A stretch of DNA of 64,000 bases from Flavitalea plasmicola (GTDB taxonomy: Bacteria; Bacteroidota; Bacteroidia; Chitinophagales; Chitinophagaceae). Below are positions 1-64,000 of this stretch, in pieces. How positions within the stretch are numbered: position 1 is the stretch's first letter; every line of letters starts with the position of its first letter. A program made the position numbers and the translations under genes. The notes beneath the pieces were generated by a model. The model had not been told where the DNA came from and did no database searches. It worked only from the letters and a program-made list of their open reading frames with translations. The stretch is taken from NCBI RefSeq assembly GCF_030546645.1, contig NZ_JAUOTO010000001.1:248001-312000 (forward strand), given 5' to 3'.

Positions 1-1100
<1,100 letters not shown>

Positions 1101-2324
1101 TTACGCTGAAACCGCTGCCTTTACCACCGGCTGTTTTGCTCGTCCCTCCGGCTGAACGGCATGTCCTGCCGGTGTTCTTGTCAGTAGTTTATCCAGCGCC
1201 TGGCGAAGATCTTCCAGCAGGTCTTCCGTGTCTTCCAGTCCCGTGGACAGGCGGATCAGGCTGTCGGCAACACCAGCCGCCTTTCTCTTCTCGGAAGGTA
1301 TGGTCTTATGCGTCATAGTGGCCGGGTGAGAGACCAGGCTCTTGATACCGCCCAGGCTTTCAGCCAGTTTGAAGAGACCTGTGGAGGTGACGAAGTCTTT
1401 GGCAGCTGCCTGCGTATCGTCTTTCAGGGTAAAGGAAACGATCCCTCCAAAGCCTTTCGATTGTCTTGCAGCGATGTCATGTCCCGGGTGCGTAGGGAGG
1501 CCCGGATAGAATACTTTTCCCACGGCCGGATGCTGCTCCAGGAAAGCCGCAATCGCACGGGCGCTGGCCCCATGCTGACGGATCCGCAGATGCAGGGTCT
1601 CGATACCCCTGATCAGCAGCCAGCTGTCAAAGGGACTCAGGATGGCGCCGCTGGCATTCTGCAGAAATTTGATCTTCTCGCCCAGCTCTTTGTCCTTTGT
1701 CACCACCAGGCCAGCGATAAGATCGCTATGACCACCCAGGTATTTGGTGCCGGAGTGGATCACAAGATCAGCTCCCAGCGAAATAGGCTTTTGAAGGGCG
1801 GGTGAAGCAAAAGTGTTATCCACGGCAAGTAAACATCGGTGGGCACGGGCAATCTTCGCAATAGCTTCGATGTCAGTGATCTTTAAGGTAGGATTGGTCG
1901 GCGTCTCGATCCAGATCAGCTTTGTATTTGGCGTGATGGCGTTGAATACGCGTTCCGGGTTGGTCGTGTCCACATAGGTCACGTTGATGCCGAACTTACG
2001 GTACACCTGCTCGAAAAGACGAAAGGCGCCGCCGTAAATATCGTCTACGGCAATGATCTCATCGCCTGACTGCAGCAGCTTGAGCACCGCATCGATGGCC
2101 GCCAGGCCGCTGCCGAAGGCCACGCCTGTATGCCCCCCTTCCAATTGTGCGATGAGGTTTTCCAATACGGTGCGGGTCGGATTGCCTGTCCGGGCATAGT
2201 CATAGCCCTTGTTCACGCCGGGTGCTTCCTGTACGAAGGTGGACGTCTGGTAAATCGGCACTGAAATGGCGCCGGTGTGAGGATCTACTGGAATACTGTG
2301 AATGAGTTGTGTTGTCGCTCCCAT
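1101..2324 (-). CDS. metB: Cystathionine gamma-synthase/lyase-type trans-sulfuration enzyme
   Basis: A PLP enzyme of the trans-sulfuration family, 407 residues from the chosen ATG at 2324 (MGATTQLIHS). An in-frame start 54 bases upstream is possible, but it adds a non-homologous tail. Visible family features are VPIYQTSTF near residue 22, YARTGNPTR near 43, the substrate-side loop DDIYGGAFRLF near 94, and the PLP-lysine motif SGTKYLGGHSD with Lys about 194. The C-terminus carries a roughly 25-residue Ala/Pro/Lys-rich extension after the normal end. The position downstream of a SAM-I riboswitch and upstream of metY argues for methionine biosynthesis (cystathionine gamma-synthase). Synthase and lyase are hard to separate by sequence, so cystathionine gamma-lyase remains possible. 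Confidence 0.85.
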   Translation of the reverse strand: MGATTQLIHSIPVDPHTGAISVPIYQTSTFVQEAPGVNKGYDYARTGNPTRTVLENLIAQLEGGHTGVAFGSGLAAIDAVLKLLQSGDEIIAVDDIYGGAFRLFEQVYRKFGINVTYVDTTNPERVFNAITPNTKLIWIETPTNPTLKITDIEAIAKIARAHRCLLAVDNTFASPALQKPISLGADLVIHSGTKYLGGHSDLIAGLVVTKDKELGEKIKFLQNASGAILSPFDSWLLIRGIETLHLRIRQHGASARAIAAFLEQHPAVGKVFYPGLPTHPGHDIAARQSKGFGGIVSFTLKDDTQAAAKDFVTSTGLFKLAESLGGIKSLVSHPATMTHKTIPSEKRKAAGVADSLIRLSTGLEDTEDLLEDLRQALDKLLTRTPAGHAVQPEGRAKQPVVKAAVSA

Positions 2325-2428
2325 GATTAAACAATTTTTGATGTTGAATAATTTGTGTTCAGCGACACCACTTACCAAGAGAAATCATCAGAGAGACTTT
2401 CTCTTGCTCACCCCGGCCGGTGATGGGC

Positions 2429-2458
2429 AAAAAAAAACTCTTCTGATAGTCAGAAGAG
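2429..2458 (-). terminator. Intrinsic terminator of the SAM riboswitch expression platform
   Basis: On the minus strand a perfect 9-bp stem (CTCTTCTGA / TCAGAAGAG, loop CTA) is followed by an uninterrupted run of about ten T. It lies between the SAM aptamer and the metB start, as expected for transcriptional attenuation. Its 5' arm and loop (TCTGACTATC, 2445-2454) can instead pair with the 3' strand of aptamer helix P1 plus following bases (GATAAGTCAGA, one bulged base), which would form the antiterminator. Confidence 0.92.
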
Positions 2459-2493
2459 CTTGAATATGGTGGTTAGATATTATAAGCTGGGTC

Positions 2494-2614
2494 TGACTTA
2501 TCTGTCCCGATATTCCATCGGGATGGAGTTGGCACCTTACTTTCAGCTTATGCAGCTTCAGCAGGTTGTCAAGGCTTCATCGGGCCATTTCCCTCAGCCT
2601 TTCTTGATAAGAGA
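2494..2614 (-). ncRNA. SAM-I (S-box) riboswitch aptamer
   Basis: Read on the minus strand, the element begins CTTATCAAGAAAGGCTGAGG, continues with GGGAAATGGCCCGATGAAGCC, and later has AAGGTGCCAACTCC and closes with GATAAG. These match the conserved parts of the SAM-I aptamer: P1 strands at 2606-2611 and 2497-2502, the kink-turn/P2 region, the P3 core and the junction back to P1. The RNA binds S-adenosylmethionine, and the bound form is expected to favour the downstream terminator and shut off metB-metY. It sits about 15 bases after a matching Bacteroidota promoter. Identification is by eye; an Rfam covariance search would be the formal test. Confidence 0.93.
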
Positions 2615-2631
2615 TGTGTTAAGAACTGGTG

Positions 2632-2664
2632 CAAAGATAGGGGGGTAAATTTCATATTTCCAAA
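2632..2664 (-). promoter_or_regulatory. Bacteroidota-type promoter for the riboswitch-metB-metY transcript
   Basis: Minus strand TTTG (2664-2661), 21 bases, then TATCTTTG (2639-2632), an exact match to the Bacteroidota -7 consensus TAnnTTTG. Transcription would start near 2625, a dozen bases before the SAM-I aptamer. The placement supports both calls. Confidence 0.7.
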
Positions 2665-2871
2665 TGTTTGAGATTTTTTTTCGTTGAACGATCCCTTACC
2701 TCGTTCAACTTTTCCACACTGAAATTGTACAATGTTTTGGTTTACAATGGAATGATAAAAGTTATAGACGGCGTGCCCGGCTGGTTAACGGGGCAATAAC
2801 GCGTATTGGAACAGTTTTTGGCAACCATTTGTATAACGATGCAGTATATCTACCCATAAAACTTCACAAAC

Positions 2872-3759
2872 ATGAAAACGGTAACTAAATTGCTTGCCCC
2901 TGGCATAGCTGCTGCATTGTTTCTGTTCTTTGCCTGTAACAAGAACAATTCATCCGGATCCAATCCCAACATTCCCCAGGGTAAATCACAGGTGTCCATT
3001 TACATGATGGACGATCCCATTCCATTCACCAAAGTATTGATCGACATCCGGCAGGTAGCGGTGCTGGTAGATACGGCTACCAAACAGACCGACAGCGATC
3101 ACGTGGGTCAATGGGACGACGGCTTTTGCGGATGGCACCGGGACAAAGAAAATAAATCCGTCATCTGGGATACGTTGGATATAACTCCCGGCGTGTATGA
3201 TCTCCTGCAGCTGCGCAACGGTGTCGATACCTTGCTGGCTTCCGGCCTCATCCCTAGTGGTAAGATCCTGAAAGTGAAGATCACATTGGGTTCTGACAAT
3301 ACTATTTATACAGACAGTGTGACGCATTATCCGCTGGAGGTGTTCGGTCCGCATCCCTACTTTACGATCAATGTTCGCAGGGTGGACGTTTCATCCGTCA
3401 GCAGCAATGACTTTAAGCTATGGCTGGACTTCAATCTCGAGCGGTCAGTCTTCTTCTGGAACGGAGAATTTTTGCTGAAACCCTATATCGTCGTCTTTAA
3501 TGACCAGACCAATGCGAAGATAAAGGGCCTGGCGTTGCCGGGAAGAAAAGTCATATTGGTGACGGCGTATAATGCCACCGATACTTTATATGCAGTGCCC
3601 AACTGGATGGACGGGAATTATCTGATCAGGAATGTGCCGGCAGGTACTTATTCCATCAATTTCAAGGGACGTGATGACTATAAGGATACGACCATCACGA
3701 ATATCACAGTAGATCCGGGCAAGACGGTGAAAGTGCCGGACGTTACTTTACACAAATAA
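2872..3759 (+). CDS. DUF4382 domain lipoprotein with C-terminal carboxypeptidase-regulatory-like domain
   Basis: A 295-residue predicted lipoprotein. A hydrophobic signal is followed by Cys22 in the context LFFAC. Residues about 37-190 resemble DUF4382 (QVSIYMMDDP, then VLIDIRQVAV, and the segment around GVYDLLQLRNG), a domain common in secreted Bacteroidota lipoproteins of unknown role. The last about 85 residues look like a beta-sandwich carboxypeptidase-regulatory or SpaA-like domain (GLALPGRKVILV ... VPAGTYSINF). It is followed by its own terminator, so it is probably monocistronic, although it precedes a SusC/SusD pair on the same strand. Function unknown. Confidence 0.8.
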   Translation: MKTVTKLLAPGIAAALFLFFACNKNNSSGSNPNIPQGKSQVSIYMMDDPIPFTKVLIDIRQVAVLVDTATKQTDSDHVGQWDDGFCGWHRDKENKSVIWDTLDITPGVYDLLQLRNGVDTLLASGLIPSGKILKVKITLGSDNTIYTDSVTHYPLEVFGPHPYFTINVRRVDVSSVSSNDFKLWLDFNLERSVFFWNGEFLLKPYIVVFNDQTNAKIKGLALPGRKVILVTAYNATDTLYAVPNWMDGNYLIRNVPAGTYSINFKGRDDYKDTTITNITVDPGKTVKVPDVTLHK

Positions 3760-3800
3760 GCGAACTTTTCCATACCATTAGACATGCCTATTATCGTATT

Positions 3801-3834
3801 CCCCTGATCGGACCGCCGGTCAGGGGATTTTTTT
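3801..3834 (+). terminator. Intrinsic terminator after the DUF4382 lipoprotein
   Basis: Stem CCCCTGA / TCAGGGG with a GC-rich inner part, followed by ATTTTTTTG. It separates the lipoprotein gene from the SusC gene. Confidence 0.85.
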
Positions 3835-3936
3835 GTCCCAATTACCCAATTACCCTGTTAAATCAATTCCGGGTTTTGGCGTAACTTTAACATAACCCCT
3901 GACCTACCGGTCATTAATCAACATAAACTAACGCAC

Positions 3937-6900
3937 ATGAGAAAATCAATCTACCTGATTGGGGTACTTGTATTCCATTTTAGTACCTTATCCGCACAAT
4001 CCAGACAAATTTACGGCAAGATCATCGACGCGAAGGACCATAGCTCCCTGTCCGGCGTTACCGTCACGTTGAAGGGAGCGAGGGGCAATGCACTGTCCAC
4101 GGCCGACGGCAGCTTTTCCATAAAGGCGGGCCCCAAGGCCACCAGCCTCAGGTTTTCTTACATTGGATATGAGGATCTGGAAGTTCCCATCGACGCGGGC
4201 TCCAGTCCCCTGGTGATCACAATGTCAGCTTCCCAGAAAGCGCTCAGCGAAGTAGTGGTCGTCGGCTATGGCAAGGCGTTGAAAAAGGACATTACAGGCG
4301 CCATTGCCCAGGTGAACGCGAAAGATATCGAGAATTTCCCGGCGCCGAGTTTTGAATCAGCCATCCAGGGTAAAGCAGCAGGAGTAGTAGTGACATCAGG
4401 CAGCGGCAAGCTGGGACAGGCCATCCAGGTGAATATCCGCGGTATCTCCTCCATCTCGGCCAGCAGCCAGCCGCTGTATGTGGTGGATGGTCTGCCGGTG
4501 ACCACTGCCAGCATGTCGGATATGACCAATGATGACACCAATCCCCTGGCGGATATCAACCCCAACGATATCGAATCGGTGGAGGTCCTGAAAGACGCCT
4601 CTGCCGCCGCCATCTATGGCGCCCGTGCAGGCAATGGAGTTGTCCTCATCACCACCAGGAAAGGCAAGGCCGGTCAGAAGACCGTCATCGAGCTGAATAC
4701 CAGCCACAGCACCAGCAATCCGGCCAGGAAATGGAAATTCCTGGATGCCAAACAATACATTCGCCTGATGCGCCAGGCCGCCGTCAGTGACGGAACGTAT
4801 GATTTCACCAATAACATTTCCGGTTATGCCACCGTCGAGGACGGCATCAATGACTTCTGGGACAACGTATACAAGCCCGTGCTCGACCAGTATTCCCTGG
4901 GCACCAAGTGGCAGGACACGGCCGTCAACTCCAACTGGCAAAAACAGCTATACCACCATAATGCCCCTTCCAGCCAGGTGAATCTTTCCGCCACCGGTGG
5001 CAACGATAAGACGCGCTTTTTCATCTCGGGCTTTTATAACACACAGGACGCCATCGTTATCAACAACAGGTTCACACGTTATGGCGCCCGCTTCAACCTC
5101 GATCATACGGCTTCGGACAGGCTGCTCTTTGGGTTGAACCTTGCGGTAGACCGCTCCCAGCTGAACCGGGTAACCAACGACGACGCCTTTTCGACTCCCG
5201 GACAGCTGGTAGCCCAGATCCCCATCTCACCCCTGATCGACCCCGCCACCGGCCTGCCCAATGCACGGACCCTCTATCCCAGCGGGATCTACGATGCCCT
5301 CTATGACTTCGACCACCAGGTGACCTTCAGGACCATCGGCAACGCCTATGCGAATCTTAAAATACTGCCCACGCTGTCCTTCCAGTCCGAATTCGGCACG
5401 GATATCCTGAACCTTACAGAAAACGAATTCCAGGGCAAGGAATCCCAGGATGGTGCCGGCATTGGAAAGGGTTCGCTGGTGACATCCCAGAGCGTCACCT
5501 ATAATACCAATAACTATTTCACCTTCACCCCCCACATCGGCGATGAACACAAGCTTACCGCTGTCCTGGGCATGAGCTATCTGCAGAATAATTTCGAGCA
5601 CAGCTCAGCTTCAGGCGAGGGCTTCCCTTCTGATGCGGTGAAGAACCTGGATGGCGCTACCAATATCACCGGCGCCGCGACCAGCGACTATAAATACACC
5701 TTCCTCAGCTATTTCCTCAGAGCCAACTACAGCTTCAGGGACAGATACCTGTTCTCCGTCAGCGACAGGATCGACGGCTCGTCCCGGTTCTCTCCCGCAC
5801 ACCGGTACGGTAATTTTCCTGCTGTGTCTGCAGGATGGGTGCTGTCGGAGGAATCTTTTCTCCAGCATTCCAGCCCTTTCAGCTTCCTGAAGCTGAGGGC
5901 CAGCTATGGACTGACAGGCAACTCGGAGATCGGTGAGAACCAGTTCCAATCCCTCTATGCCGTCACCAACTATCCGCTGTTGCCGGGCTTCAGCCCGAGC
6001 CAGCTGGGCAGTGACAAGCTCCGTTGGGAAAAGAGCGCCCAGTTCGATGCCGGCCTGAACTTCGGTATCCTGAAGAACAGGATCATCGGCGAAGTGGATT
6101 ATTATCACAAACATACCACCGACCTGCTGCTGAATACCAATATCCCCGCAACGACAGGATATGCTTCCAACGGAACAGCGACGATCTACCAGAACCTGGG
6201 AGTGATGGACAACAAGGGGATCGAAATTTCCCTCACCTCGCAGAACCTCACGGGTGCTTTCAAATGGACCACCACCTTCAACCTCGCCTATAACAAGAAC
6301 AGGGTTGGCGATATCAAGGGACAGATCATCACAAGCGGGGTACAGCGGGCGGTGGAAGGCCAGCCCATCGGCACATTCTACCTGCAGAAATTCGCAGGCG
6401 TGGATCCTGCGACAGGCGATGCCCAGTATATTGACAGTACGGGTAAGAAGACGACGACCGATTATACCCAGGCGGCCCGCCTGGTGGCGGGAAAATACAC
6501 GCCCGATTACACGGGCGGCCTGACCAATACCTTTTCATATGCAGGGGTCGATCTCAGTGTCTTTTTCTACTTCGTCACAGGGAATAAAATTTACAACGGG
6601 GGCGGCACCTATATGACCGCCGGCTTCTACAACGGGTGGGACAATCAAACAGTCGACCTGATGAACGCATGGCAAAAACCCGGCGACAAAACCAATGTTC
6701 CCCGCATAGGCTACTATTATGGCTCTGGCGCCGACGGCGCCTCCACCAGGTGGCTGTATAAAGGAGATTACCTGCGGATGAAGAACGTCACGCTGGGGTA
6801 TACCCTTCCAGGCGGCGCCCTCAAATCCGCCGGTATTAAATCCGCCAGGATCTATATCAGCGGCACTAACCTACTGACCTTTACAAAATATCCCGGTGAT

Positions 6901-7005
6901 CCGGAAGTCAATACCAACGTCGTAAGCAATATTGCCGGCGGACGGGATTTCTATACCATTCCCCAGGCAAGGACATTTACACTGGGATTGAATGTAAAGT
7001 TTTAA
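3937..7005 (+). CDS. SusC/RagA-family TonB-linked outer-membrane transporter
   Basis: A 1022-residue TonB-dependent outer-membrane barrel that should import a bulky nutrient together with the SusD-like lipoprotein encoded next to it. The signal peptide probably ends after Ala20 (STLSA-QSRQ). Residues about 24-105 form the carboxypeptidase-regulatory-like domain typical of SusC proteins (GKIIDAKDHSSLSGVTVTLKG). The plug follows from about 118 (GKAAGVVVTSGSGKLG, NIRGISSIS, YVVDGLPV, ESVEVLKDASAAAIYGARAG). The remainder is the 22-strand barrel, ending NVKF with the expected terminal Phe. Length is normal for SusC. No glycosidase, protease or sulfatase is encoded nearby and no adjacent ECF/anti-sigma pair controls it, so the substrate cannot be inferred. 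Confidence 0.95.
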   Translation: MRKSIYLIGVLVFHFSTLSAQSRQIYGKIIDAKDHSSLSGVTVTLKGARGNALSTADGSFSIKAGPKATSLRFSYIGYEDLEVPIDAGSSPLVITMSASQKALSEVVVVGYGKALKKDITGAIAQVNAKDIENFPAPSFESAIQGKAAGVVVTSGSGKLGQAIQVNIRGISSISASSQPLYVVDGLPVTTASMSDMTNDDTNPLADINPNDIESVEVLKDASAAAIYGARAGNGVVLITTRKGKAGQKTVIELNTSHSTSNPARKWKFLDAKQYIRLMRQAAVSDGTYDFTNNISGYATVEDGINDFWDNVYKPVLDQYSLGTKWQDTAVNSNWQKQLYHHNAPSSQVNLSATGGNDKTRFFISGFYNTQDAIVINNRFTRYGARFNLDHTASDRLLFGLNLAVDRSQLNRVTNDDAFSTPGQLVAQIPISPLIDPATGLPNARTLYPSGIYDALYDFDHQVTFRTIGNAYANLKILPTLSFQSEFGTDILNLTENEFQGKESQDGAGIGKGSLVTSQSVTYNTNNYFTFTPHIGDEHKLTAVLGMSYLQNNFEHSSASGEGFPSDAVKNLDGATNITGAATSDYKYTFLSYFLRANYSFRDRYLFSVSDRIDGSSRFSPAHRYGNFPAVSAGWVLSEESFLQHSSPFSFLKLRASYGLTGNSEIGENQFQSLYAVTNYPLLPGFSPSQLGSDKLRWEKSAQFDAGLNFGILKNRIIGEVDYYHKHTTDLLLNTNIPATTGYASNGTATIYQNLGVMDNKGIEISLTSQNLTGAFKWTTTFNLAYNKNRVGDIKGQIITSGVQRAVEGQPIGTFYLQKFAGVDPATGDAQYIDSTGKKTTTDYTQAARLVAGKYTPDYTGGLTNTFSYAGVDLSVFFYFVTGNKIYNGGGTYMTAGFYNGWDNQTVDLMNAWQKPGDKTNVPRIGYYYGSGADGASTRWLYKGDYLRMKNVTLGYTLPGGALKSAGIKSARIYISGTNLLTFTKYPGDPEVNTNVVSNIAGGRDFYTIPQARTFTLGLNVKF

Positions 7006-7036
7006 GTTATCTGTCGCTAATTTAAAAGATATCGAA

Positions 7037-8419
7037 ATGAAAAAATTACTATATATACCGACCATCGTATTTGTTTTCCTGCTGGCCTCTTCCTGTAATA
7101 AAAAGCTGGAGGTCCTTCCTCAGAACAATGCCACGCCGGACCAGATCAAAACTTCCGCCGACGTACAGGCCCTGCTCTTCGGGGCCTACGAGCAACTGCA
7201 AAGCTACAGCGCCTTCGGCGAACAGTTCATGCTGATACCTGACCTCCTGGCCTCGAAGGACCAGGTGGATTGGGTGGGCACCTACGCCAGTTATAAACAG
7301 GTGAAGAATAAAAAGATCGTCGCTTCCAATTCCATCGCTTCGTCCATGTGGGGCAATGGCTACAAGGTCATCGGCATCTGCAATACCGTGCTGGATAAGC
7401 TGAGCGTTGTCGACAGTGCAGACAAGGCGACGGTGGAAGGCGAGGCGCTGTTCATGCGTGGTACCATTTATTTCGAGCTGCTCGGCATCTATGCCAGGCC
7501 GTTCTCGGACGGCAATGCCGCTACTAATCCGGGGCTACCCATCGTGTTGGTGCCTACTTACAAATATGACTCCACCAAGGGCAAGCCGGCCAGGGCCACC
7601 GTGGCAGCCACCTATACCCAGATCATCAGCGATCTGCAGGGGGCCATCGCCAAGCTGCCGTCCTCCAATGGCAGCTTCCGCGCAGACGTGTACAGCGCCA
7701 AGGCCATCCTGTCCAGGGTTTACCTGAGCATGCTGGACTATGCCAATGCGGCTACCCAGGCCAATGATGTCATTGTAAGCAAAAATTTTACACTGACGGA
7801 TACCTATGACAAGGCGTTTAACAATAGCGTCAATTCAACGGAAGACATTTTTGCCATCCAGCAGACCTCCCAGAGCAATGTGGGCACCAGCAACCAGGGA
7901 CTCAGCACCTTCTATGCGCCCAACCAGGGATTGCCTGTCGGCCAGACGGTAGGCCGCGGCGACGCGCAGATCGATGCCGGATACATCGTTTATTTCGAGG
8001 CGGGAGACCGCAGGGCCTCCTTTGTCACCGTCGGTAAAAGCATCGCCGGTGCGGACGGCACCTATCCCAATAAATGGCAGCAGTTCTATAAGGCGATGCC
8101 CGTCGTCCGGCTGGCGGAAATGTATCTCACCAGGGGCGAGGCTAACCTGCTTTCAGGCGGTTCGGTAGGCGGCGTAGACCCCCTGGACGATATCAATACC
8201 GTAAGGGCCCGGTCGGGCGCCAGTTTGCTGGCCACCGTCACCGGCCAGGATTTCGTGGACGAACGCTTCCGTGAACTGGGCTTCGAAGGCGACAGGTTCT
8301 GGACCCTGAAGAGGCTTAAACTAAACGTCGATGGGTTTGGATATGATGACAATAAGGTTATCATGCCGCTGCCGCAGAGCGAGCTGGATGTGAATGCCAA
8401 TCTGAAACAGAATCAATAG
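7037..8419 (+). CDS. SusD/RagB-family nutrient-binding outer-membrane lipoprotein
   Basis: A 460-residue lipoprotein that should form the lid over the SusC-like barrel. The signal peptide ends in LLASSC with lipid-acceptor Cys20. The N-terminal TPR-like part (NNATPDQIKTSADVQALLFGAYEQLQ), the central RAIL-type helices (GEALFMRGTIYFELL, AKAILSRVYLSM) and the C-terminal signature (VVRLAEMYLTRGEANL, INTVRARSGA, DERFRELGFEGDRFWTLKR) are all typical. It starts 31 bases after the SusC stop. The end converges on a response regulator gene, with only 4 bases between the stop codons and a strong hairpin across the junction. Confidence 0.94.
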   Translation: MKKLLYIPTIVFVFLLASSCNKKLEVLPQNNATPDQIKTSADVQALLFGAYEQLQSYSAFGEQFMLIPDLLASKDQVDWVGTYASYKQVKNKKIVASNSIASSMWGNGYKVIGICNTVLDKLSVVDSADKATVEGEALFMRGTIYFELLGIYARPFSDGNAATNPGLPIVLVPTYKYDSTKGKPARATVAATYTQIISDLQGAIAKLPSSNGSFRADVYSAKAILSRVYLSMLDYANAATQANDVIVSKNFTLTDTYDKAFNNSVNSTEDIFAIQQTSQSNVGTSNQGLSTFYAPNQGLPVGQTVGRGDAQIDAGYIVYFEAGDRRASFVTVGKSIAGADGTYPNKWQQFYKAMPVVRLAEMYLTRGEANLLSGGSVGGVDPLDDINTVRARSGASLLATVTGQDFVDERFRELGFEGDRFWTLKRLKLNVDGFGYDDNKVIMPLPQSELDVNANLKQNQ

Positions 8420-8423
8420 TTAT

Positions 8424-8840
8424 TCATAAGAGATCCTGGCCGCTTGCGGCCAGGATCTCCTTGAACTTATCTTGTGTGATCGGTTTTACATGATACCCCG
8501 ATACGACACTGTATTGCGAAGCCTTTTTAAGGTCCTCGGAAGTAGAAGAGGAAGTGACGATGAAAATGGTCCGGCGATAGTCTTCCCTGAACGGGATCTT
8601 GATGAACTCATCCAGGAATTGCCATCCATCCATATACGGCATATTGATATCGAGCAGGATCAGCCCGGGCAGCATTTCCGTCGTCGCGTGTTTCTCCTTG
8701 AAATAGCTGATGGCTTCTTCGCCGTCATAGAACTGCAGCACGGATTCGACCATGCCTGACTGTTCGATCGTTCGTTTCATCACCAGCTGATATACCTCGT
8801 CGTCATCGATAATGCCTGCCACAGATAATTTATTGCTCAT
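8424..8840 (-). CDS. Single-domain response regulator (CheY/Rcp1-like)
   Basis: A 138-residue receiver domain without an output domain. Acidic pocket residues are Asp12-Asp14 (IIDDDEVY), the phospho-acceptor is Asp64 (LLDINMPYMDGW), the switch Thr is near 96 (FIVTSSS) and the conserved Lys is 119 (YHVKPIT). The start codon overlaps the stop of the upstream histidine kinase (ATGA, 8837-8840), so the two are translationally coupled and probably form one phosphorelay. With no DNA-binding domain it must act through protein contact or pass the phosphate on. Its last codons form half of a perfect hairpin shared with the susD 3' side. Confidence 0.93.
   Translation of the reverse strand: MSNKLSVAGIIDDDEVYQLVMKRTIEQSGMVESVLQFYDGEEAISYFKEKHATTEMLPGLILLDINMPYMDGWQFLDEFIKIPFREDYRRTIFIVTSSSTSEDLKKASQYSVVSGYHVKPITQDKFKEILAASGQDLL
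8430..8459. terminator. Perfect inverted repeat between the convergent susD and response regulator genes
   Basis: A 14-bp perfect stem (GAGATCCTGGCCGC paired with its exact complement) with a 2-base loop. It lies 10 bases after the susD stop and inside the last codons of the response regulator (EILAASGQDL). There is no long T run on either strand, so termination strength is uncertain. The symmetry suggests a bidirectional transcription block or an mRNA 3' end stabiliser. Confidence 0.6.
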
Positions 8841-10375
8841 ATTATATTTTTCTTCTCGAAATAAACGCGGAAGAGGGTTCCCTTGTCCACTGCACTTTCC
8901 ACCTCTATCTTCCCATTGTTAGCCTCCAGCTGGTTCCTGGTGATGAACAAGCCTACTCCGTTGCTGGCATATCCTTTATGGAAGACCTTTTTATACTTGA
9001 ACATATCCTGTCCGTACTTCTGCATGTCGATCCCGATGCCATTGTCCTGGATGGTCAGCAGGATATAGCCGTCATGGACCTTTGTCGAGATGTCGATGAC
9101 GGGGGTTTTGCCCTGGCAGCGATATTTCAATGCATTGCTGAGGAGGTTGTAAAAGATACTGTCCAGGTAAGCTTTGGGAAACAGCACCTCATCGACCTCG
9201 AATTTTGTGGTGATGACCGCATCCGTGCTCATCAGCTCATTGTCCAGCATCTGCATGCTGGTCTGAAGGGCCTCTTTAAATGAGTAAGCGACGGATTGCT
9301 CTTCCTGGCGGAGCTGGATCTCCAGCAGCTCTTTCAGGTCATTCAAGGTATGGATGATCAATACGGACGTGTCTTTTACCTTCGACAGGAGGAAATCGCG
9401 GTCCTCCTCGTTCTTGTTCTTCTCCAGGTAGTCGGCCATATTGATAAGGCTGGAGGCGGGTCCCCGGAGATTATGGGCTACGATCCGATTGAATTCATTG
9501 ATCCTGACGATATGGGCTTCCAGCTCCGCATTCTTTCGCTCCACTTCCAGTCGCAGCGCCTTTTTTGTCGAGATATCCGTCAGCTGGGAGATAAAAAAGG
9601 CGGGCTTTTCTTCCTGCCAGGTCAGGGAGACGGACAGAAGGACCCAAAGGATGGAGCCGTCCTTCCTGATATACCTTTTTTCCATCTGGTAGTGTTCCCG
9701 TTCTTTATTCAGCATCTGCGTCACAAATGCCATGTCGGCCACCAGGTCATCGGGGTGTGTGATATCCTGGAAGGAACCTTTCAGGAGCTCTTCCCGGGAA
9801 TATCCCAGCATGTCGCAGATAGACTGGTTGACGTTGAGCCACCGGCCTTCGGGGCTTACCAGGGCTACTCCCACCGCGGAATAGTCAAAGACATTCTTAA
9901 AGAGCTGCTTGCTTTCTTCCAGCAGGAGATTCTTCACCTGCAGGTCCGATGCTGTTTTTTTACGCCGCTCGATCTCTGCTTCCAGGGACCGCGGGGATTT
10001 CAGACTGTAGGCATAGGGCAGGAGCCGGATGAGGGAAAAGACGGTCAGCCAGCTGATGACGGCCGTGATGGCCCTCACCAGCGCTGAAAGACGATAGACA
10101 GGCACCCAGAACAGGAGGGCATCCAGGAAATGGGTGGCGCCGCATGCCAGGATAGCGCCGGCAAATAGAAAATACAGCCGGGCATAGCGTTGATGACTTT
10201 GACGGCTGATGAAACGTATGATAATGACGGGAATAGCGAAATAAGCTGACCAGATAAGGAGATCGCTGATGATGTACAGCCATCCGTGGAAATCGGTCCA
10301 TTTACCGCAATGCCAACGGGGGGGCCAGTCACTGCTGTCCAGTAGTTTCAAAAAGAAGTCGAGCACATCCTTCAT
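8837..10375 (-). CDS. Membrane histidine kinase with ethylene-receptor-like (ETR1-type) sensor domain and PAS domain
   Basis: A 512-residue sensor kinase. Residues about 30-122 hold three membrane helices closely resembling the plant ETR1 ethylene-binding domain: SDLLIWSAYFAIP in helix 1 and GAILACGATHFLD in helix 2. Taking the ETR1 residues known to matter for copper/ethylene binding (Asp25, Tyr32, Ile35, Pro36, Ile62, Cys65, His69), this protein has Asp38, Tyr45, Ile48, Pro49, Ile75, Cys78, His82, all at a constant offset of 13. A coiled linker (residues 128-160) leads to a PAS domain (about 161-275). The dimerisation/phosphotransfer His301 (VAHNLRGPAS) and the HATPase with N-box (FYNLLSNALKY), DNGIGID and SNGVGLFIT follow, so the kinase appears intact. 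It is coupled to the receiver gene downstream. Ethylene binding is inferred from residue conservation only. Confidence 0.9.
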   Translation of the reverse strand: MKDVLDFFLKLLDSSDWPPRWHCGKWTDFHGWLYIISDLLIWSAYFAIPVIIIRFISRQSHQRYARLYFLFAGAILACGATHFLDALLFWVPVYRLSALVRAITAVISWLTVFSLIRLLPYAYSLKSPRSLEAEIERRKKTASDLQVKNLLLEESKQLFKNVFDYSAVGVALVSPEGRWLNVNQSICDMLGYSREELLKGSFQDITHPDDLVADMAFVTQMLNKEREHYQMEKRYIRKDGSILWVLLSVSLTWQEEKPAFFISQLTDISTKKALRLEVERKNAELEAHIVRINEFNRIVAHNLRGPASSLINMADYLEKNKNEEDRDFLLSKVKDTSVLIIHTLNDLKELLEIQLRQEEQSVAYSFKEALQTSMQMLDNELMSTDAVITTKFEVDEVLFPKAYLDSIFYNLLSNALKYRCQGKTPVIDISTKVHDGYILLTIQDNGIGIDMQKYGQDMFKYKKVFHKGYASNGVGLFITRNQLEANNGKIEVESAVDKGTLFRVYFEKKNII

Positions 10376-10593
10376 CAGATTTAATATAACCTTAACCTGA
10401 ACGTAAAGTAGTTAAAAAGTGGTTGGCAATAAAAAGATAACGCTTTATATATTAAATAATTGCTGTAAATCAGTTGTTCCTTCAAATAAGATACTGCGGG
10501 ACAAAAGGACGTTGCCTAATAAATTTAGCAAACTAATGCTTCTTTCCGATTGTTGTACTTATCTTTAGTACTTATTTTTCACTCAATCGAAAT

Positions 10594-13464
10594 ATGGAAT
10601 TGGTAGAAACAAACACAGAAACGGGTATTGCGCCCGGCGAGGAGACTATTGAGGTATTTGGGGCCAGGGTCCACAATCTGAAGAACATAGATATCCGTAT
10701 TCCCAAGAATAAGCTGGTGGTTATCACGGGGATAAGCGGCAGTGGCAAATCTTCCCTTGCCTTCGACACCATCTATGCCGAAGGGCAGCGCCGCTATATG
10801 GAAAGCTTTGGGGCTTATGCCCGGCAATTCATCGGCGATATGGAGCGGCCGGATGTGGACAAGATCACCGGTCTGAGCCCTGTCATCTCCATCGAGCAGA
10901 AGACTACCAACAAGAACCCCCGGAGCACGGTGGGTACGGTGACGGAGATCTATGACTTTCTCCGCCTCCTTTACGCCCGGATTGGCGAAGCCTATTCCTA
11001 CAATACGGGTAAGAAGATGGTGAAATTCAGCGAGGAAGAGATCGTCGACAATGTCTTTAAGAAATTCAGGAATAAGAAGATCTCCATTTTGGCTCCCCTG
11101 GTCAGGGGACGCAAGGGGCATTACCGGGAGCTGTTTGAAGACATCCGGAAAAGGGGCTATCTGAAAGTACGGGTGGATGGCGAGGTGAAGGACCTGGTTC
11201 CCAAGATGCAGGTGGACCGCTATAAGATCCATGACATCGAGGTGGTCATCGACAGGATGGCTGTGACGGAAGATATGAAGGTGCGCCTGAGCCAGAGTGT
11301 ACAGAAAGCGCTCCAGATGGGCAAGGACCTGCTTTTCCTTCTGTTGAATGACGATAACAAGCTGTTTCAATACAGCAAGCAGCTGATGTGCGAGGATACG
11401 AGCATCAGCTATGAGGAGCCTTCTCCCAACAGCTTCTCCTTCAACTCTCCTTACGGGGCCTGTCCCACCTGCAAGGGGCTGGGCGCCGTTTACCAGATCA
11501 GCATGGACGCCATCATCCCGGATGCGGCCAAAAGCATCAACGAGGGTGGAATTGCACCCCTGGGAGGCGAACGGGAGGCGTACATGTTCCAGCAGGTGCA
11601 GCAGCTGGCGAAAAAGAACAAGTTCAGCCTGGACGTGGCCATTAAGGATATGCCAAAGAAGGCGCTCAACCTGGTGCTGTATGGCAATGAAGCGGGAGAG
11701 AGCAGAGAGGTGGATTTCAGCGAAACGGCCGGTGAAAGCCAGGTCTACACAACGGAATATGAAGGCCTGGTGAATGCGCTGAAACGTTGGTTTGCCGGCG
11801 GTACTTCCGACTCATTGCGGGAATGGGTGGAGAAATTCATGGAACTGAAGACCTGCGACACCTGTCATGGCGCCCGGCTCCGGAAAGAAAGCCTGTATTT
11901 CAGGGTGGGAGAGAAGAATATATCGGAGCTCAGCGCGATGAACCTCAACAAACTGGTGGATTGGTTCTCGGGGGTGGAGAAAAAGCTGAACAACAAGCAG
12001 AACATCATCGCCAAGGATATCCTGAAAGAGATCCGCGAGCGGCTGCAGTTCCTGGCGGACGTAGGGCTAACCTACCTGACCCTGGATCGCAGCAGCCGGA
12101 CACTGAGCGGCGGAGAATCGCAGCGGATACGGCTGGCGACTCAAATAGGTTCGCAGCTGCAGGGCATCACGTATGTACTGGATGAGCCCAGCATCGGGCT
12201 CCATCAACGGGATAATCAACGCCTGATCCTGGCTTTGAAGAACCTGCGGGACATCGGCAACAGCGTGCTGGTGGTGGAGCATGATAAGGACATTATGATG
12301 GCGGCAGACTACCTGGTGGATATTGGTCCGAAGGCGGGTTTTCATGGAGGCCGGGTGGTGGCGCAGGGGCGTCCTTCGGCTCTGCTGAAGCTGGATACGC
12401 TGACGGCGGATTATTTGAATGGACATCAGAAGATTACGGTTCCTTCGGAGCGAAGAAAGGGAAATGGCAAGTTCCTGGAATTGAAGGGAGCCAAGGGGAA
12501 CAACCTGAAAAATGTGGATGTAAAATTTCCCCTGGGCAAGCTTATCGTCGTAACGGGTGTCAGCGGCAGCGGCAAATCCACGCTCATCAATGAGACGCTG
12601 TATCCTATCCTGAGCAGGCATGCCTATGATTCGAAGATGACACCCCTGGAATACAAGAGCATCAAAGGACTGGAAAATATCGACAAGGTGATCGAGATCG
12701 ATCAATCGCCCATCGGACGGACGCCGCGAAGCAACCCCGCTACCTATTGCGGATTCTTCACGGATATCCGCACGCTCTTCGCATCGGTGCCCGAAGCCAA
12801 GATCAGGGGATACAATGCGGGCCGTTTTTCCTTCAACGTAAAAAGCGGCCGCTGCGACGTCTGTGAAGGCGGCGGCATGCGTGTCATCGAAATGAACTTC
12901 CTTCCGGATGTGTACGTTCATTGCGAAAAATGTAATGGACGCCGCTATAACAGGGAAACCCTGGAGATCCGCTATAAAGGGAAATCCATCAGCGACGTGC
13001 TGGATATGACGGTGGACGAAGCCGTGGAATTCTTCCAGAACGTACCGTTTATCTACCGTAAGATCAAGGTGCTGCAGGAAGTAGGGCTGGGATATATCAC
13101 GCTGGGACAGTCGGCCGTCACGCTTAGTGGCGGTGAAGCGCAGCGCGTCAAACTGGGGACGGAGCTGGCGAAGAAGGACACGGGCAAAACTTTTTATATC
13201 CTGGACGAGCCCACCACAGGGCTTCATTTCGAAGACATCCGGCACCTGCTCGATGTCCTGGACAAGCTGGTGAACAGGGGGAATAGCGTCCTGGTCATCG
13301 AGCATAATATGGACGTGGTAAAAGTAGCGGATCATATCATCGATCTGGGTCCTGAGGGCGGCGACGGCGGCGGGAGGATCCTGTTTGAAGGGCTGCCGGA
13401 GGATCTGGCAAAAAATAAAGAAAGTTTTACAGCGGCATTTTTAAAGGAAGAATTAAAGGCTTAA
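10594..13464 (+). CDS. uvrA: UvrA, excinuclease ABC subunit A
   Basis: A 956-residue DNA damage-recognition ATPase of nucleotide excision repair. Two ABC ATPase modules are visible. The first Walker A is GISGSGKSS at about 46-54, the second is GVSGSGKST near 654. The ABC signatures are LSGGESQRIRLA and LSGGEAQRVKLG. Walker B-type segments are VLDEPSIGLHQRD and ILDEPTTGLHFED. Zinc-binding Cys pairs are present in both halves (CPTCKG with CDTCHG, and CDVCEG with CEKCNG). Length is normal. A deoxyribonucleotidase gene follows after 7 bases, so the two are probably co-transcribed. Confidence 0.97.
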   Translation: MELVETNTETGIAPGEETIEVFGARVHNLKNIDIRIPKNKLVVITGISGSGKSSLAFDTIYAEGQRRYMESFGAYARQFIGDMERPDVDKITGLSPVISIEQKTTNKNPRSTVGTVTEIYDFLRLLYARIGEAYSYNTGKKMVKFSEEEIVDNVFKKFRNKKISILAPLVRGRKGHYRELFEDIRKRGYLKVRVDGEVKDLVPKMQVDRYKIHDIEVVIDRMAVTEDMKVRLSQSVQKALQMGKDLLFLLLNDDNKLFQYSKQLMCEDTSISYEEPSPNSFSFNSPYGACPTCKGLGAVYQISMDAIIPDAAKSINEGGIAPLGGEREAYMFQQVQQLAKKNKFSLDVAIKDMPKKALNLVLYGNEAGESREVDFSETAGESQVYTTEYEGLVNALKRWFAGGTSDSLREWVEKFMELKTCDTCHGARLRKESLYFRVGEKNISELSAMNLNKLVDWFSGVEKKLNNKQNIIAKDILKEIRERLQFLADVGLTYLTLDRSSRTLSGGESQRIRLATQIGSQLQGITYVLDEPSIGLHQRDNQRLILALKNLRDIGNSVLVVEHDKDIMMAADYLVDIGPKAGFHGGRVVAQGRPSALLKLDTLTADYLNGHQKITVPSERRKGNGKFLELKGAKGNNLKNVDVKFPLGKLIVVTGVSGSGKSTLINETLYPILSRHAYDSKMTPLEYKSIKGLENIDKVIEIDQSPIGRTPRSNPATYCGFFTDIRTLFASVPEAKIRGYNAGRFSFNVKSGRCDVCEGGGMRVIEMNFLPDVYVHCEKCNGRRYNRETLEIRYKGKSISDVLDMTVDEAVEFFQNVPFIYRKIKVLQEVGLGYITLGQSAVTLSGGEAQRVKLGTELAKKDTGKTFYILDEPTTGLHFEDIRHLLDVLDKLVNRGNSVLVIEHNMDVVKVADHIIDLGPEGGDGGGRILFEGLPEDLAKNKESFTAAFLKEELKA

Positions 13465-13471
13465 TAATTTT

Positions 13472-13999
13472 ATGGAAAGAATCATCATCGACATGGATGA
13501 GGTCATTGCTGACCCGATGGGTGAAATGATCGAATGGTATAAGAAGGAATACGGCGGGGACGTGGACTGGGATAAGATGCTGGTGGGATCCTGGCTGAAA
13601 GGTTTCCCGGAAGAGCACCAGTATCTCGTGATGGAAAGGCTGACGGCCCCCGGCTTTTTCAGGCATCTGCCGGTGATGGAAGACGCCGTGGAGGTGCTGC
13701 GGGAGCTTAATCAACGGTATGAAGTGTTTATCGTGTCGGCTGCGATGGAGTTCCCCAACTCACTGAAGGATAAATATGACTGGCTGCAGGAACATTTTCC
13801 TTTCTTCTCCTGGCGGCAGTTGACACTATGCGGGAGCAAGGACCTGATCTACGGGGATTATATGATCGACGATCATGTGAAGAACCTGAAGGGTTTCAAG
13901 GGGAAGCCGTATATTTTCACCACGGCGCATAACCTGGAGGTGACGGGGTACGACAGGATTAATAATTGGAAGGAGGCGGCAGGGATTTTTTTGAAGTAA
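13472..13999 (+). CDS. 5'(3')-deoxyribonucleotidase (HAD superfamily)
   Basis: A 175-residue HAD-fold phosphatase of the 5'(3')-deoxyribonucleotidase (NT5C) type, which removes phosphate from deoxynucleotides. Motif I is DMDEVIAD at residues 7-14, with the nucleophile Asp and second Asp two residues apart. Motif II is at FIVSAAME, and the acidic motif IV is the GDYMIDDHVKNL region. It starts 7 bases after uvrA, a location that suggests co-expression with DNA repair, although this is inference. No clear terminator follows; only a run of eight T occurs about 50 bases downstream. Confidence 0.88.
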   Translation: MERIIIDMDEVIADPMGEMIEWYKKEYGGDVDWDKMLVGSWLKGFPEEHQYLVMERLTAPGFFRHLPVMEDAVEVLRELNQRYEVFIVSAAMEFPNSLKDKYDWLQEHFPFFSWRQLTLCGSKDLIYGDYMIDDHVKNLKGFKGKPYIFTTAHNLEVTGYDRINNWKEAAGIFLK

Positions 14000-14379
14000 T
14001 CCTGGTTTGGTGAAGTGCTCTTGGTTTGATTAGGTGTTTGCAGTTTTTTTTGTGTTTTCGCCAGCCCTAACCGAGCGAAGCGAAGGTTACGAACGAGGAA
14101 GAGCGAGGAACGTAGCTCTGACGAAGTTCCGTTCCGTCGCTATACTTTCAATCTCCGATGAGGATTGTTACCATGATAGAAATCTGCTAAGACCCACTCT
14201 TGCCCTCTCCGCGGGCAGTCGATCAGCTATGGCCTGGAATCGCCTTACATTGGGATAGTCGATTCAGCCAGCACTGTCCAATAGCATTTCCGTTGAAAAT
14301 TGATCAAATGCACAAGGGTACCCAATGTACAGCGATGGAAGGCACATAGCTGTCGGAAAGTGAAGAGAAGAAAAAAAAC

Positions 14380-14404
14380 AAAAAAGCCGGCGTCAGCCGG
14401 CTTT
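14380..14404 (-). terminator. Intrinsic terminator, leftward, without an obvious gene
   Basis: Minus strand AAGCCGGC, loop TGAC, GCCGGC, then TTTTTTG and a further T run. It is a strong hairpin. The nearest upstream gene on this strand ends at 14611, about 200 bases away, so it may end either that transcript or an independent short RNA. Confidence 0.8.
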
Positions 14405-14470
14405 CGAAGAATATCGCGATATCCCAATAAGCGGTAGCAGGGAGTGATCAATAAAATCTTTGTGCGTAAA

Positions 14471-14498
14471 GGGTACTAAGAATAGGGAACGGATCAGG
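14471..14498. promoter_or_regulatory. GGGTAC / GGGAACGGATCA motif, candidate regulatory site
   Basis: GGGTAC is followed 14 bases later by GGGAACGGATCA. The same type of sequence occurs upstream of the secreted-protein genes at 15036 and 53446. Here it lies just before a possible short leftward transcript ending at the 14380 terminator. Weak evidence taken alone. Confidence 0.3.
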
Positions 14499-14610
14499 TT
14501 TTACTTAACCTTCGGATATTAGGATTTTACCAATTTCCCTGCTTGCTTATTGGTTGTTCATTAATCAAATTTGAAAGAGCTTATTTCCACCCGAAAAAAC
14601 GACTCCGGCA

Positions 14611-15036
14611 CTATCTGACGACCAGATGCCCATTCTCAATCCGCTCATCATCCGTGAACACTTCGAACAGATAATTCCCTTCGCACAGCGTAGTCAATAC
14701 GGTCGTTTCACGATTCCGGATGCTGGCCTGGTTCACCAGCCTGCCATCCATATCGAATAAATATAGTTGATAGACCCTTTTGTCTTCCCCATTGGCGGAG
14801 AAGAACAGCACCTGTTGCTTCGCATCAGGAAAGAGCCTGATCTTGTTTTTTTTGCTAATCAGAGATTTGTTAACCTGGATACTATGGACAGTATCGAAGG
14901 TTCCTTTCGACAGGGAATGCATTCCGGCAGGAAGAGGAGATGCATTGGCCGGCTGCAGGATGGTCAGTGAAAGACCGATGGCCGCAACGCCGGTAAGGAG
15001 ACGACATGTTTTCTGAAGGGTAGAGGTTTTGCTCAT
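14611..15036 (-). CDS. Small secreted protein consisting mainly of a T9SS type A sorting-domain-like module
   Basis: A 141-residue protein with an N-terminal signal peptide (hydrophobic residues 13-28, likely cleavage after ANA near 32). Residues about 65-141 resemble the C-terminal sorting domain of type IX secretion cargo: IRLFPDAKQQVLFF, the YLFDMDGRLV strand and CEGNYLFEVF before the final LVVR. Only about 30 residues separate the signal from this domain, so there is no room for a normal cargo domain. It could be an orphan sorting domain, a tiny surface adhesin or the remnant of a larger protein. Three copies of a GGATCAAC-type repeat lie just upstream. Confidence 0.7.
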   Translation of the reverse strand: MSKTSTLQKTCRLLTGVAAIGLSLTILQPANASPLPAGMHSLSKGTFDTVHSIQVNKSLISKKNKIRLFPDAKQQVLFFSANGEDKRVYQLYLFDMDGRLVNQASIRNRETTVLTTLCEGNYLFEVFTDDERIENGHLVVR

Positions 15037-15071
15037 AGATACCTATTGACCATTTGAATCAATAAAAAAAA

Positions 15072-15140
15072 TAGGGTACGGATCAACAACAACTAAAAAC
15101 GGATCAATAACAATATAAACCTAATGGTACGATCAACAAC
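15072..15140 (-). promoter_or_regulatory. Three GATCAAC-type direct repeats upstream of the T9SS-like gene
   Basis: On the plus strand GGATCAACAAC (15080), GGATCAATAAC (15101) and CGATCAACAAC (15130) occur with spacings of 21 and about 29 bases. The first and third are preceded by GGTAC. The 21-base spacing (two helical turns) is what a dimeric regulator would need. They end about 35 bases before the start codon at 15036. The regulator is unknown; LytTR-type proteins bind comparable direct repeats, but that is speculation. Confidence 0.45.
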
Positions 15141-15185
15141 TTTAATGATGGAGCGCCTGCTCCCACGCTTCCGGCACACAAAATT

Positions 15186-16163
15186 TTAGAACCTCAACAA
15201 CGGGCAGTGGGTGGAATTCCTCCAGCGTTGCTCGCTGCCACCATTGATGCGGAACCCGATCTTGAAACCAGCCGTAAAGTAGGCGTCGTTCTGTTTGGGG
15301 TTACCACGCTTGTCATTCATGTGATAACTTTGCGTGTTGTATCCATTAAGGCTCTTATTAGATATTTGTTTTGCAAGTGCGGCGTCGCTGGGCGATAAAT
15401 ATTTAGCGAACAAGGACGGGTCCACATACCGGGTGCTCACGTCGTCAATATAATCTGTAAATGTTTTACGGTGAATGATCTCAAAAGAGACATTGATATT
15501 TTCACTGAAGAAGTATTTGACACCTACACCGAGAGGGATATTTAGCTGGGTAAGGCTATAGTTCTTGCGGTCAGGATATTCAGGAAAACCCTCTCCTTCT
15601 GTATGCAGGGGCTTAAGGTTTACCCATACGTCTTCGCCATAGGCGTTTTTGAAGCTGCCCTGTGGGTTAAAGTGAAAAGCGCCAAGGCCGATGACACCAT
15701 AAGGACGAAGCCTTGCCGTGACATCTTCCGGATCCTCTTCCAGGAACACCGTTGGATAGAATTCCGCCATGATAGTGCCTTCGAAGATCTTCGAACGGAA
15801 GTTCAGGTTACGACCCAGACGTGATACCTCATCACCGCCTTTTGCTGTAATAAGGCCGTCAGCGCCTTCAATCTTACCATAATTAAGGGAGAACCTGAAT
15901 CCCAGCCACTGTGCAGGATAGGCAGTCAGATAAGCGCCAATCGCTATCTTGGTGGTATTCATATTATAGTCCTTTAAGAAGGTGCTGCCCTTTCCGGCGT
16001 GACCACCTAAGTCTCCTAAAAAGACCATAGGGCCAACAGTAATACCGGCTTCAGTCGTGTTTTTAAGCTCATCGTCTTGACAGTAAGAAGAAAAATGCAG
16101 GGATAGAGTCGCTACCAGCAAGAACAAACACTTCCGGAACAAGGAGTGTAAACTCTGTTTCAT
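15186..16163 (-). CDS. DUF6089-like outer-membrane beta-barrel protein
   Basis: A 325-residue protein with a signal peptide (cleavage near SSYC-QDD). The start of the mature part (EAGITVGPMVFLGDLGG, then FLKDYNMNTTKIAIGAYL) resembles the DUF6089/porin-like family of Bacteroidota outer-membrane barrels, with alternating amphipathic strands throughout. The C-terminus ends HCPLLRF with the terminal Phe expected of barrels. Paralogues often accompany gliding/T9SS or peptidoglycan-associated proteins, but nothing here fixes a role. It stands alone, with a 149-base gap to the T9SS-like gene and a 150-base gap upstream. Confidence 0.78.
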   Translation of the reverse strand: MKQSLHSLFRKCLFLLVATLSLHFSSYCQDDELKNTTEAGITVGPMVFLGDLGGHAGKGSTFLKDYNMNTTKIAIGAYLTAYPAQWLGFRFSLNYGKIEGADGLITAKGGDEVSRLGRNLNFRSKIFEGTIMAEFYPTVFLEEDPEDVTARLRPYGVIGLGAFHFNPQGSFKNAYGEDVWVNLKPLHTEGEGFPEYPDRKNYSLTQLNIPLGVGVKYFFSENINVSFEIIHRKTFTDYIDDVSTRYVDPSLFAKYLSPSDAALAKQISNKSLNGYNTQSYHMNDKRGNPKQNDAYFTAGFKIGFRINGGSEQRWRNSTHCPLLRF

Positions 16164-16313
16164 GAATATTAGATTTTAGTTTTCCGATGGTTTGGATTCC
16201 CCCTTCAAATGAATTGATGGTGGGTTCGCTTACAAGAAACGAAATAATTATTAATAATTGTGCATGAAAACACAAGTATTTTATTCACGCGACCCTAAAC
16301 TGAGGAATTGCAC

Positions 16314-16766
16314 CTACTCTTTCGTAAGTAAAAGCATTTCAATGTGTTCAATGCCATCTTCCAGGTAGATCTCTCCAGCTTTTTCGAAGCCGAAAGACTC
16401 GTAAAAACCCCGTAAATAGTTCTGCGCTCCGATGTGTATAACACCTTTTCCATGAAGGGCATACGCCAGTTTGATGCTCCTGTCAACCAGTACTCTTCCG
16501 ATGCCCTGGCCACGTACGTCGGGTGAACTTACGATCCGTCCTATAGAAGTTTCCACATAGGAAATACCCGCGGGCACGATGCGTGCACAGGCCACCAATT
16601 TATTTTCCTGCCATCCCATTAAATGATGAGATACCTGGTCCTTGTTGTCCATGTCGAGGAAAATGCAGTTTTGCTCCACTACGAAGACTTCGCTTCTCAG
16701 GCGCAGGATGGCATAGAGCTCTTCCGGCTTCAGGTCGCCGAATTTCTTGTCTGTCCAATTTGTCAT
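16314..16766 (-). CDS. ElaA-like GNAT N-acetyltransferase
   Basis: A 150-residue acetyltransferase. The ATG at 16766 (MTNWTDKKFGDLKPEELY) is preferred over one 48 bases upstream because it matches the ElaA family start and avoids overlap with rarA. The family core RLRSEVFVVEQNCIF lies near residues 22-36. The acetyl-CoA loop is SSPDVRGQGIGRVLV near 80-95, and the YLRGFYESFGFEKAGEIYLEDGIEH segment is characteristic of ElaA. Substrate unknown. It starts 16 bases after the rarA stop, so the two are probably co-transcribed. Confidence 0.88.
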   Translation of the reverse strand: MTNWTDKKFGDLKPEELYAILRLRSEVFVVEQNCIFLDMDNKDQVSHHLMGWQENKLVACARIVPAGISYVETSIGRIVSSPDVRGQGIGRVLVDRSIKLAYALHGKGVIHIGAQNYLRGFYESFGFEKAGEIYLEDGIEHIEMLLLTKE

Positions 16767-16782
16767 AGCAGGTGTGATGTTA

Positions 16783-18048
16783 TCAATAACCATATTTGTC
16801 TTTCCAAAGCCCACGCAGGAATCTTCTCAGCTCTTCTTCGCGGGCGTTATTGCCCGGATCATAGAATTTCGTGCCTTGCAACGCTTCGGGAAGATATTCC
16901 TGTGGAGAGAAATTGTTGTCATAATTGTGGCTGTACTGGTAGCCTTTGCCATAGTCCAGGTTTTTCATCAGCCGGGTCGGTGCATTCCGGATATGCAGGG
17001 GTACGGGTAGATCGCCTTGGGTGCGCACGGCGGATTGAGCGGCGCCGATGGCGATCGTGGCGGAATTGCTCTTGGGTGATGATGCGAGGTAAGTGGCGCA
17101 TTGAGATAGGATGAGGTTGGATTCGGGATAACCTATCTTGTTGACGGCTTCGAAGCAGGCATTGGCAAGAAGGAGGGCATTAGGGTTGGCATTGCCGATG
17201 TCCTCGCTTGCCAGGATCAGCAGCCGGCGGGCGATGAATTTTACGTCCTCTCCTCCTTCTATCATGCGGGCCAGCCAATAAACGGCTGCGTTGGGATCGC
17301 TGCCCCGGATACTTTTGATAAACGCAGAAATGATGTCATAATGCTGCTCGCCTTTTTTATCGTAGAGCGCTATCCGCTGCTGGGCGATCTCCATGACCAG
17401 ATCATCTGTAATGACGGCGCCCTTTCCGGCTGCATCACAGACGACTTCCAGCAAATTCAGCAGCTTGCGGGCATCTCCTCCGGAGATCCTGATGAGGGCC
17501 GCCGTCTCTTTCAGCTGAACCTGCTGATCTTTCAGGATCACATCGTCTTTGATGGCGTGCTGCAGGAGCTTTACCAGGTCCTGTTCGTCCAGTGGTTTCA
17601 GCACATACACCTGGCACCGGCTGAGCAAGGCGCTGTTGACCTCGAACGAGGGATTTTCCGTGGTGGCTCCGATGAGGGTGACAATGCCTTTTTCCACGGC
17701 TCCCAGCAGGGCATCCTGCTGACCTTTATTAAAACGGTGGATCTCGTCTATGAAGAGGATGGCTTTTGCTTTTTCACGGGCTTCCGCGATGACCTCGCGT
17801 ACTTCCTTTACCCCCGCAGAAATAGCGCTCAGGGTATAGAAGGGTATGTTCAGCGAATTGGCGATGATCCCGGCAATGGTGGTCTTGCCCGTTCCGGGCG
17901 GGCCCCAGAGGATCATCGATGGAGGTTTCCCATGCTCGATGGCAGTCCGTAAAACACTGCCCTTACCCGTCAAATGCTTTTGCCCTACCAGCTGGTCGAG
18001 CGTTTGTGGCCGGAGCCGCTCGGCCAACGGAGCTTGTGGAGACAACAT
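16783..18048 (-). CDS. rarA: RarA/MgsA replication-associated recombination AAA+ ATPase
   Basis: A 421-residue clamp-loader-like ATPase that acts at stalled replication forks. The family N-terminus PLAERLRPQTLDQLVGQKHL is followed by Walker A GPPGTGKTT (49-57), Walker B ILFIDEIHRF (about 98-106), sensor 1 LIGATTENPSFEVN and the arginine finger in ALLSRCQVY. The C-terminal half contains the tetramerisation region with IRGSDPNAAVYWLARM and LLLANACFEAVNKIGYPE. Length is normal. It is divergent from the protease gene at 18109, with 60 bases between the starts. Confidence 0.96.
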   Translation of the reverse strand: MLSPQAPLAERLRPQTLDQLVGQKHLTGKGSVLRTAIEHGKPPSMILWGPPGTGKTTIAGIIANSLNIPFYTLSAISAGVKEVREVIAEAREKAKAILFIDEIHRFNKGQQDALLGAVEKGIVTLIGATTENPSFEVNSALLSRCQVYVLKPLDEQDLVKLLQHAIKDDVILKDQQVQLKETAALIRISGGDARKLLNLLEVVCDAAGKGAVITDDLVMEIAQQRIALYDKKGEQHYDIISAFIKSIRGSDPNAAVYWLARMIEGGEDVKFIARRLLILASEDIGNANPNALLLANACFEAVNKIGYPESNLILSQCATYLASSPKSNSATIAIGAAQSAVRTQGDLPVPLHIRNAPTRLMKNLDYGKGYQYSHNYDNNFSPQEYLPEALQGTKFYDPGNNAREEELRRFLRGLWKDKYGY

Positions 18049-18108
18049 AATAAAATTTAAACGTCAATAGTACAACAAGTTAGCCTTTTTCCTGTTTTAT
18101 TTGCAATA

Positions 18109-19485
18109 ATGAACGGCACTGGCAAATACCTTCTGTTGATCCTTTTACTCTTTCCGGTCGCCATCGCCTGTGGACAGAAAATCTCCGGGATGGAAAACTA
18201 CGCTGTCAACAGGCCGGGCGTTGTCATGATACGGACAGAATATTCCGCCAATGTCTATGTCAACAGCATGAAGATGAACAATAAGGCTTTCAATGCCTTA
18301 CTGGACTCTATACAGCGCCTGGACCAGGCCGGCGGTGTCTCCGCCGAACAGAAGCTGGACATCGTGCTCCGGGAGATGAACAACCATCCCACCCGATTTT
18401 TTCAGACGACCTTCGACTATATCAAACAGCCCGAGCAGATCACGGCCACGGGCACCGGCTTTTTCCTCACCGGCGACGGATATGTGGCTACCAACTGCCA
18501 TCTGATCGACAGGGACAATGCCTTCATCCGGCGCCAGTTCATCCTGTCCGCCTTCCAGCAGATTACAGATGCCAGTATCGCCGCCCTGGAAAATTCCTGG
18601 GCCACTACTTTCAACGAGCAACAGCGAAGTCTTCTATACAATACCTATGCCTCGGTGTATTCCCGTCTCTTTTCCATGATCCTTTACGGCCTTAAAAAGG
18701 ATATTTATGTGGTATACCGCAGCGACCGGGAAGACAAGGGGCCCGGAACGGAAAAGAAACTGGCCACCATCGTCAGGAAGGGACAGCCGATGCCTGGAAA
18801 GGACGTTGCGATCCTCAAGATCGAGGCCGGTGGGGAAATGCCTGTACTGGCCGTTGCCGACAACCGCCTGCCCAGAGTTGGCGAGCAGCTCTTTGTCTAC
18901 GGCTATCCCGGTCCTGTCACGAATAATGACTTTCTGGCGGCCGAGTCAGCCATCGAACCCACGCTGACATCCGGTATCGTCAGCGCCATTAAGCATTCCG
19001 TAGGAGGGTGGCCGCTGATCCAGATGGATGCCAATATCAACCATGGCAGCAGCGGGGGACCTGTATGCAACGAAAAGGGGGAAGTGGTCGGTCTTACCAC
19101 TTTCGGCAGCCTGGAGAACACAGGAGGGCTGGCAGCAGGGCTTAATTTCGCCGTTCCGGTGGCCATCCTGGGCGAGTACCTCGATACAGCGGGTATCACC
19201 CCACGGCTCAGCAGCGCTTCCCGGCTGTTCGGCCAGGCGGTTTCCTTCTATGACAAAGGACATTATAAGGCTGCGCTCCGGAAGTTCTTAGAGGTGAAGA
19301 AGATGAATGATGCGTATCCGGGATTGTATGTCTATATCAATAGTTGCCAGGAAAGCATTAAGAAAGGAATGGATCACTATTCCTCTCCGGTGGAGCGTGT
19401 GCAGATGATCTTTGCCGGACTGTTGCTGGCCACTGGCTTGCTGGCCTGGTGGGGTCTCCGCCGGCTCAGTCGAAAGCGTTCATGA
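18109..19485 (+). CDS. Membrane-anchored trypsin-like serine protease (S1C/DegP-like), with a helical insert
   Basis: A 458-residue predicted periplasmic protease. An N-terminal signal or anchor (7-21) precedes a trypsin-like domain with catalytic His131 (ATNCHLID), Asp232 (GKDVAILKIE) and Ser315 (NHGSSGGP). About 100 residues lie between His and Asp, including a mainly helical insert at about 140-200, longer than in DegP. No PDZ domain is present. Instead the C-terminal part has a short TPR-like stretch (SASRLFGQAVSFYDKGHYKAALRKFLEVKK) and a single membrane helix at about 430-448 followed by a basic tail (RRLSRKRS). All three catalytic residues are intact, so it should be active. Substrate unknown. 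Confidence 0.85.
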   Translation: MNGTGKYLLLILLLFPVAIACGQKISGMENYAVNRPGVVMIRTEYSANVYVNSMKMNNKAFNALLDSIQRLDQAGGVSAEQKLDIVLREMNNHPTRFFQTTFDYIKQPEQITATGTGFFLTGDGYVATNCHLIDRDNAFIRRQFILSAFQQITDASIAALENSWATTFNEQQRSLLYNTYASVYSRLFSMILYGLKKDIYVVYRSDREDKGPGTEKKLATIVRKGQPMPGKDVAILKIEAGGEMPVLAVADNRLPRVGEQLFVYGYPGPVTNNDFLAAESAIEPTLTSGIVSAIKHSVGGWPLIQMDANINHGSSGGPVCNEKGEVVGLTTFGSLENTGGLAAGLNFAVPVAILGEYLDTAGITPRLSSASRLFGQAVSFYDKGHYKAALRKFLEVKKMNDAYPGLYVYINSCQESIKKGMDHYSSPVERVQMIFAGLLLATGLLAWWGLRRLSRKRS

Positions 19486-19498
19486 CGGGATCGATGTT

Positions 19499-19981
19499 TC
19501 ATGGAATATTGTTGCTGTCCCTCGACAAATAGTACCATCTCAGCAACCGGAGGTTGATCAACACATTCACCGCCACGCTGAGCCCCAACACCAATGCCTG
19601 GATCCCACTCAGACGCAGCTGTTTTTCACTGATGTCCTTGAATTGCGCATTCTCCTGCAGCATGGGCACCACCTGGTGCGCACTTTTGATCAGGGCAATC
19701 CCGAAAACGATAAAGAGGGTGCTTATGAACAGTGATACAAAGCCAATAAAGCGAATGCCGGAGGGCGTTTGACTGCTCAGGGGCACGGCGGGGTTCCTGA
19801 TGCTTCTATGCAGCCGGAGCGCCGCATAGCTGTGCAGGACGATGGCGCTGATGATAAAGCCTGACAACAGGAATAAGGGGTTGCCTGTCACGCCCAGCAA
19901 AAGGCATTGCAGACAACCCAGGCCCCAGAAGATCAGGTTGATCCAGGTGAGCACCGCCGATATCTTTAGTGCGCTACGCAT
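19499..19981 (-). CDS. Four-helix integral membrane protein of unknown function
   Basis: A 160-residue protein with four predicted membrane helices (about residues 8-28, 33-53, 76-100 and 121-145) and short loops. I recognise no catalytic motif. The start codon overlaps the end of aspS by 8 bases, implying translational coupling with the tRNA synthetase. It ends 13 bases from the convergent protease gene. Hypothetical. Confidence 0.75.
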
Positions 19982-21812
19982 GTGTTGTTCCTTTCAGTGC
20001 GATGGAAAGCTCTTCCAGCTGTTTGTCATCGATGGTGCTGGGGGCATCCAGCATCACATCCCGTCCGCTGTTGTTCTTCGGGAAGGCGATAAAGTCCCGG
20101 ATGCTCTCGCTGCCGCCCAGGATGGCGCAGAGCCTGTCAAAGCCGAATGCGATCCCCCCGTGGGGCGGTGCGCCATATTCAAAGGCTCCCAGCAGGAAGC
20201 CGAACTTGTGCAGGGCTTCTTCGGGGCTCATCCCCAGGGCTGCAAACATCTTTTCCTGTAGCTCCCGCTGGTAGATCCGGATAGAGCCGCCACCGATCTC
20301 GTTGCCATTCAGCACCATGTCGTAGGCGTTGGCCTTGATATTGGAGTAGGGATGCTCCAGGTATTTCTCCGCATTTTCGATGAGGGGATTGTTGTCGATC
20401 ATTACGCTGATGTCCGAAGGCTTCGGCGATGTGAAAGGGTGGTGACGGGCAACCCAGCGATTGTCTTCCTCGGCATATTCAAAGAGGGGAAAGTCCAGCA
20501 CCCAGAGCAGCTTGAATTCATTTTCCTTACGTAGCCCCAGTCGCCGCCCCATTTCCAGCCGGAGCTCGCTGATGGCTTTGCGTGTGCGCTCTTCCCTGCC
20601 GGCCAGGATAAGGATCAGGTCGCCAGGTTTGGCGCCAGCCGCAGCCGCAATGGCTTTCAGCTTCTCCTCGTTATAAAATTTGTCGACGCTGCTTTTGAGG
20701 GTGCCATCTGTGTTGTATTTGACAAATACCAGCCCCTGCATACCGATCTGTGGCCTTTTGACCCATTCGGTGAGTTCGTCCGTTTGCTTGCGGGTGTATT
20801 CACTGCATCCCGGGACGGCAATGGCCAACACGGTCTCCGCATTGTCGAATACCCCGAACCCGGCGCCGTTGATCAGCTGGCCTGTGGGGGCTGCGTCCCC
20901 GTTGCTCAGAATAAAGGCGGATTTGAGGTTCAGCAGCTTCATGCCGAATCTTATGTCCGGCTTGTCATTGCCGTATTGCCACATGGCCTGTTCCCAGGTC
21001 ATGCGCTCCACCTTTTCCGTATAGTCTATGTTCTTTACGGCCTTGAAAATATATTTGATCATGCCTTCGAACATGTTGAGGATATCCTCCTGTTCGACAA
21101 AGCTCATCTCACAGTCTATCTGCGTGAACTCGGGCTGCCTGTCGGCACGGAGGTCCTCATCCCGGAAGCATTTGACCACCTGGTAATACCGGTCATAACC
21201 GCTGACCATCAGCAGCTGCTTAAAAGTCTGCGGTGATTGGGGGAGGGCATAGAACTGGCCCTGGTTCATACGGGAGGGGACCACAAAGTCACGCGCTCCC
21301 TCCGGTGTGGACTTGATGAGAAAAGGCGTTTCGATGTCCATGAACTGTTGCTCATGCAGGTAATTCCTGGCAGCCCGGTTGACGGCATAGCGCAGCTCCA
21401 GGTTCTTTTTCACCGCATTGCGGCGAAGGTCAAGGTACCTGTATTTCATGCGCAGGTCATCCCCCCCATCCGTATCATCCTGGATGGTGAAGGGAGGGGT
21501 AACTGATTTGTTCAGTGTCTTGAAGGAGGTGACATTTATTTCAATGTCGCCTGTGGGTATATTGGGGTTCTTATTTGTCCGCTCAGTCACAGTGCCTTTC
21601 ACCTGCAGCACGAATTCACGGCCCGGAGGATTCTCCGCCAGCTCTTTATTCAGCTCCTCTCCAAAAAGCAATTGGGTAATGCCATAACGGTCACGGAGGT
21701 CGACGAAAGTGATGCTCCCGAATTTACGTACTGTCTGCACCCAGCCGGCCAGGGTCACGGCTGCCCCGGCATGGTCCTTTCTTAATTCTCCGCAAGTATG
21801 AGTTCTATACAT
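19974..21812 (-). CDS. aspS: Aspartyl-tRNA synthetase
   Basis: A 612-residue class II tRNA synthetase that charges tRNA-Asp. The N-terminal OB-fold anticodon domain ([23 protein letters not shown]) is followed by motif 1 near [20 protein letters not shown], motif 2 with [19 protein letters not shown] and motif 3 with [12 protein letters not shown]-type insert lies between motifs 2 and 3, as in bacterial-type AspS. Length is normal. The family also includes non-discriminating enzymes; this cannot be decided here. A TACCTTTG element ends about 22 bases upstream of the start. Confidence 0.97.
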
Positions 21813-21834
21813 CCTGAAGTTTTTTCTTGAGGGG

Positions 21835-21842
21835 CAAAGGTA
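21835..21842 (-). promoter_or_regulatory. -7 element of a probable aspS promoter
   Basis: Minus strand TACCTTTG is an exact match to TAnnTTTG, 22 bases before the aspS start codon. No good -33 TTTG is seen at 19-21 bases upstream, so support rests on the -7 box alone. Confidence 0.4.
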
Positions 21843-21947
21843 ATTTAAAACCCTTCAGTTTTTATCCGAAAATGGGGTCCGGAACGGGGATTTGTTGTCC
21901 TGATCACAAATTTATTCACAATAGCCGCGGGAAGCCCGGCCCTACCG

Positions 21948-21977
21948 TTGCAAAAGCGGGAAAAAACTGTATTTTTC
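21948..21977 (+). promoter_or_regulatory. Candidate promoter immediately before the first mtfA-like gene
   Basis: TTG (21948-21950), 19 bases, then TATTTTTC (21970-21977). If real, transcription starts within a few bases of the ATGs at 21984/21990, giving a leaderless or nearly leaderless mRNA. Confidence 0.35.
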
Positions 21978-21983
21978 GGACCT

Positions 21984-22874
21984 ATGCGCATGTTGACCGA
22001 GATAGCCCTGATCATAGGCCTGGTTATAGCTGTTTTTTTAATAGCCAGGTTGAGCCGGTATATTCTCAAAGAGGTCCGTGCGCTGAAGGTCATCCGGATC
22101 TATGACGACAGGCATTGGGATTTCGACCATATTCTCTCTCAATACAATCCTTATTATAAGAGCCTGGATGACACGGTGAGAGACAGGTTCCTGCGCCGGG
22201 TGCTCCATTTCATGGAGGATAAGGAGTTCGAATATATAGACCTGGAAAAAGAGGAACGCATGCCCTTGCTCATCAGCGCCGCGGCCGTACAGCTCACCTT
22301 CGGCCTGGAACATTACCTGCTGGATTATTTCAAGACCATTTATATTTTACGGGAGAATTACCGGTTTGGGCTGTATAATATGCCGTTCGAAGGTCACGTC
22401 AGCGAAGACGGCATCTATCTTTCCTGGGCTAACTTCATCCGGGAGTTCACTGATTATTCCGATGGTCAGAATGTCGGTCTTCATGAGATGGCCCATGCGC
22501 TGACCTATGTCAATTTCACGGTCGATGATGGCAAGGACGACACCTTCCATGATAAGTTCAAAGATTTCTCCGAAGTGGCCCGTCCCATCTTCGAACGCAT
22601 GCAGGCGGGCGAGTCCACTATCCTGGATCCGTATGCCGCCACTAATTACCAGGAATTCTGGGCCGTCAGCATAGAAACCTTTTTCGAACGCGCCCATGCC
22701 TTTAAAAAGCAATTGCCCGAACTGTATACCTCCCTTTGCAGCCTCCTGAACCAGGACCCGCTGACCCCCCGTAAAATTATCGATGCAACATTCCTGGAGG
22801 AGATGGCCGGAACGCTCTCCGAAACCGCGCTTTCTTCCGAAGTGCTCCCCGCCCCGGAAGGCACCCAACTTTAA
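21984..22874 (+). CDS. MtfA-type (M90) zinc metallopeptidase, copy 1
   Basis: A 296-residue membrane-anchored protein with an N-terminal helix (about residues 4-24) and a C-terminal MtfA/M90 peptidase domain. The zinc site HEMAH is at about 167-171 (NVGLHEMAHALTY) and the third ligand is probably the Glu of NYQEFWAVSIETFFE. The segment PLLISAAAVQLTFGLE before the site is characteristic of the family. E. coli MtfA is soluble and cleaves after binding the Mlc repressor; the membrane anchor here suggests a different setting. The ATG at 21984 is preferred because the upstream 12 codons precede the candidate promoter. A second copy follows after 264 bases. Confidence 0.85.
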   Translation: MRMLTEIALIIGLVIAVFLIARLSRYILKEVRALKVIRIYDDRHWDFDHILSQYNPYYKSLDDTVRDRFLRRVLHFMEDKEFEYIDLEKEERMPLLISAAAVQLTFGLEHYLLDYFKTIYILRENYRFGLYNMPFEGHVSEDGIYLSWANFIREFTDYSDGQNVGLHEMAHALTYVNFTVDDGKDDTFHDKFKDFSEVARPIFERMQAGESTILDPYAATNYQEFWAVSIETFFERAHAFKKQLPELYTSLCSLLNQDPLTPRKIIDATFLEEMAGTLSETALSSEVLPAPEGTQL

Positions 22875-22939
22875 AACATTTTTAACTTGTTGATAATGAG
22901 GGAGATGTTAAAATTTAACGAAAACATCTTCACATAGCT

Positions 22940-22969
22940 TTTGATTTTTAAATATTATTTCTATCTTGT
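22940..22969 (+). promoter_or_regulatory. Promoter for the second mtfA-like gene, with a long leader
   Basis: TTTG (22940-22943), 18 bases, then TATCTTGT (22962-22969). Transcription from here gives a leader of roughly 165 bases before 23139. The leader contains CCTCC/GGAGG complementary blocks (about 23030 and 23036-23040) and a CGATCGTACCGATCG element near 23091-23106. No known riboswitch pattern was recognised. Confidence 0.5.
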
Positions 22970-23138
22970 TCGCAATCCGTAATGATTCATTTCCTCTTGA
23001 TTAACCTACCTGGGTTTTCCTCCTCAGAACGAACCGGAGGTTCATTTGATCTGAAAGCCATAGTACCGTATCCAACACCGATGTAAGGCCCGATCGTACC
23101 GATCGTTTCTTTTGAATCACAAAGAAAAATGGAACCTT

Positions 23139-23987
23139 ATGGAAATCGTTGTCATTATTGCTCTGGTACTGGGAATATTGTTCCTAAACCGCCCGGTGAC
23201 CTTGCTTTTTCAGCGCCTGTACACCAGGCATCAATTTAAACGCTTTACAGCGGCGGAGACCTTTTATCATTCTGTTGTATCCCGTCATTTTAAATACTAC
23301 AACCGGCTGAGCCTGGAAGAACAGCAGAAATTTCTTTTTCGCACCTACGTATTCGAACACTCCAAGAACTTCCATTATATAGAGGTAGAGCGGAATGCCG
23401 AAATGCCGATCCTGGTGAGCGCTGCTGCAGTGCAGCTTACTTTCGGGCTGGAGAAGTTCAAGCTCAGCTATTTTGACGATATCTTCATCCTTAGGGACGA
23501 TTACCATTACGGATTCTATTCCCGGCCCTTTATGGGGCACGTAGATCAGACAGGGATCTATCTCTCCTGGGATAATTTCATCAAGGGTATCTCAGGCGAA
23601 ACACCCAATTGCAATGTCGGGCTGCATGAAATGGGGCATGCATTGGCGTATGTAAACTTCGTTACCCAGACGGAAGAAGACAAGCATTTCAAAGCCGAGT
23701 TCCATAATTTCTCCAAGGTAGCCCGGCCGATCTTCACGGCTATGCAAGGCGGCGCAAAGAATTTCCTGGGTGACTATGCGGCCACGAACTACCATGAGTT
23801 CTGGGCCGTGGCGATCGAGATGTTTTTTGAGAATGCGGTGCAATTCAGGCATGAGCTGCCCGATCTGTATGAGGCGATGATCCGGGTGCTGAATCAGGAC
23901 CCGCTGAGCTTTATTACGAGCAACAGGACGATCATCCGCCGGATGGATCCCACGGCCGCCAATCGTAAGAAGGCCATGATACAATAG
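23139..23987 (+). CDS. MtfA-type (M90) zinc metallopeptidase, copy 2
   Basis: A 282-residue paralogue of the preceding gene. The ATG at 23139 (MEIVVIIALVLGILFL) starts directly at the membrane helix; an ATG 27 bases upstream is an alternative. The zinc motif HEMGH lies at about 163-167 (NVGLHEMGHALAYVNF), with NYHEFWAVAIEMFFE further on. The shared segments LVSAAAVQLTFGLEK and GIYLSWDNFIK show recent tandem duplication with copy 1. The C-terminal tails differ. It has its own promoter and a long leader, so the two copies are probably controlled separately. A heptanucleotide repeat begins immediately after the stop codon. Confidence 0.85.
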   Translation: MEIVVIIALVLGILFLNRPVTLLFQRLYTRHQFKRFTAAETFYHSVVSRHFKYYNRLSLEEQQKFLFRTYVFEHSKNFHYIEVERNAEMPILVSAAAVQLTFGLEKFKLSYFDDIFILRDDYHYGFYSRPFMGHVDQTGIYLSWDNFIKGISGETPNCNVGLHEMGHALAYVNFVTQTEEDKHFKAEFHNFSKVARPIFTAMQGGAKNFLGDYAATNYHEFWAVAIEMFFENAVQFRHELPDLYEAMIRVLNQDPLSFITSNRTIIRRMDPTAANRKKAMIQ

Positions 23988-24025
23988 CAAGCCGCGAGCT
24001 TATAGCCTCGAGCCACGAGCTGAGG
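23988..24025. repeat. Heptanucleotide repeat cluster (CAAGCYR-type, degenerate)
   Basis: Units CAAGCCG, CGAGCTT, ATAGCCT, CGAGCCA and CGAGCTG follow directly on the stop codon of the mtfA copy 2 gene. On the other strand the same bases form the new C-terminus of the ORF6N relic. Same family as the repeats at 33838, 34262, 39682, 61350 and 63277. Confidence 0.75.
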
Positions 24026-24314
24026 ATTTTATTTAAGACCTGCTCGAAAAACATATTCTCGATGGCGTCATAGATGGCATTCAGCTGTACGTCGTGTTCA
24101 CCCAGGCGGTCCCTGATCTCCTGCAAAACAGACCACAAGTCTGTTGGCCGAAGGCCTATCATTAGATGTTTGCGCCAAAGGGCTATTTTCAAGTTAAGCC
24201 CGACAGCGCAAACAAGGGACGGCGATGCTGTTCTGCTCTATGAGGTCACAATTTGTGACCGCATCCATTCTCCTTCGGCGAGCCGGAACATAAAATCTTC
24301 GGGAAAACGCAATC
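24026..24314 (-). pseudogene. Decayed ORF6N-domain gene
   Basis: Read on the minus strand immediately after the oxidoreductase stop codon, the sequence encodes RFPEDFMFRLAEGEWMRSQIVTS and then a stop. This closely resembles the ORF6N consensus segment around RFPEDFMFQL and RSQIVTS. In the same frame beyond the stop comes LQEIRDRLGEHDVQLNAIYD, the coiled C-terminal part of ORF6N proteins. The beginning of the gene, about 30 residues between the two blocks, and the native C-terminus are missing. The reading runs into the heptanucleotide repeat. ORF6N proteins are common accessory/phage-related genes of unknown molecular role, so this is a relic of an acquired gene. Confidence 0.8.
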
Positions 24315-24316
24315 AA

Positions 24317-25363
24317 TCACCTACTCAAAATTTTTGCAAATCTCTTGACATCCACGTTCGGCTGTATAGCTTTCCCCCGAACCATATGCTCCACCAGCTG
24401 ATGGGCAAAGTACGGCGCCAGCGAGCAGCCCTTTGTACCCATACCATTGAGGATACCAACGGCGGGGTGTAAGGGATGAAAACCTACGAAAGGCCTTCGT
24501 TCGAGCGTAGCCGGACGCACGGAGGCGAAATGATCGATGACCTGGAGCGGGAGTTTGATCCAGTTTTTTAATGCGGCTTCGGTCCTTTCCCTGAAAGTGT
24601 TGGTAGGATTGGTGTCGGAGAATGACCATTCGTACGATGAGCCCACCCAATACAGTCCGTCCTTCCAGGGGGCGAGCGTGATGCCTTTCTTGAAGACCGC
24701 CGTTTGCTGATCGAGCTGGGGGATATCCAGGATCAGCGCCTCGCCCTTATTCGGCGCGAAAGGCAGGCGGGAAAAATAAGGGTTGCTGAAACTGGCGATA
24801 CCGTCACAGAAAATGACCATCCGGGCGGTGATGTCCTTATATTGTATGCTGTCGGGGCGTATGGTCAATGCCTGCTGGTCGAAGTATTCTTCCCGCAAAG
24901 TTCTCTGGTCCAACATCCGTCGACGGGCGGTGGGCAGCAGTTTGGGAAGGTCAACGAGATAGCAGGGGGCGATGGTCCCAAAACCGAGTTCGTAATGAAA
25001 GCTGCTATCCCAGGCATGGTCATCGGCCGCCAACTGAATGTATTGCGGGTCGTCTTTGAGCCTGTCCAGGAAGGCCAGGCGCATCTGGGCCGTAGGGAAG
25101 AAGTCGATCAGGTCCACCCGACGCATACAATCCGGCGCCATCTCTCCATATGCCTTTTGGGCAAAATCCAGCAGCTCGTCGATCATCCATGTTTTTACGA
25201 TCCGGCGACCGGTGACCGGGTTGATAAGACCCGCCGCCGCACGGGAGGCCGTATGGGGCCGCTCTTCATCGATCACGACGAAGGTGCGTCCCGCCTGCTC
25301 AAGGTACCAGCTGAGAAAAGTGCCGCAAATACCCTGTCCGACGATCAATACATCCTTCATCAT
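24317..25363 (-). CDS. FAD-dependent oxidoreductase (DAO superfamily)
   Basis: A 348-residue flavoprotein of the D-amino-acid oxidase superfamily. The dinucleotide-binding motif is VLIVGQGICGTFLSWYLEQ at residues 5-23, with the ribose-binding acidic end at VVIDEERPHTASRAAAGLINPVTGRR. The C-terminal FAD segment is ASVRPATLERRPFVGFHP ... GTKGCSLAPYFAHQLV. It resembles the oxidase half of MnmC-like proteins and glycine/amino-acid oxidases, but the substrate cannot be read from sequence. The start (ATGATG at 25363-25358) overlaps the stop of the alpha-2-macroglobulin gene, so the two are coupled. Confidence 0.82.
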   Translation of the reverse strand: MMKDVLIVGQGICGTFLSWYLEQAGRTFVVIDEERPHTASRAAAGLINPVTGRRIVKTWMIDELLDFAQKAYGEMAPDCMRRVDLIDFFPTAQMRLAFLDRLKDDPQYIQLAADDHAWDSSFHYELGFGTIAPCYLVDLPKLLPTARRRMLDQRTLREEYFDQQALTIRPDSIQYKDITARMVIFCDGIASFSNPYFSRLPFAPNKGEALILDIPQLDQQTAVFKKGITLAPWKDGLYWVGSSYEWSFSDTNPTNTFRERTEAALKNWIKLPLQVIDHFASVRPATLERRPFVGFHPLHPAVGILNGMGTKGCSLAPYFAHQLVEHMVRGKAIQPNVDVKRFAKILSR

Positions 25364-28300
25364 GGTTTGGCCTCCTCGACATTGACCCTGATGCCTTCAC
25401 TGTGGTAGCCGAACTCGGGAGCATACATACATTCGATGCTCGTCACGCCATTGCTGAAATTACCGGCTTGTCCAACAAACAGCGGATATTCAAAAACGAA
25501 AGTACCCCTGGGCAGATAGGAGAAGAAGAAATCCGTGCTGGCGTCACGCGTGCTCTCATAATATCCCAGCCCGCCCTGCCATTTATAGCCGCTGAGGACG
25601 TTGACAGGCTCCATACAGGCGGCGCGCATATCCTTCATGTGCACATATTCCATGCTCCTGTCCGACTGGATCTCGATCCGGACCTTTACTTTGTCGCCGG
25701 GATGCAGGACGCCGTTTTCAGGTACGGGCTCCAGCACGGGGCCGCGGTCCGTATTTTTTTCGATGAATAGCTTTTTCGTCAGCTTCAGCGGGGCTTTGGC
25801 ATTGGTTGCGGACGTGATCTTGTCCAGGTTCTCGAAATACTGCCAGTAAACAGCGCCCCAGGCAGGTGAGCCGCCGGCAGGACTGGCAGGGCCGCCCGTA
25901 CCAGTCGTTTTCATCGTCACGGTGATATTACCCATGGAAGGCTGTACAAACGGCCCGTCGAAAACTTTTTTGAAATAGCCAGTGCCGGCTTCCGCATCGG
26001 CCGCATCCGAAGACGCCGTCTTGCTGCCCAGCCGGATGTCGACCTTTCTTTCCGCGCTCAGCCAGTCACTATTGCCCATCAGCAGGGCATAGCAGGCGTC
26101 GGCTGTCGCCTTTGTCGTGGTCCAGTTGTGTGTTTGTTTCTGCCGCAGCAGCCAGGTCCTCAGAGCATTCTCCAGTCCGCTGGCGGGAGCAATCTCGTGG
26201 AAGGCTTCCGTCAGCAGGGATTGGGTCTCGATGGGCGCCTGGTACCAATAATAACCGCCTTCCATGCCTTTCCAATACATGCCTTTTTCTTCGTCGCGGA
26301 TAGCCGTCTCTTTCAGCGAGGCCAGGATATTTTTTGCTGTATAGACGTCTCCTGTGCGAAAGAGGGCCAGGGCGATCATCCCCTGCATGTATTTGCTTGT
26401 CTGCAGCCATCCATCGCGGGCTTGCTTGCGGAAATAATTGACTGCGGGGAAGACGTCTCCCGGAATACCATAGTCGCTGAAGAAGCTGCGCATATAGAGA
26501 TACTGAATGGGTGTCTCGCCGATCCAGACGGGACCGGCTTTTTTGCCAGCCGGAAGAGGTTTGTTCGTCTTTTGTTGTTTCAGGATGTCTTCGTAGTCCT
26601 TCTTTAGCTTGCTGTCCAGGTAAGGAAGAGCAGTCTGCACGATGGCTTTCACCTGCGCTGCCATGGAAGGGGGGACGGCATCCAAATGCTGCAGGTGGCC
26701 GATGCCTGTGAGGATGTATTGGGTGATATAGCGGTCGTCGGGTCCGCCCTTGAACCATACGAACCCGCCATTGTCGGATTGCATGTCTTTCAGCTTTGCC
26801 AGGGAGGATTCCAGCTCACGGCTCATACGCACCATGTCGAACAGCAGGGCGATATGCTGTTTTTGCTGCGACTCGGTCTTGCCCTGCAGCACCCAGGGTG
26901 TTTCCTGGAGCAGCACTGATTTCAGTTCCTGGTTCTTTTCCAGATTGCTGAGGAGGGCCGCCGTGTCTGTCGTTTTCCATTTGTCGAAGATCTGTCTGAT
27001 GCGTGGCGAGCTGCCGGCGATCTTGCTGGCCAGGGCATTGGCATAAAATCGGTTAAAGGTCTGTTCGGCGCATTCATAAGGATACTCCATCAGGTAGGGG
27101 AGGGCCTGCACGGCATACCAGGCGGGATTGCTGGTGAACTCTACCGTCAGCGCGTGATGGTTGAGGGTCTCGCTGCTGCCGCTTTGTAAGAGCTTGTCAA
27201 AATGGAATGCTTTGACGCCGTCTGCGGGGAGATTCAGCGGAAGGCTTTCTGTGACGAGCATGCGGTTGCTGACCACGGGCAGTACGGCCTCTTCCCCATC
27301 GCTGTTTTCCTTGCTCCGGGCGATGATGCGGTAGGTGAGAGGGCGGTTATACTGGTAAGGGATGTCCAGGGGGAAGCTGGCGACAGCGCTTTGGCCCGCA
27401 GCCACGGTGAAATATTGATTGGCTTGCCTGTTGCTGAAGATGCCGTCGGCTGTCAATCCCGTGGTGGGGTCGATCAGCTGCAGCTCTATCTGTCCTGTCA
27501 TTTCCGAGTCGGTGAGGTTGACGACCTTGACGCCCAGCTCCATGCGATCGCCTTCGCGGAGAAAGCGGGGGGCGTTGGGCTGGACCATCAGCTTCTTTTG
27601 GGTGACAACGGTCTTTTCCGAATAGCCGAAGGAAAGGTCCTTCGTATGGGCCAGCACCATCCATTTCCATTTGGTGAGGGCTTCGGGCATGGTGAAGGAG
27701 AAGGTGACGCTGCCGGAGTCGTCGGTCTTCAGCTCGGGGAAGAAGAAGGCTGTTTCATTGAAGTTCCTGCGGATCTGGACAGGGGTGGATACTGCCGCAT
27801 CGGCAGGTAGTTCAGGGACGATCGTTGCCACACTGTCGGAGGTCGCCGTAGCGTCATCTTTATAGAGTGCCTGCAACCCGGGAACTCTTCCACTGACGTT
27901 TTTGCTCATTTTATCCGACCGGACATACATATCACTGCCTTTTACTTCCATATTTAACACCGCGCCGGGTTGTCCCGGCGCCATCGTACGAATACCCCGC
28001 AAACGGACCTGACCATACCTGTTTCCCCCATGAATGGCCATCAATTCGTCGTATTGCTTGAGAAAGGATGGGTATTCCCTCTCCTGCACGTACCGCGGCG
28101 TTGCATTGGCGGCGGCGAAGTTACTGGCCCCGTTCCAGGCCATGCCGGAACTAAATACAGGATATATAGCCGGAACAGACCATTCATGATATTTGAACTG
28201 GTCCAGCGAAGCGTCATACATGCCGGCCAGGGCTTCCGCTGCCACCTTATCCGCCTGCCGGCCCTTGATAGTGACCTTCCATTTTTCTTCGTTCCCCGGC

Positions 28301-31300
28301 AGGACCTTGTCCCTGTAAGTATCATAGTGTATGCTGAGCTCTTTATTGGTCCAGGGTACATGCACGGTGTAATTCCTGGTATAGATACGGTTGTCCTTTA
28401 CAAAAACGTCGCCAATGCCGAACCCGCCCCGGTTGGCCTCTGTCACGGGGAAGGACGTGCGCTGCATTCCTTTGTCCAGCGTGAGGAAGCTAAGGGCGCC
28501 GACGGAGTCGGTGGTGGAAAGTCTCCTGATGACGAAGACATTTTCAGCGGAGGAGCCGATGTCCAACGTAGCCTTGCCTCCGGGCTCTACCGTTTCCTCA
28601 TCCTGTAAAGACCAGGCGTATTGCGGAGTGGCAGGTTTGCCGGTGCCTGCTTCAAAAAGACCGACATAGCGGATCACCTTAACGGGCTGACCGTATTTGT
28701 CTTTAGCGCTGGCTTCGATGACATACCAGCCGGGGGACAGGCTTTTGCCGATGTTGAGTTTTTTGCCCGTGGAATCGCTGGTCTGCCATATTTGCGCACC
28801 TTTTTCCCAATAGGCCGCATTGGTCTCATTGCTGTACTCGTCATGGGGAAAATTGCGCAGATATTCCTCTTTAGACAATATGAACTGGTCGGGCTCATCC
28901 CAGTACCTCTTCCGAATAAGACGATCGGGCGCTTTCAGGGCATACATGGAAATGTTCACGAACGCAGGCTCGGGGACATCGTTCAGGTTGCGGGCGCCGA
29001 CGACCAGGCTTTTGAGGCTGTCAGAGGGCATGGCGTTGTCTGAAGGCCCGTCGATGGTCAGCTGTAATGTCTTATAACCGGCCTTTACGACAGTGCTTCC
29101 ACTGCGCGTTTCACCGTTGAGGTCTGTAACATCGGCGGCAATCGTATATTCGAAAACAGGGTCTGTCGCTTTGTTCACCGTCCGGTCGGGAGCTGCCCCA
29201 AAACTGATCGTGAACCTACCCTGGGCGTCGGTTCTGATAGTGCCATGTGCGATCTCCTGTTCATTGTTACGGCCGGGCAGGAACCGTCCCATCATGGGCC
29301 AGCAATCAAAACAGGGAATCCTTGCCTGTCGCCTGACAGTGTATTTGACCATTGCCCCGTCGATGACATTTCCCGCGAAGGCTTTGGCAGATCCTTTTAC
29401 CCGGATGGTATCACCCACCCGGTAGGTACCTTTCAGCGTGTCATAGGAGACGAAGAAGAGAGGGCGTTTGTATTCTTCGACGGCGAACGATTCCTGGATG
29501 CCGGAGGAATCGTCTCTGATACTGAACTCGCCGTTTAGCAGGTGCTCCGGCAGGCGGAACTGACCATGGTAAGAGCCAAAGTCATTGGAAGTGACGGAAA
29601 GCGAGTCGACCTTGCTTCCATTCACATCATAGAGGATGACCTTTGTGGAGAATTGGGGCAATATTTTGGCTTTATGCGTATCAGCGTCGCGGGTCTGCAC
29701 TATACCTTTGAAATACACAGTCTGTCCGGGCCGATAGATGGATCTGTCGGTGAAGAACCATGTACGCAGATTATCTTTCTCATATTTTGACTTGTCGCCT
29801 CCCGTTTCCTCACGCAGGCGAGACTGTTCATAAAATAGATTGTACGTTTCGTCGATGAAAAGATGGTCTGATCCTGCCGTGATCTCCAGGGCCACTTGCG
29901 TGTAGTTCCTATTGACCTCGCGTTTTTTCAGCTGGAAATGGCCATGTTCATCCGCACGATAGGTTTCTGCCCGGGCGAAGGCTTCGCGACCGGCTTTATT
30001 GTCATAATACCGGGTCCAGATCTGAACGGCGGCTCCTGGAAGAGGCTGGCCGCTCTCGCGGTCCAGGACAAAATAATCCCGGACATTATTGATATAAGCG
30101 ATCTTGCTGACATGGAAATATGCCACGGACATGAGATTTTTGCCCAGGCTGAAAGTAGAATCGTCGCCAGCTATCAGGGCGTATGATCCTATCGGTAAAG
30201 CGTCGATGCTGATCTCGACCTGATGCTGCTGGTAATCATTCGTTCCCGGCAATGTCTGTACGAAGGTCTGTTGCAAGGGTAACTTTAATAATTTTTGCCA
30301 AAAATTATCCTCGTAGGTATTATTGCCCAGCTTCATGCGTTCGTCGTGGCTGATGCGTACGATCCTGCCATACAATCGTGAAAAATTACGCCAGCTCACC
30401 AGGCTGCGGAAAGGTCTGCCGGGAATATTGACATTTTCAATTTGCAGCTGCAGCGACTTAGCGAGGATCTGCCGCAACAGCTGCGTGCAATGCACCTTCC
30501 CTTCGCTGCTGTCCTTTTGGGTAACAACTTTATCACAAATGGATTTCGCCGCCAGATATTCGAAGCGACCGCTGGTGTCTTGGGGTGGATGGTAGCTACC
30601 GGCTTTATTTACATGTTCCAATGCCTGCAGATACCATGCTTCGCTGGCGGCGGGTTCATTGGGCCAGCGATCCGTAATACGGACGAGACCGGAGGTATAC
30701 AGCTCTTCCTTATTCTCCATCACCGCATAATTGTGTACAAAATTCAGCCTTTCGATATCTACATCCAGCAGTGCATCAGGTCTTGCATCGGCGAGATGAA
30801 GGCCGATGAGACGCTGGAACAGGAGAAGCGCTTTATGGTGCAGGGATGAGGAGTCGGATGTTTTAAAAGGGCGACGGGTGAAGCCTGCCGCATCCGCGAA
30901 AACGGCCGGATCGTCTATCTCAAAAGCATAGGCCGGTTTGTTCACATCCCGTTCATCGGATTTGAAGTAATCCAGTGCGCGATGGGCCAGCAGATCGAAT
31001 AGCGTGGGCCGTAAGACACGCACATTACCTTTTATAATTAGAGGGTCGTAGGCATCCAGGCGGGTAGATTGCAGCAATTTTTCTTCCTGCAGGGAAGCGA
31101 GGAACAACTGGCCTATCTTTTTATGGAAATCCTCTGCACCCCAGGTGGCGATGCTGTCTTTTATGAAATTCTCCGTTTTGGTGCGATGGTAGAGTTGGTA
31201 ACGGTGTTGCTGAAAATAGTCCCAGTATAGGCTGGCCTGTAAACTCTGCAGGATAGAGCGCGCCGGCTGCTTTGTTCCGGTGATCTCTTTTTCCAGGCCG

Positions 31301-31569
31301 GTGACGGACCTGATGCCGGCATCTTCCTGATCGCCATTTTGCAATTGGATGCGATAGATCAAAGCTTTTAATAACTGAGGCTCATTTTTTTCCTGTTGTG
31401 CACGGGTGTAGATCTGGTTGACCTGGGCAAGGGCCGACTGCGGCAGTCCTTTTATGTTGATCAATGAATCCACGGTCTTCCAGCGGGCGGTATAATGATC
31501 CTGGGCGATGGAAAGAAAAGGCGACAGGCATAGGCAGGCGATTATCCGGATACGCAACTTGAAGGTCAT
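25360..31569 (-). CDS. Bacterial alpha-2-macroglobulin family protein with thioester motif
   Basis: A 2069-residue secreted protein. The start at 31569 (MTFKLRIRIIACLCLSP) gives a clean signal peptide ending SIAQ. An in-frame ATG 48 bases upstream would lie upstream of the likely transcription start and is rejected. The central region contains macroglobulin domains, including FTDRSIYRPGQTVYFKG (MG-type) and FFFPELKTDDSGSVTFSF before the bait-like region. The thioester motif CAEQ (YPYECAEQTF) is near residue 1500 and leads into an alpha/alpha toroid. Bacterial homologues trap proteases and protect the envelope. The usual partner penicillin-binding protein PbpC is not seen here; the downstream coupled gene is an FAD oxidoreductase. 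Confidence 0.92.
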   Translation of the reverse strand: MTFKLRIRIIACLCLSPFLSIAQDHYTARWKTVDSLINIKGLPQSALAQVNQIYTRAQQEKNEPQLLKALIYRIQLQNGDQEDAGIRSVTGLEKEITGTKQPARSILQSLQASLYWDYFQQHRYQLYHRTKTENFIKDSIATWGAEDFHKKIGQLFLASLQEEKLLQSTRLDAYDPLIIKGNVRVLRPTLFDLLAHRALDYFKSDERDVNKPAYAFEIDDPAVFADAAGFTRRPFKTSDSSSLHHKALLLFQRLIGLHLADARPDALLDVDIERLNFVHNYAVMENKEELYTSGLVRITDRWPNEPAASEAWYLQALEHVNKAGSYHPPQDTSGRFEYLAAKSICDKVVTQKDSSEGKVHCTQLLRQILAKSLQLQIENVNIPGRPFRSLVSWRNFSRLYGRIVRISHDERMKLGNNTYEDNFWQKLLKLPLQQTFVQTLPGTNDYQQHQVEISIDALPIGSYALIAGDDSTFSLGKNLMSVAYFHVSKIAYINNVRDYFVLDRESGQPLPGAAVQIWTRYYDNKAGREAFARAETYRADEHGHFQLKKREVNRNYTQVALEITAGSDHLFIDETYNLFYEQSRLREETGGDKSKYEKDNLRTWFFTDRSIYRPGQTVYFKGIVQTRDADTHKAKILPQFSTKVILYDVNGSKVDSLSVTSNDFGSYHGQFRLPEHLLNGEFSIRDDSSGIQESFAVEEYKRPLFFVSYDTLKGTYRVGDTIRVKGSAKAFAGNVIDGAMVKYTVRRQARIPCFDCWPMMGRFLPGRNNEQEIAHGTIRTDAQGRFTISFGAAPDRTVNKATDPVFEYTIAADVTDLNGETRSGSTVVKAGYKTLQLTIDGPSDNAMPSDSLKSLVVGARNLNDVPEPAFVNISMYALKAPDRLIRKRYWDEPDQFILSKEEYLRNFPHDEYSNETNAAYWEKGAQIWQTSDSTGKKLNIGKSLSPGWYVIEASAKDKYGQPVKVIRYVGLFEAGTGKPATPQYAWSLQDEETVEPGGKATLDIGSSAENVFVIRRLSTTDSVGALSFLTLDKGMQRTSFPVTEANRGGFGIGDVFVKDNRIYTRNYTVHVPWTNKELSIHYDTYRDKVLPGNEEKWKVTIKGRQADKVAAEALAGMYDASLDQFKYHEWSVPAIYPVFSSGMAWNGASNFAAANATPRYVQEREYPSFLKQYDELMAIHGGNRYGQVRLRGIRTMAPGQPGAVLNMEVKGSDMYVRSDKMSKNVSGRVPGLQALYKDDATATSDSVATIVPELPADAAVSTPVQIRRNFNETAFFFPELKTDDSGSVTFSFTMPEALTKWKWMVLAHTKDLSFGYSEKTVVTQKKLMVQPNAPRFLREGDRMELGVKVVNLTDSEMTGQIELQLIDPTTGLTADGIFSNRQANQYFTVAAGQSAVASFPLDIPYQYNRPLTYRIIARSKENSDGEEAVLPVVSNRMLVTESLPLNLPADGVKAFHFDKLLQSGSSETLNHHALTVEFTSNPAWYAVQALPYLMEYPYECAEQTFNRFYANALASKIAGSSPRIRQIFDKWKTTDTAALLSNLEKNQELKSVLLQETPWVLQGKTESQQKQHIALLFDMVRMSRELESSLAKLKDMQSDNGGFVWFKGGPDDRYITQYILTGIGHLQHLDAVPPSMAAQVKAIVQTALPYLDSKLKKDYEDILKQQKTNKPLPAGKKAGPVWIGETPIQYLYMRSFFSDYGIPGDVFPAVNYFRKQARDGWLQTSKYMQGMIALALFRTGDVYTAKNILASLKETAIRDEEKGMYWKGMEGGYYWYQAPIETQSLLTEAFHEIAPASGLENALRTWLLRQKQTHNWTTTKATADACYALLMGNSDWLSAERKVDIRLGSKTASSDAADAEAGTGYFKKVFDGPFVQPSMGNITVTMKTTGTGGPASPAGGSPAWGAVYWQYFENLDKITSATNAKAPLKLTKKLFIEKNTDRGPVLEPVPENGVLHPGDKVKVRIEIQSDRSMEYVHMKDMRAACMEPVNVLSGYKWQGGLGYYESTRDASTDFFFSYLPRGTFVFEYPLFVGQAGNFSNGVTSIECMYAPEFGYHSEGIRVNVEEAKP

Positions 31570-31584
31570 AGGAGAAAACTTTTT

Positions 31585-31615
31585 TAAAGATACTTGATTT
31601 AATCTTGTTACCAAC
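31585..31615 (-). promoter_or_regulatory. Candidate promoter of the alpha-2-macroglobulin gene
   Basis: Minus strand GTTG (31615-31612), 19 bases, TATCTTTA (31592-31585). One mismatch in each box from TTTG/TAnnTTTG. The leader would be about 9 bases to the ATG at 31569. Confidence 0.42.
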
Positions 31616-31757
31616 ATACAGAAGATGCAGGAAATAAAGGGTTTACATAAGCCAAAGTGCTTTTAACGAAGTTCTAACGTATGGGGGTTAAACAGAACTT
31701 TCCCATTGCCTTCTTATATACAAGTACAATTAGTACGAAAAATTAAAAAGAAAGATC

Positions 31758-32027
31758 ATGAACACTAAGTTTACAATACTCGTCGCTGCCGGTCTCTTAT
31801 TTGCCGGTGTCAGCCAGGCTCAGAATGCCGTTGCAATGAATAAAGTAGATTTTAATAATCCCCGCCATGCCGTGATGGTACGTGACCACAGGGAAATATC
31901 CAAAGACCGCCACGAGATCCGGCAGCATCGCCATGAGATCCGGAAGGACAAGAGGGAGATCAAGCGCAATCGCCATCAGATCCACCACCATCATAAGGTA
32001 GTGAAGCATCATCACAGAAAGTTCTAG
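31758..32027 (+). CDS. Small secreted His/Arg/Lys-rich protein with strict heptad repeats
   Basis: An 89-residue protein. The signal peptide (TILVAAGLLFAGVSQA) is followed by about 20 linker residues and then successive 7-residue units from about residue 43: DHREISK, DRHEIRQ, HRHEIRK, DKREIKR, NRHQIHH, HHKVVKH, HHRKF. Each unit keeps a hydrophobic residue at position 5 and charged or His residues elsewhere, so it should form a highly basic amphipathic helix. The His-rich C-terminus could bind metal ions such as zinc, nickel or copper, or nucleic acid or polyanions. I do not recognise a named family. It is monocistronic, ending in a strong terminator, and convergent with sucD. Confidence 0.75.
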   Translation: MNTKFTILVAAGLLFAGVSQAQNAVAMNKVDFNNPRHAVMVRDHREISKDRHEIRQHRHEIRKDKREIKRNRHQIHHHHKVVKHHHRKF

Positions 32028-32042
32028 GCCATCGATAAAATG

Positions 32043-32072
32043 AAGAACGGCCCGCGAGAGCGGGCCGTTCTT
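32043..32072. terminator. Bidirectional terminator between the His-rich gene and sucD
   Basis: Perfect 13-bp stem AAGAACGGCCCGC / GCGGGCCGTTCTT with a GAGA loop, placed between two convergent genes. Only short T runs flank it, but the stem is very stable. Confidence 0.82.
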
Positions 32073-32085
32073 ACGTATGGGAAGT

Positions 32086-32955
32086 TTACTTGATCACTTT
32101 TGCCATGGTGGCTCCGATGTCGGCCGGGCTTTGCACCACGTGGATACCGCATTCGGCCATGATCTTCATCTTGGCTGCAGCCGTATCATCCGCACCGCCG
32201 ATGATGGCGCCGGCATGTCCCATTCTTCTTCCGGGAGGTGCTGTCTGGCCGGCGATGAAGCCCACGACAGGCTTTTTGTTGTTGGCCTTGATCCACTGGG
32301 CGGCTTCTGCCTCCATGCTGCCCCCGATTTCTCCAATCATTACAATGCCTTCCGTGCCGGGGTCGTTCATCAGCAGTTCCACGGCTTCTTTGGTGGGTGT
32401 ACCGATGATGGGGTCGCCGCCGATGCCTACGGCCGTGGAAATACCCAACCCCGCCTTAGCTACCTGGTCGGCTGCTTCGTAGGTCAGCGTACCGGATTTG
32501 GAGACAATGCCGATATTGCCTTTCTTGAAGACAAAGCCCGGCATGATACCTACTTTACATTCTCCGGCCGTGATCACACCCGGGCAGTTGGGGCCGATGA
32601 GGCGCGTTTTTTTACCCTGCAGGTAGTTCTTAGCCTTTACCATGTCCTGAACGGGAATGCCTTCGGTGATACAGACCACCAGCTCGATACCGGCCTCCGT
32701 AGCTTCCATGATCGCATCGGCGGCAAATGCCGGCGGCACGAAGATAATGGATACATTGGCCTGGGTCGCTTTGACGGCGTCTGACACCGTGTTGAAAACG
32801 GGACGGTCGATGTGAGTGCTGCCGCCTTTGCCGGGCGTTACACCGCCGACCACCTGGGTGCCATAATCCACCATTTGTGTAGCATGGAAAGTCCCTTCTG
32901 TTCCCGTAAAGCCCTGTACGATGATCCTGGAATTTTTATTAACTAAGATTGCCAT
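32086..32955 (-). CDS. sucD: Succinyl-CoA ligase, alpha subunit
   Basis: A 289-residue TCA-cycle enzyme subunit that with SucB converts succinyl-CoA to succinate while making ATP or GTP. The ATG at 32955 ([18 protein letters not shown]) is the family start; an ATG 27 bases upstream is ignored. The CoA-binding Rossmann part ([10 protein letters not shown]), PNCPGVI and the phospho-histidine region [12 protein letters not shown] near residue 246 are present. sucB is not in the window. It follows mlaF after 44 bases on the same strand, an unusual partner for a TCA gene, so a shared transcript with the Mla genes is possible. Confidence 0.96.
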
Positions 32956-32999
32956 GGAGAGTATATTGGTATTGGTGCGCAAATTTAAGGGAAAAATCC

Positions 33000-33827
33000 T
33001 TATTTCAAGGGATCGCTGTTTTTCAGCAGATCGTCCATATTCCTGTTGTTGTCGATCTTGCCTTTCATTTCCAGCATCCGCATATCCTTGGCATCCTGGA
33101 GGAACTCAGAAGCGAAAATAAAGTCATTCAGCCGCTGGTTTTTACTGAATATGATCTCCTTATTGCTGCCTTCCCATTCTTTCAGGCCCTGGTACATATA
33201 GATGATATGATCGCCTACTTCCATCACGCTGTTCATGTCATGCGTGTTCACCACAGTCGTGATGTTGTATTCTATTGTGATCTCCTTGATCAGCTTGTCT
33301 ATGAGCAGGGAGGTCTGGGGGTCGAGGCCCGAGTTGGGTTCGTCACAGAAAAGGTATTTGGGGTTCAGCACGATGGCGCGTGCTATACCCACCCTTTTCT
33401 TCATACCTCCGGAGATCTCGGCGGGAAATTTTTTATTGGCGTCCTTCAGATTTACCCGGTCGAGGACCTCGTTGACGCGCTTCAGCTTTTCGGCATAGGT
33501 GCTTTTGGCGAACATATCCAGGGGGAACATGACATTCTGCTCCACCGTCATGCTGTCGAAAAGGGCTGACCCCTGGAAAAGCATGCCTATGCGCCGGCGG
33601 AGCTCTTTCCGGTGCTCTTGCGCCATTTCAGAAAAACCTTGGCCGTCGTACATGATCTCCCCGCTGTCCGGCTCGAAAAGGCCGACAAGGCATTTCATCA
33701 GTACGGTCTTGCCGCTGCCGCTGGTACCGATGATCAGGTTGCATTTTCCGGTCTGAAAGACGGCGCTGACATCGTTGATGACTATTTTGTCGCCGAAACC
33801 TTTCTTGATATTTTTTACTTCAATCAT
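33000..33827 (-). CDS. mlaF: MlaF-type ABC transporter ATP-binding protein
   Basis: A 275-residue ATPase of the Mla phospholipid-transport family, which energises lipid exchange between outer and inner membrane. Walker A is [10 protein letters not shown] (34-43), the signature [14 protein letters not shown] lies near 138 and Walker [13 protein letters not shown] near 160. The C-terminal extension of about 25 residues ([19 protein letters not shown]) is longer than in E. coli MlaF. The permease gene mlaE is upstream on the same strand, but a four-helix-bundle gene flanked by inverted heptamer repeats separates them. No mlaD (MCE) gene is adjacent. Confidence 0.92.
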
Positions 33828-33837
33828 TTTTGAGCGT

Positions 33838-33869
33838 CAAGCTGCAAGCTACAAGCTGCAAGCCAGGTT
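33838..33869. repeat. Left arm of inverted heptanucleotide repeats around the IVP-type gene
   Basis: Plus strand units CAAGCTG, CAAGCTA, CAAGCTG, CAAGCCA. This is the reverse orientation to the arm at 34262-34297. In the minus-strand transcript the two arms can pair over about 33 positions with only a few isolated mismatches, enclosing the four-helix-bundle gene. Confidence 0.85.
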
Positions 33870-33878
33870 TTGGAAAGG

Positions 33879-34229
33879 TTAGTTTAATTTATTTATAAAC
33901 GCGATCAGCATTTTTTGAATTTCAGCTGTTCTTTCCAGCAATTTATCTGCCTCCTCCCCAAGAAACTCATAAAGAGTCGAGATCGCAATTAAGGCTGTCT
34001 CTGTTTCATATGCGCTACCCAGAGAATTCTCCAGGAATTGCTTATAATGAGCATTTGTACGCTTAGCGCTTCCTTCGGCGATATTCGCCGGAATTGAAAA
34101 AGCAGACCTTCTCAACTGCGAACCTATTTCATATTTTTCCTCAGTCGGTAGCTTTTTGGCAAGCCTGTGAACTTCTATAAAAAGCTCCATACTCTTCTGC
34201 CAAACGATCAATTTCTTAAAATCCTTCAT
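33879..34229 (-). CDS. Four-helix-bundle protein of the 23S rRNA intervening-sequence (IVP/S23) family
   Basis: A 116-residue protein. The start at 34229 (MKDFKKLIVWQKSMELF) matches the family beginning (an ATG 12 bases upstream is an alternative). The diagnostic segment is LRRSAFSIPANIAEGSAKRT, and GSAYETETALIAI marks the fourth helix. Members are encoded inside intervening sequences of 23S rRNA in Leptospira, Coxiella and others, and also free in Bacteroidota chromosomes; the Avd protein of diversity-generating retroelements has the same fold. Here the gene interrupts the mlaE-mlaF pair and is flanked by inverted heptamer repeats. Molecular function is unknown. Confidence 0.92.
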   Translation of the reverse strand: MKDFKKLIVWQKSMELFIEVHRLAKKLPTEEKYEIGSQLRRSAFSIPANIAEGSAKRTNAHYKQFLENSLGSAYETETALIAISTLYEFLGEEADKLLERTAEIQKMLIAFINKLN

Positions 34230-34261
34230 AAATCCCTCCAATCATTCAACTCCTAACTAAA

Positions 34262-34297
34262 CCCAGCTTGTAGCTTGAAGCTTGTAGCTTGCAGCTA
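34262..34297. repeat. Right arm of inverted heptanucleotide repeats around the IVP-type gene
   Basis: Plus strand units AGCTTGT, AGCTTGA, AGCTTGT, AGCTTGC, AGCTAGA. The mlaE stop codon (TAG on the minus strand, 34295-34297) lies at the repeat edge, so the repeat starts exactly where mlaE ends. Confidence 0.85.
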
Positions 34298-35032
34298 GAG
34301 CAGCAGCGCCGCCAGCAGATAATCTGCGAAAAGCACCAGCACGCAGCTGACCACTACGGATTTGGTGCTGGCCCTTCCGATCTCCAGCGCACCCCCTTGC
34401 ACATAATAGCCATAATAAGCAGGAATGCTGGAAATGATGAATGCGAAAGTGTATGCTTTTGCCAGCGCGAAAAAAACGTTGTATGGTTTGAAGAATTGGT
34501 GGAGGCCCTTATCGAAGGCTGCCCCTGACAGGATGCCTGTCGCCGTACCTGCCATGCGCCCACCCCAGATGCCCAGCACGGCGGAGATGACCACCAGCAT
34601 AGGGATGACGACGATAGCCGCCAGTATCTTGGGAAGGATCAGGTAGGTCTTGGTATTGATGCCCATGATCTCCTGCGCATCGATCTGCTCGCTTACCCGC
34701 ATATTGCCCAGCTCGCTGGCGATCTTGCTGCCGACGACGCCGGCCAGCACGATACAGACAAGCGTAGGGGAGAACTCCAGGATCACCGTATCCCGGACGA
34801 TCTGTGCGATGGTGGATAAGGGAATAAAAGGGCTCACCAGCTGATAAGCAGTCTGAAGGGTCGATACCGCACCCATAAAGATGGAAATGATCACTACGAT
34901 GCCCAGAGAGCCAATACCGATCTCCGAACATTGATGCATGAATTCTTTCCAGTACATCTTGCCGTTCTCGGGCTTGGAGAACATTCCTTTCAGCATCAGT
35001 AAGTATCGGCCGAATTCTGTAAAAAAACTCAT
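34295..35032 (-). CDS. mlaE: MlaE-type ABC transporter permease
   Basis: A 245-residue integral membrane permease of the Mla lipid-transport system. Family features are the N-terminal amphipathic segment, the first membrane helix with IGSLGIVVIISIFMGAV, the central EFSPTLVCIVLAGVVGSKIASELGNM segment containing the cytoplasmic EFGP-like coupling region, and DAQEIMGINTKTYLILPKI. It starts 19 bases after the maeB stop, so malic enzyme, permease, IVP gene, ATPase and sucD all run in one direction with short gaps. Confidence 0.93.
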   Translation of the reverse strand: MSFFTEFGRYLLMLKGMFSKPENGKMYWKEFMHQCSEIGIGSLGIVVIISIFMGAVSTLQTAYQLVSPFIPLSTIAQIVRDTVILEFSPTLVCIVLAGVVGSKIASELGNMRVSEQIDAQEIMGINTKTYLILPKILAAIVVIPMLVVISAVLGIWGGRMAGTATGILSGAAFDKGLHQFFKPYNVFFALAKAYTFAFIISSIPAYYGYYVQGGALEIGRASTKSVVVSCVLVLFADYLLAALLL

Positions 35033-35051
35033 GAATGAAAATATAAATTAT

Positions 35052-37388
35052 TTATCGTTTAGTCCGCTTCCACCAAGGTGCTTTTTTCATCTCCTCCTCC
35101 GCCGTGACCGGACCCTTGCATTTGATCTGTGCGTCGACGACGGCCACCAGGGCCATATTATAGATGCTTCTCACCGAACTGCCTAGCTGCAATACGTGTA
35201 CCGGCTTTTTCAATCCCAGCAGGATGGGACCGATGGCATCGGCGCCTCCGACCTCTTTCAGCAGATTGTAAGCTACGTTGCCTGCCGCCAGGTTCGGGAA
35301 GATGAGCGTGTTTACTTCCTGATCCACCAGCTCGCTGAAAGGATAGTTTTCCTTGATCAGCTCATTGTTCAGGGCTACGCTCGCCTGCATCTCGCCGTCC
35401 ACGATCAGGGAAGGATTGCGTTCCTTCACGATCCTCCTTGCTTCCGCCACCAATCTGGCTTCGGGCGAGTCGCTCGTGCCGAAGTTGGAGTAGCTCAGCA
35501 TGGCAATGCGGGGGGTGAGGTTGAAATTCTGCACCGCCTTGGCAGTCAGCAAGGTAATATCAGCCAGCTCTTCCGCCGTAGGATTGAAATTGACGGTCGT
35601 ATCGGCCATGAACAAAGGACCTTTTTTCGTCAGCAGCAGGTACATGCCGGCGATCTTCTGTACACCCTCTTCCGTGCCGATGGCCTGGAGCGCGGGCCGG
35701 ATCGTATCCGGGTAGTTCTTGGTAAGTCCCGAGATCATGGCATCGGCCTCTCCGGTCTCCACCATCATACATCCGAAATAGTTCCGGTCGCGCATGACCT
35801 TCATGGACTCATATTTATTGAATCCCCTGCGACCGCGTTTCTGGAAGAATATTTCGCTGAAACGTTTGCGCATTTCCTCATACTGATCGCTGTGAGGGTT
35901 GATGATGGGCATGCCCTCCAGGTCGATCTGGTTAGCCGCAGCCATGTGCCTGATCTTCTTCTCGTCGCCCAGCAGCATGGGATAGGCTACGCCTTCGTCG
36001 TTGAGGATCTGCGCTACTTTCAGGATCTTGAGGTTATCCGCCTCTGCGAACACCAGCCGCTTGGGCTCGTTCCGTGCTTTGCTGCCCAGCACACGCACCA
36101 GCTGGTTATCCAGGCCCAATCGCCTGTTCAGCTCGATCGCATAGGCTTCCCAGTTCTCAATGGAGGTCTGTGCAACGCCGCTTTCTATGGCCGCACGGGC
36201 CACGGCGGGCGCCACGGTGGACAGCAGCCGGGGGTCCAGCGGTTTCGGAATGATATACGTGGGACCGAATACGATGTTCTTCTCGTTATACGCCATGTTC
36301 ACGATGTCCGGGACGGCCGTTTTGGCCAGGTCGGCCAGGGCACGAACGGCGGCCAGCTTCATGGCCTCGTTGATCTGGGTGGCGCGGACATCCAGGGCGC
36401 CCCGGAAGATGAAGGGGAAGCCCAGTACATTGTTCACCTGGTTGGGATAATCACTGCGGCCGGTGGCCATGATGAGATCGTCTCTCACCTCGGTGGCTGT
36501 CTCATAGCTTATTTCCGGGTCGGGATTGGCCAGGGCGAAGATGATCGGTCTTTTGGCCATCACTTTCACCATTTCTGCCGTCACCACATTGCCGATGCTC
36601 AGCCCTACGAGCACATCGGCATCTTTCAGCGCCTTTTCCAGGGTCCAATCGGCTGCCTTGACGGCGAATTTCTTTTTTTGCTCGTCCAGATCCGTGCGGT
36701 TCTCATGGATCACGCCATCCTTATCGAATAGGATAAAATTTTCATATTTGGCGCCCAGCGCTACATACAGCTTTGTGCAGGCCATGGCTGCCGCCCCCGC
36801 CCCGTTGACGACAAAGCGCACTTTGTCGATCTTCTTTTTCTGCAATTCCAGGGCATTCAGCAAAGCAGCGCTGCTGATGATGGCCGTGCCGTGCTGATCG
36901 TCATGCATCACCGGGATCTTCAGGGAGTCACGCAGCTCCTGCTCAATGAAGAAACATTCCGGAGCTTTTATATCCTCCAGGTTGATGCCCCCGAAGGTAG
37001 GTTCCAGGGCTTTCACGATCTGTACGAATTTCACCGGGTCTTTCTCGTTGATCTCGATATCGAAGACGTCGATGTCGGCGAAGATCTTGAACAATACCCC
37101 CTTACCCTCCATAACGGGTTTGGATGCCTCGGGGCCGATGTCCCCCAGCCCCAGCACGGCCGTGCCGTTGCTGATCACTGCCACCAGGTTGCCCTTGGCA
37201 GTGTATTTATAAACATCGTCGGGGTTCTTGTTGATCTCTTTACAGGGCTCTGCTACGCCAGGAGAATAGGCCAGGGACAGGTCCCGCTGGGTCTTTGCCT
37301 CTTTGGTAGGCACGACCTCGATCTTGCCCGGCCGTCCTTTGGAATGGTATTCAAGCGCCTGCTCTTTGCGGAGCTGTTGTTTTTGCAT
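35052..37388 (-). CDS. maeB: NADP-dependent malic enzyme with C-terminal phosphotransacetylase-like domain (MaeB type)
   Basis: A 778-residue enzyme that oxidatively decarboxylates malate to pyruvate. The malic-enzyme half (about 1-430) shows [12 protein letters not shown], the catalytic region near [39 protein letters not shown] and the nucleotide motif [12 protein letters not shown]. The C-terminal half (about 440-760) is a phosphotransacetylase-like domain ([31 protein letters not shown]), generally regulatory in this family and sensitive to acetyl-CoA. Length is normal for MaeB. It heads the same-strand run with mlaE, mlaF and sucD. Confidence 0.96.
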
Positions 37389-37518
37389 ATTGGAAATTTA
37401 TCCCGGGCCGGGTCAGACCGCCAGCCGAAAACCGGTGCAAAATACGAAAATGCCGCTAATCATAGGTTTAGCAATAATTTTGCGCATTCATGACTGATAA
37501 CATACTGTCCGGCAAAAT

Positions 37519-38022
37519 ATGAAGATCCACATTATGGGCGCCTCCGGTTCCGGCGTCACCACCCTGGGTAAAAGCCTGTCTGCTCAGCTGCAAATCCCCT
37601 ATTTTGACAGCGACTTCTATTTTTGGGTACAGACCGACCCTCCCTTTACGCTCAGGCGCGGCCCGGAGGAGAGGAACCTGATGGCCCTGGGGGATCTGCG
37701 CCGGCAGGACAGCTGGATATTCGGCGGCTCCGTGATCAACTGGGGGGATGACTGGCGGCGGCTATTTGATATCGTAATCTTTTTGTATTTGCCGCGGGAT
37801 ATAAGGATTTCCCGGCTGCAACAGCGGGAGTGGGAGCGATTTGGCGCGATCAACCAGGAATTCATCGACTGGGCTGCCGGATATGATGACGACACGGCCA
37901 GCGGAAGAACGCTCAGCGCTCAGCGCCAATGGCTGCAGCACCTGTCCTGCGAGATCATGGAGCTGAATGGAGACCTCACTGTCGAACAGCGTGTCGCAGC
38001 CGTCCTGGGCAGGATGGGGTAA
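37519..38022 (+). CDS. Small P-loop kinase-like ATPase (adenylate kinase/shikimate kinase fold)
   Basis: A 167-residue protein beginning with a P-loop (HIMGASGSGVTTLGKSL, residues 4-20). The Lys of the standard GxxGxGK[ST] is replaced by Val here (GSGVTT), as in a group of uncharacterised AAA/adenylate-kinase-like proteins. A nucleoside or base-binding part (PYFDSDFYFWVQTDPPF) and a possible lid arginine region (RLQQREWERFG) follow. It resembles the topology-modulation (FlaR-like) family. It stands alone, divergent from maeB and convergent with the M20 amidohydrolase. Substrate unknown. Confidence 0.75.
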   Translation: MKIHIMGASGSGVTTLGKSLSAQLQIPYFDSDFYFWVQTDPPFTLRRGPEERNLMALGDLRRQDSWIFGGSVINWGDDWRRLFDIVIFLYLPRDIRISRLQQREWERFGAINQEFIDWAAGYDDDTASGRTLSAQRQWLQHLSCEIMELNGDLTVEQRVAAVLGRMG

Positions 38023-38029
38023 AGATGGG

Positions 38030-39214
38030 TTAGCTTTTGAACTCCACCTGGCTTCCCAGCCAGGCCATCATTCCTACCCCGATGCCGATTGCGGACTCAT
38101 CGATATTAAAAGTAGGCGTGTGCACGCCTGAAGTGATGCCTTTCTCCGCGTTCATTACTCCCAGCCTGTAGAAGCAGCCCGGGATCTTTCGGGTGTAATA
38201 GCCGAAATCCTCGGCGCCCAGCCGCACTTCCGTCTCCAGGACATTCTCTTTCCCGATGAACTGTCCGGCTGTGGCCCTCGCTACTTTATCCAGGGCTTCG
38301 TTGTTGTACACCATCGGGTAGCCGACGTCAATATGCAGATCGATCTCCGCTCCCATGCTATGCACCAGCTCGGTGGCTTGCCGCCTTATCAGCTCGTGGG
38401 CCCGGAAGCGCCACTCCTCGTCCATGGCCCGGAATGTGCCCATCAGCTTTACTTCGCTGGGGATCACATTCGTGGTGTGCCCTCCCTGTACGGAGGTAAT
38501 GGACAATACGGACGGCGACAGTGGGTTGCGGTTCCTGCTGATCACCTGCTGCAGGGCCACCACAAGGTGCGAGGCTACCAGGATGGTATCTACAGTCAGG
38601 TGCGGCGCGGCGGCATGCCCGCCCTTCCCTTTGATGGTGATATAAATCTCATCGGCGCTGGCCATTACCATCCCGCCGCGGAAGCTCAGCTTGCCCGTCT
38701 CCAGCCCCGGATGGACGTGCAGACCGAAGATAGCCTGCGGCGCGGGGCCTTCGAGGACGCCTTCTTTGATCATCAGGCTGGCTCCTCCGGGGTTTTTCTC
38801 TTCGCCCGGCTGGAAGATGAGCTTGATGGTTCCCTCCCATTCGTCCTTCAATGCCTGCAGGATGCGCGAAGCACCCAGCAATATCGTGGTATGCACGTCG
38901 TGACCACAGGCATGCATTACCCCTTCATTACGGGATTTGTAGGGGATGTCATTTTCTTCGCGTATGGGCAAGGCATCCATATCCGCTCTTAAAGCAATGA
39001 TACGTTTGTCCGGATTTTTTCCTTCGATGAGTCCTACGACTCCTGTTTCTGCCATCACCTGAAAGGGGATGCCCGCCTCTTTCAGCTTGCTTTGCACATA
39101 GCGCGAGGTTTCAAACTCCTTATAGCTAAGCTCCGGGTTGGCATGCAGATGGTGACGGATGGATATGAAGTCGGCGCTATGACGGCGGACCAGCTCCTGG
39201 ATCTTGTCTTTCAT
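38030..39214 (-). CDS. M20-family amidohydrolase (N-acyl-amino-acid amidohydrolase)
   Basis: A 394-residue zinc-dependent hydrolase of the M20D/amidohydrolase family, which includes hippurate and N-acyl-amino-acid hydrolases. Metal ligands are in MHACGHDVHTTILLG (near 100), the catalytic Glu region FQPGEEKNPGGA (near 138) and the C-terminal ligand region GAEDFGYYTRKIPG. The first strand-helix block IRHHLHANPELSYKEFETSRYV is typical. The start overlaps the stop of the SPOR-domain gene (ATGA, 39211-39214). Substrate is not defined by context. Confidence 0.92.
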   Translation of the reverse strand: MKDKIQELVRRHSADFISIRHHLHANPELSYKEFETSRYVQSKLKEAGIPFQVMAETGVVGLIEGKNPDKRIIALRADMDALPIREENDIPYKSRNEGVMHACGHDVHTTILLGASRILQALKDEWEGTIKLIFQPGEEKNPGGASLMIKEGVLEGPAPQAIFGLHVHPGLETGKLSFRGGMVMASADEIYITIKGKGGHAAAPHLTVDTILVASHLVVALQQVISRNRNPLSPSVLSITSVQGGHTTNVIPSEVKLMGTFRAMDEEWRFRAHELIRRQATELVHSMGAEIDLHIDVGYPMVYNNEALDKVARATAGQFIGKENVLETEVRLGAEDFGYYTRKIPGCFYRLGVMNAEKGITSGVHTPTFNIDESAIGIGVGMMAWLGSQVEFKS

Positions 39215-39660
39215 TGTTGTTGTCCCTCCTCTTTCAGCTTCTCCGGTGTGACCTCAATGGTGTCCCTTATGACATACAGGCCGGAAGGGAACAGCGGGGA
39301 CAACTGCTTTTCAAATTCTTCCGCCTCTGCCTGTGTCCGGAAATTACCTACTCTCAATTTGTAATTCGGGGGCTGGTAGATCACATAAGGTTTCAGGTCG
39401 GGGAATTGCTGGTAGATCTTTGTTTTTGCCGCAAACACCTTGTTACGGTCTGTAGAGCTGGCCACCTGGATCCGGTAGCCGGGCATGCTGCGCCGGCTGT
39501 CGCGGGTTGTCTCTTCATTGATCTCCATCTGCTTGCGGATCAACTGATCGATGCGGGCGTCCTTGTAGACGATCACACCCGCCGTATCGGTCTGGGTCTG
39601 CGCCTGCACTATGACCGCAGCACTTAAGAGAACTGAGAGGATACTTAGATTTCTATACAT
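39211..39660 (-). CDS. SPOR-domain secreted protein
   Basis: A 149-residue protein. The signal peptide (cleavage near VQA-QTQ) is followed by a linker and a SPOR domain at about 60-130 (GYRIQVASSTDRNKVFAAKTKI ... NYKLRVGNFRTQAEAEEFEKQL). SPOR domains bind denuded peptidoglycan, often at division sites. The C-terminus ends in a charged EKLKEEGQQQ tail. Translationally coupled to the M20 amidohydrolase. A long heptamer repeat tract separates it from deoC upstream. Confidence 0.88.
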   Translation of the reverse strand: MYRNLSILSVLLSAAVIVQAQTQTDTAGVIVYKDARIDQLIRKQMEINEETTRDSRRSMPGYRIQVASSTDRNKVFAAKTKIYQQFPDLKPYVIYQPPNYKLRVGNFRTQAEAEEFEKQLSPLFPSGLYVIRDTIEVTPEKLKEEGQQQ

Positions 39661-39681
39661 AACTTATTTTAATATTTCTCA

Positions 39682-39818
39682 TCTCGTAGCTCACAGCTCG
39701 CCGCTCACAGCTCGTAGCTTGCAGCTTGTAGCTTGCAGCTTGCAGCTTGTAGCTTGCAGCTTGTAGCTTGCAGCTTGCAGCTTGCAGCTCGTACCTCGCC
39801 GCTCGCCGCTCACCGCTG
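39682..39818. repeat. Long heptanucleotide tandem repeat (about 19 units of AGCTTGY)
   Basis: A run of about 137 bases made of 7-base units. The central units are AGCTTGC or AGCTTGT, and both ends are more degenerate (AGCTCAC, CGCTCGC, CGCTCAC). It lies between deoC and the SPOR gene, and the deoC stop codon (39810-39812) falls inside its degenerate edge. In the sense of these genes the unit reads CAAGCTR. It is the largest copy of the family in this window. Confidence 0.95.
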
Positions 39819-40514
39819 TGTCACAATAGCCACGCTTGCACTGCAGCCCAGCCTGTCCGCCCCTGCCTCTATCAACTGCCGGGCGAATGCATAGGTCCTG
39901 ATACCGCCGGATGCCTTGATCTTTATCCCGGGGGGCAGATGCTGACGCATTAGCCGGACGGCTTCCGGCGTGGCGCCCCTTTCGGCATAACCGGTGGAGG
40001 TCTTTACAAAATCAACGCCCGCCTGGCTATATAGTTCACAACAACGGATGATCTCTTCATCCGTAAGGATACCGCTCTCGATGATGACCTTTATGACCTT
40101 TCCGCGGGCATGGATCGTATCAGCGATGAGGCCGATCTCGTCAGCCAGGAAAGACCAGTCGCCATCCTTTACGGCTATGAGGTTGATCACCACGTCCAGC
40201 TCATCGGCGCCGTCCGTCAGGGCCTGATCCGTTTCTGCCAGCTTGGCCTTCGGTACGGAATAACCAAACGGGAAACCAATGACGGTGGCGACCTTTACCA
40301 GGGGGCTGCGCTCCACGCAATCTTCATCCTTTGGCGTGATAGAGCTTTCAAAGGCGATGGACAGCTCCCGACGCCCGATCGTCAATAGGGTAGGAGGTAT
40401 GCACACTGCCGCAAACCCATATTGCACCGCCTCCTCACATATTTTTTTAACATCCATATGTGTGGTGGTGGGTTTTAAAACAGTGTGATCGATATAAGAA
40501 GAAATGTTAATCAC
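39810..40514 (-). CDS. deoC: Deoxyribose-phosphate aldolase
   Basis: A 234-residue TIM-barrel aldolase that splits 2-deoxyribose-5-phosphate into glyceraldehyde-3-phosphate and acetaldehyde. Visible motifs are SYIDHTVLKPTTT (7-19), GADELDVVINLIAVKDG with the conserved Asp, the Lys in VIKVIIESGIL, and the Schiff-base Lys in DFVKTSTGYAERGATPE near 172. KIKASGGIRTY follows. Length is normal. Its last codons and stop run directly into the long heptamer repeat. Confidence 0.96.
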   Translation of the reverse strand: MINISSYIDHTVLKPTTTHMDVKKICEEAVQYGFAAVCIPPTLLTIGRRELSIAFESSITPKDEDCVERSPLVKVATVIGFPFGYSVPKAKLAETDQALTDGADELDVVINLIAVKDGDWSFLADEIGLIADTIHARGKVIKVIIESGILTDEEIIRCCELYSQAGVDFVKTSTGYAERGATPEAVRLMRQHLPPGIKIKASGGIRTYAFARQLIEAGADRLGCSASVAIVTQR

Positions 40515-40620
40515 CGAAAATTACCTTCTATTTTTACCGCTGATAAAATATTTGAATGCTAAAATTAGTCCATTTACCTAAATTCGGGACCATTTTCAGG
40601 GACTAAAACTAATAACAAAC

Positions 40621-43600
40621 ATGAGAAACTTACGACATCGTCCGCGAGGCAAAACCTCCTTTTTGCTTGTGGCGTTGCTTTCTTACTCTATCCTTTCTTT
40701 CGCTCAAACCACCTTTCCAGTCAACGGCGTCGCCGATCCAAGGGAAGGATGCTATGCATTTACCAATGCCACGCTGGTGAAGGATGGACAAACCACAATA
40801 GCCAATGCCACACTGCTCGTCAGGGATGGTGTCATCATTGGCGCCGGCACGGGTGTGACGCTGCCGAAAGATGCCGTTGTCATCGACTGCAGCGGCAAGT
40901 ACCTCTATCCCTCGTTCATCGATATTTTCAGCGAGTACGGCATGCCAGCGCCTGAAAGACAGACGCGGCCGTTTGATTTCAGGGCTCCCGCGCAGCTAAC
41001 CTCCAATACCAAGGGTGCGGTGAGCTGGAACCAGGCCATCCATCCCGAGACGGATGGCGCCCGTCTTTTTTCCGTAGATGATGCAAAAGCCAGGCCATTG
41101 CGTGAGCTCGGGTTCGGCACGGTGCAGACTTTGAACAGGGATGGCATCGCCCGGGGCACTGGCGTGGTAGTGACGCTTGCCAATGACCAGGAGAACCTGG
41201 TTATCGTCAGGCAAAGGTCTTCTGCGAATTACTCTCTCAATAAAGGCACGTCCACACAGAGCTATCCCAGCAGTCTCATGGGCAGCATCGCCCTGTTGCG
41301 ACAGACCTGGCTGGATGCGCAATGGTATAAGAGCCAGCCGGTCCATGAAGGCACCAACATCAGCCTCCAGGCTTTCAATGAAGGATTATCTCTTCCCCAG
41401 CTATTCGAGGGTGGAGACAAGTGGACGGATATACAGGGCGACCGCATAGGGGACGAGTTCGGCATCCAGTTTATCATCAAAGGCGGCGGAAATGAATACC
41501 AGCGGATCAATGAAGTGGCGGCTACCAGGGCCAGTTATATCCTTCCGCTGAACTTCCCCCAGCCCATGGACGTGGAAGACCCCAATGACGCACGTTTTGT
41601 TTCGCTCGCCGATATGAAGCATTGGGAACTGGCGCCGGGCAATCCCGCTGCCTTTGAAAAGGCCGGCATACCTTTTTGCCTGACCACTTCCGACCTGAAA
41701 GATGTCAAGCAATTCACCGCCAACCTGCGCAAGGCTTTCGAATATGGCCTGAGCGAAAGAAAAGCGTTGGAAGCGCTGACGAAGACCCCTGCTAATTTAT
41801 TGGGTATATATAATAAGGTGGGCAGCCTGGAGACTGGTAAGCTGGCTAATTTCCTCATCACCACCGGCCCCGTCTTTGCGGAAAAGACCTTGCTGGTGGA
41901 GAACTGGATCCAGGGGAAAAAGTATGAAATAAAAGAAGAGGGCTGGAAGAATGTGAGAGGGCAGTACAACCTGACCATTACAACAGCTGCAGGCGCTTCG
42001 TCCACTTATGTGCTGGATGTGAAGTCGGCTACGGCCGCCAGCGTCATAGCCAAAGATACCCTCACCGGCAAGTTCAGCTATGATGGCCGGCTGGTTTCCC
42101 TGAGCTTTGGCCCAGGCGGAGCCGCAGCGCCTGGTGGCGGACGCGGGGGCAGGCAGGCGGCTGATTCGGCTGCCGGACAGGGGGGGCCTGGAAGAGGTCG
42201 AGGCATGGCCGCAGCCCGTCCTGGTGGCGCCCTTACACATCTCAGCGGCGCCGTCTACGGCGATGGATGGAGTGGGAACGGTATGGATTCGACGGGCAAT
42301 TGGCTCACCTGGACGGCAGTCTTTGTAAAGACCACCCCGCCGGAAGCAGATACTACCCGTAAAAAGCCCCTCCACGTTGGAAAGGTCACATTCCCCTTCG
42401 ACGGCTACGGATGGGATTCGCTGCCCAGGCAACAGGATCTGCTGATCAAAAATGCGACGGTATGGACCAACGAGAAAGAAGGCAGGCTGGAAAATACGGA
42501 TGTGCTGGTGAAAGCCGGCAAGATCGTGCAGATCGGCAAGAATCTCTCTCCTGGCGGCGCCACCGTCATTGACGGTACCGGAAAGCACCTGACACCGGGC
42601 ATCATCGACGAACACTCTCATATCGCCGCCTTTTCCATCAATGAAGGCGCGCAGTCCGTCACTTCCGAAGTGCGTATCGCAGATAACCTTAACCCGGAAG
42701 ACATCAATATCTACCGGCAGCTGAGCGGCGGCGTTACCTCTTCCCATATCCTGCATGGGTCCGCCAACACCATCGGCGGACAGACGCAGCTGATCAAGCT
42801 GCGCTGGGGACAGGACGATGAAGGCCTGAAGTTCAGGAACTGGGATCCTTTTATCAAGTTTGCGCTGGGCGAAAATGTAAAGCGGACCACCTCGCAGAAT
42901 AACAACCGCTTCCCTGATACCCGTATGGGCGTGGAAGAAGTGCTGATGGATGCTTTCACGAGAGCACGCGATTACCAGCAGGCGAGGAAGGCCGTCCCGA
43001 TGGCCACCCGCCGCGACCTGGAGCTGGACGCGTTGGTGGAGATTCTGGAGAAAAAACGGTTTATCACCTGTCACTCTTATGTACAGAGCGAGATCACGGC
43101 GCTGCTGCGGGTGGCGGACAAGTTCGGCTTTTCGGTGAATACTTTTACACATATCCTGGAAGGCTATAAAGTGGCAGACAAGATGAAGGCACAAGGATCC
43201 AGCGCCTCTACCTTCTCCGACTGGTGGGCGTATAAAGTGGAGGTAACGGATGCCATTGCCTACAATGCGGCGATCATGACGAAGGTGGGACTGAATGTAT
43301 GTATCAACTCCGACGATGCGGAGCAGGCCCGCCGGCTGAACCAGGAGGCCGCCAAAAGCGTCAAGTATGGAGGGCTCACCGAAGACGAGGCGTTCAAAAT
43401 GGTGACGCTCAATCCCGCCAAAGCCCTGCACGTTGCCGACAGGGTAGGAAGTCTGAAGGCCGGTAAGGATGCGGACCTGGTCCTTTGGACGGACAACCCG
43501 CTCAGCATCTATGCCAGGCCGGAAAAGACCATCGTGGACGGCGTCATCTATTTTGATCTCGATCATGATGCCGCGTTGCGTAAGGCCATAACAACCGAGC

Positions 43601-43758
43601 GTAACCGCCTCGTGCAAAAGATGCTGGCGGAGAAAAGAACGGGAGCGCCTGTGCGGCCGGCGGAACCCAGCTTCCATGTGGAGCTGACCTGTGATGACCA
43701 CGAGCATCACGACGGTCTGCTGACCATCGATGGAGATAACGAAAATACCCAAAACTAA
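40621..43758 (+). CDS. Large secreted double amidohydrolase-family protein (N-terminal half degenerate)
   Basis: A 1045-residue protein with a signal peptide (LLSYSILSFAQ) and two amidohydrolase-like modules. In the N-terminal module (about 45-450) the usual PGFIDxHxH becomes YPSFIDIFSEYG, so the first metal-binding histidines are absent. It still has the closing signature (LTKTPANLLGIYNKVGSLETGKLANFLIT). A Gly/Arg-rich linker (PGGGRGGRQ ... GGPGRGRGMAAARPGG) lies near 500-540. The C-terminal module keeps PGIIDEHSH (near 660), CHSY, TFTHILEG and INSDDAE, and should be the catalytic one, probably imidazolonepropionase/prolidase-like. Substrate unknown. The next gene encodes a further module. 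Confidence 0.87.
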   Translation: MRNLRHRPRGKTSFLLVALLSYSILSFAQTTFPVNGVADPREGCYAFTNATLVKDGQTTIANATLLVRDGVIIGAGTGVTLPKDAVVIDCSGKYLYPSFIDIFSEYGMPAPERQTRPFDFRAPAQLTSNTKGAVSWNQAIHPETDGARLFSVDDAKARPLRELGFGTVQTLNRDGIARGTGVVVTLANDQENLVIVRQRSSANYSLNKGTSTQSYPSSLMGSIALLRQTWLDAQWYKSQPVHEGTNISLQAFNEGLSLPQLFEGGDKWTDIQGDRIGDEFGIQFIIKGGGNEYQRINEVAATRASYILPLNFPQPMDVEDPNDARFVSLADMKHWELAPGNPAAFEKAGIPFCLTTSDLKDVKQFTANLRKAFEYGLSERKALEALTKTPANLLGIYNKVGSLETGKLANFLITTGPVFAEKTLLVENWIQGKKYEIKEEGWKNVRGQYNLTITTAAGASSTYVLDVKSATAASVIAKDTLTGKFSYDGRLVSLSFGPGGAAAPGGGRGGRQAADSAAGQGGPGRGRGMAAARPGGALTHLSGAVYGDGWSGNGMDSTGNWLTWTAVFVKTTPPEADTTRKKPLHVGKVTFPFDGYGWDSLPRQQDLLIKNATVWTNEKEGRLENTDVLVKAGKIVQIGKNLSPGGATVIDGTGKHLTPGIIDEHSHIAAFSINEGAQSVTSEVRIADNLNPEDINIYRQLSGGVTSSHILHGSANTIGGQTQLIKLRWGQDDEGLKFRNWDPFIKFALGENVKRTTSQNNNRFPDTRMGVEEVLMDAFTRARDYQQARKAVPMATRRDLELDALVEILEKKRFITCHSYVQSEITALLRVADKFGFSVNTFTHILEGYKVADKMKAQGSSASTFSDWWAYKVEVTDAIAYNAAIMTKVGLNVCINSDDAEQARRLNQEAAKSVKYGGLTEDEAFKMVTLNPAKALHVADRVGSLKAGKDADLVLWTDNPLSIYARPEKTIVDGVIYFDLDHDAALRKAITTERNRLVQKMLAEKRTGAPVRPAEPSFHVELTCDDHEHHDGLLTIDGDNENTQN

Positions 43759-43769
43759 CCTTCAGTAAA

Positions 43770-45128
43770 ATGATCATACAAATGCATTATTTCCCCATCA
43801 GGCATGTCGTCCGCGGCTTTGCGGCGCTGACGCTGCTGATCTCACTCAACGCCCGGGCACAGGACGACGTATACCCCGCCCCTGCCTACAAGGGTAAATT
43901 ATATATTACGGGAGGCACCATTCATATCGGTAATGGCCAGGTGATCGAAGGGGGCACCATCGCCGTGGACAACGGAAAGATCGTACAGGTGGGCCAAAAT
44001 ATCGCTGTCCCCGCGGGTTCCGGCTCCGATGTAAAGATCGTCGATGCAAAAGGCAGGCAGATCTACCCCGGTCTGATCCTTCCTGTCACCGATCTTGGAT
44101 TGAAAGAGATCGCCAACGGCGTACGGGGATCGAATGATTACGAAGAGCTGGGCGATCTCAATCCCAATGTAAGGGCTATTGTTGCGTATAACACGGATTC
44201 GAAGATCATCAATACCTTAAAGGGCAATGGGATCCTGTTGGCCAGCGTCACGCCGCAGGGCGGCACCATCAGCGGCAGCTCTTCCGTCGTCCAGCTGGAT
44301 GCGTGGAACTGGGAGGATGCTGCTTACAGGATGGATGGGGCGATCCATCTGCATATGCCTTCCTTCATCGTCCGTCCCCGTAGATTTGGCCGCCGGGCTG
44401 GTCCCGAGGCGCCCTCCGATCCTGCGAAGGAGGCCCTGGCCAAGGTAGAAGAGATGAAAGCATTCTTCCGTGAGGCCAAAGGTTATTTGCAGACATCTCC
44501 GCACAAGGAGACAAACCTGAAGTTCGAAGCTGTCAAAGGACTTTTTTCCAAACAGCAAAAGCTCTTTGTTCATGGAGACCAGGTGAAACAGATGCTGGTG
44601 GCCGTGGATTTCGCCAAAGAGTTTGGGTTCGAGGTGGTCATCGTGGGCGGCAGCGAGAGCTGGCTGATCGCGCCACTCTTAAAGGCAAACAATATTGCCG
44701 TCATCCTGGGTCAGCAGCATGCGCTTCCCACGACGGAAGACGATGATTTCGACCAACCCTACAAGACCCCCGCGCTATTGCAAAAAGCCGGCGTTCTTTT
44801 CGCACTGAATGACGACCATGATGAGGCGCGCTACCGCAACCTGATGTTCAATGCAGGTACTGCTGCTGCCTATGGGCTAACCAAAGAGCAGGCGCTGCAG
44901 GCTATTACCCTCAACGCCGCCAGGATATTGGGCATCGATGACCGCGCCGGCTCGCTGGAGGCAGGGAAGGATGCGAACATCGTCATCAGCAGCGGGGACC
45001 TGCTGGACATGCGTACCAGTATTGTGGAGCATGCCTATATACAAGGCCGGGAAGTTGGCCTGGATAACAAGCAGACACAGCTTTATCATCGCTATATGCA
45101 TAAATATGGCCTGACGCCGACGCCGTAA
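43770..45128 (+). CDS. Secreted amidohydrolase-family protein lacking the HxH metal motif
   Basis: A 452-residue protein with a signal peptide (LTLLISLNARAQ). The start at 43770 is 12 bases after the previous stop; an ATG at 43782 is equally plausible. The fold is recognisable from LYITGGTIHIGNGQVIEGGTI, the VDAKGRQIYPGLI strand and the C-terminal ITLNAARILGIDDRAGSLEAGKDANIVI. Where active enzymes have HxH it reads YPGLILPVTDLGL, and other metal ligands are not obvious. It is therefore probably a non-catalytic or altered partner of the preceding double amidohydrolase, with which it forms an operon. Confidence 0.85.
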   Translation: MIIQMHYFPIRHVVRGFAALTLLISLNARAQDDVYPAPAYKGKLYITGGTIHIGNGQVIEGGTIAVDNGKIVQVGQNIAVPAGSGSDVKIVDAKGRQIYPGLILPVTDLGLKEIANGVRGSNDYEELGDLNPNVRAIVAYNTDSKIINTLKGNGILLASVTPQGGTISGSSSVVQLDAWNWEDAAYRMDGAIHLHMPSFIVRPRRFGRRAGPEAPSDPAKEALAKVEEMKAFFREAKGYLQTSPHKETNLKFEAVKGLFSKQQKLFVHGDQVKQMLVAVDFAKEFGFEVVIVGGSESWLIAPLLKANNIAVILGQQHALPTTEDDDFDQPYKTPALLQKAGVLFALNDDHDEARYRNLMFNAGTAAAYGLTKEQALQAITLNAARILGIDDRAGSLEAGKDANIVISSGDLLDMRTSIVEHAYIQGREVGLDNKQTQLYHRYMHKYGLTPTP

Positions 45129-45164
45129 CGGCGCGGCAATCACTGTCAACTTATATTCACATCC

Positions 45165-45197
45165 GCCCCCGGTGCAATTACGCCTCGGGGGCTTTTT
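45165..45197 (+). terminator. Terminator of the amidohydrolase operon
   Basis: Stem GCCCCCG / CGGGGGC with a 14-base loop, followed by TTTTTATTG, 37 bases after the stop codon at 45128. Confidence 0.85.
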
Positions 45198-45280
45198 ATT
45201 GTTGGCAGCCGGTAGGCCCGAACTGATTATAGGTAGCCTGCTGCGCAAACGTTGACCTTGTTGGGATCGATCGCATAAAT

Positions 45281-45311
45281 GAAGAACCCGGTCCAAGGGG
45301 ACCGGGTCTTC
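45281..45311 (-). terminator. Terminator of the zinc metalloprotease gene
   Basis: Minus strand GAAGACCCGGTCC / GGACCGGGTTCTTC (one bulge, AAGG/CCTT loop region), 25 bases after the protease stop. The T run is short. Confidence 0.65.
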
Positions 45312-45336
45312 TGATGTTGACTGTGAAAAAAGAGAA

Positions 45337-47913
45337 CTATTTATTCGGATTGAGCGCCTGCCGGATACGATCTGCAACGTCCTGCAGGTGATACCTGCTC
45401 AATTTATCGGTGGTGCGGGGGATGGCTGCGGTGATCTCAGCCTTCAGCTCCACCAGCTGCGCCCTGGCAATGGAAGGTACGTCGGTGTTCTTGATGCTTC
45501 CCGTAAACAGCGCTGCCAGGCCCCTGGGCAAACCTGCGGGTACGGGGGTGGGGGGTGGTGGATTGATCAGGTTGATCAGCGCCTCGATATAGGTCTTTTG
45601 CAGGGCGCGCCGGTAAATATCGATCGTCGCTCCCGTGGTGAGCTCGGACCATATACTTTTTTTCGCGTCCGTCAGCAGCTCTTCGGGGCCATACACATTG
45701 GCTGCACCATAACGGCCTGAGCAGATCGACATGCGGAACAACCTTCCGCCTGACAACAGGCTGTTCAAAACATTCGCCTGTACGGTGCCCACTGCTTCCG
45801 TGGCTGCAGGATTGCTGAACTTGTTCAGGATATCCTTATTCAGCAGCCAGGTCGGCGTAGTGAACAGCTGTTTGCCAAGAAAATCCACCGCCTCTTTTTG
45901 CGTGGCCTTTGGCGTAGGCTCATATACATCTCCTGGCTGCTCGACGCTCTTAAAGGTCTCGTAAATGCCGCCGACGTTCTTCACCACATGCCCCATATAA
46001 CGGCTGTATTGACCCACCAGTTGCCCGTACATCTCTTCCAGGTTGTCATATTGATCGGCCTCCTCTTTTGTCCATTCGGGCAGGCCAGGCAGGATACGCT
46101 TGAGATTTTTGATCCCGTACTCACTGGCTTTCATGCTATTGTCTCCCAGGTCTTCCGTTTGCGCACGGGGGTCGAAGTTGAAGCCTTCTCCTCCGAACCA
46201 TAGGCGGGGATTAGCTTTCAGGCTGTCGATCACCCATTTATTAAGTATCTTCTTATCCGCCTCTTCATCTTTGGTGCCGGCGATGCCCTTATAACCCCAG
46301 AGAATGGCCCACTTGTCGTAATCGCCGATACGGGGGTACAATCCGCGTGTGGTGATATGGTCCTCCGGCTGGGCCACATAGTTGAAACGGGCATAGTCCA
46401 TGATGCTGGCCGTATGACCATTGGCTTCCACCCATGCCTTGTCGCGCATTTTTTCCACAGGCGTTCTGCTGCTGCTGCCCATGTTATGGCGAAGGCCCAG
46501 TGTATGTCCCACTTCGTGAGAGGATACGAAGCGGATGAGGTCTCCCATCAATGCGTCGTCGAATTTCATCTTTCTGGCCCGGGAGTCGGAGTTGGCCGCC
46601 TGTATCAGGTACCAGTCATGCACCAGCTTCATCACATTGTGGTACCAGCCGATGTGGCTTTCCAGGATCTCCCCGCTGCGAGGGTCCGCTACATTCGGTC
46701 CATAGGCGTTCTCGATGTCCGAAGCGAAATACCGGATGACGGAAAAGCGGGCGTCTTCCAGACTCATCGTGCTGTCGTGCTCAGGCCATTCCTTGCCGAC
46801 AATAGCATTTTTGAATCCGGCTTTTTCAAAGGCCGCCTGCCAGTCGTTGACACCGGCAATGAGATAAGGGCGCCATTTTTTGGGAGTAGCGGGATCGATG
46901 TAATAAACGATCTGTTTTTTAGGTTCTACCAATTCACCCCGCTGGTATTTTTCGATGTCCTCGTCTTTGGGTTCCAGGCGCCAGTGATGGATGAAACGGG
47001 AGGTTTCCACCCGTTGCTGGTCGTCTCCATATATCGTGTATTCGCTGGCGAAAAAGCCCACCCGGGCATCGAAAAGACGTTTGCGCATAGGCGTTTTCGG
47101 CAGCAGGATAAACGAGTTGTTCAATTCCAGGGTGACGACTCCCGTCACTTCCGCCGCGGGCAGGGAGGTGGAAGGTTGAGGGCCTGCGGCAAACCCTGCC
47201 GGTCCCGGTGTGGAAGAGAATGTCTTCACCGTCCTGATCTCCGTATTGATGGGATAGGTATGTATGCTTTCGATATAGCTCCTGTCGGCCGCTAGTCCGC
47301 CAAGATTGTATCTTCTTTTAACCCCGGGGCTCAGGCTCACGGCCTGGTTGTCACCCTTGAAAAAATCCGTCACGTCGATGACGACGGTGGCGGATGAATC
47401 TTTTCCTTTACCATATGCTTTTACGTCGAAGGCCGCGGCGATGGGGTTCAGGTTGGAATTGCTCACCGCCTGGGCAATGGGCTGCGTAGAGTCGGCTGCC
47501 ACGTTGACGATGGTCAGCACACGGAGGAATACGGTGTGAGAGGGGCCTTTCTCCCAGTGGATGGTTTGCAGGTTCACCTGCTCGCCGCCATAGTTGCCAC
47601 TGGCAGCCGTCTTGCCATAGCGGGTGCTGACCAGGATGTCCCGTCCAAAGATGGTATCGGGTATTTCGAAATACCATTTATCCTCGATGTGATGGATCGT
47701 AAAGAGCCCGGTGCGGCTTACCGCTTTGTCGGTGATCACCTCTTTGTAAGGTTTGGGTTCCTGTTTTCCGGTGCCACCGTTGCGCATGCCGGCTGCAGCG
47801 GCCGGGTTGGTTCCGGGTGTGGTGGGTGGTGCGCCAGGTTTTTGCTGGGCGATGGCCATAGAGAAGGGGAGACCCAATGCCAGCGTGATCAATATTTTAT
47901 TTCTCACAATCAT
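45337..47913 (-). CDS. Secreted zinc metalloprotease with DUF5117/DUF5118 domains
   Basis: An 858-residue secreted protein. The signal peptide ends near AIAQ and is followed by a Pro/Gly/Ala-rich stretch. A DUF5118-like region (KPYKEVITDKAVSRTGLFTIHHIEDKWYFEIPD) precedes a DUF5117 region (VSTRYGKT ... FDARVGFF). The metzincin-like zinc motif HEVGHTLGLRHN lies near residues 462-473 and includes the third His. A Met-turn candidate is SIMDYARFNY. The C-terminal helical region is typical of the family. Active-site residues are intact. It lies convergent to the amidohydrolase operon and has no close partner on its strand. Confidence 0.9.
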   Translation of the reverse strand: MIVRNKILITLALGLPFSMAIAQQKPGAPPTTPGTNPAAAAGMRNGGTGKQEPKPYKEVITDKAVSRTGLFTIHHIEDKWYFEIPDTIFGRDILVSTRYGKTAASGNYGGEQVNLQTIHWEKGPSHTVFLRVLTIVNVAADSTQPIAQAVSNSNLNPIAAAFDVKAYGKGKDSSATVVIDVTDFFKGDNQAVSLSPGVKRRYNLGGLAADRSYIESIHTYPINTEIRTVKTFSSTPGPAGFAAGPQPSTSLPAAEVTGVVTLELNNSFILLPKTPMRKRLFDARVGFFASEYTIYGDDQQRVETSRFIHHWRLEPKDEDIEKYQRGELVEPKKQIVYYIDPATPKKWRPYLIAGVNDWQAAFEKAGFKNAIVGKEWPEHDSTMSLEDARFSVIRYFASDIENAYGPNVADPRSGEILESHIGWYHNVMKLVHDWYLIQAANSDSRARKMKFDDALMGDLIRFVSSHEVGHTLGLRHNMGSSSRTPVEKMRDKAWVEANGHTASIMDYARFNYVAQPEDHITTRGLYPRIGDYDKWAILWGYKGIAGTKDEEADKKILNKWVIDSLKANPRLWFGGEGFNFDPRAQTEDLGDNSMKASEYGIKNLKRILPGLPEWTKEEADQYDNLEEMYGQLVGQYSRYMGHVVKNVGGIYETFKSVEQPGDVYEPTPKATQKEAVDFLGKQLFTTPTWLLNKDILNKFSNPAATEAVGTVQANVLNSLLSGGRLFRMSICSGRYGAANVYGPEELLTDAKKSIWSELTTGATIDIYRRALQKTYIEALINLINPPPPTPVPAGLPRGLAALFTGSIKNTDVPSIARAQLVELKAEITAAIPRTTDKLSRYHLQDVADRIRQALNPNK

Positions 47914-48102
47914 GTTGGTTTTTTAATGCGGCCGTGAAATTAGTAAACGGGAAGGTTCGGCACGGAGAAATGGGACGAACGGGGGACGGTTGCTGTGCCG
48001 GGTATTGATGAAGTCTAAGAAAAAGGAGTGTATGGTGAATGGATTCTAATGATGGCGAGGGATGGTTGAAGGAAGTGAGAGAATAGAAGGGTTTAGTGAT
48101 AT

Positions 48103-48130
48103 AAAAAAAATCCCGGCGCTGAGGCCGGGA
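48103..48130 (-). terminator. Intrinsic terminator of secA
   Basis: Minus strand TCCCGGC, loop CTCAGC, GCCGGGA, then eight T. It lies 28 bases after the secA stop. Confidence 0.9.
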
Positions 48131-48157
48131 ACAGGTAATATCTTAACTAATATTATA

Positions 48158-51100
48158 TTACGAAGCCGCATCCTTCCCATGACAATTCTTAAACTTCTTT
48201 CCGCTTCCACAGGGACATGGATCATTACGCCCGATCTTCGGGCCCACCTTCACGGGTTCCTGTTTGACTGGTCCCGATGACGAAGGATCGTAATAATCCG
48301 GCCCGCCTTCCTGGGCAGCTACGCCCGCTGGCAATGGTCCCCCATTATTGGAGTTGGGGCTGCCAGCCAGCTCGTCCTTGCGGATCTTCAGCTTGCTCAT
48401 ATCTGTCTTCTGCTCCCGGCCCTCGCGGATACCATTGTCCGGAGAAGGGCGGTTGGAATGATAGATCCCGCTATGGCAAAGGAAGCTGACGATATCTTTG
48501 TTCACTTCGCTGTCCATACGACGGAATAGCTCGAACGCTTCCATCTTATAGATGACCAGCGGGTCCTTTTGCTCGAGGTAGGCGGTCTGCACGCTTTGTT
48601 TCAGGTCGTCCATTCCACGGAGATGTTCTTTCCAGGCCTCGTCGATGATGGACAGGGTGATCTGTCTTTCCACGGCATTCATCAGCTCGCGGCCTTCGCT
48701 TGCCAGGGTCTTCTCCAGGCTAACGTGTACATTCGTACGTTTTTTCCCATCGGTGAAAGGCACGACGACATTCTGTATATGATTGCCTTGCGTAGCGCGT
48801 ATATTATTAAATACGGGTATCGCCTGTTTACGGAGCTCATCCAGCTTATGTTCATAATTCCGGGTAGCTTCCTGGTAGAGTCTTTCAGACAGCTGGGCTG
48901 CATCGCCTTTCAGGAATTCATCTTCCGTGATCTGGCTGTCGATGCCGAAATTGACGATGGTCGATAATTTGAAGCCTTCATAGTCATCCTGCTCCCGGAA
49001 GGAATTGATCAGGCCTTCCGCAACGATGTAAAAGGCATTGTCCAGGTCCAGCGCGAGCCTGTCGCCGAACAGGGCGTGGTTGCGTTTCTTATAGACCACG
49101 TTACGCTGCTTGTTCATGACATCATCATATTCCAGGAGGCGTTTACGGATACCGAAGTTATTCTCCTCCACCTTTTTCTGGGCCCTTTCGATGCTCTTGG
49201 TCACCATGCTGTGCTGGATGACCTCGCCTTCCTTGTAGCCCATGCGGTCCATCAGCGAGGCGATACGATCGCTGCCGAACATACGCATCAGGTCATCTTC
49301 CAGCGATACATAGAACTGGGAGGTACCGGGATCCCCCTGGCGGGCGGAACGTCCACGCAGCTGGCGGTCAACGCGCCGGCTCTCATGCCGCTCTGTACCG
49401 ATGATGGCCAGGCCGCCGGCTTCTTTTACACCGGGTCCCAGCTTGATGTCCGTACCACGGCCGGCCATATTCGTAGCGATCGTCACCGCACCGGCCAGGC
49501 CGGCTTCGGCGACTACCTGCGCTTCCCGGCTATGCTGTTTGGCATTGAGGACATTATGCGGGATCTTCTTCACCTGGAGCATCTTGCTGAGCAATTCACT
49601 CACTTCCACCGAAGTGGTACCTACCAGGGATGGCCTGCCTTCCGCGCGCAGTTTCTCGATCTCGTCAATGACGGCCTTGTATTTTTCGCGTTTGGTCTTG
49701 AATACCAGGTCCTGGTGGTCTTTGCGGATGGCGGGCACATTCGTAGGAATGGTCACCACATCCAGCTTATAGATGTCCCATAGTTCAGAGGCTTCCGTTT
49801 CGGCCGTACCGGTCATACCGGCCAGCTTATGGTACATACGGAAATAGTTCTGTAAGGTGACGGTGGCATAGGTCTGCGTGGCAGCTTCGATCTTCACGTT
49901 CTCTTTCGCTTCAATGGCCTGGTGAAGGCCGTCGCTGTATCGTCTCCCATCCAGTATACGGCCCGTCTGCTCATCCACGATCTTCACCTGACCGTCCAGG
50001 ACGACATATTCGACGTCCTTGTCAAATAAAGTATAGGCTTTCAGCAGCTGCTGAACGGTGTGGATACGATCCGCCTTTATGGCATAGTCGTTCAACAATG
50101 CTTCCTTTCGCTGCAGTTTCTCTTCAGTGGTCAGCTCGCCTTTCTCAATTTCGGCCAGCTTGACGCCAATATCCGGCAGCACGAAGAACTCCGGGTCTTC
50201 CCCTTCCCGGGTGATCATCTGGATCCCCTTGTCGGTGAGGTCGACGGAATTGTTCTTTTCGTCGATGTGGAAGTAGAGCTCGGCGTCCACTTTCGGCATT
50301 TCCTTCGACTGATCCGCCAGGTAATAGTTCTCGGATTTTTGTAATCTCACCCTGATGCCTGGTTCGCTCAGGAACTTGATCAGGGGCCCGGATTTGGGCA
50401 GACCGCGGTGAGCACGCATCAGGGCAAGGCCGCCATCCTTGGGATCGTCATTTCCTTCAGCGAGCTTCTTCTTTGCCTCGATGAGGAACTGGTTGGTCAC
50501 CCGCTTTTGCACGTCGAAGAGCTTTTCTACCCGGCTTTTTAAAATATGGTATTGCTGGTCGTCTCCCCTGGGTACAGGACCAGAGATGATCAATGGCGTA
50601 CGCGCATCGTCGATCAGGACGCTGTCTACTTCATCCACCATGGCAAAATGGTGCTTGCGTTGCACCATCTCTTCCGGAGAGTGGACCATATTATCGCGGA
50701 GATAGTCGAAACCGAATTCATTGTTGGTGCCGTAGGTGATGTCGGCGAGATAAGCTTTGCGGCGGGATTCGCTGTTGGGCTCATGTTTGTCGATACAATC
50801 CACTGTCAGCCCCAGCCATTCGAAAATAGGGCCATTCCATTCGGAGTCACGACGGGCGAGATAATCATTCACCGTGACGATGTGGACGCCTTCCCCCGCG
50901 AGTGCGTTGAGATAAGCAGGCAGGGTAGATACGAGGGTCTTACCTTCACCCGTGGCCATTTCGGCGATCTTACCCTGGTGCAGCACCGTACCGCCAATGA
51001 GCTGTACGTCATAATGCACCATGTTCCAGGTGGTGGGGCTGCCGGCCGCCAGCCAGGAGTTCTTAAAGATGACCTTATCGCCCTCGATTCGGACATGTTC

Positions 51101-51532
51101 CCGCCGGATGCTGAGGTCGCGGTCCAGATCGGTGGCAGTGGCTTCTATCTCCGGGTTGGTGGCGAAACGGCGGGCCGTTTCCTTCACCACTGCAAACGCT
51201 TCCGGCAACAGGGTCTCCAACACTTCTTCAATCTGCTCGTCACGGTCCTTCTTCAGCTGGTCCACCTCCTGGTATATGACGTCTTTTCCATTGATATCAT
51301 TGAATGGAAGCGCTTCGGCCTTTCTGTTGAGCTCCGCGATCTCCCCGTCAATATTGCTGAGATGTTCACGGATACGGTCCTTGAATTCCGATGTTTTGGC
51401 GCGCAGCTGATCGTTGGACAGGGATTGGTAAGACGCAAAATGACGGTTGATCTCGCCTACCAGCGGCTGGATCGTCCGGATGTCCTTTTCCGACTTGTTC
51501 CCTCCGAATATTTTTGATAGTATACCTAACAT
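48158..51532 (-). CDS. secA: SecA preprotein translocase ATPase
   Basis: A 1124-residue motor ATPase of the Sec secretion pathway. Walker A region GEGKTLVSTLPAYLNAL follows HQGKIAEMATGEG, the DEAD-type motif is MVDEVDSVLIDDARTPLIISGP, and the second RecA fold has TNMAGRGTDIKLGPGV and RRVDRQLRGRSARQGDPG. The C-terminus carries the SEC-C zinc motif (NDPCPCGSGKKFKNCHG) preceded by a Pro/Gly-rich linker. The length, greater than in E. coli, is usual for Bacteroidota SecA, which has inserts between NBD1 motifs. A promoter-like pair of boxes lies 59-91 bases upstream. Confidence 0.97.
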   Translation of the reverse strand: MLGILSKIFGGNKSEKDIRTIQPLVGEINRHFASYQSLSNDQLRAKTSEFKDRIREHLSNIDGEIAELNRKAEALPFNDINGKDVIYQEVDQLKKDRDEQIEEVLETLLPEAFAVVKETARRFATNPEIEATATDLDRDLSIRREHVRIEGDKVIFKNSWLAAGSPTTWNMVHYDVQLIGGTVLHQGKIAEMATGEGKTLVSTLPAYLNALAGEGVHIVTVNDYLARRDSEWNGPIFEWLGLTVDCIDKHEPNSESRRKAYLADITYGTNNEFGFDYLRDNMVHSPEEMVQRKHHFAMVDEVDSVLIDDARTPLIISGPVPRGDDQQYHILKSRVEKLFDVQKRVTNQFLIEAKKKLAEGNDDPKDGGLALMRAHRGLPKSGPLIKFLSEPGIRVRLQKSENYYLADQSKEMPKVDAELYFHIDEKNNSVDLTDKGIQMITREGEDPEFFVLPDIGVKLAEIEKGELTTEEKLQRKEALLNDYAIKADRIHTVQQLLKAYTLFDKDVEYVVLDGQVKIVDEQTGRILDGRRYSDGLHQAIEAKENVKIEAATQTYATVTLQNYFRMYHKLAGMTGTAETEASELWDIYKLDVVTIPTNVPAIRKDHQDLVFKTKREKYKAVIDEIEKLRAEGRPSLVGTTSVEVSELLSKMLQVKKIPHNVLNAKQHSREAQVVAEAGLAGAVTIATNMAGRGTDIKLGPGVKEAGGLAIIGTERHESRRVDRQLRGRSARQGDPGTSQFYVSLEDDLMRMFGSDRIASLMDRMGYKEGEVIQHSMVTKSIERAQKKVEENNFGIRKRLLEYDDVMNKQRNVVYKKRNHALFGDRLALDLDNAFYIVAEGLINSFREQDDYEGFKLSTIVNFGIDSQITEDEFLKGDAAQLSERLYQEATRNYEHKLDELRKQAIPVFNNIRATQGNHIQNVVVPFTDGKKRTNVHVSLEKTLASEGRELMNAVERQITLSIIDEAWKEHLRGMDDLKQSVQTAYLEQKDPLVIYKMEAFELFRRMDSEVNKDIVSFLCHSGIYHSNRPSPDNGIREGREQKTDMSKLKIRKDELAGSPNSNNGGPLPAGVAAQEGGPDYYDPSSSGPVKQEPVKVGPKIGRNDPCPCGSGKKFKNCHGKDAAS

Positions 51533-51590
51533 AAATGCTTCGTATTGAATGATTTTTTAATTCTTTAAGCGGCTAAAGAGGTGTCCATGG

Positions 51591-51623
51591 CAAATATGGT
51601 GCTATCCTCCCCAGCAAGTCAAA
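51591..51623 (-). promoter_or_regulatory. Candidate secA promoter
   Basis: Minus strand TTTG (51623-51620), 21 bases, CATATTTG (51598-51591), one mismatch from TAnnTTTG. The leader would be about 50 bases. Confidence 0.5.
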
Positions 51624-51710
51624 TTGACAGGGCATTAAAGGTACGGAAACAGGGGGGCAAAAGTACGAAAAAGCTGCCGGTTATCGCAGAAATACCGGAG
51701 GGCAACGCTC

Positions 51711-51757
51711 CGGGATCAAAAAGAGTGATCCGGGGATCAAAAAAAGCTATCCGGGAC
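51711..51757. promoter_or_regulatory. Two tandem GGATCA...TGATCC/TATCC operator-like repeats
   Basis: GGATCA with TGATCC forms an inverted repeat at 51713-51731. A second near-copy GGATCA with TATCC starts exactly 21 bases later at 51734. A third half-site GGATCA occurs at 51800. They lie 80-130 bases upstream of the regulator promoter and close to the secA promoter. The arrangement suits an operator for the dimeric XRE-S24 protein next door. Binding is inferred. Confidence 0.5.
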
Positions 51758-51838
51758 CGGAAGGAGTGGATTATTCCTCCCGAAATCATAACTTTTCCCG
51801 GATCAATGGAAGTAGGTAATTGATAATTAAATAAAAAA

Positions 51839-51869
51839 TTTGCTAATGGTAAAAAAGTTAGTAATTTTA
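51839..51869 (+). promoter_or_regulatory. Promoter of the XRE-S24 regulator gene
   Basis: TTTG (51839-51842), exactly 19 bases, TAATTTTA (51862-51869), one mismatch from TAnnTTTG. Transcription would begin about 12 bases before the ATG at 51889. Confidence 0.62.
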
Positions 51870-51888
51870 TTCCTAAATATCTTAGTCT

Positions 51889-52638
51889 ATGTCAGTAGCA
51901 GGTCAAAATCTGAAATACCTCCGTAAGTTACGGGGCTGGACGCAAGAAGAGTTCGCTGCCAAACTGGGCATCAAAAGATCGCTCCTGGGCGCTTATGAGG
52001 AAGAAAGGGCAGAACCCCGCATCGAAGTGCTGGAAGTGGTAGGGGATATGTTCAAGCTCACCCTGGACGAGCTGCTCAGGAGAGAGCTCAGTGACGCCAA
52101 AGGCAATTACCTTTCCAGGAGAAGGGCCCAGAAGATGGCGGCCTCCACCAACGAGATCCAGCTGGTGCCGGTGAAGGCCGCTGCCGGTTACCTGGCCGGT
52201 TATGCAGATCCCGAATTCTTGGACGAACTGAACACTTTCACACTGCCCATGCTGGCGCCGGGCAACTACCGCGCTTTCGAGATCGTGGGTGATTCGATGC
52301 TCCCGACCACAAGCGGCTCCGTCATCGTAGGGGAAAAAGTGGACGACATAGAAGAGGTGAAGACAAATCAGACCTATATCGTCGTTTCCCGGAATGAAGG
52401 CATCGTGTACAAAAGAGTTATGAAGAATAATAAGTCGAAGACCAAGCTCACCCTGGTCAGTGACAACACCGCCTATCAACCTTATAATGTCAACACCGAT
52501 GATGTGCTGGAAGTATGGAAGGCACAAATGATCATCGCCAAGGCCAACACCCAGCAAAGATGGGATGTCAATCAACTGGCTAACCTGGTCAGCAATCTGC
52601 AGGACCAGGTCACCACATTGAAGAAGAAAATGAACTGA
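51889..52638 (+). CDS. XRE-family regulator with LexA-like S24 autopeptidase domain
   Basis: A 249-residue transcription factor. An N-terminal helix-turn-helix (GQNLKYLRKLRGWTQEEFAAKLGIKRSLLGAYEEERAEP, residues 5-43) is followed by a linker and an S24 domain. The cleavage site Ala99-Gly100 (KAAAGYLAGY), catalytic Ser136 (VGDSMLPT) and Lys175 (GIVYKRVM) are all present, so self-cleavage like LexA/phage repressor is possible. A coiled C-terminal tail (VNQLANLVSNLQDQVTTLKKKM, split here as two helical halves) could add oligomerisation. It may mediate a damage or stress response. Operator-like repeats lie upstream. Confidence 0.88.
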   Translation: MSVAGQNLKYLRKLRGWTQEEFAAKLGIKRSLLGAYEEERAEPRIEVLEVVGDMFKLTLDELLRRELSDAKGNYLSRRRAQKMAASTNEIQLVPVKAAAGYLAGYADPEFLDELNTFTLPMLAPGNYRAFEIVGDSMLPTTSGSVIVGEKVDDIEEVKTNQTYIVVSRNEGIVYKRVMKNNKSKTKLTLVSDNTAYQPYNVNTDDVLEVWKAQMIIAKANTQQRWDVNQLANLVSNLQDQVTTLKKKMN

Positions 52639-52645
52639 GGATCCG

Positions 52646-53446
52646 CTATTGGCGCTGTCTGGCCTTTATCCCGTCCAGGATCTGCCGCTGCTTGTCGATC
52701 TCGGCCTGCTGCTGACGCTGATCTATCTTGTTTTGATCAAGGTCGCTTTTCGCTCTCCTCAGCTTCTTTTCCAGGTCGCCTTCATCGTCCAGTAGCCGCC
52801 TTATCCTCCGCTGATTTTTGTTCTTGGTATCATCGTCGGCATTGATATTTGCCTGGAGGTCCGCCGCTTGTTTGACCTGTTGCTTCTTGTTGTCATCGAG
52901 GTCTGCCTCCAGCTTGCGGATCTTCTTATCCAGATCTGCCTGATCATTTATCAACCCGTCCTGTTTCTTTTGCGCTTTTTTCAACACGCTTTCCTGGTCA
53001 TTGGCCTGCACATTTATGCTATATACATGAACAGCAGGGGCAAGACTATCCAAAAATGACCGGGCAGATGCAATCAGCGTGCTGTCACCCGACATACGGG
53101 TCAGGATATCCTGGTTCTTTTTGACAGGCAGTAAGGTAAGCACCGTAACGTCCCTTTCCTGGCGGCTTTTGGAGGCTGTCATAAAATACAGGTCCGACAA
53201 GGAACTGTCACGCTCATTCAACTGCACGGATCGAAATACCATGAACCCTTTCATACCTGAACTTCTGATACCTCTCTTTGCCATATGTTCCTTTAGCGCA
53301 TCTTCCACATGCTCTTTCGAATAAGGCAGCTGGACCATGGCGACAGCCTGCCGGGTTTTCTGGTAATCGATCGTGCCTTCATAAGACTGGGCCACTGCTA
53401 CCATGGCACTAAGAATACCCATGAAAAGTAAAATTATCTTGTTCAT
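52646..53446 (-). CDS. Secreted protein with long C-terminal coiled coil, unknown function
   Basis: A 266-residue protein. The signal peptide ends VAVAQ, then a globular region (about 20-145) contains YEGTIDYQKTRQAVAMVQLPY and repeated short beta strands. From about 150 to the end it is an uninterrupted, highly charged coiled coil rich in Lys, Asp, Gln and Arg (DKKIRKLEADLDDNKKQQ, LEKKLRRAKSDLDQNK). I recognise no named family. It ends 8 bases from the convergent XRE-S24 gene. Upstream are GGGTACGATCAAC-type motifs shared with the gene at 15036. An OmpA-like gene lies upstream on the same strand. Confidence 0.75.
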   Translation of the reverse strand: MNKIILLFMGILSAMVAVAQSYEGTIDYQKTRQAVAMVQLPYSKEHVEDALKEHMAKRGIRSSGMKGFMVFRSVQLNERDSSLSDLYFMTASKSRQERDVTVLTLLPVKKNQDILTRMSGDSTLIASARSFLDSLAPAVHVYSINVQANDQESVLKKAQKKQDGLINDQADLDKKIRKLEADLDDNKKQQVKQAADLQANINADDDTKNKNQRRIRRLLDDEGDLEKKLRRAKSDLDQNKIDQRQQQAEIDKQRQILDGIKARQRQ

Positions 53447-53492
53447 ACAATTATTTTTTTTGAAAAAGATCTATTGCGTTCGGTTTAAATGA

Positions 53493-53530
53493 GGGTACGA
53501 TCAACAGGGGAAAGAAATAGGGTACGGAAT
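53493..53530 (-). promoter_or_regulatory. GGGTACGATCAAC / GGGTACGGA motif pair upstream of the coiled-coil gene
   Basis: Plus strand GGGTACGATCAAC at 53493 and GGGTACGGAATGA at 53520, 27 bases apart, 47-85 bases before the start codon at 53446. The sequence GGTACGATCAAC recurs exactly at 15126. Candidate binding sites for one regulator; function inferred. Confidence 0.35.
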
Positions 53531-53579
53531 GAGGCACCGGGTAAGGATTTTTTTCATCTGTGGTCCTGATCAACAGCTG

Positions 53580-54842
53580 CTAATATCCCAGCTTGAGCTC
53601 CACCCGGCGGTTGCGTGCGCGGCCGGCAGCAGTCTTATTGTCTGCAACAGGATCCACCTGCCCATAGCCGGTGGCAACGATCCTGTCCGCTTCTATGCCC
53701 TTGGAAAGCAAATATTTTTTTACCGCGCCGGCCCGCTGTTCGCTAAGCAGCTGATTCTTTTCGGGCTTGCCGGTGTTGTCAGTATAGCCGTTGACAGAAA
53801 GCCGGAGGCTCCGGTCCGCCATCATCAGCTGCACCACGTCATCCAATCCTTTATTGGACTTCCTGAGCAGGACATGGCTGGCTGTTGCGAAATAGATATG
53901 ACTGGCGGCATATTCCGCCCGCTTTTTCACTTCTTCTTTCACAACGGGACAGCCGTTGTTCGCACGGTCACCTGCGAGATCCGGACATTTATCCTCCTCA
54001 TCATTGACACCGTCATTGTCTCTGTCAGGTATGGGGCAGCCCTGGTACTTCGCGACCCCGGCAACATCCGGACATTTATCGGCTTCGTCATTGATGCCAT
54101 CTCCATCTGTATCGGGTATGGGGCAACCCTGGTATTTTGCAGTGCCGGCAACGCCGGGGCATTTGTCATCCTTATCGGGTATGCCATCGCCATCTGTGTC
54201 CGGACACCCGTTGAACTGGGTAAGCCCCGCCAGATCCGGGCAGGCATCCAGGCTGTCCACGACGCCATCTTTATCCCGGTCTTTTATTTCCACCACCGGT
54301 GGCGGAGGCAATGCTTCCGGCTTTTTCACACGGGGGGCGCTGATGGTCTGGGTAAATCCCAGCGAATAGAACATATTGTTGTCGAGAAGGGAGGATTTCA
54401 AGGTGGCCCGGTAATTGGCCTGCAGGAAAATATATCCCTCACCCATCATATTGATCTGGAGGCCGCCGCCCAGCGGCGCATAGGTCGCCCAGCCGCCACT
54501 GTAATTCCCTACACCGATGCCGGCAGAAAGGAAAGGCGATAATACATGGTCATCGTTGATGGGACGGATATGTAAAGAACCTTCGAATTCATTGATGTAT
54601 TCGGAAGTTTTGTTTTCTTTTTTTGTATAGTCGGAAAATAATCCATTGTACCGGATGGAGAAGTCGAGCTTTTGGGTGATCCCTTTCCAATACATAACGG
54701 AGAAGCCTGGGTCTACTTTTGACGACCGCGGAACAGACGTAGAAAAATCGACGATATTGGCACTGAATCCTACGATCGAAGGCTTTTGGCCATAACAAAG
54801 TATGGACATGGATAACAAGAGGACAAAAAATATCCCTTTCAT
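53580..54842 (-). CDS. OmpA-family outer-membrane protein with thrombospondin type 3 repeats
   Basis: A 420-residue protein. The signal peptide (FVLLLSMSILCYGQ) is followed by an N-terminal beta-barrel-like region (about 20-170). Calcium-binding thrombospondin type 3 repeats cover about 185-300, with recurring DKDGVVDSLDACPD, DTDGDGIPDKDDKCPG, DTDGDGINDEADKCPD and DRDNDGVNDEEDKCPD. A C-terminal OmpA peptidoglycan-binding domain (IYFATASHVLL ... VNGYTDNTGKPEKNQLLSEQRAGAVKKYL ... GRARNRRVELKL) ends the protein. This architecture is common in Bacteroidota and anchors the outer membrane to the cell wall. Confidence 0.95.
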   Translation of the reverse strand: MKGIFFVLLLSMSILCYGQKPSIVGFSANIVDFSTSVPRSSKVDPGFSVMYWKGITQKLDFSIRYNGLFSDYTKKENKTSEYINEFEGSLHIRPINDDHVLSPFLSAGIGVGNYSGGWATYAPLGGGLQINMMGEGYIFLQANYRATLKSSLLDNNMFYSLGFTQTISAPRVKKPEALPPPPVVEIKDRDKDGVVDSLDACPDLAGLTQFNGCPDTDGDGIPDKDDKCPGVAGTAKYQGCPIPDTDGDGINDEADKCPDVAGVAKYQGCPIPDRDNDGVNDEEDKCPDLAGDRANNGCPVVKEEVKKRAEYAASHIYFATASHVLLRKSNKGLDDVVQLMMADRSLRLSVNGYTDNTGKPEKNQLLSEQRAGAVKKYLLSKGIEADRIVATGYGQVDPVADNKTAAGRARNRRVELKLGY

Positions 54843-55149
54843 AAGCTGAGCTTATTTTTAATATGTTTGAAAAAATAAATGGTGCAGGCAGCGACAGTAT
54901 AGTGCAGCTACAAAGTGTTCACGGGGTGGGTGGGAGAAATAACATGCATTCCTTACGTACACAAAGACTGGAAAAAAGCATCGAACGTTTCGCGGAAGCA
55001 GAAATTTTTTTGCCTTTTTGTCGTGCCTGGTTTTAAGGGCCTGATGTTCACATATTTGCAGGCTAAAAAAATGAGAGGATCCCCCAGCGTATGCTGCCCG
55101 CTCATCCTTCTAAGAGAAAATATCTATTAAAAATGTAGATATTTGCGAA
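54843..55149. other. Divergent intergenic region, no gene seen
   Basis: About 307 bases between the OmpA-like gene and the ECF sigma gene. It is AT-rich near both ends, with a GATATTTG element only a few bases before 55150 that is too close to the start for a usual promoter. A 71-codon frame at 54915-55130 shows no signal or family resemblance. Confidence 0.5.
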
Positions 55150-55695
55150 ATGGACCCCAAACGCAACGCTTCCCCTTTTTTTCAAGTCTTAGCAGAGAAG
55201 GCCGCGAAAGGTGACAGTCCTTCTTTCCGGGAGATCTACGATGCCATCGCCGGTAAAATGTATAGCTTGTGTTTGCGTTATGCGGGAAATGCAGAAGATG
55301 CCAATGATTGGTTCCAGGAAGGATTTGTAAAGCTCTATAGAAACCTTGCCGTTTTTCGAGGGGATGGATCATTTGAAGGATGGGCCAGAAAGATATTCGT
55401 AAGCATTTGTATCGATGGGATCAAGAGCCGGAATCTCCTGTTTCCGGTGCTTCGGGAAGGAGCCGACGCTGCTTCATCCGATCTGACTGGCTATGACCAT
55501 CTCACCAACGAAGACCTGATGAGACTGATCCGCCGGCTTCCGGACGGCTACCGTACGGTGGTGAACCTCTATCTGGTGGAAGGGTACAGCCATAAGGAGA
55601 TAGGCAGCATGCTGAATATTTCGGAAGAAGGCAGCAGATCGCAATTGTATAGGGCACGTGTTTTGTTACAAAAAATGCTCACAGAGAATCAATGA
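55150..55695 (+). CDS. ECF-type RNA polymerase sigma factor
   Basis: A 181-residue sigma-70 family factor with only regions 2 and 4. Region 2 is at about 25-95 (FREIYDAIAGKMYSLCLRY, AEDANDWFQEGFVKLYRNL, FEGWARKIFVSICID). Region 4 is at about 125-175 (RLPDGYRTVVNLYLVEGYSHKEIGSMLNISEEGSRSQLYRAR). It resembles the Bacteroidota ECF group found with membrane-bound putative anti-sigma proteins. Its stop overlaps the start of the next gene (ATGA, 55692-55695), so the pair is coupled. Confidence 0.94.
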   Translation: MDPKRNASPFFQVLAEKAAKGDSPSFREIYDAIAGKMYSLCLRYAGNAEDANDWFQEGFVKLYRNLAVFRGDGSFEGWARKIFVSICIDGIKSRNLLFPVLREGADAASSDLTGYDHLTNEDLMRLIRRLPDGYRTVVNLYLVEGYSHKEIGSMLNISEEGSRSQLYRARVLLQKMLTENQ

Positions 55696-56522
55696 CCGAC
55701 CGTCCCGACATATGGAACCATTTAAAAGATCATGAAGTGCTTCCCCCGCAGGAAGTGTTCGATCGTTTGCAGGATGCACTGGAGAATGAAGAGGGGCATC
55801 CCTTGTCCGCACCTGGTCCGGAGGTAAGCCCGCTGATGGAAAGATTGCAGCAGCATGAGGTCCCGCCGCCGCCCTTTTTACGCCAGCATATTGAAGAAGG
55901 CTCAGGGATAAGACCTTCACGCTCCGGTGCGATACGATGGTATCTGTCCGCTGCCGCCTGCCTGCTGCTGATCGTTTCCGGATGGATCATTTATAGGAGT
56001 AACAGGGGCCCGTTGCGCACAGCGGCCAGGGAAAAAACACTGCCGCCGCCTGCTTCCTCCGCAGTTGCTCCTTTGCACACGGATACGCTCTCCGGAAAAA
56101 CGGATACTTCCACCGGGACCGCCGCTATGACGGCCAACGTAGTGACGCCTGCCGGATCAGGAAAGAATGGACGCCTTACTTATAGCATCGGGGGGAGATC
56201 CGTTGCCGTGACTGACAATGATCTCTTTGCTACTTTTATCAGCTACACCTATCCGGACATCCCGGGTTATCTCACCCGTGATGCGGATAAACCTTTATCC
56301 ATCTATGTCGACCAGTATACAAGTATCACCGTGTCGAAGAATATGCTGGAGATGATGAAGCAAACGTACCAGGTACTGCCTGATGGCCGGCCGGCCAGGA
56401 AGGCAAGGAAGGCGAAACGCAGGTTGGAGAGTTGGAAGGAGAAGGATCAGAAACGATTTGATAAAGGCGCAGGCGTCAATCCACTGGACCCGGTGGATCT
56501 GGGGGACTTTATTTTCAAATAA
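55692..56522 (+). CDS. Membrane protein, putative anti-sigma factor partner of the ECF sigma gene
   Basis: A 276-residue protein with one membrane helix at about 82-101 (WYLSAAACLLLIVSGWIIY). The cytoplasmic N-terminus contains a duplicated short motif: IWNHLKDHEVLPPQEVFDRLQ and LMERLQQHEVPPPPFLRQHI. These may be two copies of a sigma-binding helix. The periplasmic part has a Ser/Thr/Pro/Ala-rich linker and a small globular region with LTYSIGGRSVAVTDND. The end is strongly basic (RPARKARKAKRRLESWKEKDQKR). Its role is inferred from coupling to the sigma gene; it lacks a classical zinc-binding anti-sigma motif. Confidence 0.78.
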   Translation: MTDRPDIWNHLKDHEVLPPQEVFDRLQDALENEEGHPLSAPGPEVSPLMERLQQHEVPPPPFLRQHIEEGSGIRPSRSGAIRWYLSAAACLLLIVSGWIIYRSNRGPLRTAAREKTLPPPASSAVAPLHTDTLSGKTDTSTGTAAMTANVVTPAGSGKNGRLTYSIGGRSVAVTDNDLFATFISYTYPDIPGYLTRDADKPLSIYVDQYTSITVSKNMLEMMKQTYQVLPDGRPARKARKAKRRLESWKEKDQKRFDKGAGVNPLDPVDLGDFIFK

Positions 56523-56535
56523 CAGTGGACCTGAA

Positions 56536-57222
56536 ATGAATAGCATGCACAGCATCTTTTTATTAGTAACCCTATTTGTTTTACCTGGTTTTCCCCGGGA
56601 TCTGATCCAGGCCGGCGCGGCTGTCCCGGACCTGACGGTCTCCTATTCCATCGGGGTCACATCGAAGAAAGGCGGCGATATGGGCCTGGCCGAAACCTAT
56701 AATGGAGGCGTCGAGACCCTATTTGCAGGGAACAAGGACGCGAGATTAAGGCTTGTCTCTCTGATGCGGGTGCAAAGTATATTTTTATCCACGGGCGATG
56801 ATCAGGTAAGGAAATTTACCATTGTAAAAGAATCCGGTAAGGACAAATATGTAACGCACCTTACAGAGAAAGAATGGAAGCAATACAATAAGAAATACGA
56901 TGGGGTCGCCTGTAAGCTCACTGAAGATACGGCGCATATCCTGCGTCACTTGTGCAAAAAGGCAATTATTACCCTGAAGGATGGGAAAGTAATAACGGCG
57001 TGGTATACGGAAGCCATCCAGTCGCCGGTGTTCTCCAGCCTGGAGCCGGCTTTTTCCGGGGTCCCGGGGCTGGTGCTGAAATATGAATACACTTCCAGGA
57101 AGAAGACGATCAGCTATACTGCCACCGCTATCAGCCGCAACCCCATTGCCCCGGACGTATTCACCATCCCGGCAGCCGGCGCTGCTACTCGCTCCGCAGA
57201 CCCTTTAAAGGATTCGCAATAG
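56536..57222 (+). CDS. GLPGLI-family-like secreted protein
   Basis: A 228-residue protein. The ATG at 56536 gives a signal peptide (MHSIFLLVTLFVLPGF). An upstream in-frame extension to 56383 would overlap the anti-sigma gene in another frame and is rejected. It has the features of the GLPGLI group: an early YSIGV strand, LRLVSLMRVQSIF, a central charged region and the signature PAFSGVPGLVLKYEYTS. The function of GLPGLI proteins is unknown. It begins 13 bases after the anti-sigma gene, so it may be part of the sigma operon. Its last 38 bases overlap the end of the convergent permease gene. Confidence 0.75.
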   Translation: MNSMHSIFLLVTLFVLPGFPRDLIQAGAAVPDLTVSYSIGVTSKKGGDMGLAETYNGGVETLFAGNKDARLRLVSLMRVQSIFLSTGDDQVRKFTIVKESGKDKYVTHLTEKEWKQYNKKYDGVACKLTEDTAHILRHLCKKAIITLKDGKVITAWYTEAIQSPVFSSLEPAFSGVPGLVLKYEYTSRKKTISYTATAISRNPIAPDVFTIPAAGAATRSADPLKDSQ

Positions 57223-59593
57223 CCGTACGGATAGCCTGGTAACTAATAGTGCTTAATGTGATCACGATCGCCACCAGACCTGCTGTGCCGAACATCCACC
57301 AGCTAAGCTTTATCTGGTAGGCGAAATTCTGCAGCCATTTGTGCAGGATCCACCAGGCGATGGGCGTGGCAAGGAGAAAGGAGATGATCACCAGCCGGAA
57401 GAATTCCTTCGATTGCAACTGAACGATGTTGGGTATGCCCGCTCCCAGCACTTTGCGGATGCTGATCTCTTTCCGCCTTTGCTCGGCATTGAAGGCCGCC
57501 AGACCGAACAGGCCCAGGCAGGAAATGAAAATAGCTACCAGTGTAAAGGAGTTAATGATGCGGGACAGGTTGAGCTCTGTCTCGTATTGTTTTTGCACCA
57601 TATCATCATAGAATTCATAGTCGAAGGGATAGCCGGGGACCTCCTTATGCCATATGGCTTCCAGTTGGCCTAGCAACACCTTATAATTCCTGCTGTCCGT
57701 GCCTGCAATGACATGCGTAAGATCTTCCGCATGGGGCCGGTACATTAACATAAAAGGTCTAATTTCATCGTGCAGGGATTGAAAATTGAAATCCTTCACC
57801 ACACCGGCGACTTTCAGCACCTGGCTGGAATCACTCGTAAACAGGCGGACCCCCACGGCGTTTTCCGGTGTCATGCCCAGCCGGCGGGCCAGTGTTTCGT
57901 TGATGATGACCTTGTCGGAATCGTGTAAATGGAAATTCCTCCCGCTGACCAGCGAGATCTGCATCGCGTCGATAAAATGTTCGTCTGTATTGATATTACT
58001 TTGATTGACGGAAGTAGACAGATCCCCGCCTGCCAGCCAAACGCCCCAATTGTGATAGGTGGGCTGCCCGGGATAGTTATCCGTTTTGCTGACGGCATGC
58101 ACTTCCGGCAAGCTTCTTATATCATTCATAAAAGCGTCGATCCTGCGTTGGGCTTCCTGTGTGGGGAAATGGAATATCAGCTGCTGGTCCTTTCCAAAAC
58201 CCAGATCCTTTCCCTTGATATAATTCAGCTGGCTATAAATAACAATGATCCCCGTGATCAGGGTAATGGATATGACGAACTGGAACACTACCAGTCCCCG
58301 CCGGATGGCCGCCGCAGAAATATGATTCGTGAAATTGCCTTTGATCACTTTCACGGCATTGAAGGCGGACAGGTAAAAAGCCGGATAGCTGCCTGCTACG
58401 ACGCCGGTGACTAACACGATGCCGGCCAGTGTAAGCCATATCCGGATATCCTTTAGAAAAGCCAGGGAAATGTCTGTCCGGGTGATCTGGTTCAGGTACG
58501 GCAGGAACAGCGAAAGCAAAGGAAGGGCGATTAATACGCCTGCCAGCGACAAGGTAAAGGATTCGCTTAAAAATTGAAGTACCAGGCTCCCTCTTCCGGC
58601 GCCGATGACCTTTCTTACTCCCACTTCTTTAGCCCTTCGGGATGCGCGGGCCGTGGAAAGATTCATGAAATTGATACAGGCGATGAGCTGGATCAGCCCT
58701 GCTATCAGCAATAAGAGATGCAGAAAAGCGCTGTTCACTGTCTTACTGGCGTCCACCTGGTAGCCCGATTCGGTGTGAATGTCCCCGATGGGCTGCAGAT
58801 GTATCTGCTTTTGCATACCTCTTCTTTTCAGATCGTCCGCGGCATAGTGGAGTAAAAAAGCGGGTAATTTTTTTTCCAGGACTCCGGCACTGGCGCCGGG
58901 TTGGAGCTTGACATAGGAATAGGTAAAGTTATTGCCTGTCCAGGTATTGTTCTCGCGGAATTCCTCATAGGCGCCATTTAAACACATGAATATTCCCGCG
59001 TTGATATGGGATTTGCCCAGGCTTTCGTCCACTACGGCTGTCACCGTAAAGGTCTTCTTTCCCCAATCGTCATTCATCTCCAGGGTCTTGCCCACCGGGT
59101 TTTCTTTGCCGAATAATTTTTCGGCCACGGGCTGTAGCAGGACGATGGAATAGGGATGGGTGAATGCCGCGGCCGGATTGCCGTTGACGAAATGATAGGT
59201 GAACACATCGAAAAAAGTGGAATCCACCATGTACGCGTCTTTTTCGTAGAAGGTCTTATCCTTATACGTCAGCAAATGCGTCTTTACCCCCATGGTAGGG
59301 ATCACCCGGGTGAACTGCCGGACTTCCGCAAAGTCCCGTTTCATGGCGGGGGCGACGGGAGGGGAACAGGTGGCCATATGGTGCCTGTCGCCGGTCAGCA
59401 GGAGATCGGAGACAACCCGGTAAATATCTTTTGCATCTTTATGGTGTTTGTCATAACTGTACTGGTCCATGACGTACAGTACGATATACAGACAGCATAG
59501 GATCCCGATGGCCAGACCGAGGATATTGACCAGGCCAAAAGTTTTATTCTTCAATAAGTGACGGAGGGAGGTCCTGATGAAATTTTTGAACAT
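57185..59593 (-). CDS. FtsX/MacB-type ABC transporter permease
   Basis: An 802-residue permease with two FtsX-like blocks and two MacB periplasmic core domains. The N-terminal helix (VNILGLAIGILCCLYIVLYVMDQYSYD) is followed by periplasmic MacB_PCD sequence. A helix block comes near 290-430 (SRRAKEVGVRKVIGAGRGSLVLQFLSES), then a second periplasmic part, and a final block with RRKEISIRKVLGAGIPNIVQL and the ending ANPLKGLRSE. Such proteins in Bacteroidota act with a separate ATPase, absent here, in peptide or signal-related export. The first and second halves repeat the RK[VI]xGAG motif, as usual. Its end overlaps the GLPGLI-like gene. Confidence 0.93.
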   Translation of the reverse strand: MFKNFIRTSLRHLLKNKTFGLVNILGLAIGILCCLYIVLYVMDQYSYDKHHKDAKDIYRVVSDLLLTGDRHHMATCSPPVAPAMKRDFAEVRQFTRVIPTMGVKTHLLTYKDKTFYEKDAYMVDSTFFDVFTYHFVNGNPAAAFTHPYSIVLLQPVAEKLFGKENPVGKTLEMNDDWGKKTFTVTAVVDESLGKSHINAGIFMCLNGAYEEFRENNTWTGNNFTYSYVKLQPGASAGVLEKKLPAFLLHYAADDLKRRGMQKQIHLQPIGDIHTESGYQVDASKTVNSAFLHLLLLIAGLIQLIACINFMNLSTARASRRAKEVGVRKVIGAGRGSLVLQFLSESFTLSLAGVLIALPLLSLFLPYLNQITRTDISLAFLKDIRIWLTLAGIVLVTGVVAGSYPAFYLSAFNAVKVIKGNFTNHISAAAIRRGLVVFQFVISITLITGIIVIYSQLNYIKGKDLGFGKDQQLIFHFPTQEAQRRIDAFMNDIRSLPEVHAVSKTDNYPGQPTYHNWGVWLAGGDLSTSVNQSNINTDEHFIDAMQISLVSGRNFHLHDSDKVIINETLARRLGMTPENAVGVRLFTSDSSQVLKVAGVVKDFNFQSLHDEIRPFMLMYRPHAEDLTHVIAGTDSRNYKVLLGQLEAIWHKEVPGYPFDYEFYDDMVQKQYETELNLSRIINSFTLVAIFISCLGLFGLAAFNAEQRRKEISIRKVLGAGIPNIVQLQSKEFFRLVIISFLLATPIAWWILHKWLQNFAYQIKLSWWMFGTAGLVAIVITLSTISYQAIRTAIANPLKGLRSE

Positions 59594-59727
59594 GGCAGAG
59601 AGGATGGTTTACCGGATGTCCACCAGAAAAATGCCATAAATGCAAGTGGTTGATAATCATTTAAGATAAGCACGCCTGGCGTGTGGGTGTGGCCGTTTTT
59701 GATACACGCCGGTGTCCGTTTTGCAGA

Positions 59728-60372
59728 TCAGTGCATCCAGTAGCCAGCGCGCTTTAACGAGCGGGCGATATCCCTGGTCACCTTGCCATTGATGATGGAC
59801 TTACTGTCAGCATTGGCTTTTATCTCTATTGCGGCGTGCCAGACTGGAATATAGATGCTGCTGGTGCTCATGAGAAAACAGTCATAGGTGCTGTTGAATG
59901 TCCTGCCTTTGTAGTTTCCGCCGGGAGATACCACCCGGCTACCGATAACGCCCGGTGCAGCGTACCTGAGCACATCAACGCCCGAATGCCTGCCAAGGCC
60001 TACCATCAACAGGGCATCGACGTGCAGGCTGTCAATCATTCTTCTAAAATAATCGTAGTCGTTGTTGGCGATGTCCAGTACATCGGTGGCTTTTACGATC
60101 TCTGTCGCCGTCGTGAGCTGGCCGGCCAGCAGGTCCTCCGCCTGTACCCGCGTCTCGTAGCTGTCCGTATTCAGAAAGCAGCTTTTCAAACAGATGTTAT
60201 ACGTTAGGGAATCAAACAAGGTGAAATCACAGCCTTCATTCACATACACGACGAGCACTTTGGAATAGGGTTTCGTCGGCGTCTTCTTTTCGATGACGTT
60301 GATGGAAGAAGTGACGCAGCCGGCAAATAAGAACAGTAGGGCTCCAACAGACAGGGGTAGCGTTTTTTTCAT
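59728..60372 (-). CDS. Lipoprotein of unknown function
   Basis: A 214-residue predicted lipoprotein. The signal ends LFAGC with Cys19. The mature part begins with charged residues and strands (PYSKVLVVYVNEGC). A Tyr/Cys-rich segment (YNICLKSCFLNTDSYETRVQ) and a central helix-strand block (IANNDYDYFRRMIDSLHVDALLMVGLGRHSGVDVLRY) follow, and the C-terminus includes ITRD-like INGKVTRDIARSLKRAGYW. The pattern resembles periplasmic lipoproteins that detect or scaffold other proteins, but I recognise no family. It lies 31 bases after the deacetylase gene, at the end of the same-strand cluster. Confidence 0.7.
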   Translation of the reverse strand: MKKTLPLSVGALLFLFAGCVTSSINVIEKKTPTKPYSKVLVVYVNEGCDFTLFDSLTYNICLKSCFLNTDSYETRVQAEDLLAGQLTTATEIVKATDVLDIANNDYDYFRRMIDSLHVDALLMVGLGRHSGVDVLRYAAPGVIGSRVVSPGGNYKGRTFNSTYDCFLMSTSSIYIPVWHAAIEIKANADSKSIINGKVTRDIARSLKRAGYWMH

Positions 60373-60403
60373 GTATATTAAACAAAATACACTTTTTATT
60401 TAA

Positions 60404-61318
60404 TTACAGTCCATACAACTCTTTCGCCATCCGGAAAGTGTTGCAGTGTGCCTGCACGATCACTTTTATATCCGCCGAATATCCGCCGCCCATGGCCACC
60501 ACGCAGGGGATGTTTTTTTCCAGGAGGGCGGTGAACACGATCCTGTCCCTTTCCCGGCAACCGGCAGGCGAGACCTTTAGCTTTCCGAACTGGTCGGAAT
60601 CCAGAATATCCACTCCCGACAGGAAGAACACCAGTTGGGGGCGGGCGCGTTCCAGCAGGACAGGCAGGCTGGTTTTTAGCAGCCCCAGGTAGGTGTCGTC
60701 GTCTGTGCCGTCTTCCAAGGGTATATCCCAATTGGAGATCTCTTTATGAAATGGATAGTTATGCCGGCCGTGCATGCTGAAGGTGAAGACACGGGGTTCG
60801 TTGGCAAAGAGGCTTGCCGTCCCATTCCCCTGGTGTACGTCCAGGTCGATGATGAGGATGCGTTCCACTATTTTCTGATGCAGGACGTAATTGGCCGCCA
60901 CGGCAAAATCATTCAACAGGCAGAAACCTTCGCCTCTGTCCGCAAAAGCATGGTGGGTGCCCCCCGCTACGTTGAGGGAAACACCATTGTCTATGGCAAA
61001 TTGACAGCAGTCAATGGTGCCTTGTGTGATCACGAGCTCCCTTAGCGTCAGGGCCTGGGATTGAGGAAAGCCGATATGCCTTTGTTCTTTCGCCGACAGG
61101 GTTTGATGCAGCAGCTTATCGAGATATGCTTTCGAATGGGTGAGCAAAACGATGTCTTCCCGACAGGGGACGGGTGCAAATACGTTGTCGGCGGTGATGA
61201 CCCCTTCATAGAGCAGCTGCCCGGGGATCAATTCATATTTCAGCATGGGAAACCGATGACCTTCCGGGAGAGGATGGGCATAGATGGGGTCGTAAGCTAT
61301 ATGTAATTTCTTAGACAT
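60404..61318 (-). CDS. Histone deacetylase-family (HDAC-like) protein deacetylase
   Basis: A 304-residue zinc enzyme of the HDAC/acetylpolyamine deacetylase superfamily. The ATG at 61318 (MSKKLHIAYDPIYAHPLPEGHRF) is used; the frame extends further upstream only through PdeM coding sequence. Active-site segments are GGTHHAFADRGEGFCLLND with the catalytic His pair, DLDVHQGNGTA with metal ligands Asp and His, and SGVDILDSDQFGKLKVS with the third ligand. These match class IV-like bacterial enzymes. Its start overlaps the PdeM stop (TAATG), so the two are translationally coupled. Substrate unknown. Confidence 0.93.
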   Translation of the reverse strand: MSKKLHIAYDPIYAHPLPEGHRFPMLKYELIPGQLLYEGVITADNVFAPVPCREDIVLLTHSKAYLDKLLHQTLSAKEQRHIGFPQSQALTLRELVITQGTIDCCQFAIDNGVSLNVAGGTHHAFADRGEGFCLLNDFAVAANYVLHQKIVERILIIDLDVHQGNGTASLFANEPRVFTFSMHGRHNYPFHKEISNWDIPLEDGTDDDTYLGLLKTSLPVLLERARPQLVFFLSGVDILDSDQFGKLKVSPAGCRERDRIVFTALLEKNIPCVVAMGGGYSADIKVIVQAHCNTFRMAKELYGL

Positions 61319-62058
61319 TATTGGAGCTGGACGATGCTGCCGCACTTTACTTGCGGCTTGTAGCTTGCGGCTGGCAGCTTCACCTGGCCCCTGCCCCTGG
61401 GGATGTGTATGCGTTCCTCCGGCGGAGGCGGCAGGATAGCAAATACTTGGGCGCCCGGTGAAGGATCGATCGCGGCAGTGCCGGTAAACCGGCTGAAGGC
61501 GGGTAGCACGGCGAAATCCTCGCCGAAGTAAAAGCAGGGAAAACGAAGGGATTGCTTGCCCATGCCGCTGATCCAGACGCCGGGATGTATATGACCGGAA
61601 AAACAATAGGAGCTGCAGCTATCATTCTCTGTGATGTCGTGGATGAAGCCGAAGGCGCCCATTTCCACATGGGCATTATGCACCGTGATGCCCGTCTGTG
61701 TATACCAATCCTCGTGGAGGATGTCGTGATTGCCTTTGATGAGGTGAACGGCCAGGAACGAAAGGTCTTCCCGCCAGCGCCGGAAAAGCATCAGCTCCAG
61801 GTTCTCCCGGCTGTGAAAAAGATCGCCCACGATCAGCAGCTGTCGCGGTTGAAAGTATTGGATCTGGGTCAATAGTCTATGCAGGTCTTCCTTGTAGACG
61901 GAAGCCGGCACGGCAATGCCCGACTTGCGAAAATGTCCGGTCTTTCCAAAATGAAGGTCGGATAAGATAAGCGCTTTTTCTTCTTCCCAGAAAATGCAAC
62001 GCTCGGGCGATAGCCACAATTGCTGGTCTTTGATACGGTGTGAATATGGAGCTTGCAT
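61318..62058 (-). CDS. pdeM: PdeM, ligase-associated DNA damage response endonuclease (calcineurin-like phosphoesterase)
   Basis: A 246-residue metallophosphoesterase. The ATG at 62058 (MQAPYSHRIKDQQLWLSPER) matches the family; a longer frame upstream is ignored. Metal-site motifs are LILSDLHFGKTGHFRKSGIAVP, LLIVGDLFHSREN, LIKGNHD and the FSGHIHPG end. The family occurs with a DEXH helicase, an exonuclease and an ATP-dependent ligase; the helicase is present here at the right edge. Residues VKLPAASYKPQVK near the C-terminus are encoded by the heptanucleotide repeat (61350-61380), an in-frame insertion before the probable native ending GSIVQLQ. Confidence 0.9.
   Translation of the reverse strand: MQAPYSHRIKDQQLWLSPERCIFWEEEKALILSDLHFGKTGHFRKSGIAVPASVYKEDLHRLLTQIQYFQPRQLLIVGDLFHSRENLELMLFRRWREDLSFLAVHLIKGNHDILHEDWYTQTGITVHNAHVEMGAFGFIHDITENDSCSSYCFSGHIHPGVWISGMGKQSLRFPCFYFGEDFAVLPAFSRFTGTAAIDPSPGAQVFAILPPPPEERIHIPRGRGQVKLPAASYKPQVKCGSIVQLQ
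61350..61380. repeat. Heptanucleotide repeat inside the pdeM coding region
   Basis: Plus strand units CTTGCGG, CTTGTAG, CTTGCGG, CTGGCAG, CTTCAC. It is read in frame in pdeM and contributes KLPAASYKP-type residues. The sense orientation is CAAGCYR, as in the other gene-associated copies on this strand. Confidence 0.82.
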
Positions 62059-62078
62059 AGCGTATGCAAATGTAAATA

Positions 62079-62531
62079 CTATTGTGCAATCAACCGCTGG
62101 AGACTGTCCGCCCAATAGACCAATATGTTCTTTTTTCCCTGATCCAATGCGGCATCGATGTGGATCCAGAGATAGCTGTTGAGGGGCATACCCCCTTCTT
62201 TTATCTCTTTCGCCGTGGCTTTGAGTTTTTTCACCTGCTTTTTCACCGGGTAGGAGGCGAACTCGGAAAAGTTCAGCTCCCGTTTGCCTTCCGTTACATG
62301 GCTGTTCAGCCACCAGGCCAGGGGCTGGACCCGGTTGTACCAGGGGTAGCGGGTATTGTTGCTATGACAGTCATAGCAGCTGGTCTTTAAAATGGACAGC
62401 ACAGTATCCGGCACGGAATAATGCAGGGTAATATCATTGGCGGACAGCTTGTCCGAATGGTTTTCAGCTGGCCGGATGAATTGAATGATGACCAGGAGAA
62501 CGAGTAAGACCAAAAGAATTTTTTTTATCAT
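62079..62531 (-). CDS. Haem-binding domain membrane protein (single c-type haem motif)
   Basis: A 150-residue protein. A strongly hydrophobic N-terminal anchor (ILLVLLVLLVIIQFI, residues 4-18) is followed by one CxxCH haem-attachment motif (SCYDCHSNNTRYPWY, near 52-66). WLNSHVTEGKRELNFSEF and the KEIKEGGMPLNSYLW segment are characteristic of the haem-binding domain family (PF14376-like). The anchor places it in the periplasm or on its membrane. Its position between a helicase and a nuclease gene is odd for a haem protein. Gaps of 23 and 20 bases to its neighbours imply co-transcription. Confidence 0.9.
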   Translation of the reverse strand: MIKKILLVLLVLLVIIQFIRPAENHSDKLSANDITLHYSVPDTVLSILKTSCYDCHSNNTRYPWYNRVQPLAWWLNSHVTEGKRELNFSEFASYPVKKQVKKLKATAKEIKEGGMPLNSYLWIHIDAALDQGKKNILVYWADSLQRLIAQ

Positions 62532-62554
62532 GGGGTTTTTTTTGCGTCCTAAAG

Positions 62555-64000
62555 TTAACGTAATTGTGCTTGCATTTTTTTTACCCTGTCTTCCAGCTTT
62601 TCCGAAGACATATCTTCCCGCATACTGTCTACTTTCAGCGGAAAACAGAAAGGTGTCAGCTTATCTGGCCATCGAAGGACAATTTGCCCTTTCTGGATCC
62701 TTTCCAGCATATTCCGCAGACGTACTTCCTCCATCTGCTGGTCCATCACCTCATTGTAAGCCTGCCGGATCAGTAAATTGTCCGGATCATATTCAGTAAA
62801 GACGTTGAAGAGCAGCGAGGCGGATGATTGCAGATGCCTTGGTTTTGCATACTCACCAGGATATCCCTGGAAGATAAGTCCCCCGATGACGGCAATGTCC
62901 CGGAACTTCCGTCGTGCCATCTCCGCGCTGTTGACGCTGCGTTGTATGTCGGCCGTCAGGTCCACCGGACTGAACAGCTCATATACATTGGTGTCGTCGA
63001 CGGGAATGGGTTGATCGCTCAGCAGCTCGAAACCATAGTCGTTCATGGCAAAGGAAAAGCTAATGGGCGTCACCCGGCTGATGCGGTAAGCCAGCAATGC
63101 GGCCATGGCTTCGTGGACCAATCTGCCTTCGAAGGGATAGACGAAAAGATGGAAGCCATCCTTGGTCTCTATCTGCTCGATAAGCAATTCGTTCTCGCGG
63201 GGCATATAAGATAGTTCCGCCTGCAGCTGGAACAGCGGCAGCAAAACTTTCAACTCGATGTCCACCTCTTCCTGCTGGCTTGCAGCTTGCAGCTTGTGGC
63301 TTGTAGCTAAGAGCTCCGCGGCCTCGTCCAGCTTTTTGCGCAACATCATTCCCAGATTGGCTGACAAAGGCATCCGGCCGCCATTCCAGCTGGGAACGAT
63401 GGCTTTTTTCGCATTCGACTTGCGCACCAGCGCAGTCATATCCTTGATCATGACGAATTCAAGGTTCCTTCCCGCCAGGGTGAAAACATCTCCCGGCGAG
63501 AGCCGGGAGATAAAATATTCCTCGATGACGCCGACATATCCGCCGGTGATAAAGCGCACTTTGAGCATGGCGTCGCTGACGATGGTGCCGATGTGCAGGC
63601 GGTGCCGCATGGCGATGCGACGGCTATTGATCTTATAGACGCCATCCTCCATGATCTCTACTTTTTTGAACTCATCGTATTGGTGCAGGGCCGCCCCTCC
63701 TGCCGTAATGAAGTGTAGGATCTCACCCCATTCGTCCTCCGTCATATCGGCGTAGCAGTAGGTAGACTTCAGTTCCGTAAAAAGCGTGGCAGGATGGAAG
63801 CCTTCGGAGATCGCCAGGGTGGAGAGATATTGTATCAGCACATCGTAGCACAGCATCATAGGCTCACGGCTTTCGATAAGACCTATCTTCATGGCCGACT
63901 TCAGTGCCGCCGCCTCCATCAGTTCCAGGGAATGCGTAGGCAGAAAGAAGATCTTGCTCACCTCTCCCGGCTGATGCCCGCTGCGGCCTGCCCGCTGGAG
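62555..64000 (-). CDS. Ligase-associated DNA damage response DEXH-box helicase, N-terminal part outside the window
   Basis: The C-terminal about 480 residues of a large Lhr-like DEXH helicase. The frame is open to the window edge at 64000 and reads LQRAGRSGHQPGEVSKIFF, the helicase motif VI region. The apparent start at 63961 is therefore only an internal GTG. The following winged-helix and Lhr-core parts include GGAALHQYDEFKKVEI, FITGGYVGVIEEYFISRLSPGDVFTLAGRNLEFV and FSFAMNDYGFELL. Together with PdeM this marks the ligase-associated DNA repair cluster; ligase and exonuclease genes may lie outside the window. The segment ATSHKLQAASQQ is encoded by a heptamer repeat at 63277-63315. Confidence 0.9.
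   Translation of the reverse strand, partial: LQRAGRSGHQPGEVSKIFFLPTHSLELMEAAALKSAMKIGLIESREPMMLCYDVLIQYLSTLAISEGFHPATLFTELKSTYCYADMTEDEWGEILHFITAGGAALHQYDEFKKVEIMEDGVYKINSRRIAMRHRLHIGTIVSDAMLKVRFITGGYVGVIEEYFISRLSPGDVFTLAGRNLEFVMIKDMTALVRKSNAKKAIVPSWNGGRMPLSANLGMMLRKKLDEAAELLATSHKLQAASQQEEVDIELKVLLPLFQLQAELSYMPRENELLIEQIETKDGFHLFVYPFEGRLVHEAMAALLAYRISRVTPISFSFAMNDYGFELLSDQPIPVDDTNVYELFSPVDLTADIQRSVNSAEMARRKFRDIAVIGGLIFQGYPGEYAKPRHLQSSASLLFNVFTEYDPDNLLIRQAYNEVMDQQMEEVRLRNMLERIQKGQIVLRWPDKLTPFCFPLKVDSMREDMSSEKLEDRVKKMQAQLR
63277..63315. repeat. Heptanucleotide repeat inside the DEXH helicase gene
   Basis: Plus strand units GGCTTGC, AGCTTGC, AGCTTGT, GGCTTGT, AGCTAAG, AGCTCCG. It is in frame in the helicase and encodes ATSHKLQAASQQ. 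Three units equal 21 bases, or seven codons, so expansion by threes keeps frame. Confidence 0.85.

Follow-up and report, generated by a model that had tools for sequence, protein, structure and literature searches.

The window, the whole 64,000-nucleotide stretch of Flavitalea plasmicola DNA analyzed here, carries on its minus strand a pair of overlapping genes (8424..10375) that, judging from their sequence, quite likely encode an ETR1/AzoEtr1-type bacterial ethylene receptor and its partner response regulator in a member of the Chitinophagaceae. The reading is built on the domains, seven ethylene-binding residues, predicted helices, and gene overlap established here. From these we infer binding of copper and ethylene, and the kinase would very probably act as a Cu(I)-dependent ethylene receptor. 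There are precedents in other organisms for the domain, the layout, and the mechanism, and the window protein is a further example of a bacterial ethylene-receptor kinase.

Domain architecture and conserved residues of the kinase

The kinase gene is one ATG-started open frame of 512 codons running from 10375 to 8837 on the minus strand, a strand that the sequence-only reading did not give; the plus strand across 8837..10375 is broken by stops. According to the frame and Pfam, the 512-aa product is organized as an ethylene-binding domain followed by PAS and then a histidine kinase. A search with an ethylene-receptor N-terminal profile had been proposed as a check by the sequence-only reading, with a lack of significant match as grounds for refutation. 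The ETR1_N model (PF25487) did match, at residues 30 to 124 (10004..10288), and scored 100.3 bits where the cut-off is 27 (E = 7.6e-29). The PAS domain follows at about residues 159 to 269 (9569..9901; Pfam PAS, PAS_3, and PAS_9), with five PAS models passing their Pfam cut-offs, and TIGR00229 (PAS) was the sole NCBIfam family above cut-off among the 25 best of 71 matched. No GAF domain was found in the kinase with Pfam at E ≤ 1. The HisKA (DHp) region at residues 293 to 350 (9326..9499) scored 17.2 bits, under the Pfam cut-off of 26.9. Its presumed phospho-acceptor, His301 in the motif AHNLRGP, is conserved at 90% or more among 55 aligned proteins, namely the window protein and others picked from its best 120 homologues by a length near 500 to 550 aa. 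HATPase_c covers residues 404 to 508 (8852..9166; E = 4.8e-16), with the N-box starting at residue 410, DNGIG at 444, and GVGL at 473. His301 and these three motifs, which are traits of HisKA/HATPase two-component kinases, are all found in the protein. Together, the Pfam matches, the ATP-site motifs, and the conserved His301 bear out the earlier proposal that an ethylene-type domain is fused to PAS and a kinase core.

A second profile, made from an ETR1 sequence and 120 matches of AzoEtr1 (the sources named include Azospirillum, Belnapia, Methylobacterium, Paracraurococcus, and an Acetobacteraceae bacterium, and the set may include Bacteroidota), gave 98.0 bits on the window protein. A chance match was ruled out, the best of 1000 shuffles of residues 1 to 140 reaching 10.8 bits against these 98.0. 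Among solved structures, the first 140 residues found nothing better than three bacteriorhodopsin-like chains (E = 1.5 to 1.6), and the whole protein matched 17 sequences, all from residue 157 onward. A fold search with the whole predicted model returned 917 matches at E ≤ 0.001, of which the best 50 were PAS-kinases, phytochromes, and kinase cores, led by an integrative WalK-YycH model; TM-scores to the query were low in these 50 (0.21 to 0.38), and no ethylene receptor was among them.

The putative binding site was examined in an alignment of ETR1, the window protein, the second copy found in the same genome (see below), and AzoEtr1. The ETR1 N-terminus in it is presumably accurate, and its numbering reproduces all seven positions given in the sequence-only reading, from which the names of the seven ethylene-binding residues are also taken. 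ETR1 residues 25 to 69 align with residues 38 to 82 of the window protein without gaps and at a constant offset of +13, exactly as had been claimed, and all seven residues match: Asp38, Tyr45, Ile48, Pro49, Ile75, Cys78, and His82 correspond to ETR1 positions 25, 32, 35, 36, 62, 65, and 69. Seven is also the number of residues needed for ethylene binding in ETR1 according to PMC11819568, and the ETR1 copper site is formed by Asp25, Cys65, and His69 (PMC12643061). The equivalents of these three ligands, which would form the Cu(I) site, are encoded on the minus strand at 10262..10264 (Asp38), 10142..10144 (Cys78), and 10130..10132 (His82).

An AlphaFold2 model of the single chain without copper, computed from the 55-sequence alignment (mean pLDDT of 81.3, pTM of 0.40), predicts three transmembrane helices at residues 29 to 56 (10208..10291), 62 to 87 (10115..10192), and 94 to 123 (10007..10096). 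Asp38, Tyr45, Ile48, and Pro49 lie inside the first and Ile75, Cys78, and His82 inside the second, in line with the three-helix setting proposed earlier. The membrane part is predicted with moderate confidence (10-residue pLDDT means of 63 to 87 over residues 21 to 120), and hydrophobicity agrees with the predicted helices, the windows of the second and third stretches overlapping. A further predicted helix, at residues 128 to 165, links the membrane helices to the PAS fold.

None of the seven residues varies among the 55 aligned close homologues, and all are kept in 118 of the 120 best-listed homologues, window protein included; one of the two exceptions differs at the position of ETR1 35 and the other at 35 and 62. 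A wider comparison used 98 related loci, namely all domain matches outside the genome itself that scored above the Pfam cut-off in phylum, family, and genus samples. Here all seven residues are kept in 60 loci and the equivalents of Asp25, Cys65, and His69 in 66, part of the departures being due to matches cut at their ends (L145 and L150 are gapped at these columns). The Asp25 equivalent is replaced by Asn in L084, L078, L096, L149, and L151, by Glu in L113 and L115, and by Ser in L101, with the Cys65 and His69 equivalents kept in each case. Just before helix 1, residues 17 to 32 (WPPRWHCGKWTDFHGW; window 10280-10327) are also strongly conserved in the alignment of 55, and Pro19, Cys23, and Trp26 of this stretch are invariant in an eight-row alignment with AzoEtr1-like proteins as well. 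It is possible that this stretch provides further metal or dimer contacts.

The overlapping receiver gene and characterized ethylene receptors

The sequence-only reading had described the kinase as coupled to a receiver. The adjacent frame, running from 8840 to 8424 on the minus strand, starts inside the kinase stop with a 4-bp overlap and encodes a single-domain response regulator of 138 aa (Response_reg, E = 5e-16), which fits that description. It contains Asp12-14, Asp64, Thr95, and Lys119, residues with roles in receivers. Response_reg was the sole Pfam match at E ≤ 1; with no output domain detected in the receiver, output would have to pass via another protein. The kinase-receiver pair is flanked by a SusC/SusD-like pair and uvrA. 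The SusC/SusD-like pair (3937-8419, plus strand) is convergent with the receiver gene, and 4 bases separate the SusD-like stop from the receiver stop. The sequence upstream of the kinase, read by eye, held nothing convincing as a promoter.

Among the related loci, 95 could be assessed for a receiver, after setting aside two with a cut kinase frame and one with too little downstream sequence. A receiver lies on the same strand within 150 bp downstream in 38 of them, and 13 of these have the same 4-bp overlap, with the start codon closest to the kinase stop assigned to the receiver, a choice that biases toward short gaps. The other 57 loci have no receiver within 150 bp, although two of them have one inside the kinase frame.

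Nearly the same two-gene layout of an ethylene-binding domain, PAS, and kinase with an overlapping receiver gene is described for AzoEtr1 of Azospirillum brasilense, a 525-aa protein followed just downstream by AzoRR-Etr1, a receiver gene (135 aa) that overlaps it at start and stop and carries no further recognizable output motif (PMC11819568). Residues 1 to 130 of AzoEtr1 bind ethylene when expressed in yeast, and disruption of AzoEtr1 leaves cells with little or no saturable ethylene binding (PMC11819568). Frames of 525 and 135 aa were present in the AzoEtr1 plasmid region that we examined. The window kinase has the same domain order as AzoEtr1 (512 versus 525 aa), with all seven residues in both, and the two partner receivers (138 versus 135 aa) are each encoded by a single-receiver gene lying directly downstream and overlapping. 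The likeness is one of layout and sensor, not of close descent of the whole system. The window kinase is 22% identical over 504 positions to P0121, which represents AzoEtr1 in the database and matches it at 100% over the query domain, and the two receivers are 21% identical over 70 positions. The phospho-acceptor motif also differs, being AHNLRGP in the window kinase and AHEMSQP in AzoEtr1. With an identity of 22%, the downstream behavior of AzoEtr1 is not transferable to the window kinase.

Compared with the plant receptor, the ethylene-binding domain of the window protein is 34% identical to that of Arabidopsis ETR1 over 96 positions. The receiver of ETR1 is fused to the receptor, whereas that of the window pair is encoded by a separate gene. 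Plant subfamily 1 receptors carry a GAF domain after the membrane domain (PMC5285503), where the window kinase has PAS; the plant ETR1 layout of GAF and fused receiver is therefore not that of the window kinase. SynEtr1 (slr1212) of Synechocystis is a receptor for ethylene and light that is reported to signal by histidine phosphorylation to a response regulator, which in turn activates small-RNA transcription (PMC11819568); by comparison with this description, the window pair has neither a GAF domain in the kinase nor an output domain on the receiver at Pfam E ≤ 1. Both Synechocystis and Azospirillum are reported to bind ethylene in a receptor-dependent manner (PMC11819568).

Proposed signaling and alternative readings

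In the mechanism that we propose, the three-helix membrane domain would hold Cu(I) near Asp38, Cys78, and His82, and ethylene would bind this copper. The resulting change would reach the kinase core by way of helix 128-165 and the PAS domain, where it would alter autophosphorylation of His301, from which the phosphate would move to Asp64 of the receiver encoded by the overlapping gene. Ethylene would most likely lower kinase activity, by analogy with ETR1 and SynEtr1: AtETR1 kinase activity is inhibited by ethylene, indirect evidence points the same way for SynEtr1, and receptor disruption in Azospirillum or Synechocystis leads to constitutive ethylene responses (PMC11819568).

If the window protein binds ethylene, another large group of soil bacteria would have a way to sense a plant hormone, and this bacterium may respond to ethylene from plants. 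No ACC deaminase scored above the family cut-off in the genome; the one fragment detected reached 22.7 bits against a cut-off of 392, and fragments at about the same level occurred in 6 of 14 control genomes. No other tested feature thus points to plant-ethylene biology. A strong competitor, to which we give somewhat less than an even chance, is that the ligand is ethylene, or some small alkene like it, that comes from microbes or soil and has no plant link, and this explanation differs from the preferred one only in the source of the ligand. The possibility was left open by the Azospirillum authors (PMC11819568), and the domain is patchy within the genus, with ETR1_N detected at E ≤ 0.001 in 6 of 33 genomes, own included. 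A plant source is compatible with these observations as well, and ecology is not readable from sequence.

It seems improbable that the protein is instead a Cu(I) sensor, with the metal site kept and copper rather than ethylene as the physiological signal. All presumed metal ligands are present, and Cu(I) loading rigidifies ETR1 far from the metal site (PMC12643061). Yet Tyr45, Ile48, Pro49, and Ile75, which are not named as copper ligands, are kept as well and are invariant among the 55 homologues, and ethylene binding has been shown for AzoEtr1, which among tested proteins has the closest layout (PMC11819568). Less probable still is a structural leftover, in which the kinase is driven through PAS, a possible separate sensor, and the membrane part is a mere anchor: relatives that lost presumed copper ligands and kept the protein do exist, but the window protein and 117 of the 119 other best-listed homologues keep all seven residues, which an anchor would not need.

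Relatives of the probable ethylene-receptor kinase in Chitinophagaceae

The sequence-only reading had been unsure of ethylene-type domains in Bacteroidota. ETR1_N was detected at E ≤ 0.001 in 21 of 395 genomes of the phylum sample and in 70 of 394 genomes of the family sample (68 above the Pfam cut-off), own included in both, and in none of 14 control genomes; the domain is therefore present in the phylum, which the source names of homologues point to as Bacteroidota, and the doubt is resolved against its novelty there. Putative ethylene receptors in other bacterial phyla have already been mentioned (PMC11819568). An ethylene receptor in Bacteroidota was not reported in the titles or abstracts listed by the literature searches. 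The term Bacteroid- is absent from PMC11819568, PMC7700396, PMC5285503, and PMC6682694, and PMC10452086 mentions it for ACC deaminase.

Of 1443 candidates in a homology search with residues 15 to 135, 1305 proteins reached E ≤ 1e-5, and the sources named among the best 120 included Filimonas, Paraflavitalea, Foetidibacter, Niastella, Ferruginibacter, and Puia. Two of them, P0002 and P0003, are 92% and 90% identical to the window kinase over the aligned whole protein; some Chitinophagaceae homologues differ from it in having extra PAS domains or other phospho-acceptor motifs or in ending before the ATPase domain. In a plasmid collection, the ETR1-type domain was found in 18 of 72,556 records, 7 of which were from Azospirillum and the others cyanobacterial (Acaryochloris and Pseudanabaena) or, by genus name, proteobacterial.

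The domain tree comprises 130 columns and 125 rows (24 of 240 listed proteins and the loci with a domain match of at least 95 residues) and is weakly resolved, with support below 80 for 62 of 115 inner branches and with long branches that include ETR1. Within these limits, 11 rows labelled Proteobacteria, a label applied to P0121 onward as a block and not row by row, form one side of a branch (support of 80) that excludes the window protein. Recent transfer from plants found no support, the nearest rows being P0008 (Chitinophagaceae), L139 (from the same genus as the window genome), P0024, P0022, and P0120 (Puia).

A scan of the genome's contigs yielded three loci. The genome has a second ethylene-binding kinase of 933 aa on contig C16 (L003:3933-8674), with ETR1_N (E = 7.5e-31), up to four PAS stretches, HisKA, and HATPase_c. 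Its membrane domain is 64% identical to that of the window kinase and keeps all seven residues. The gene is followed by a 154-aa receiver and then by a receiver-PAS-HisKA_3 kinase, and the three possibly form a phosphorelay. Should the window kinase bind ethylene, a genome with two seven-residue copies would allow a direct test of whether a single ligand feeds two pathways.

In 19 of the 98 related loci (L111-L113, L117-L121, L125-L130, L132-L135, and L137), the closed frame stops 49 to 59 residues past a QSHxxRxP motif, too early for an ATPase domain to fit in these proteins of about 310 to 353 aa. Pfam scans of four of the 19 listed both ETR1_N and HisKA in each (HisKA above cut-off in two) and a weak or significant PAS match in three; HATPase_c was found in none of the four and was present in a control from the same set. 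Of the 19 proteins, 18 lack a presumed copper ligand: their His69 equivalent is Tyr or Phe, and the Cys65 equivalent is sometimes changed too. Among the other 79 loci, the Cys65 or His69 equivalent is missing in 5, for a total of 23 of 98. One of these five, L081 (357 aa), also lacks the ATP-site motifs and may belong to the short class, overlooked by a motif search that is crude (5 of 103 sequences keep Cys and His yet lack every one of the three kinase motifs).

In the weak tree, rows without the ligands group together, and at least five changes are needed for the 22 of them that it contains, which argues for few events rather than 18 and suggests that ligand loss and ATPase loss went together. 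These short proteins without copper ligands may be a newer observation than the main finding, and such relatives would provide natural negative controls. We offer only as a speculative picture that Chitinophagaceae, as soil Bacteroidota, contain a large and so far neglected repertoire of ethylene receptors, in some cells two or three on different kinases, and that one branch of it, having lost the copper ligands and the ATPase domain, would be blind to ethylene and perhaps act on intact receptors as partner or sink, or else read another signal. L113 ends early as well and keeps both Cys and His, and it may represent an intermediate.
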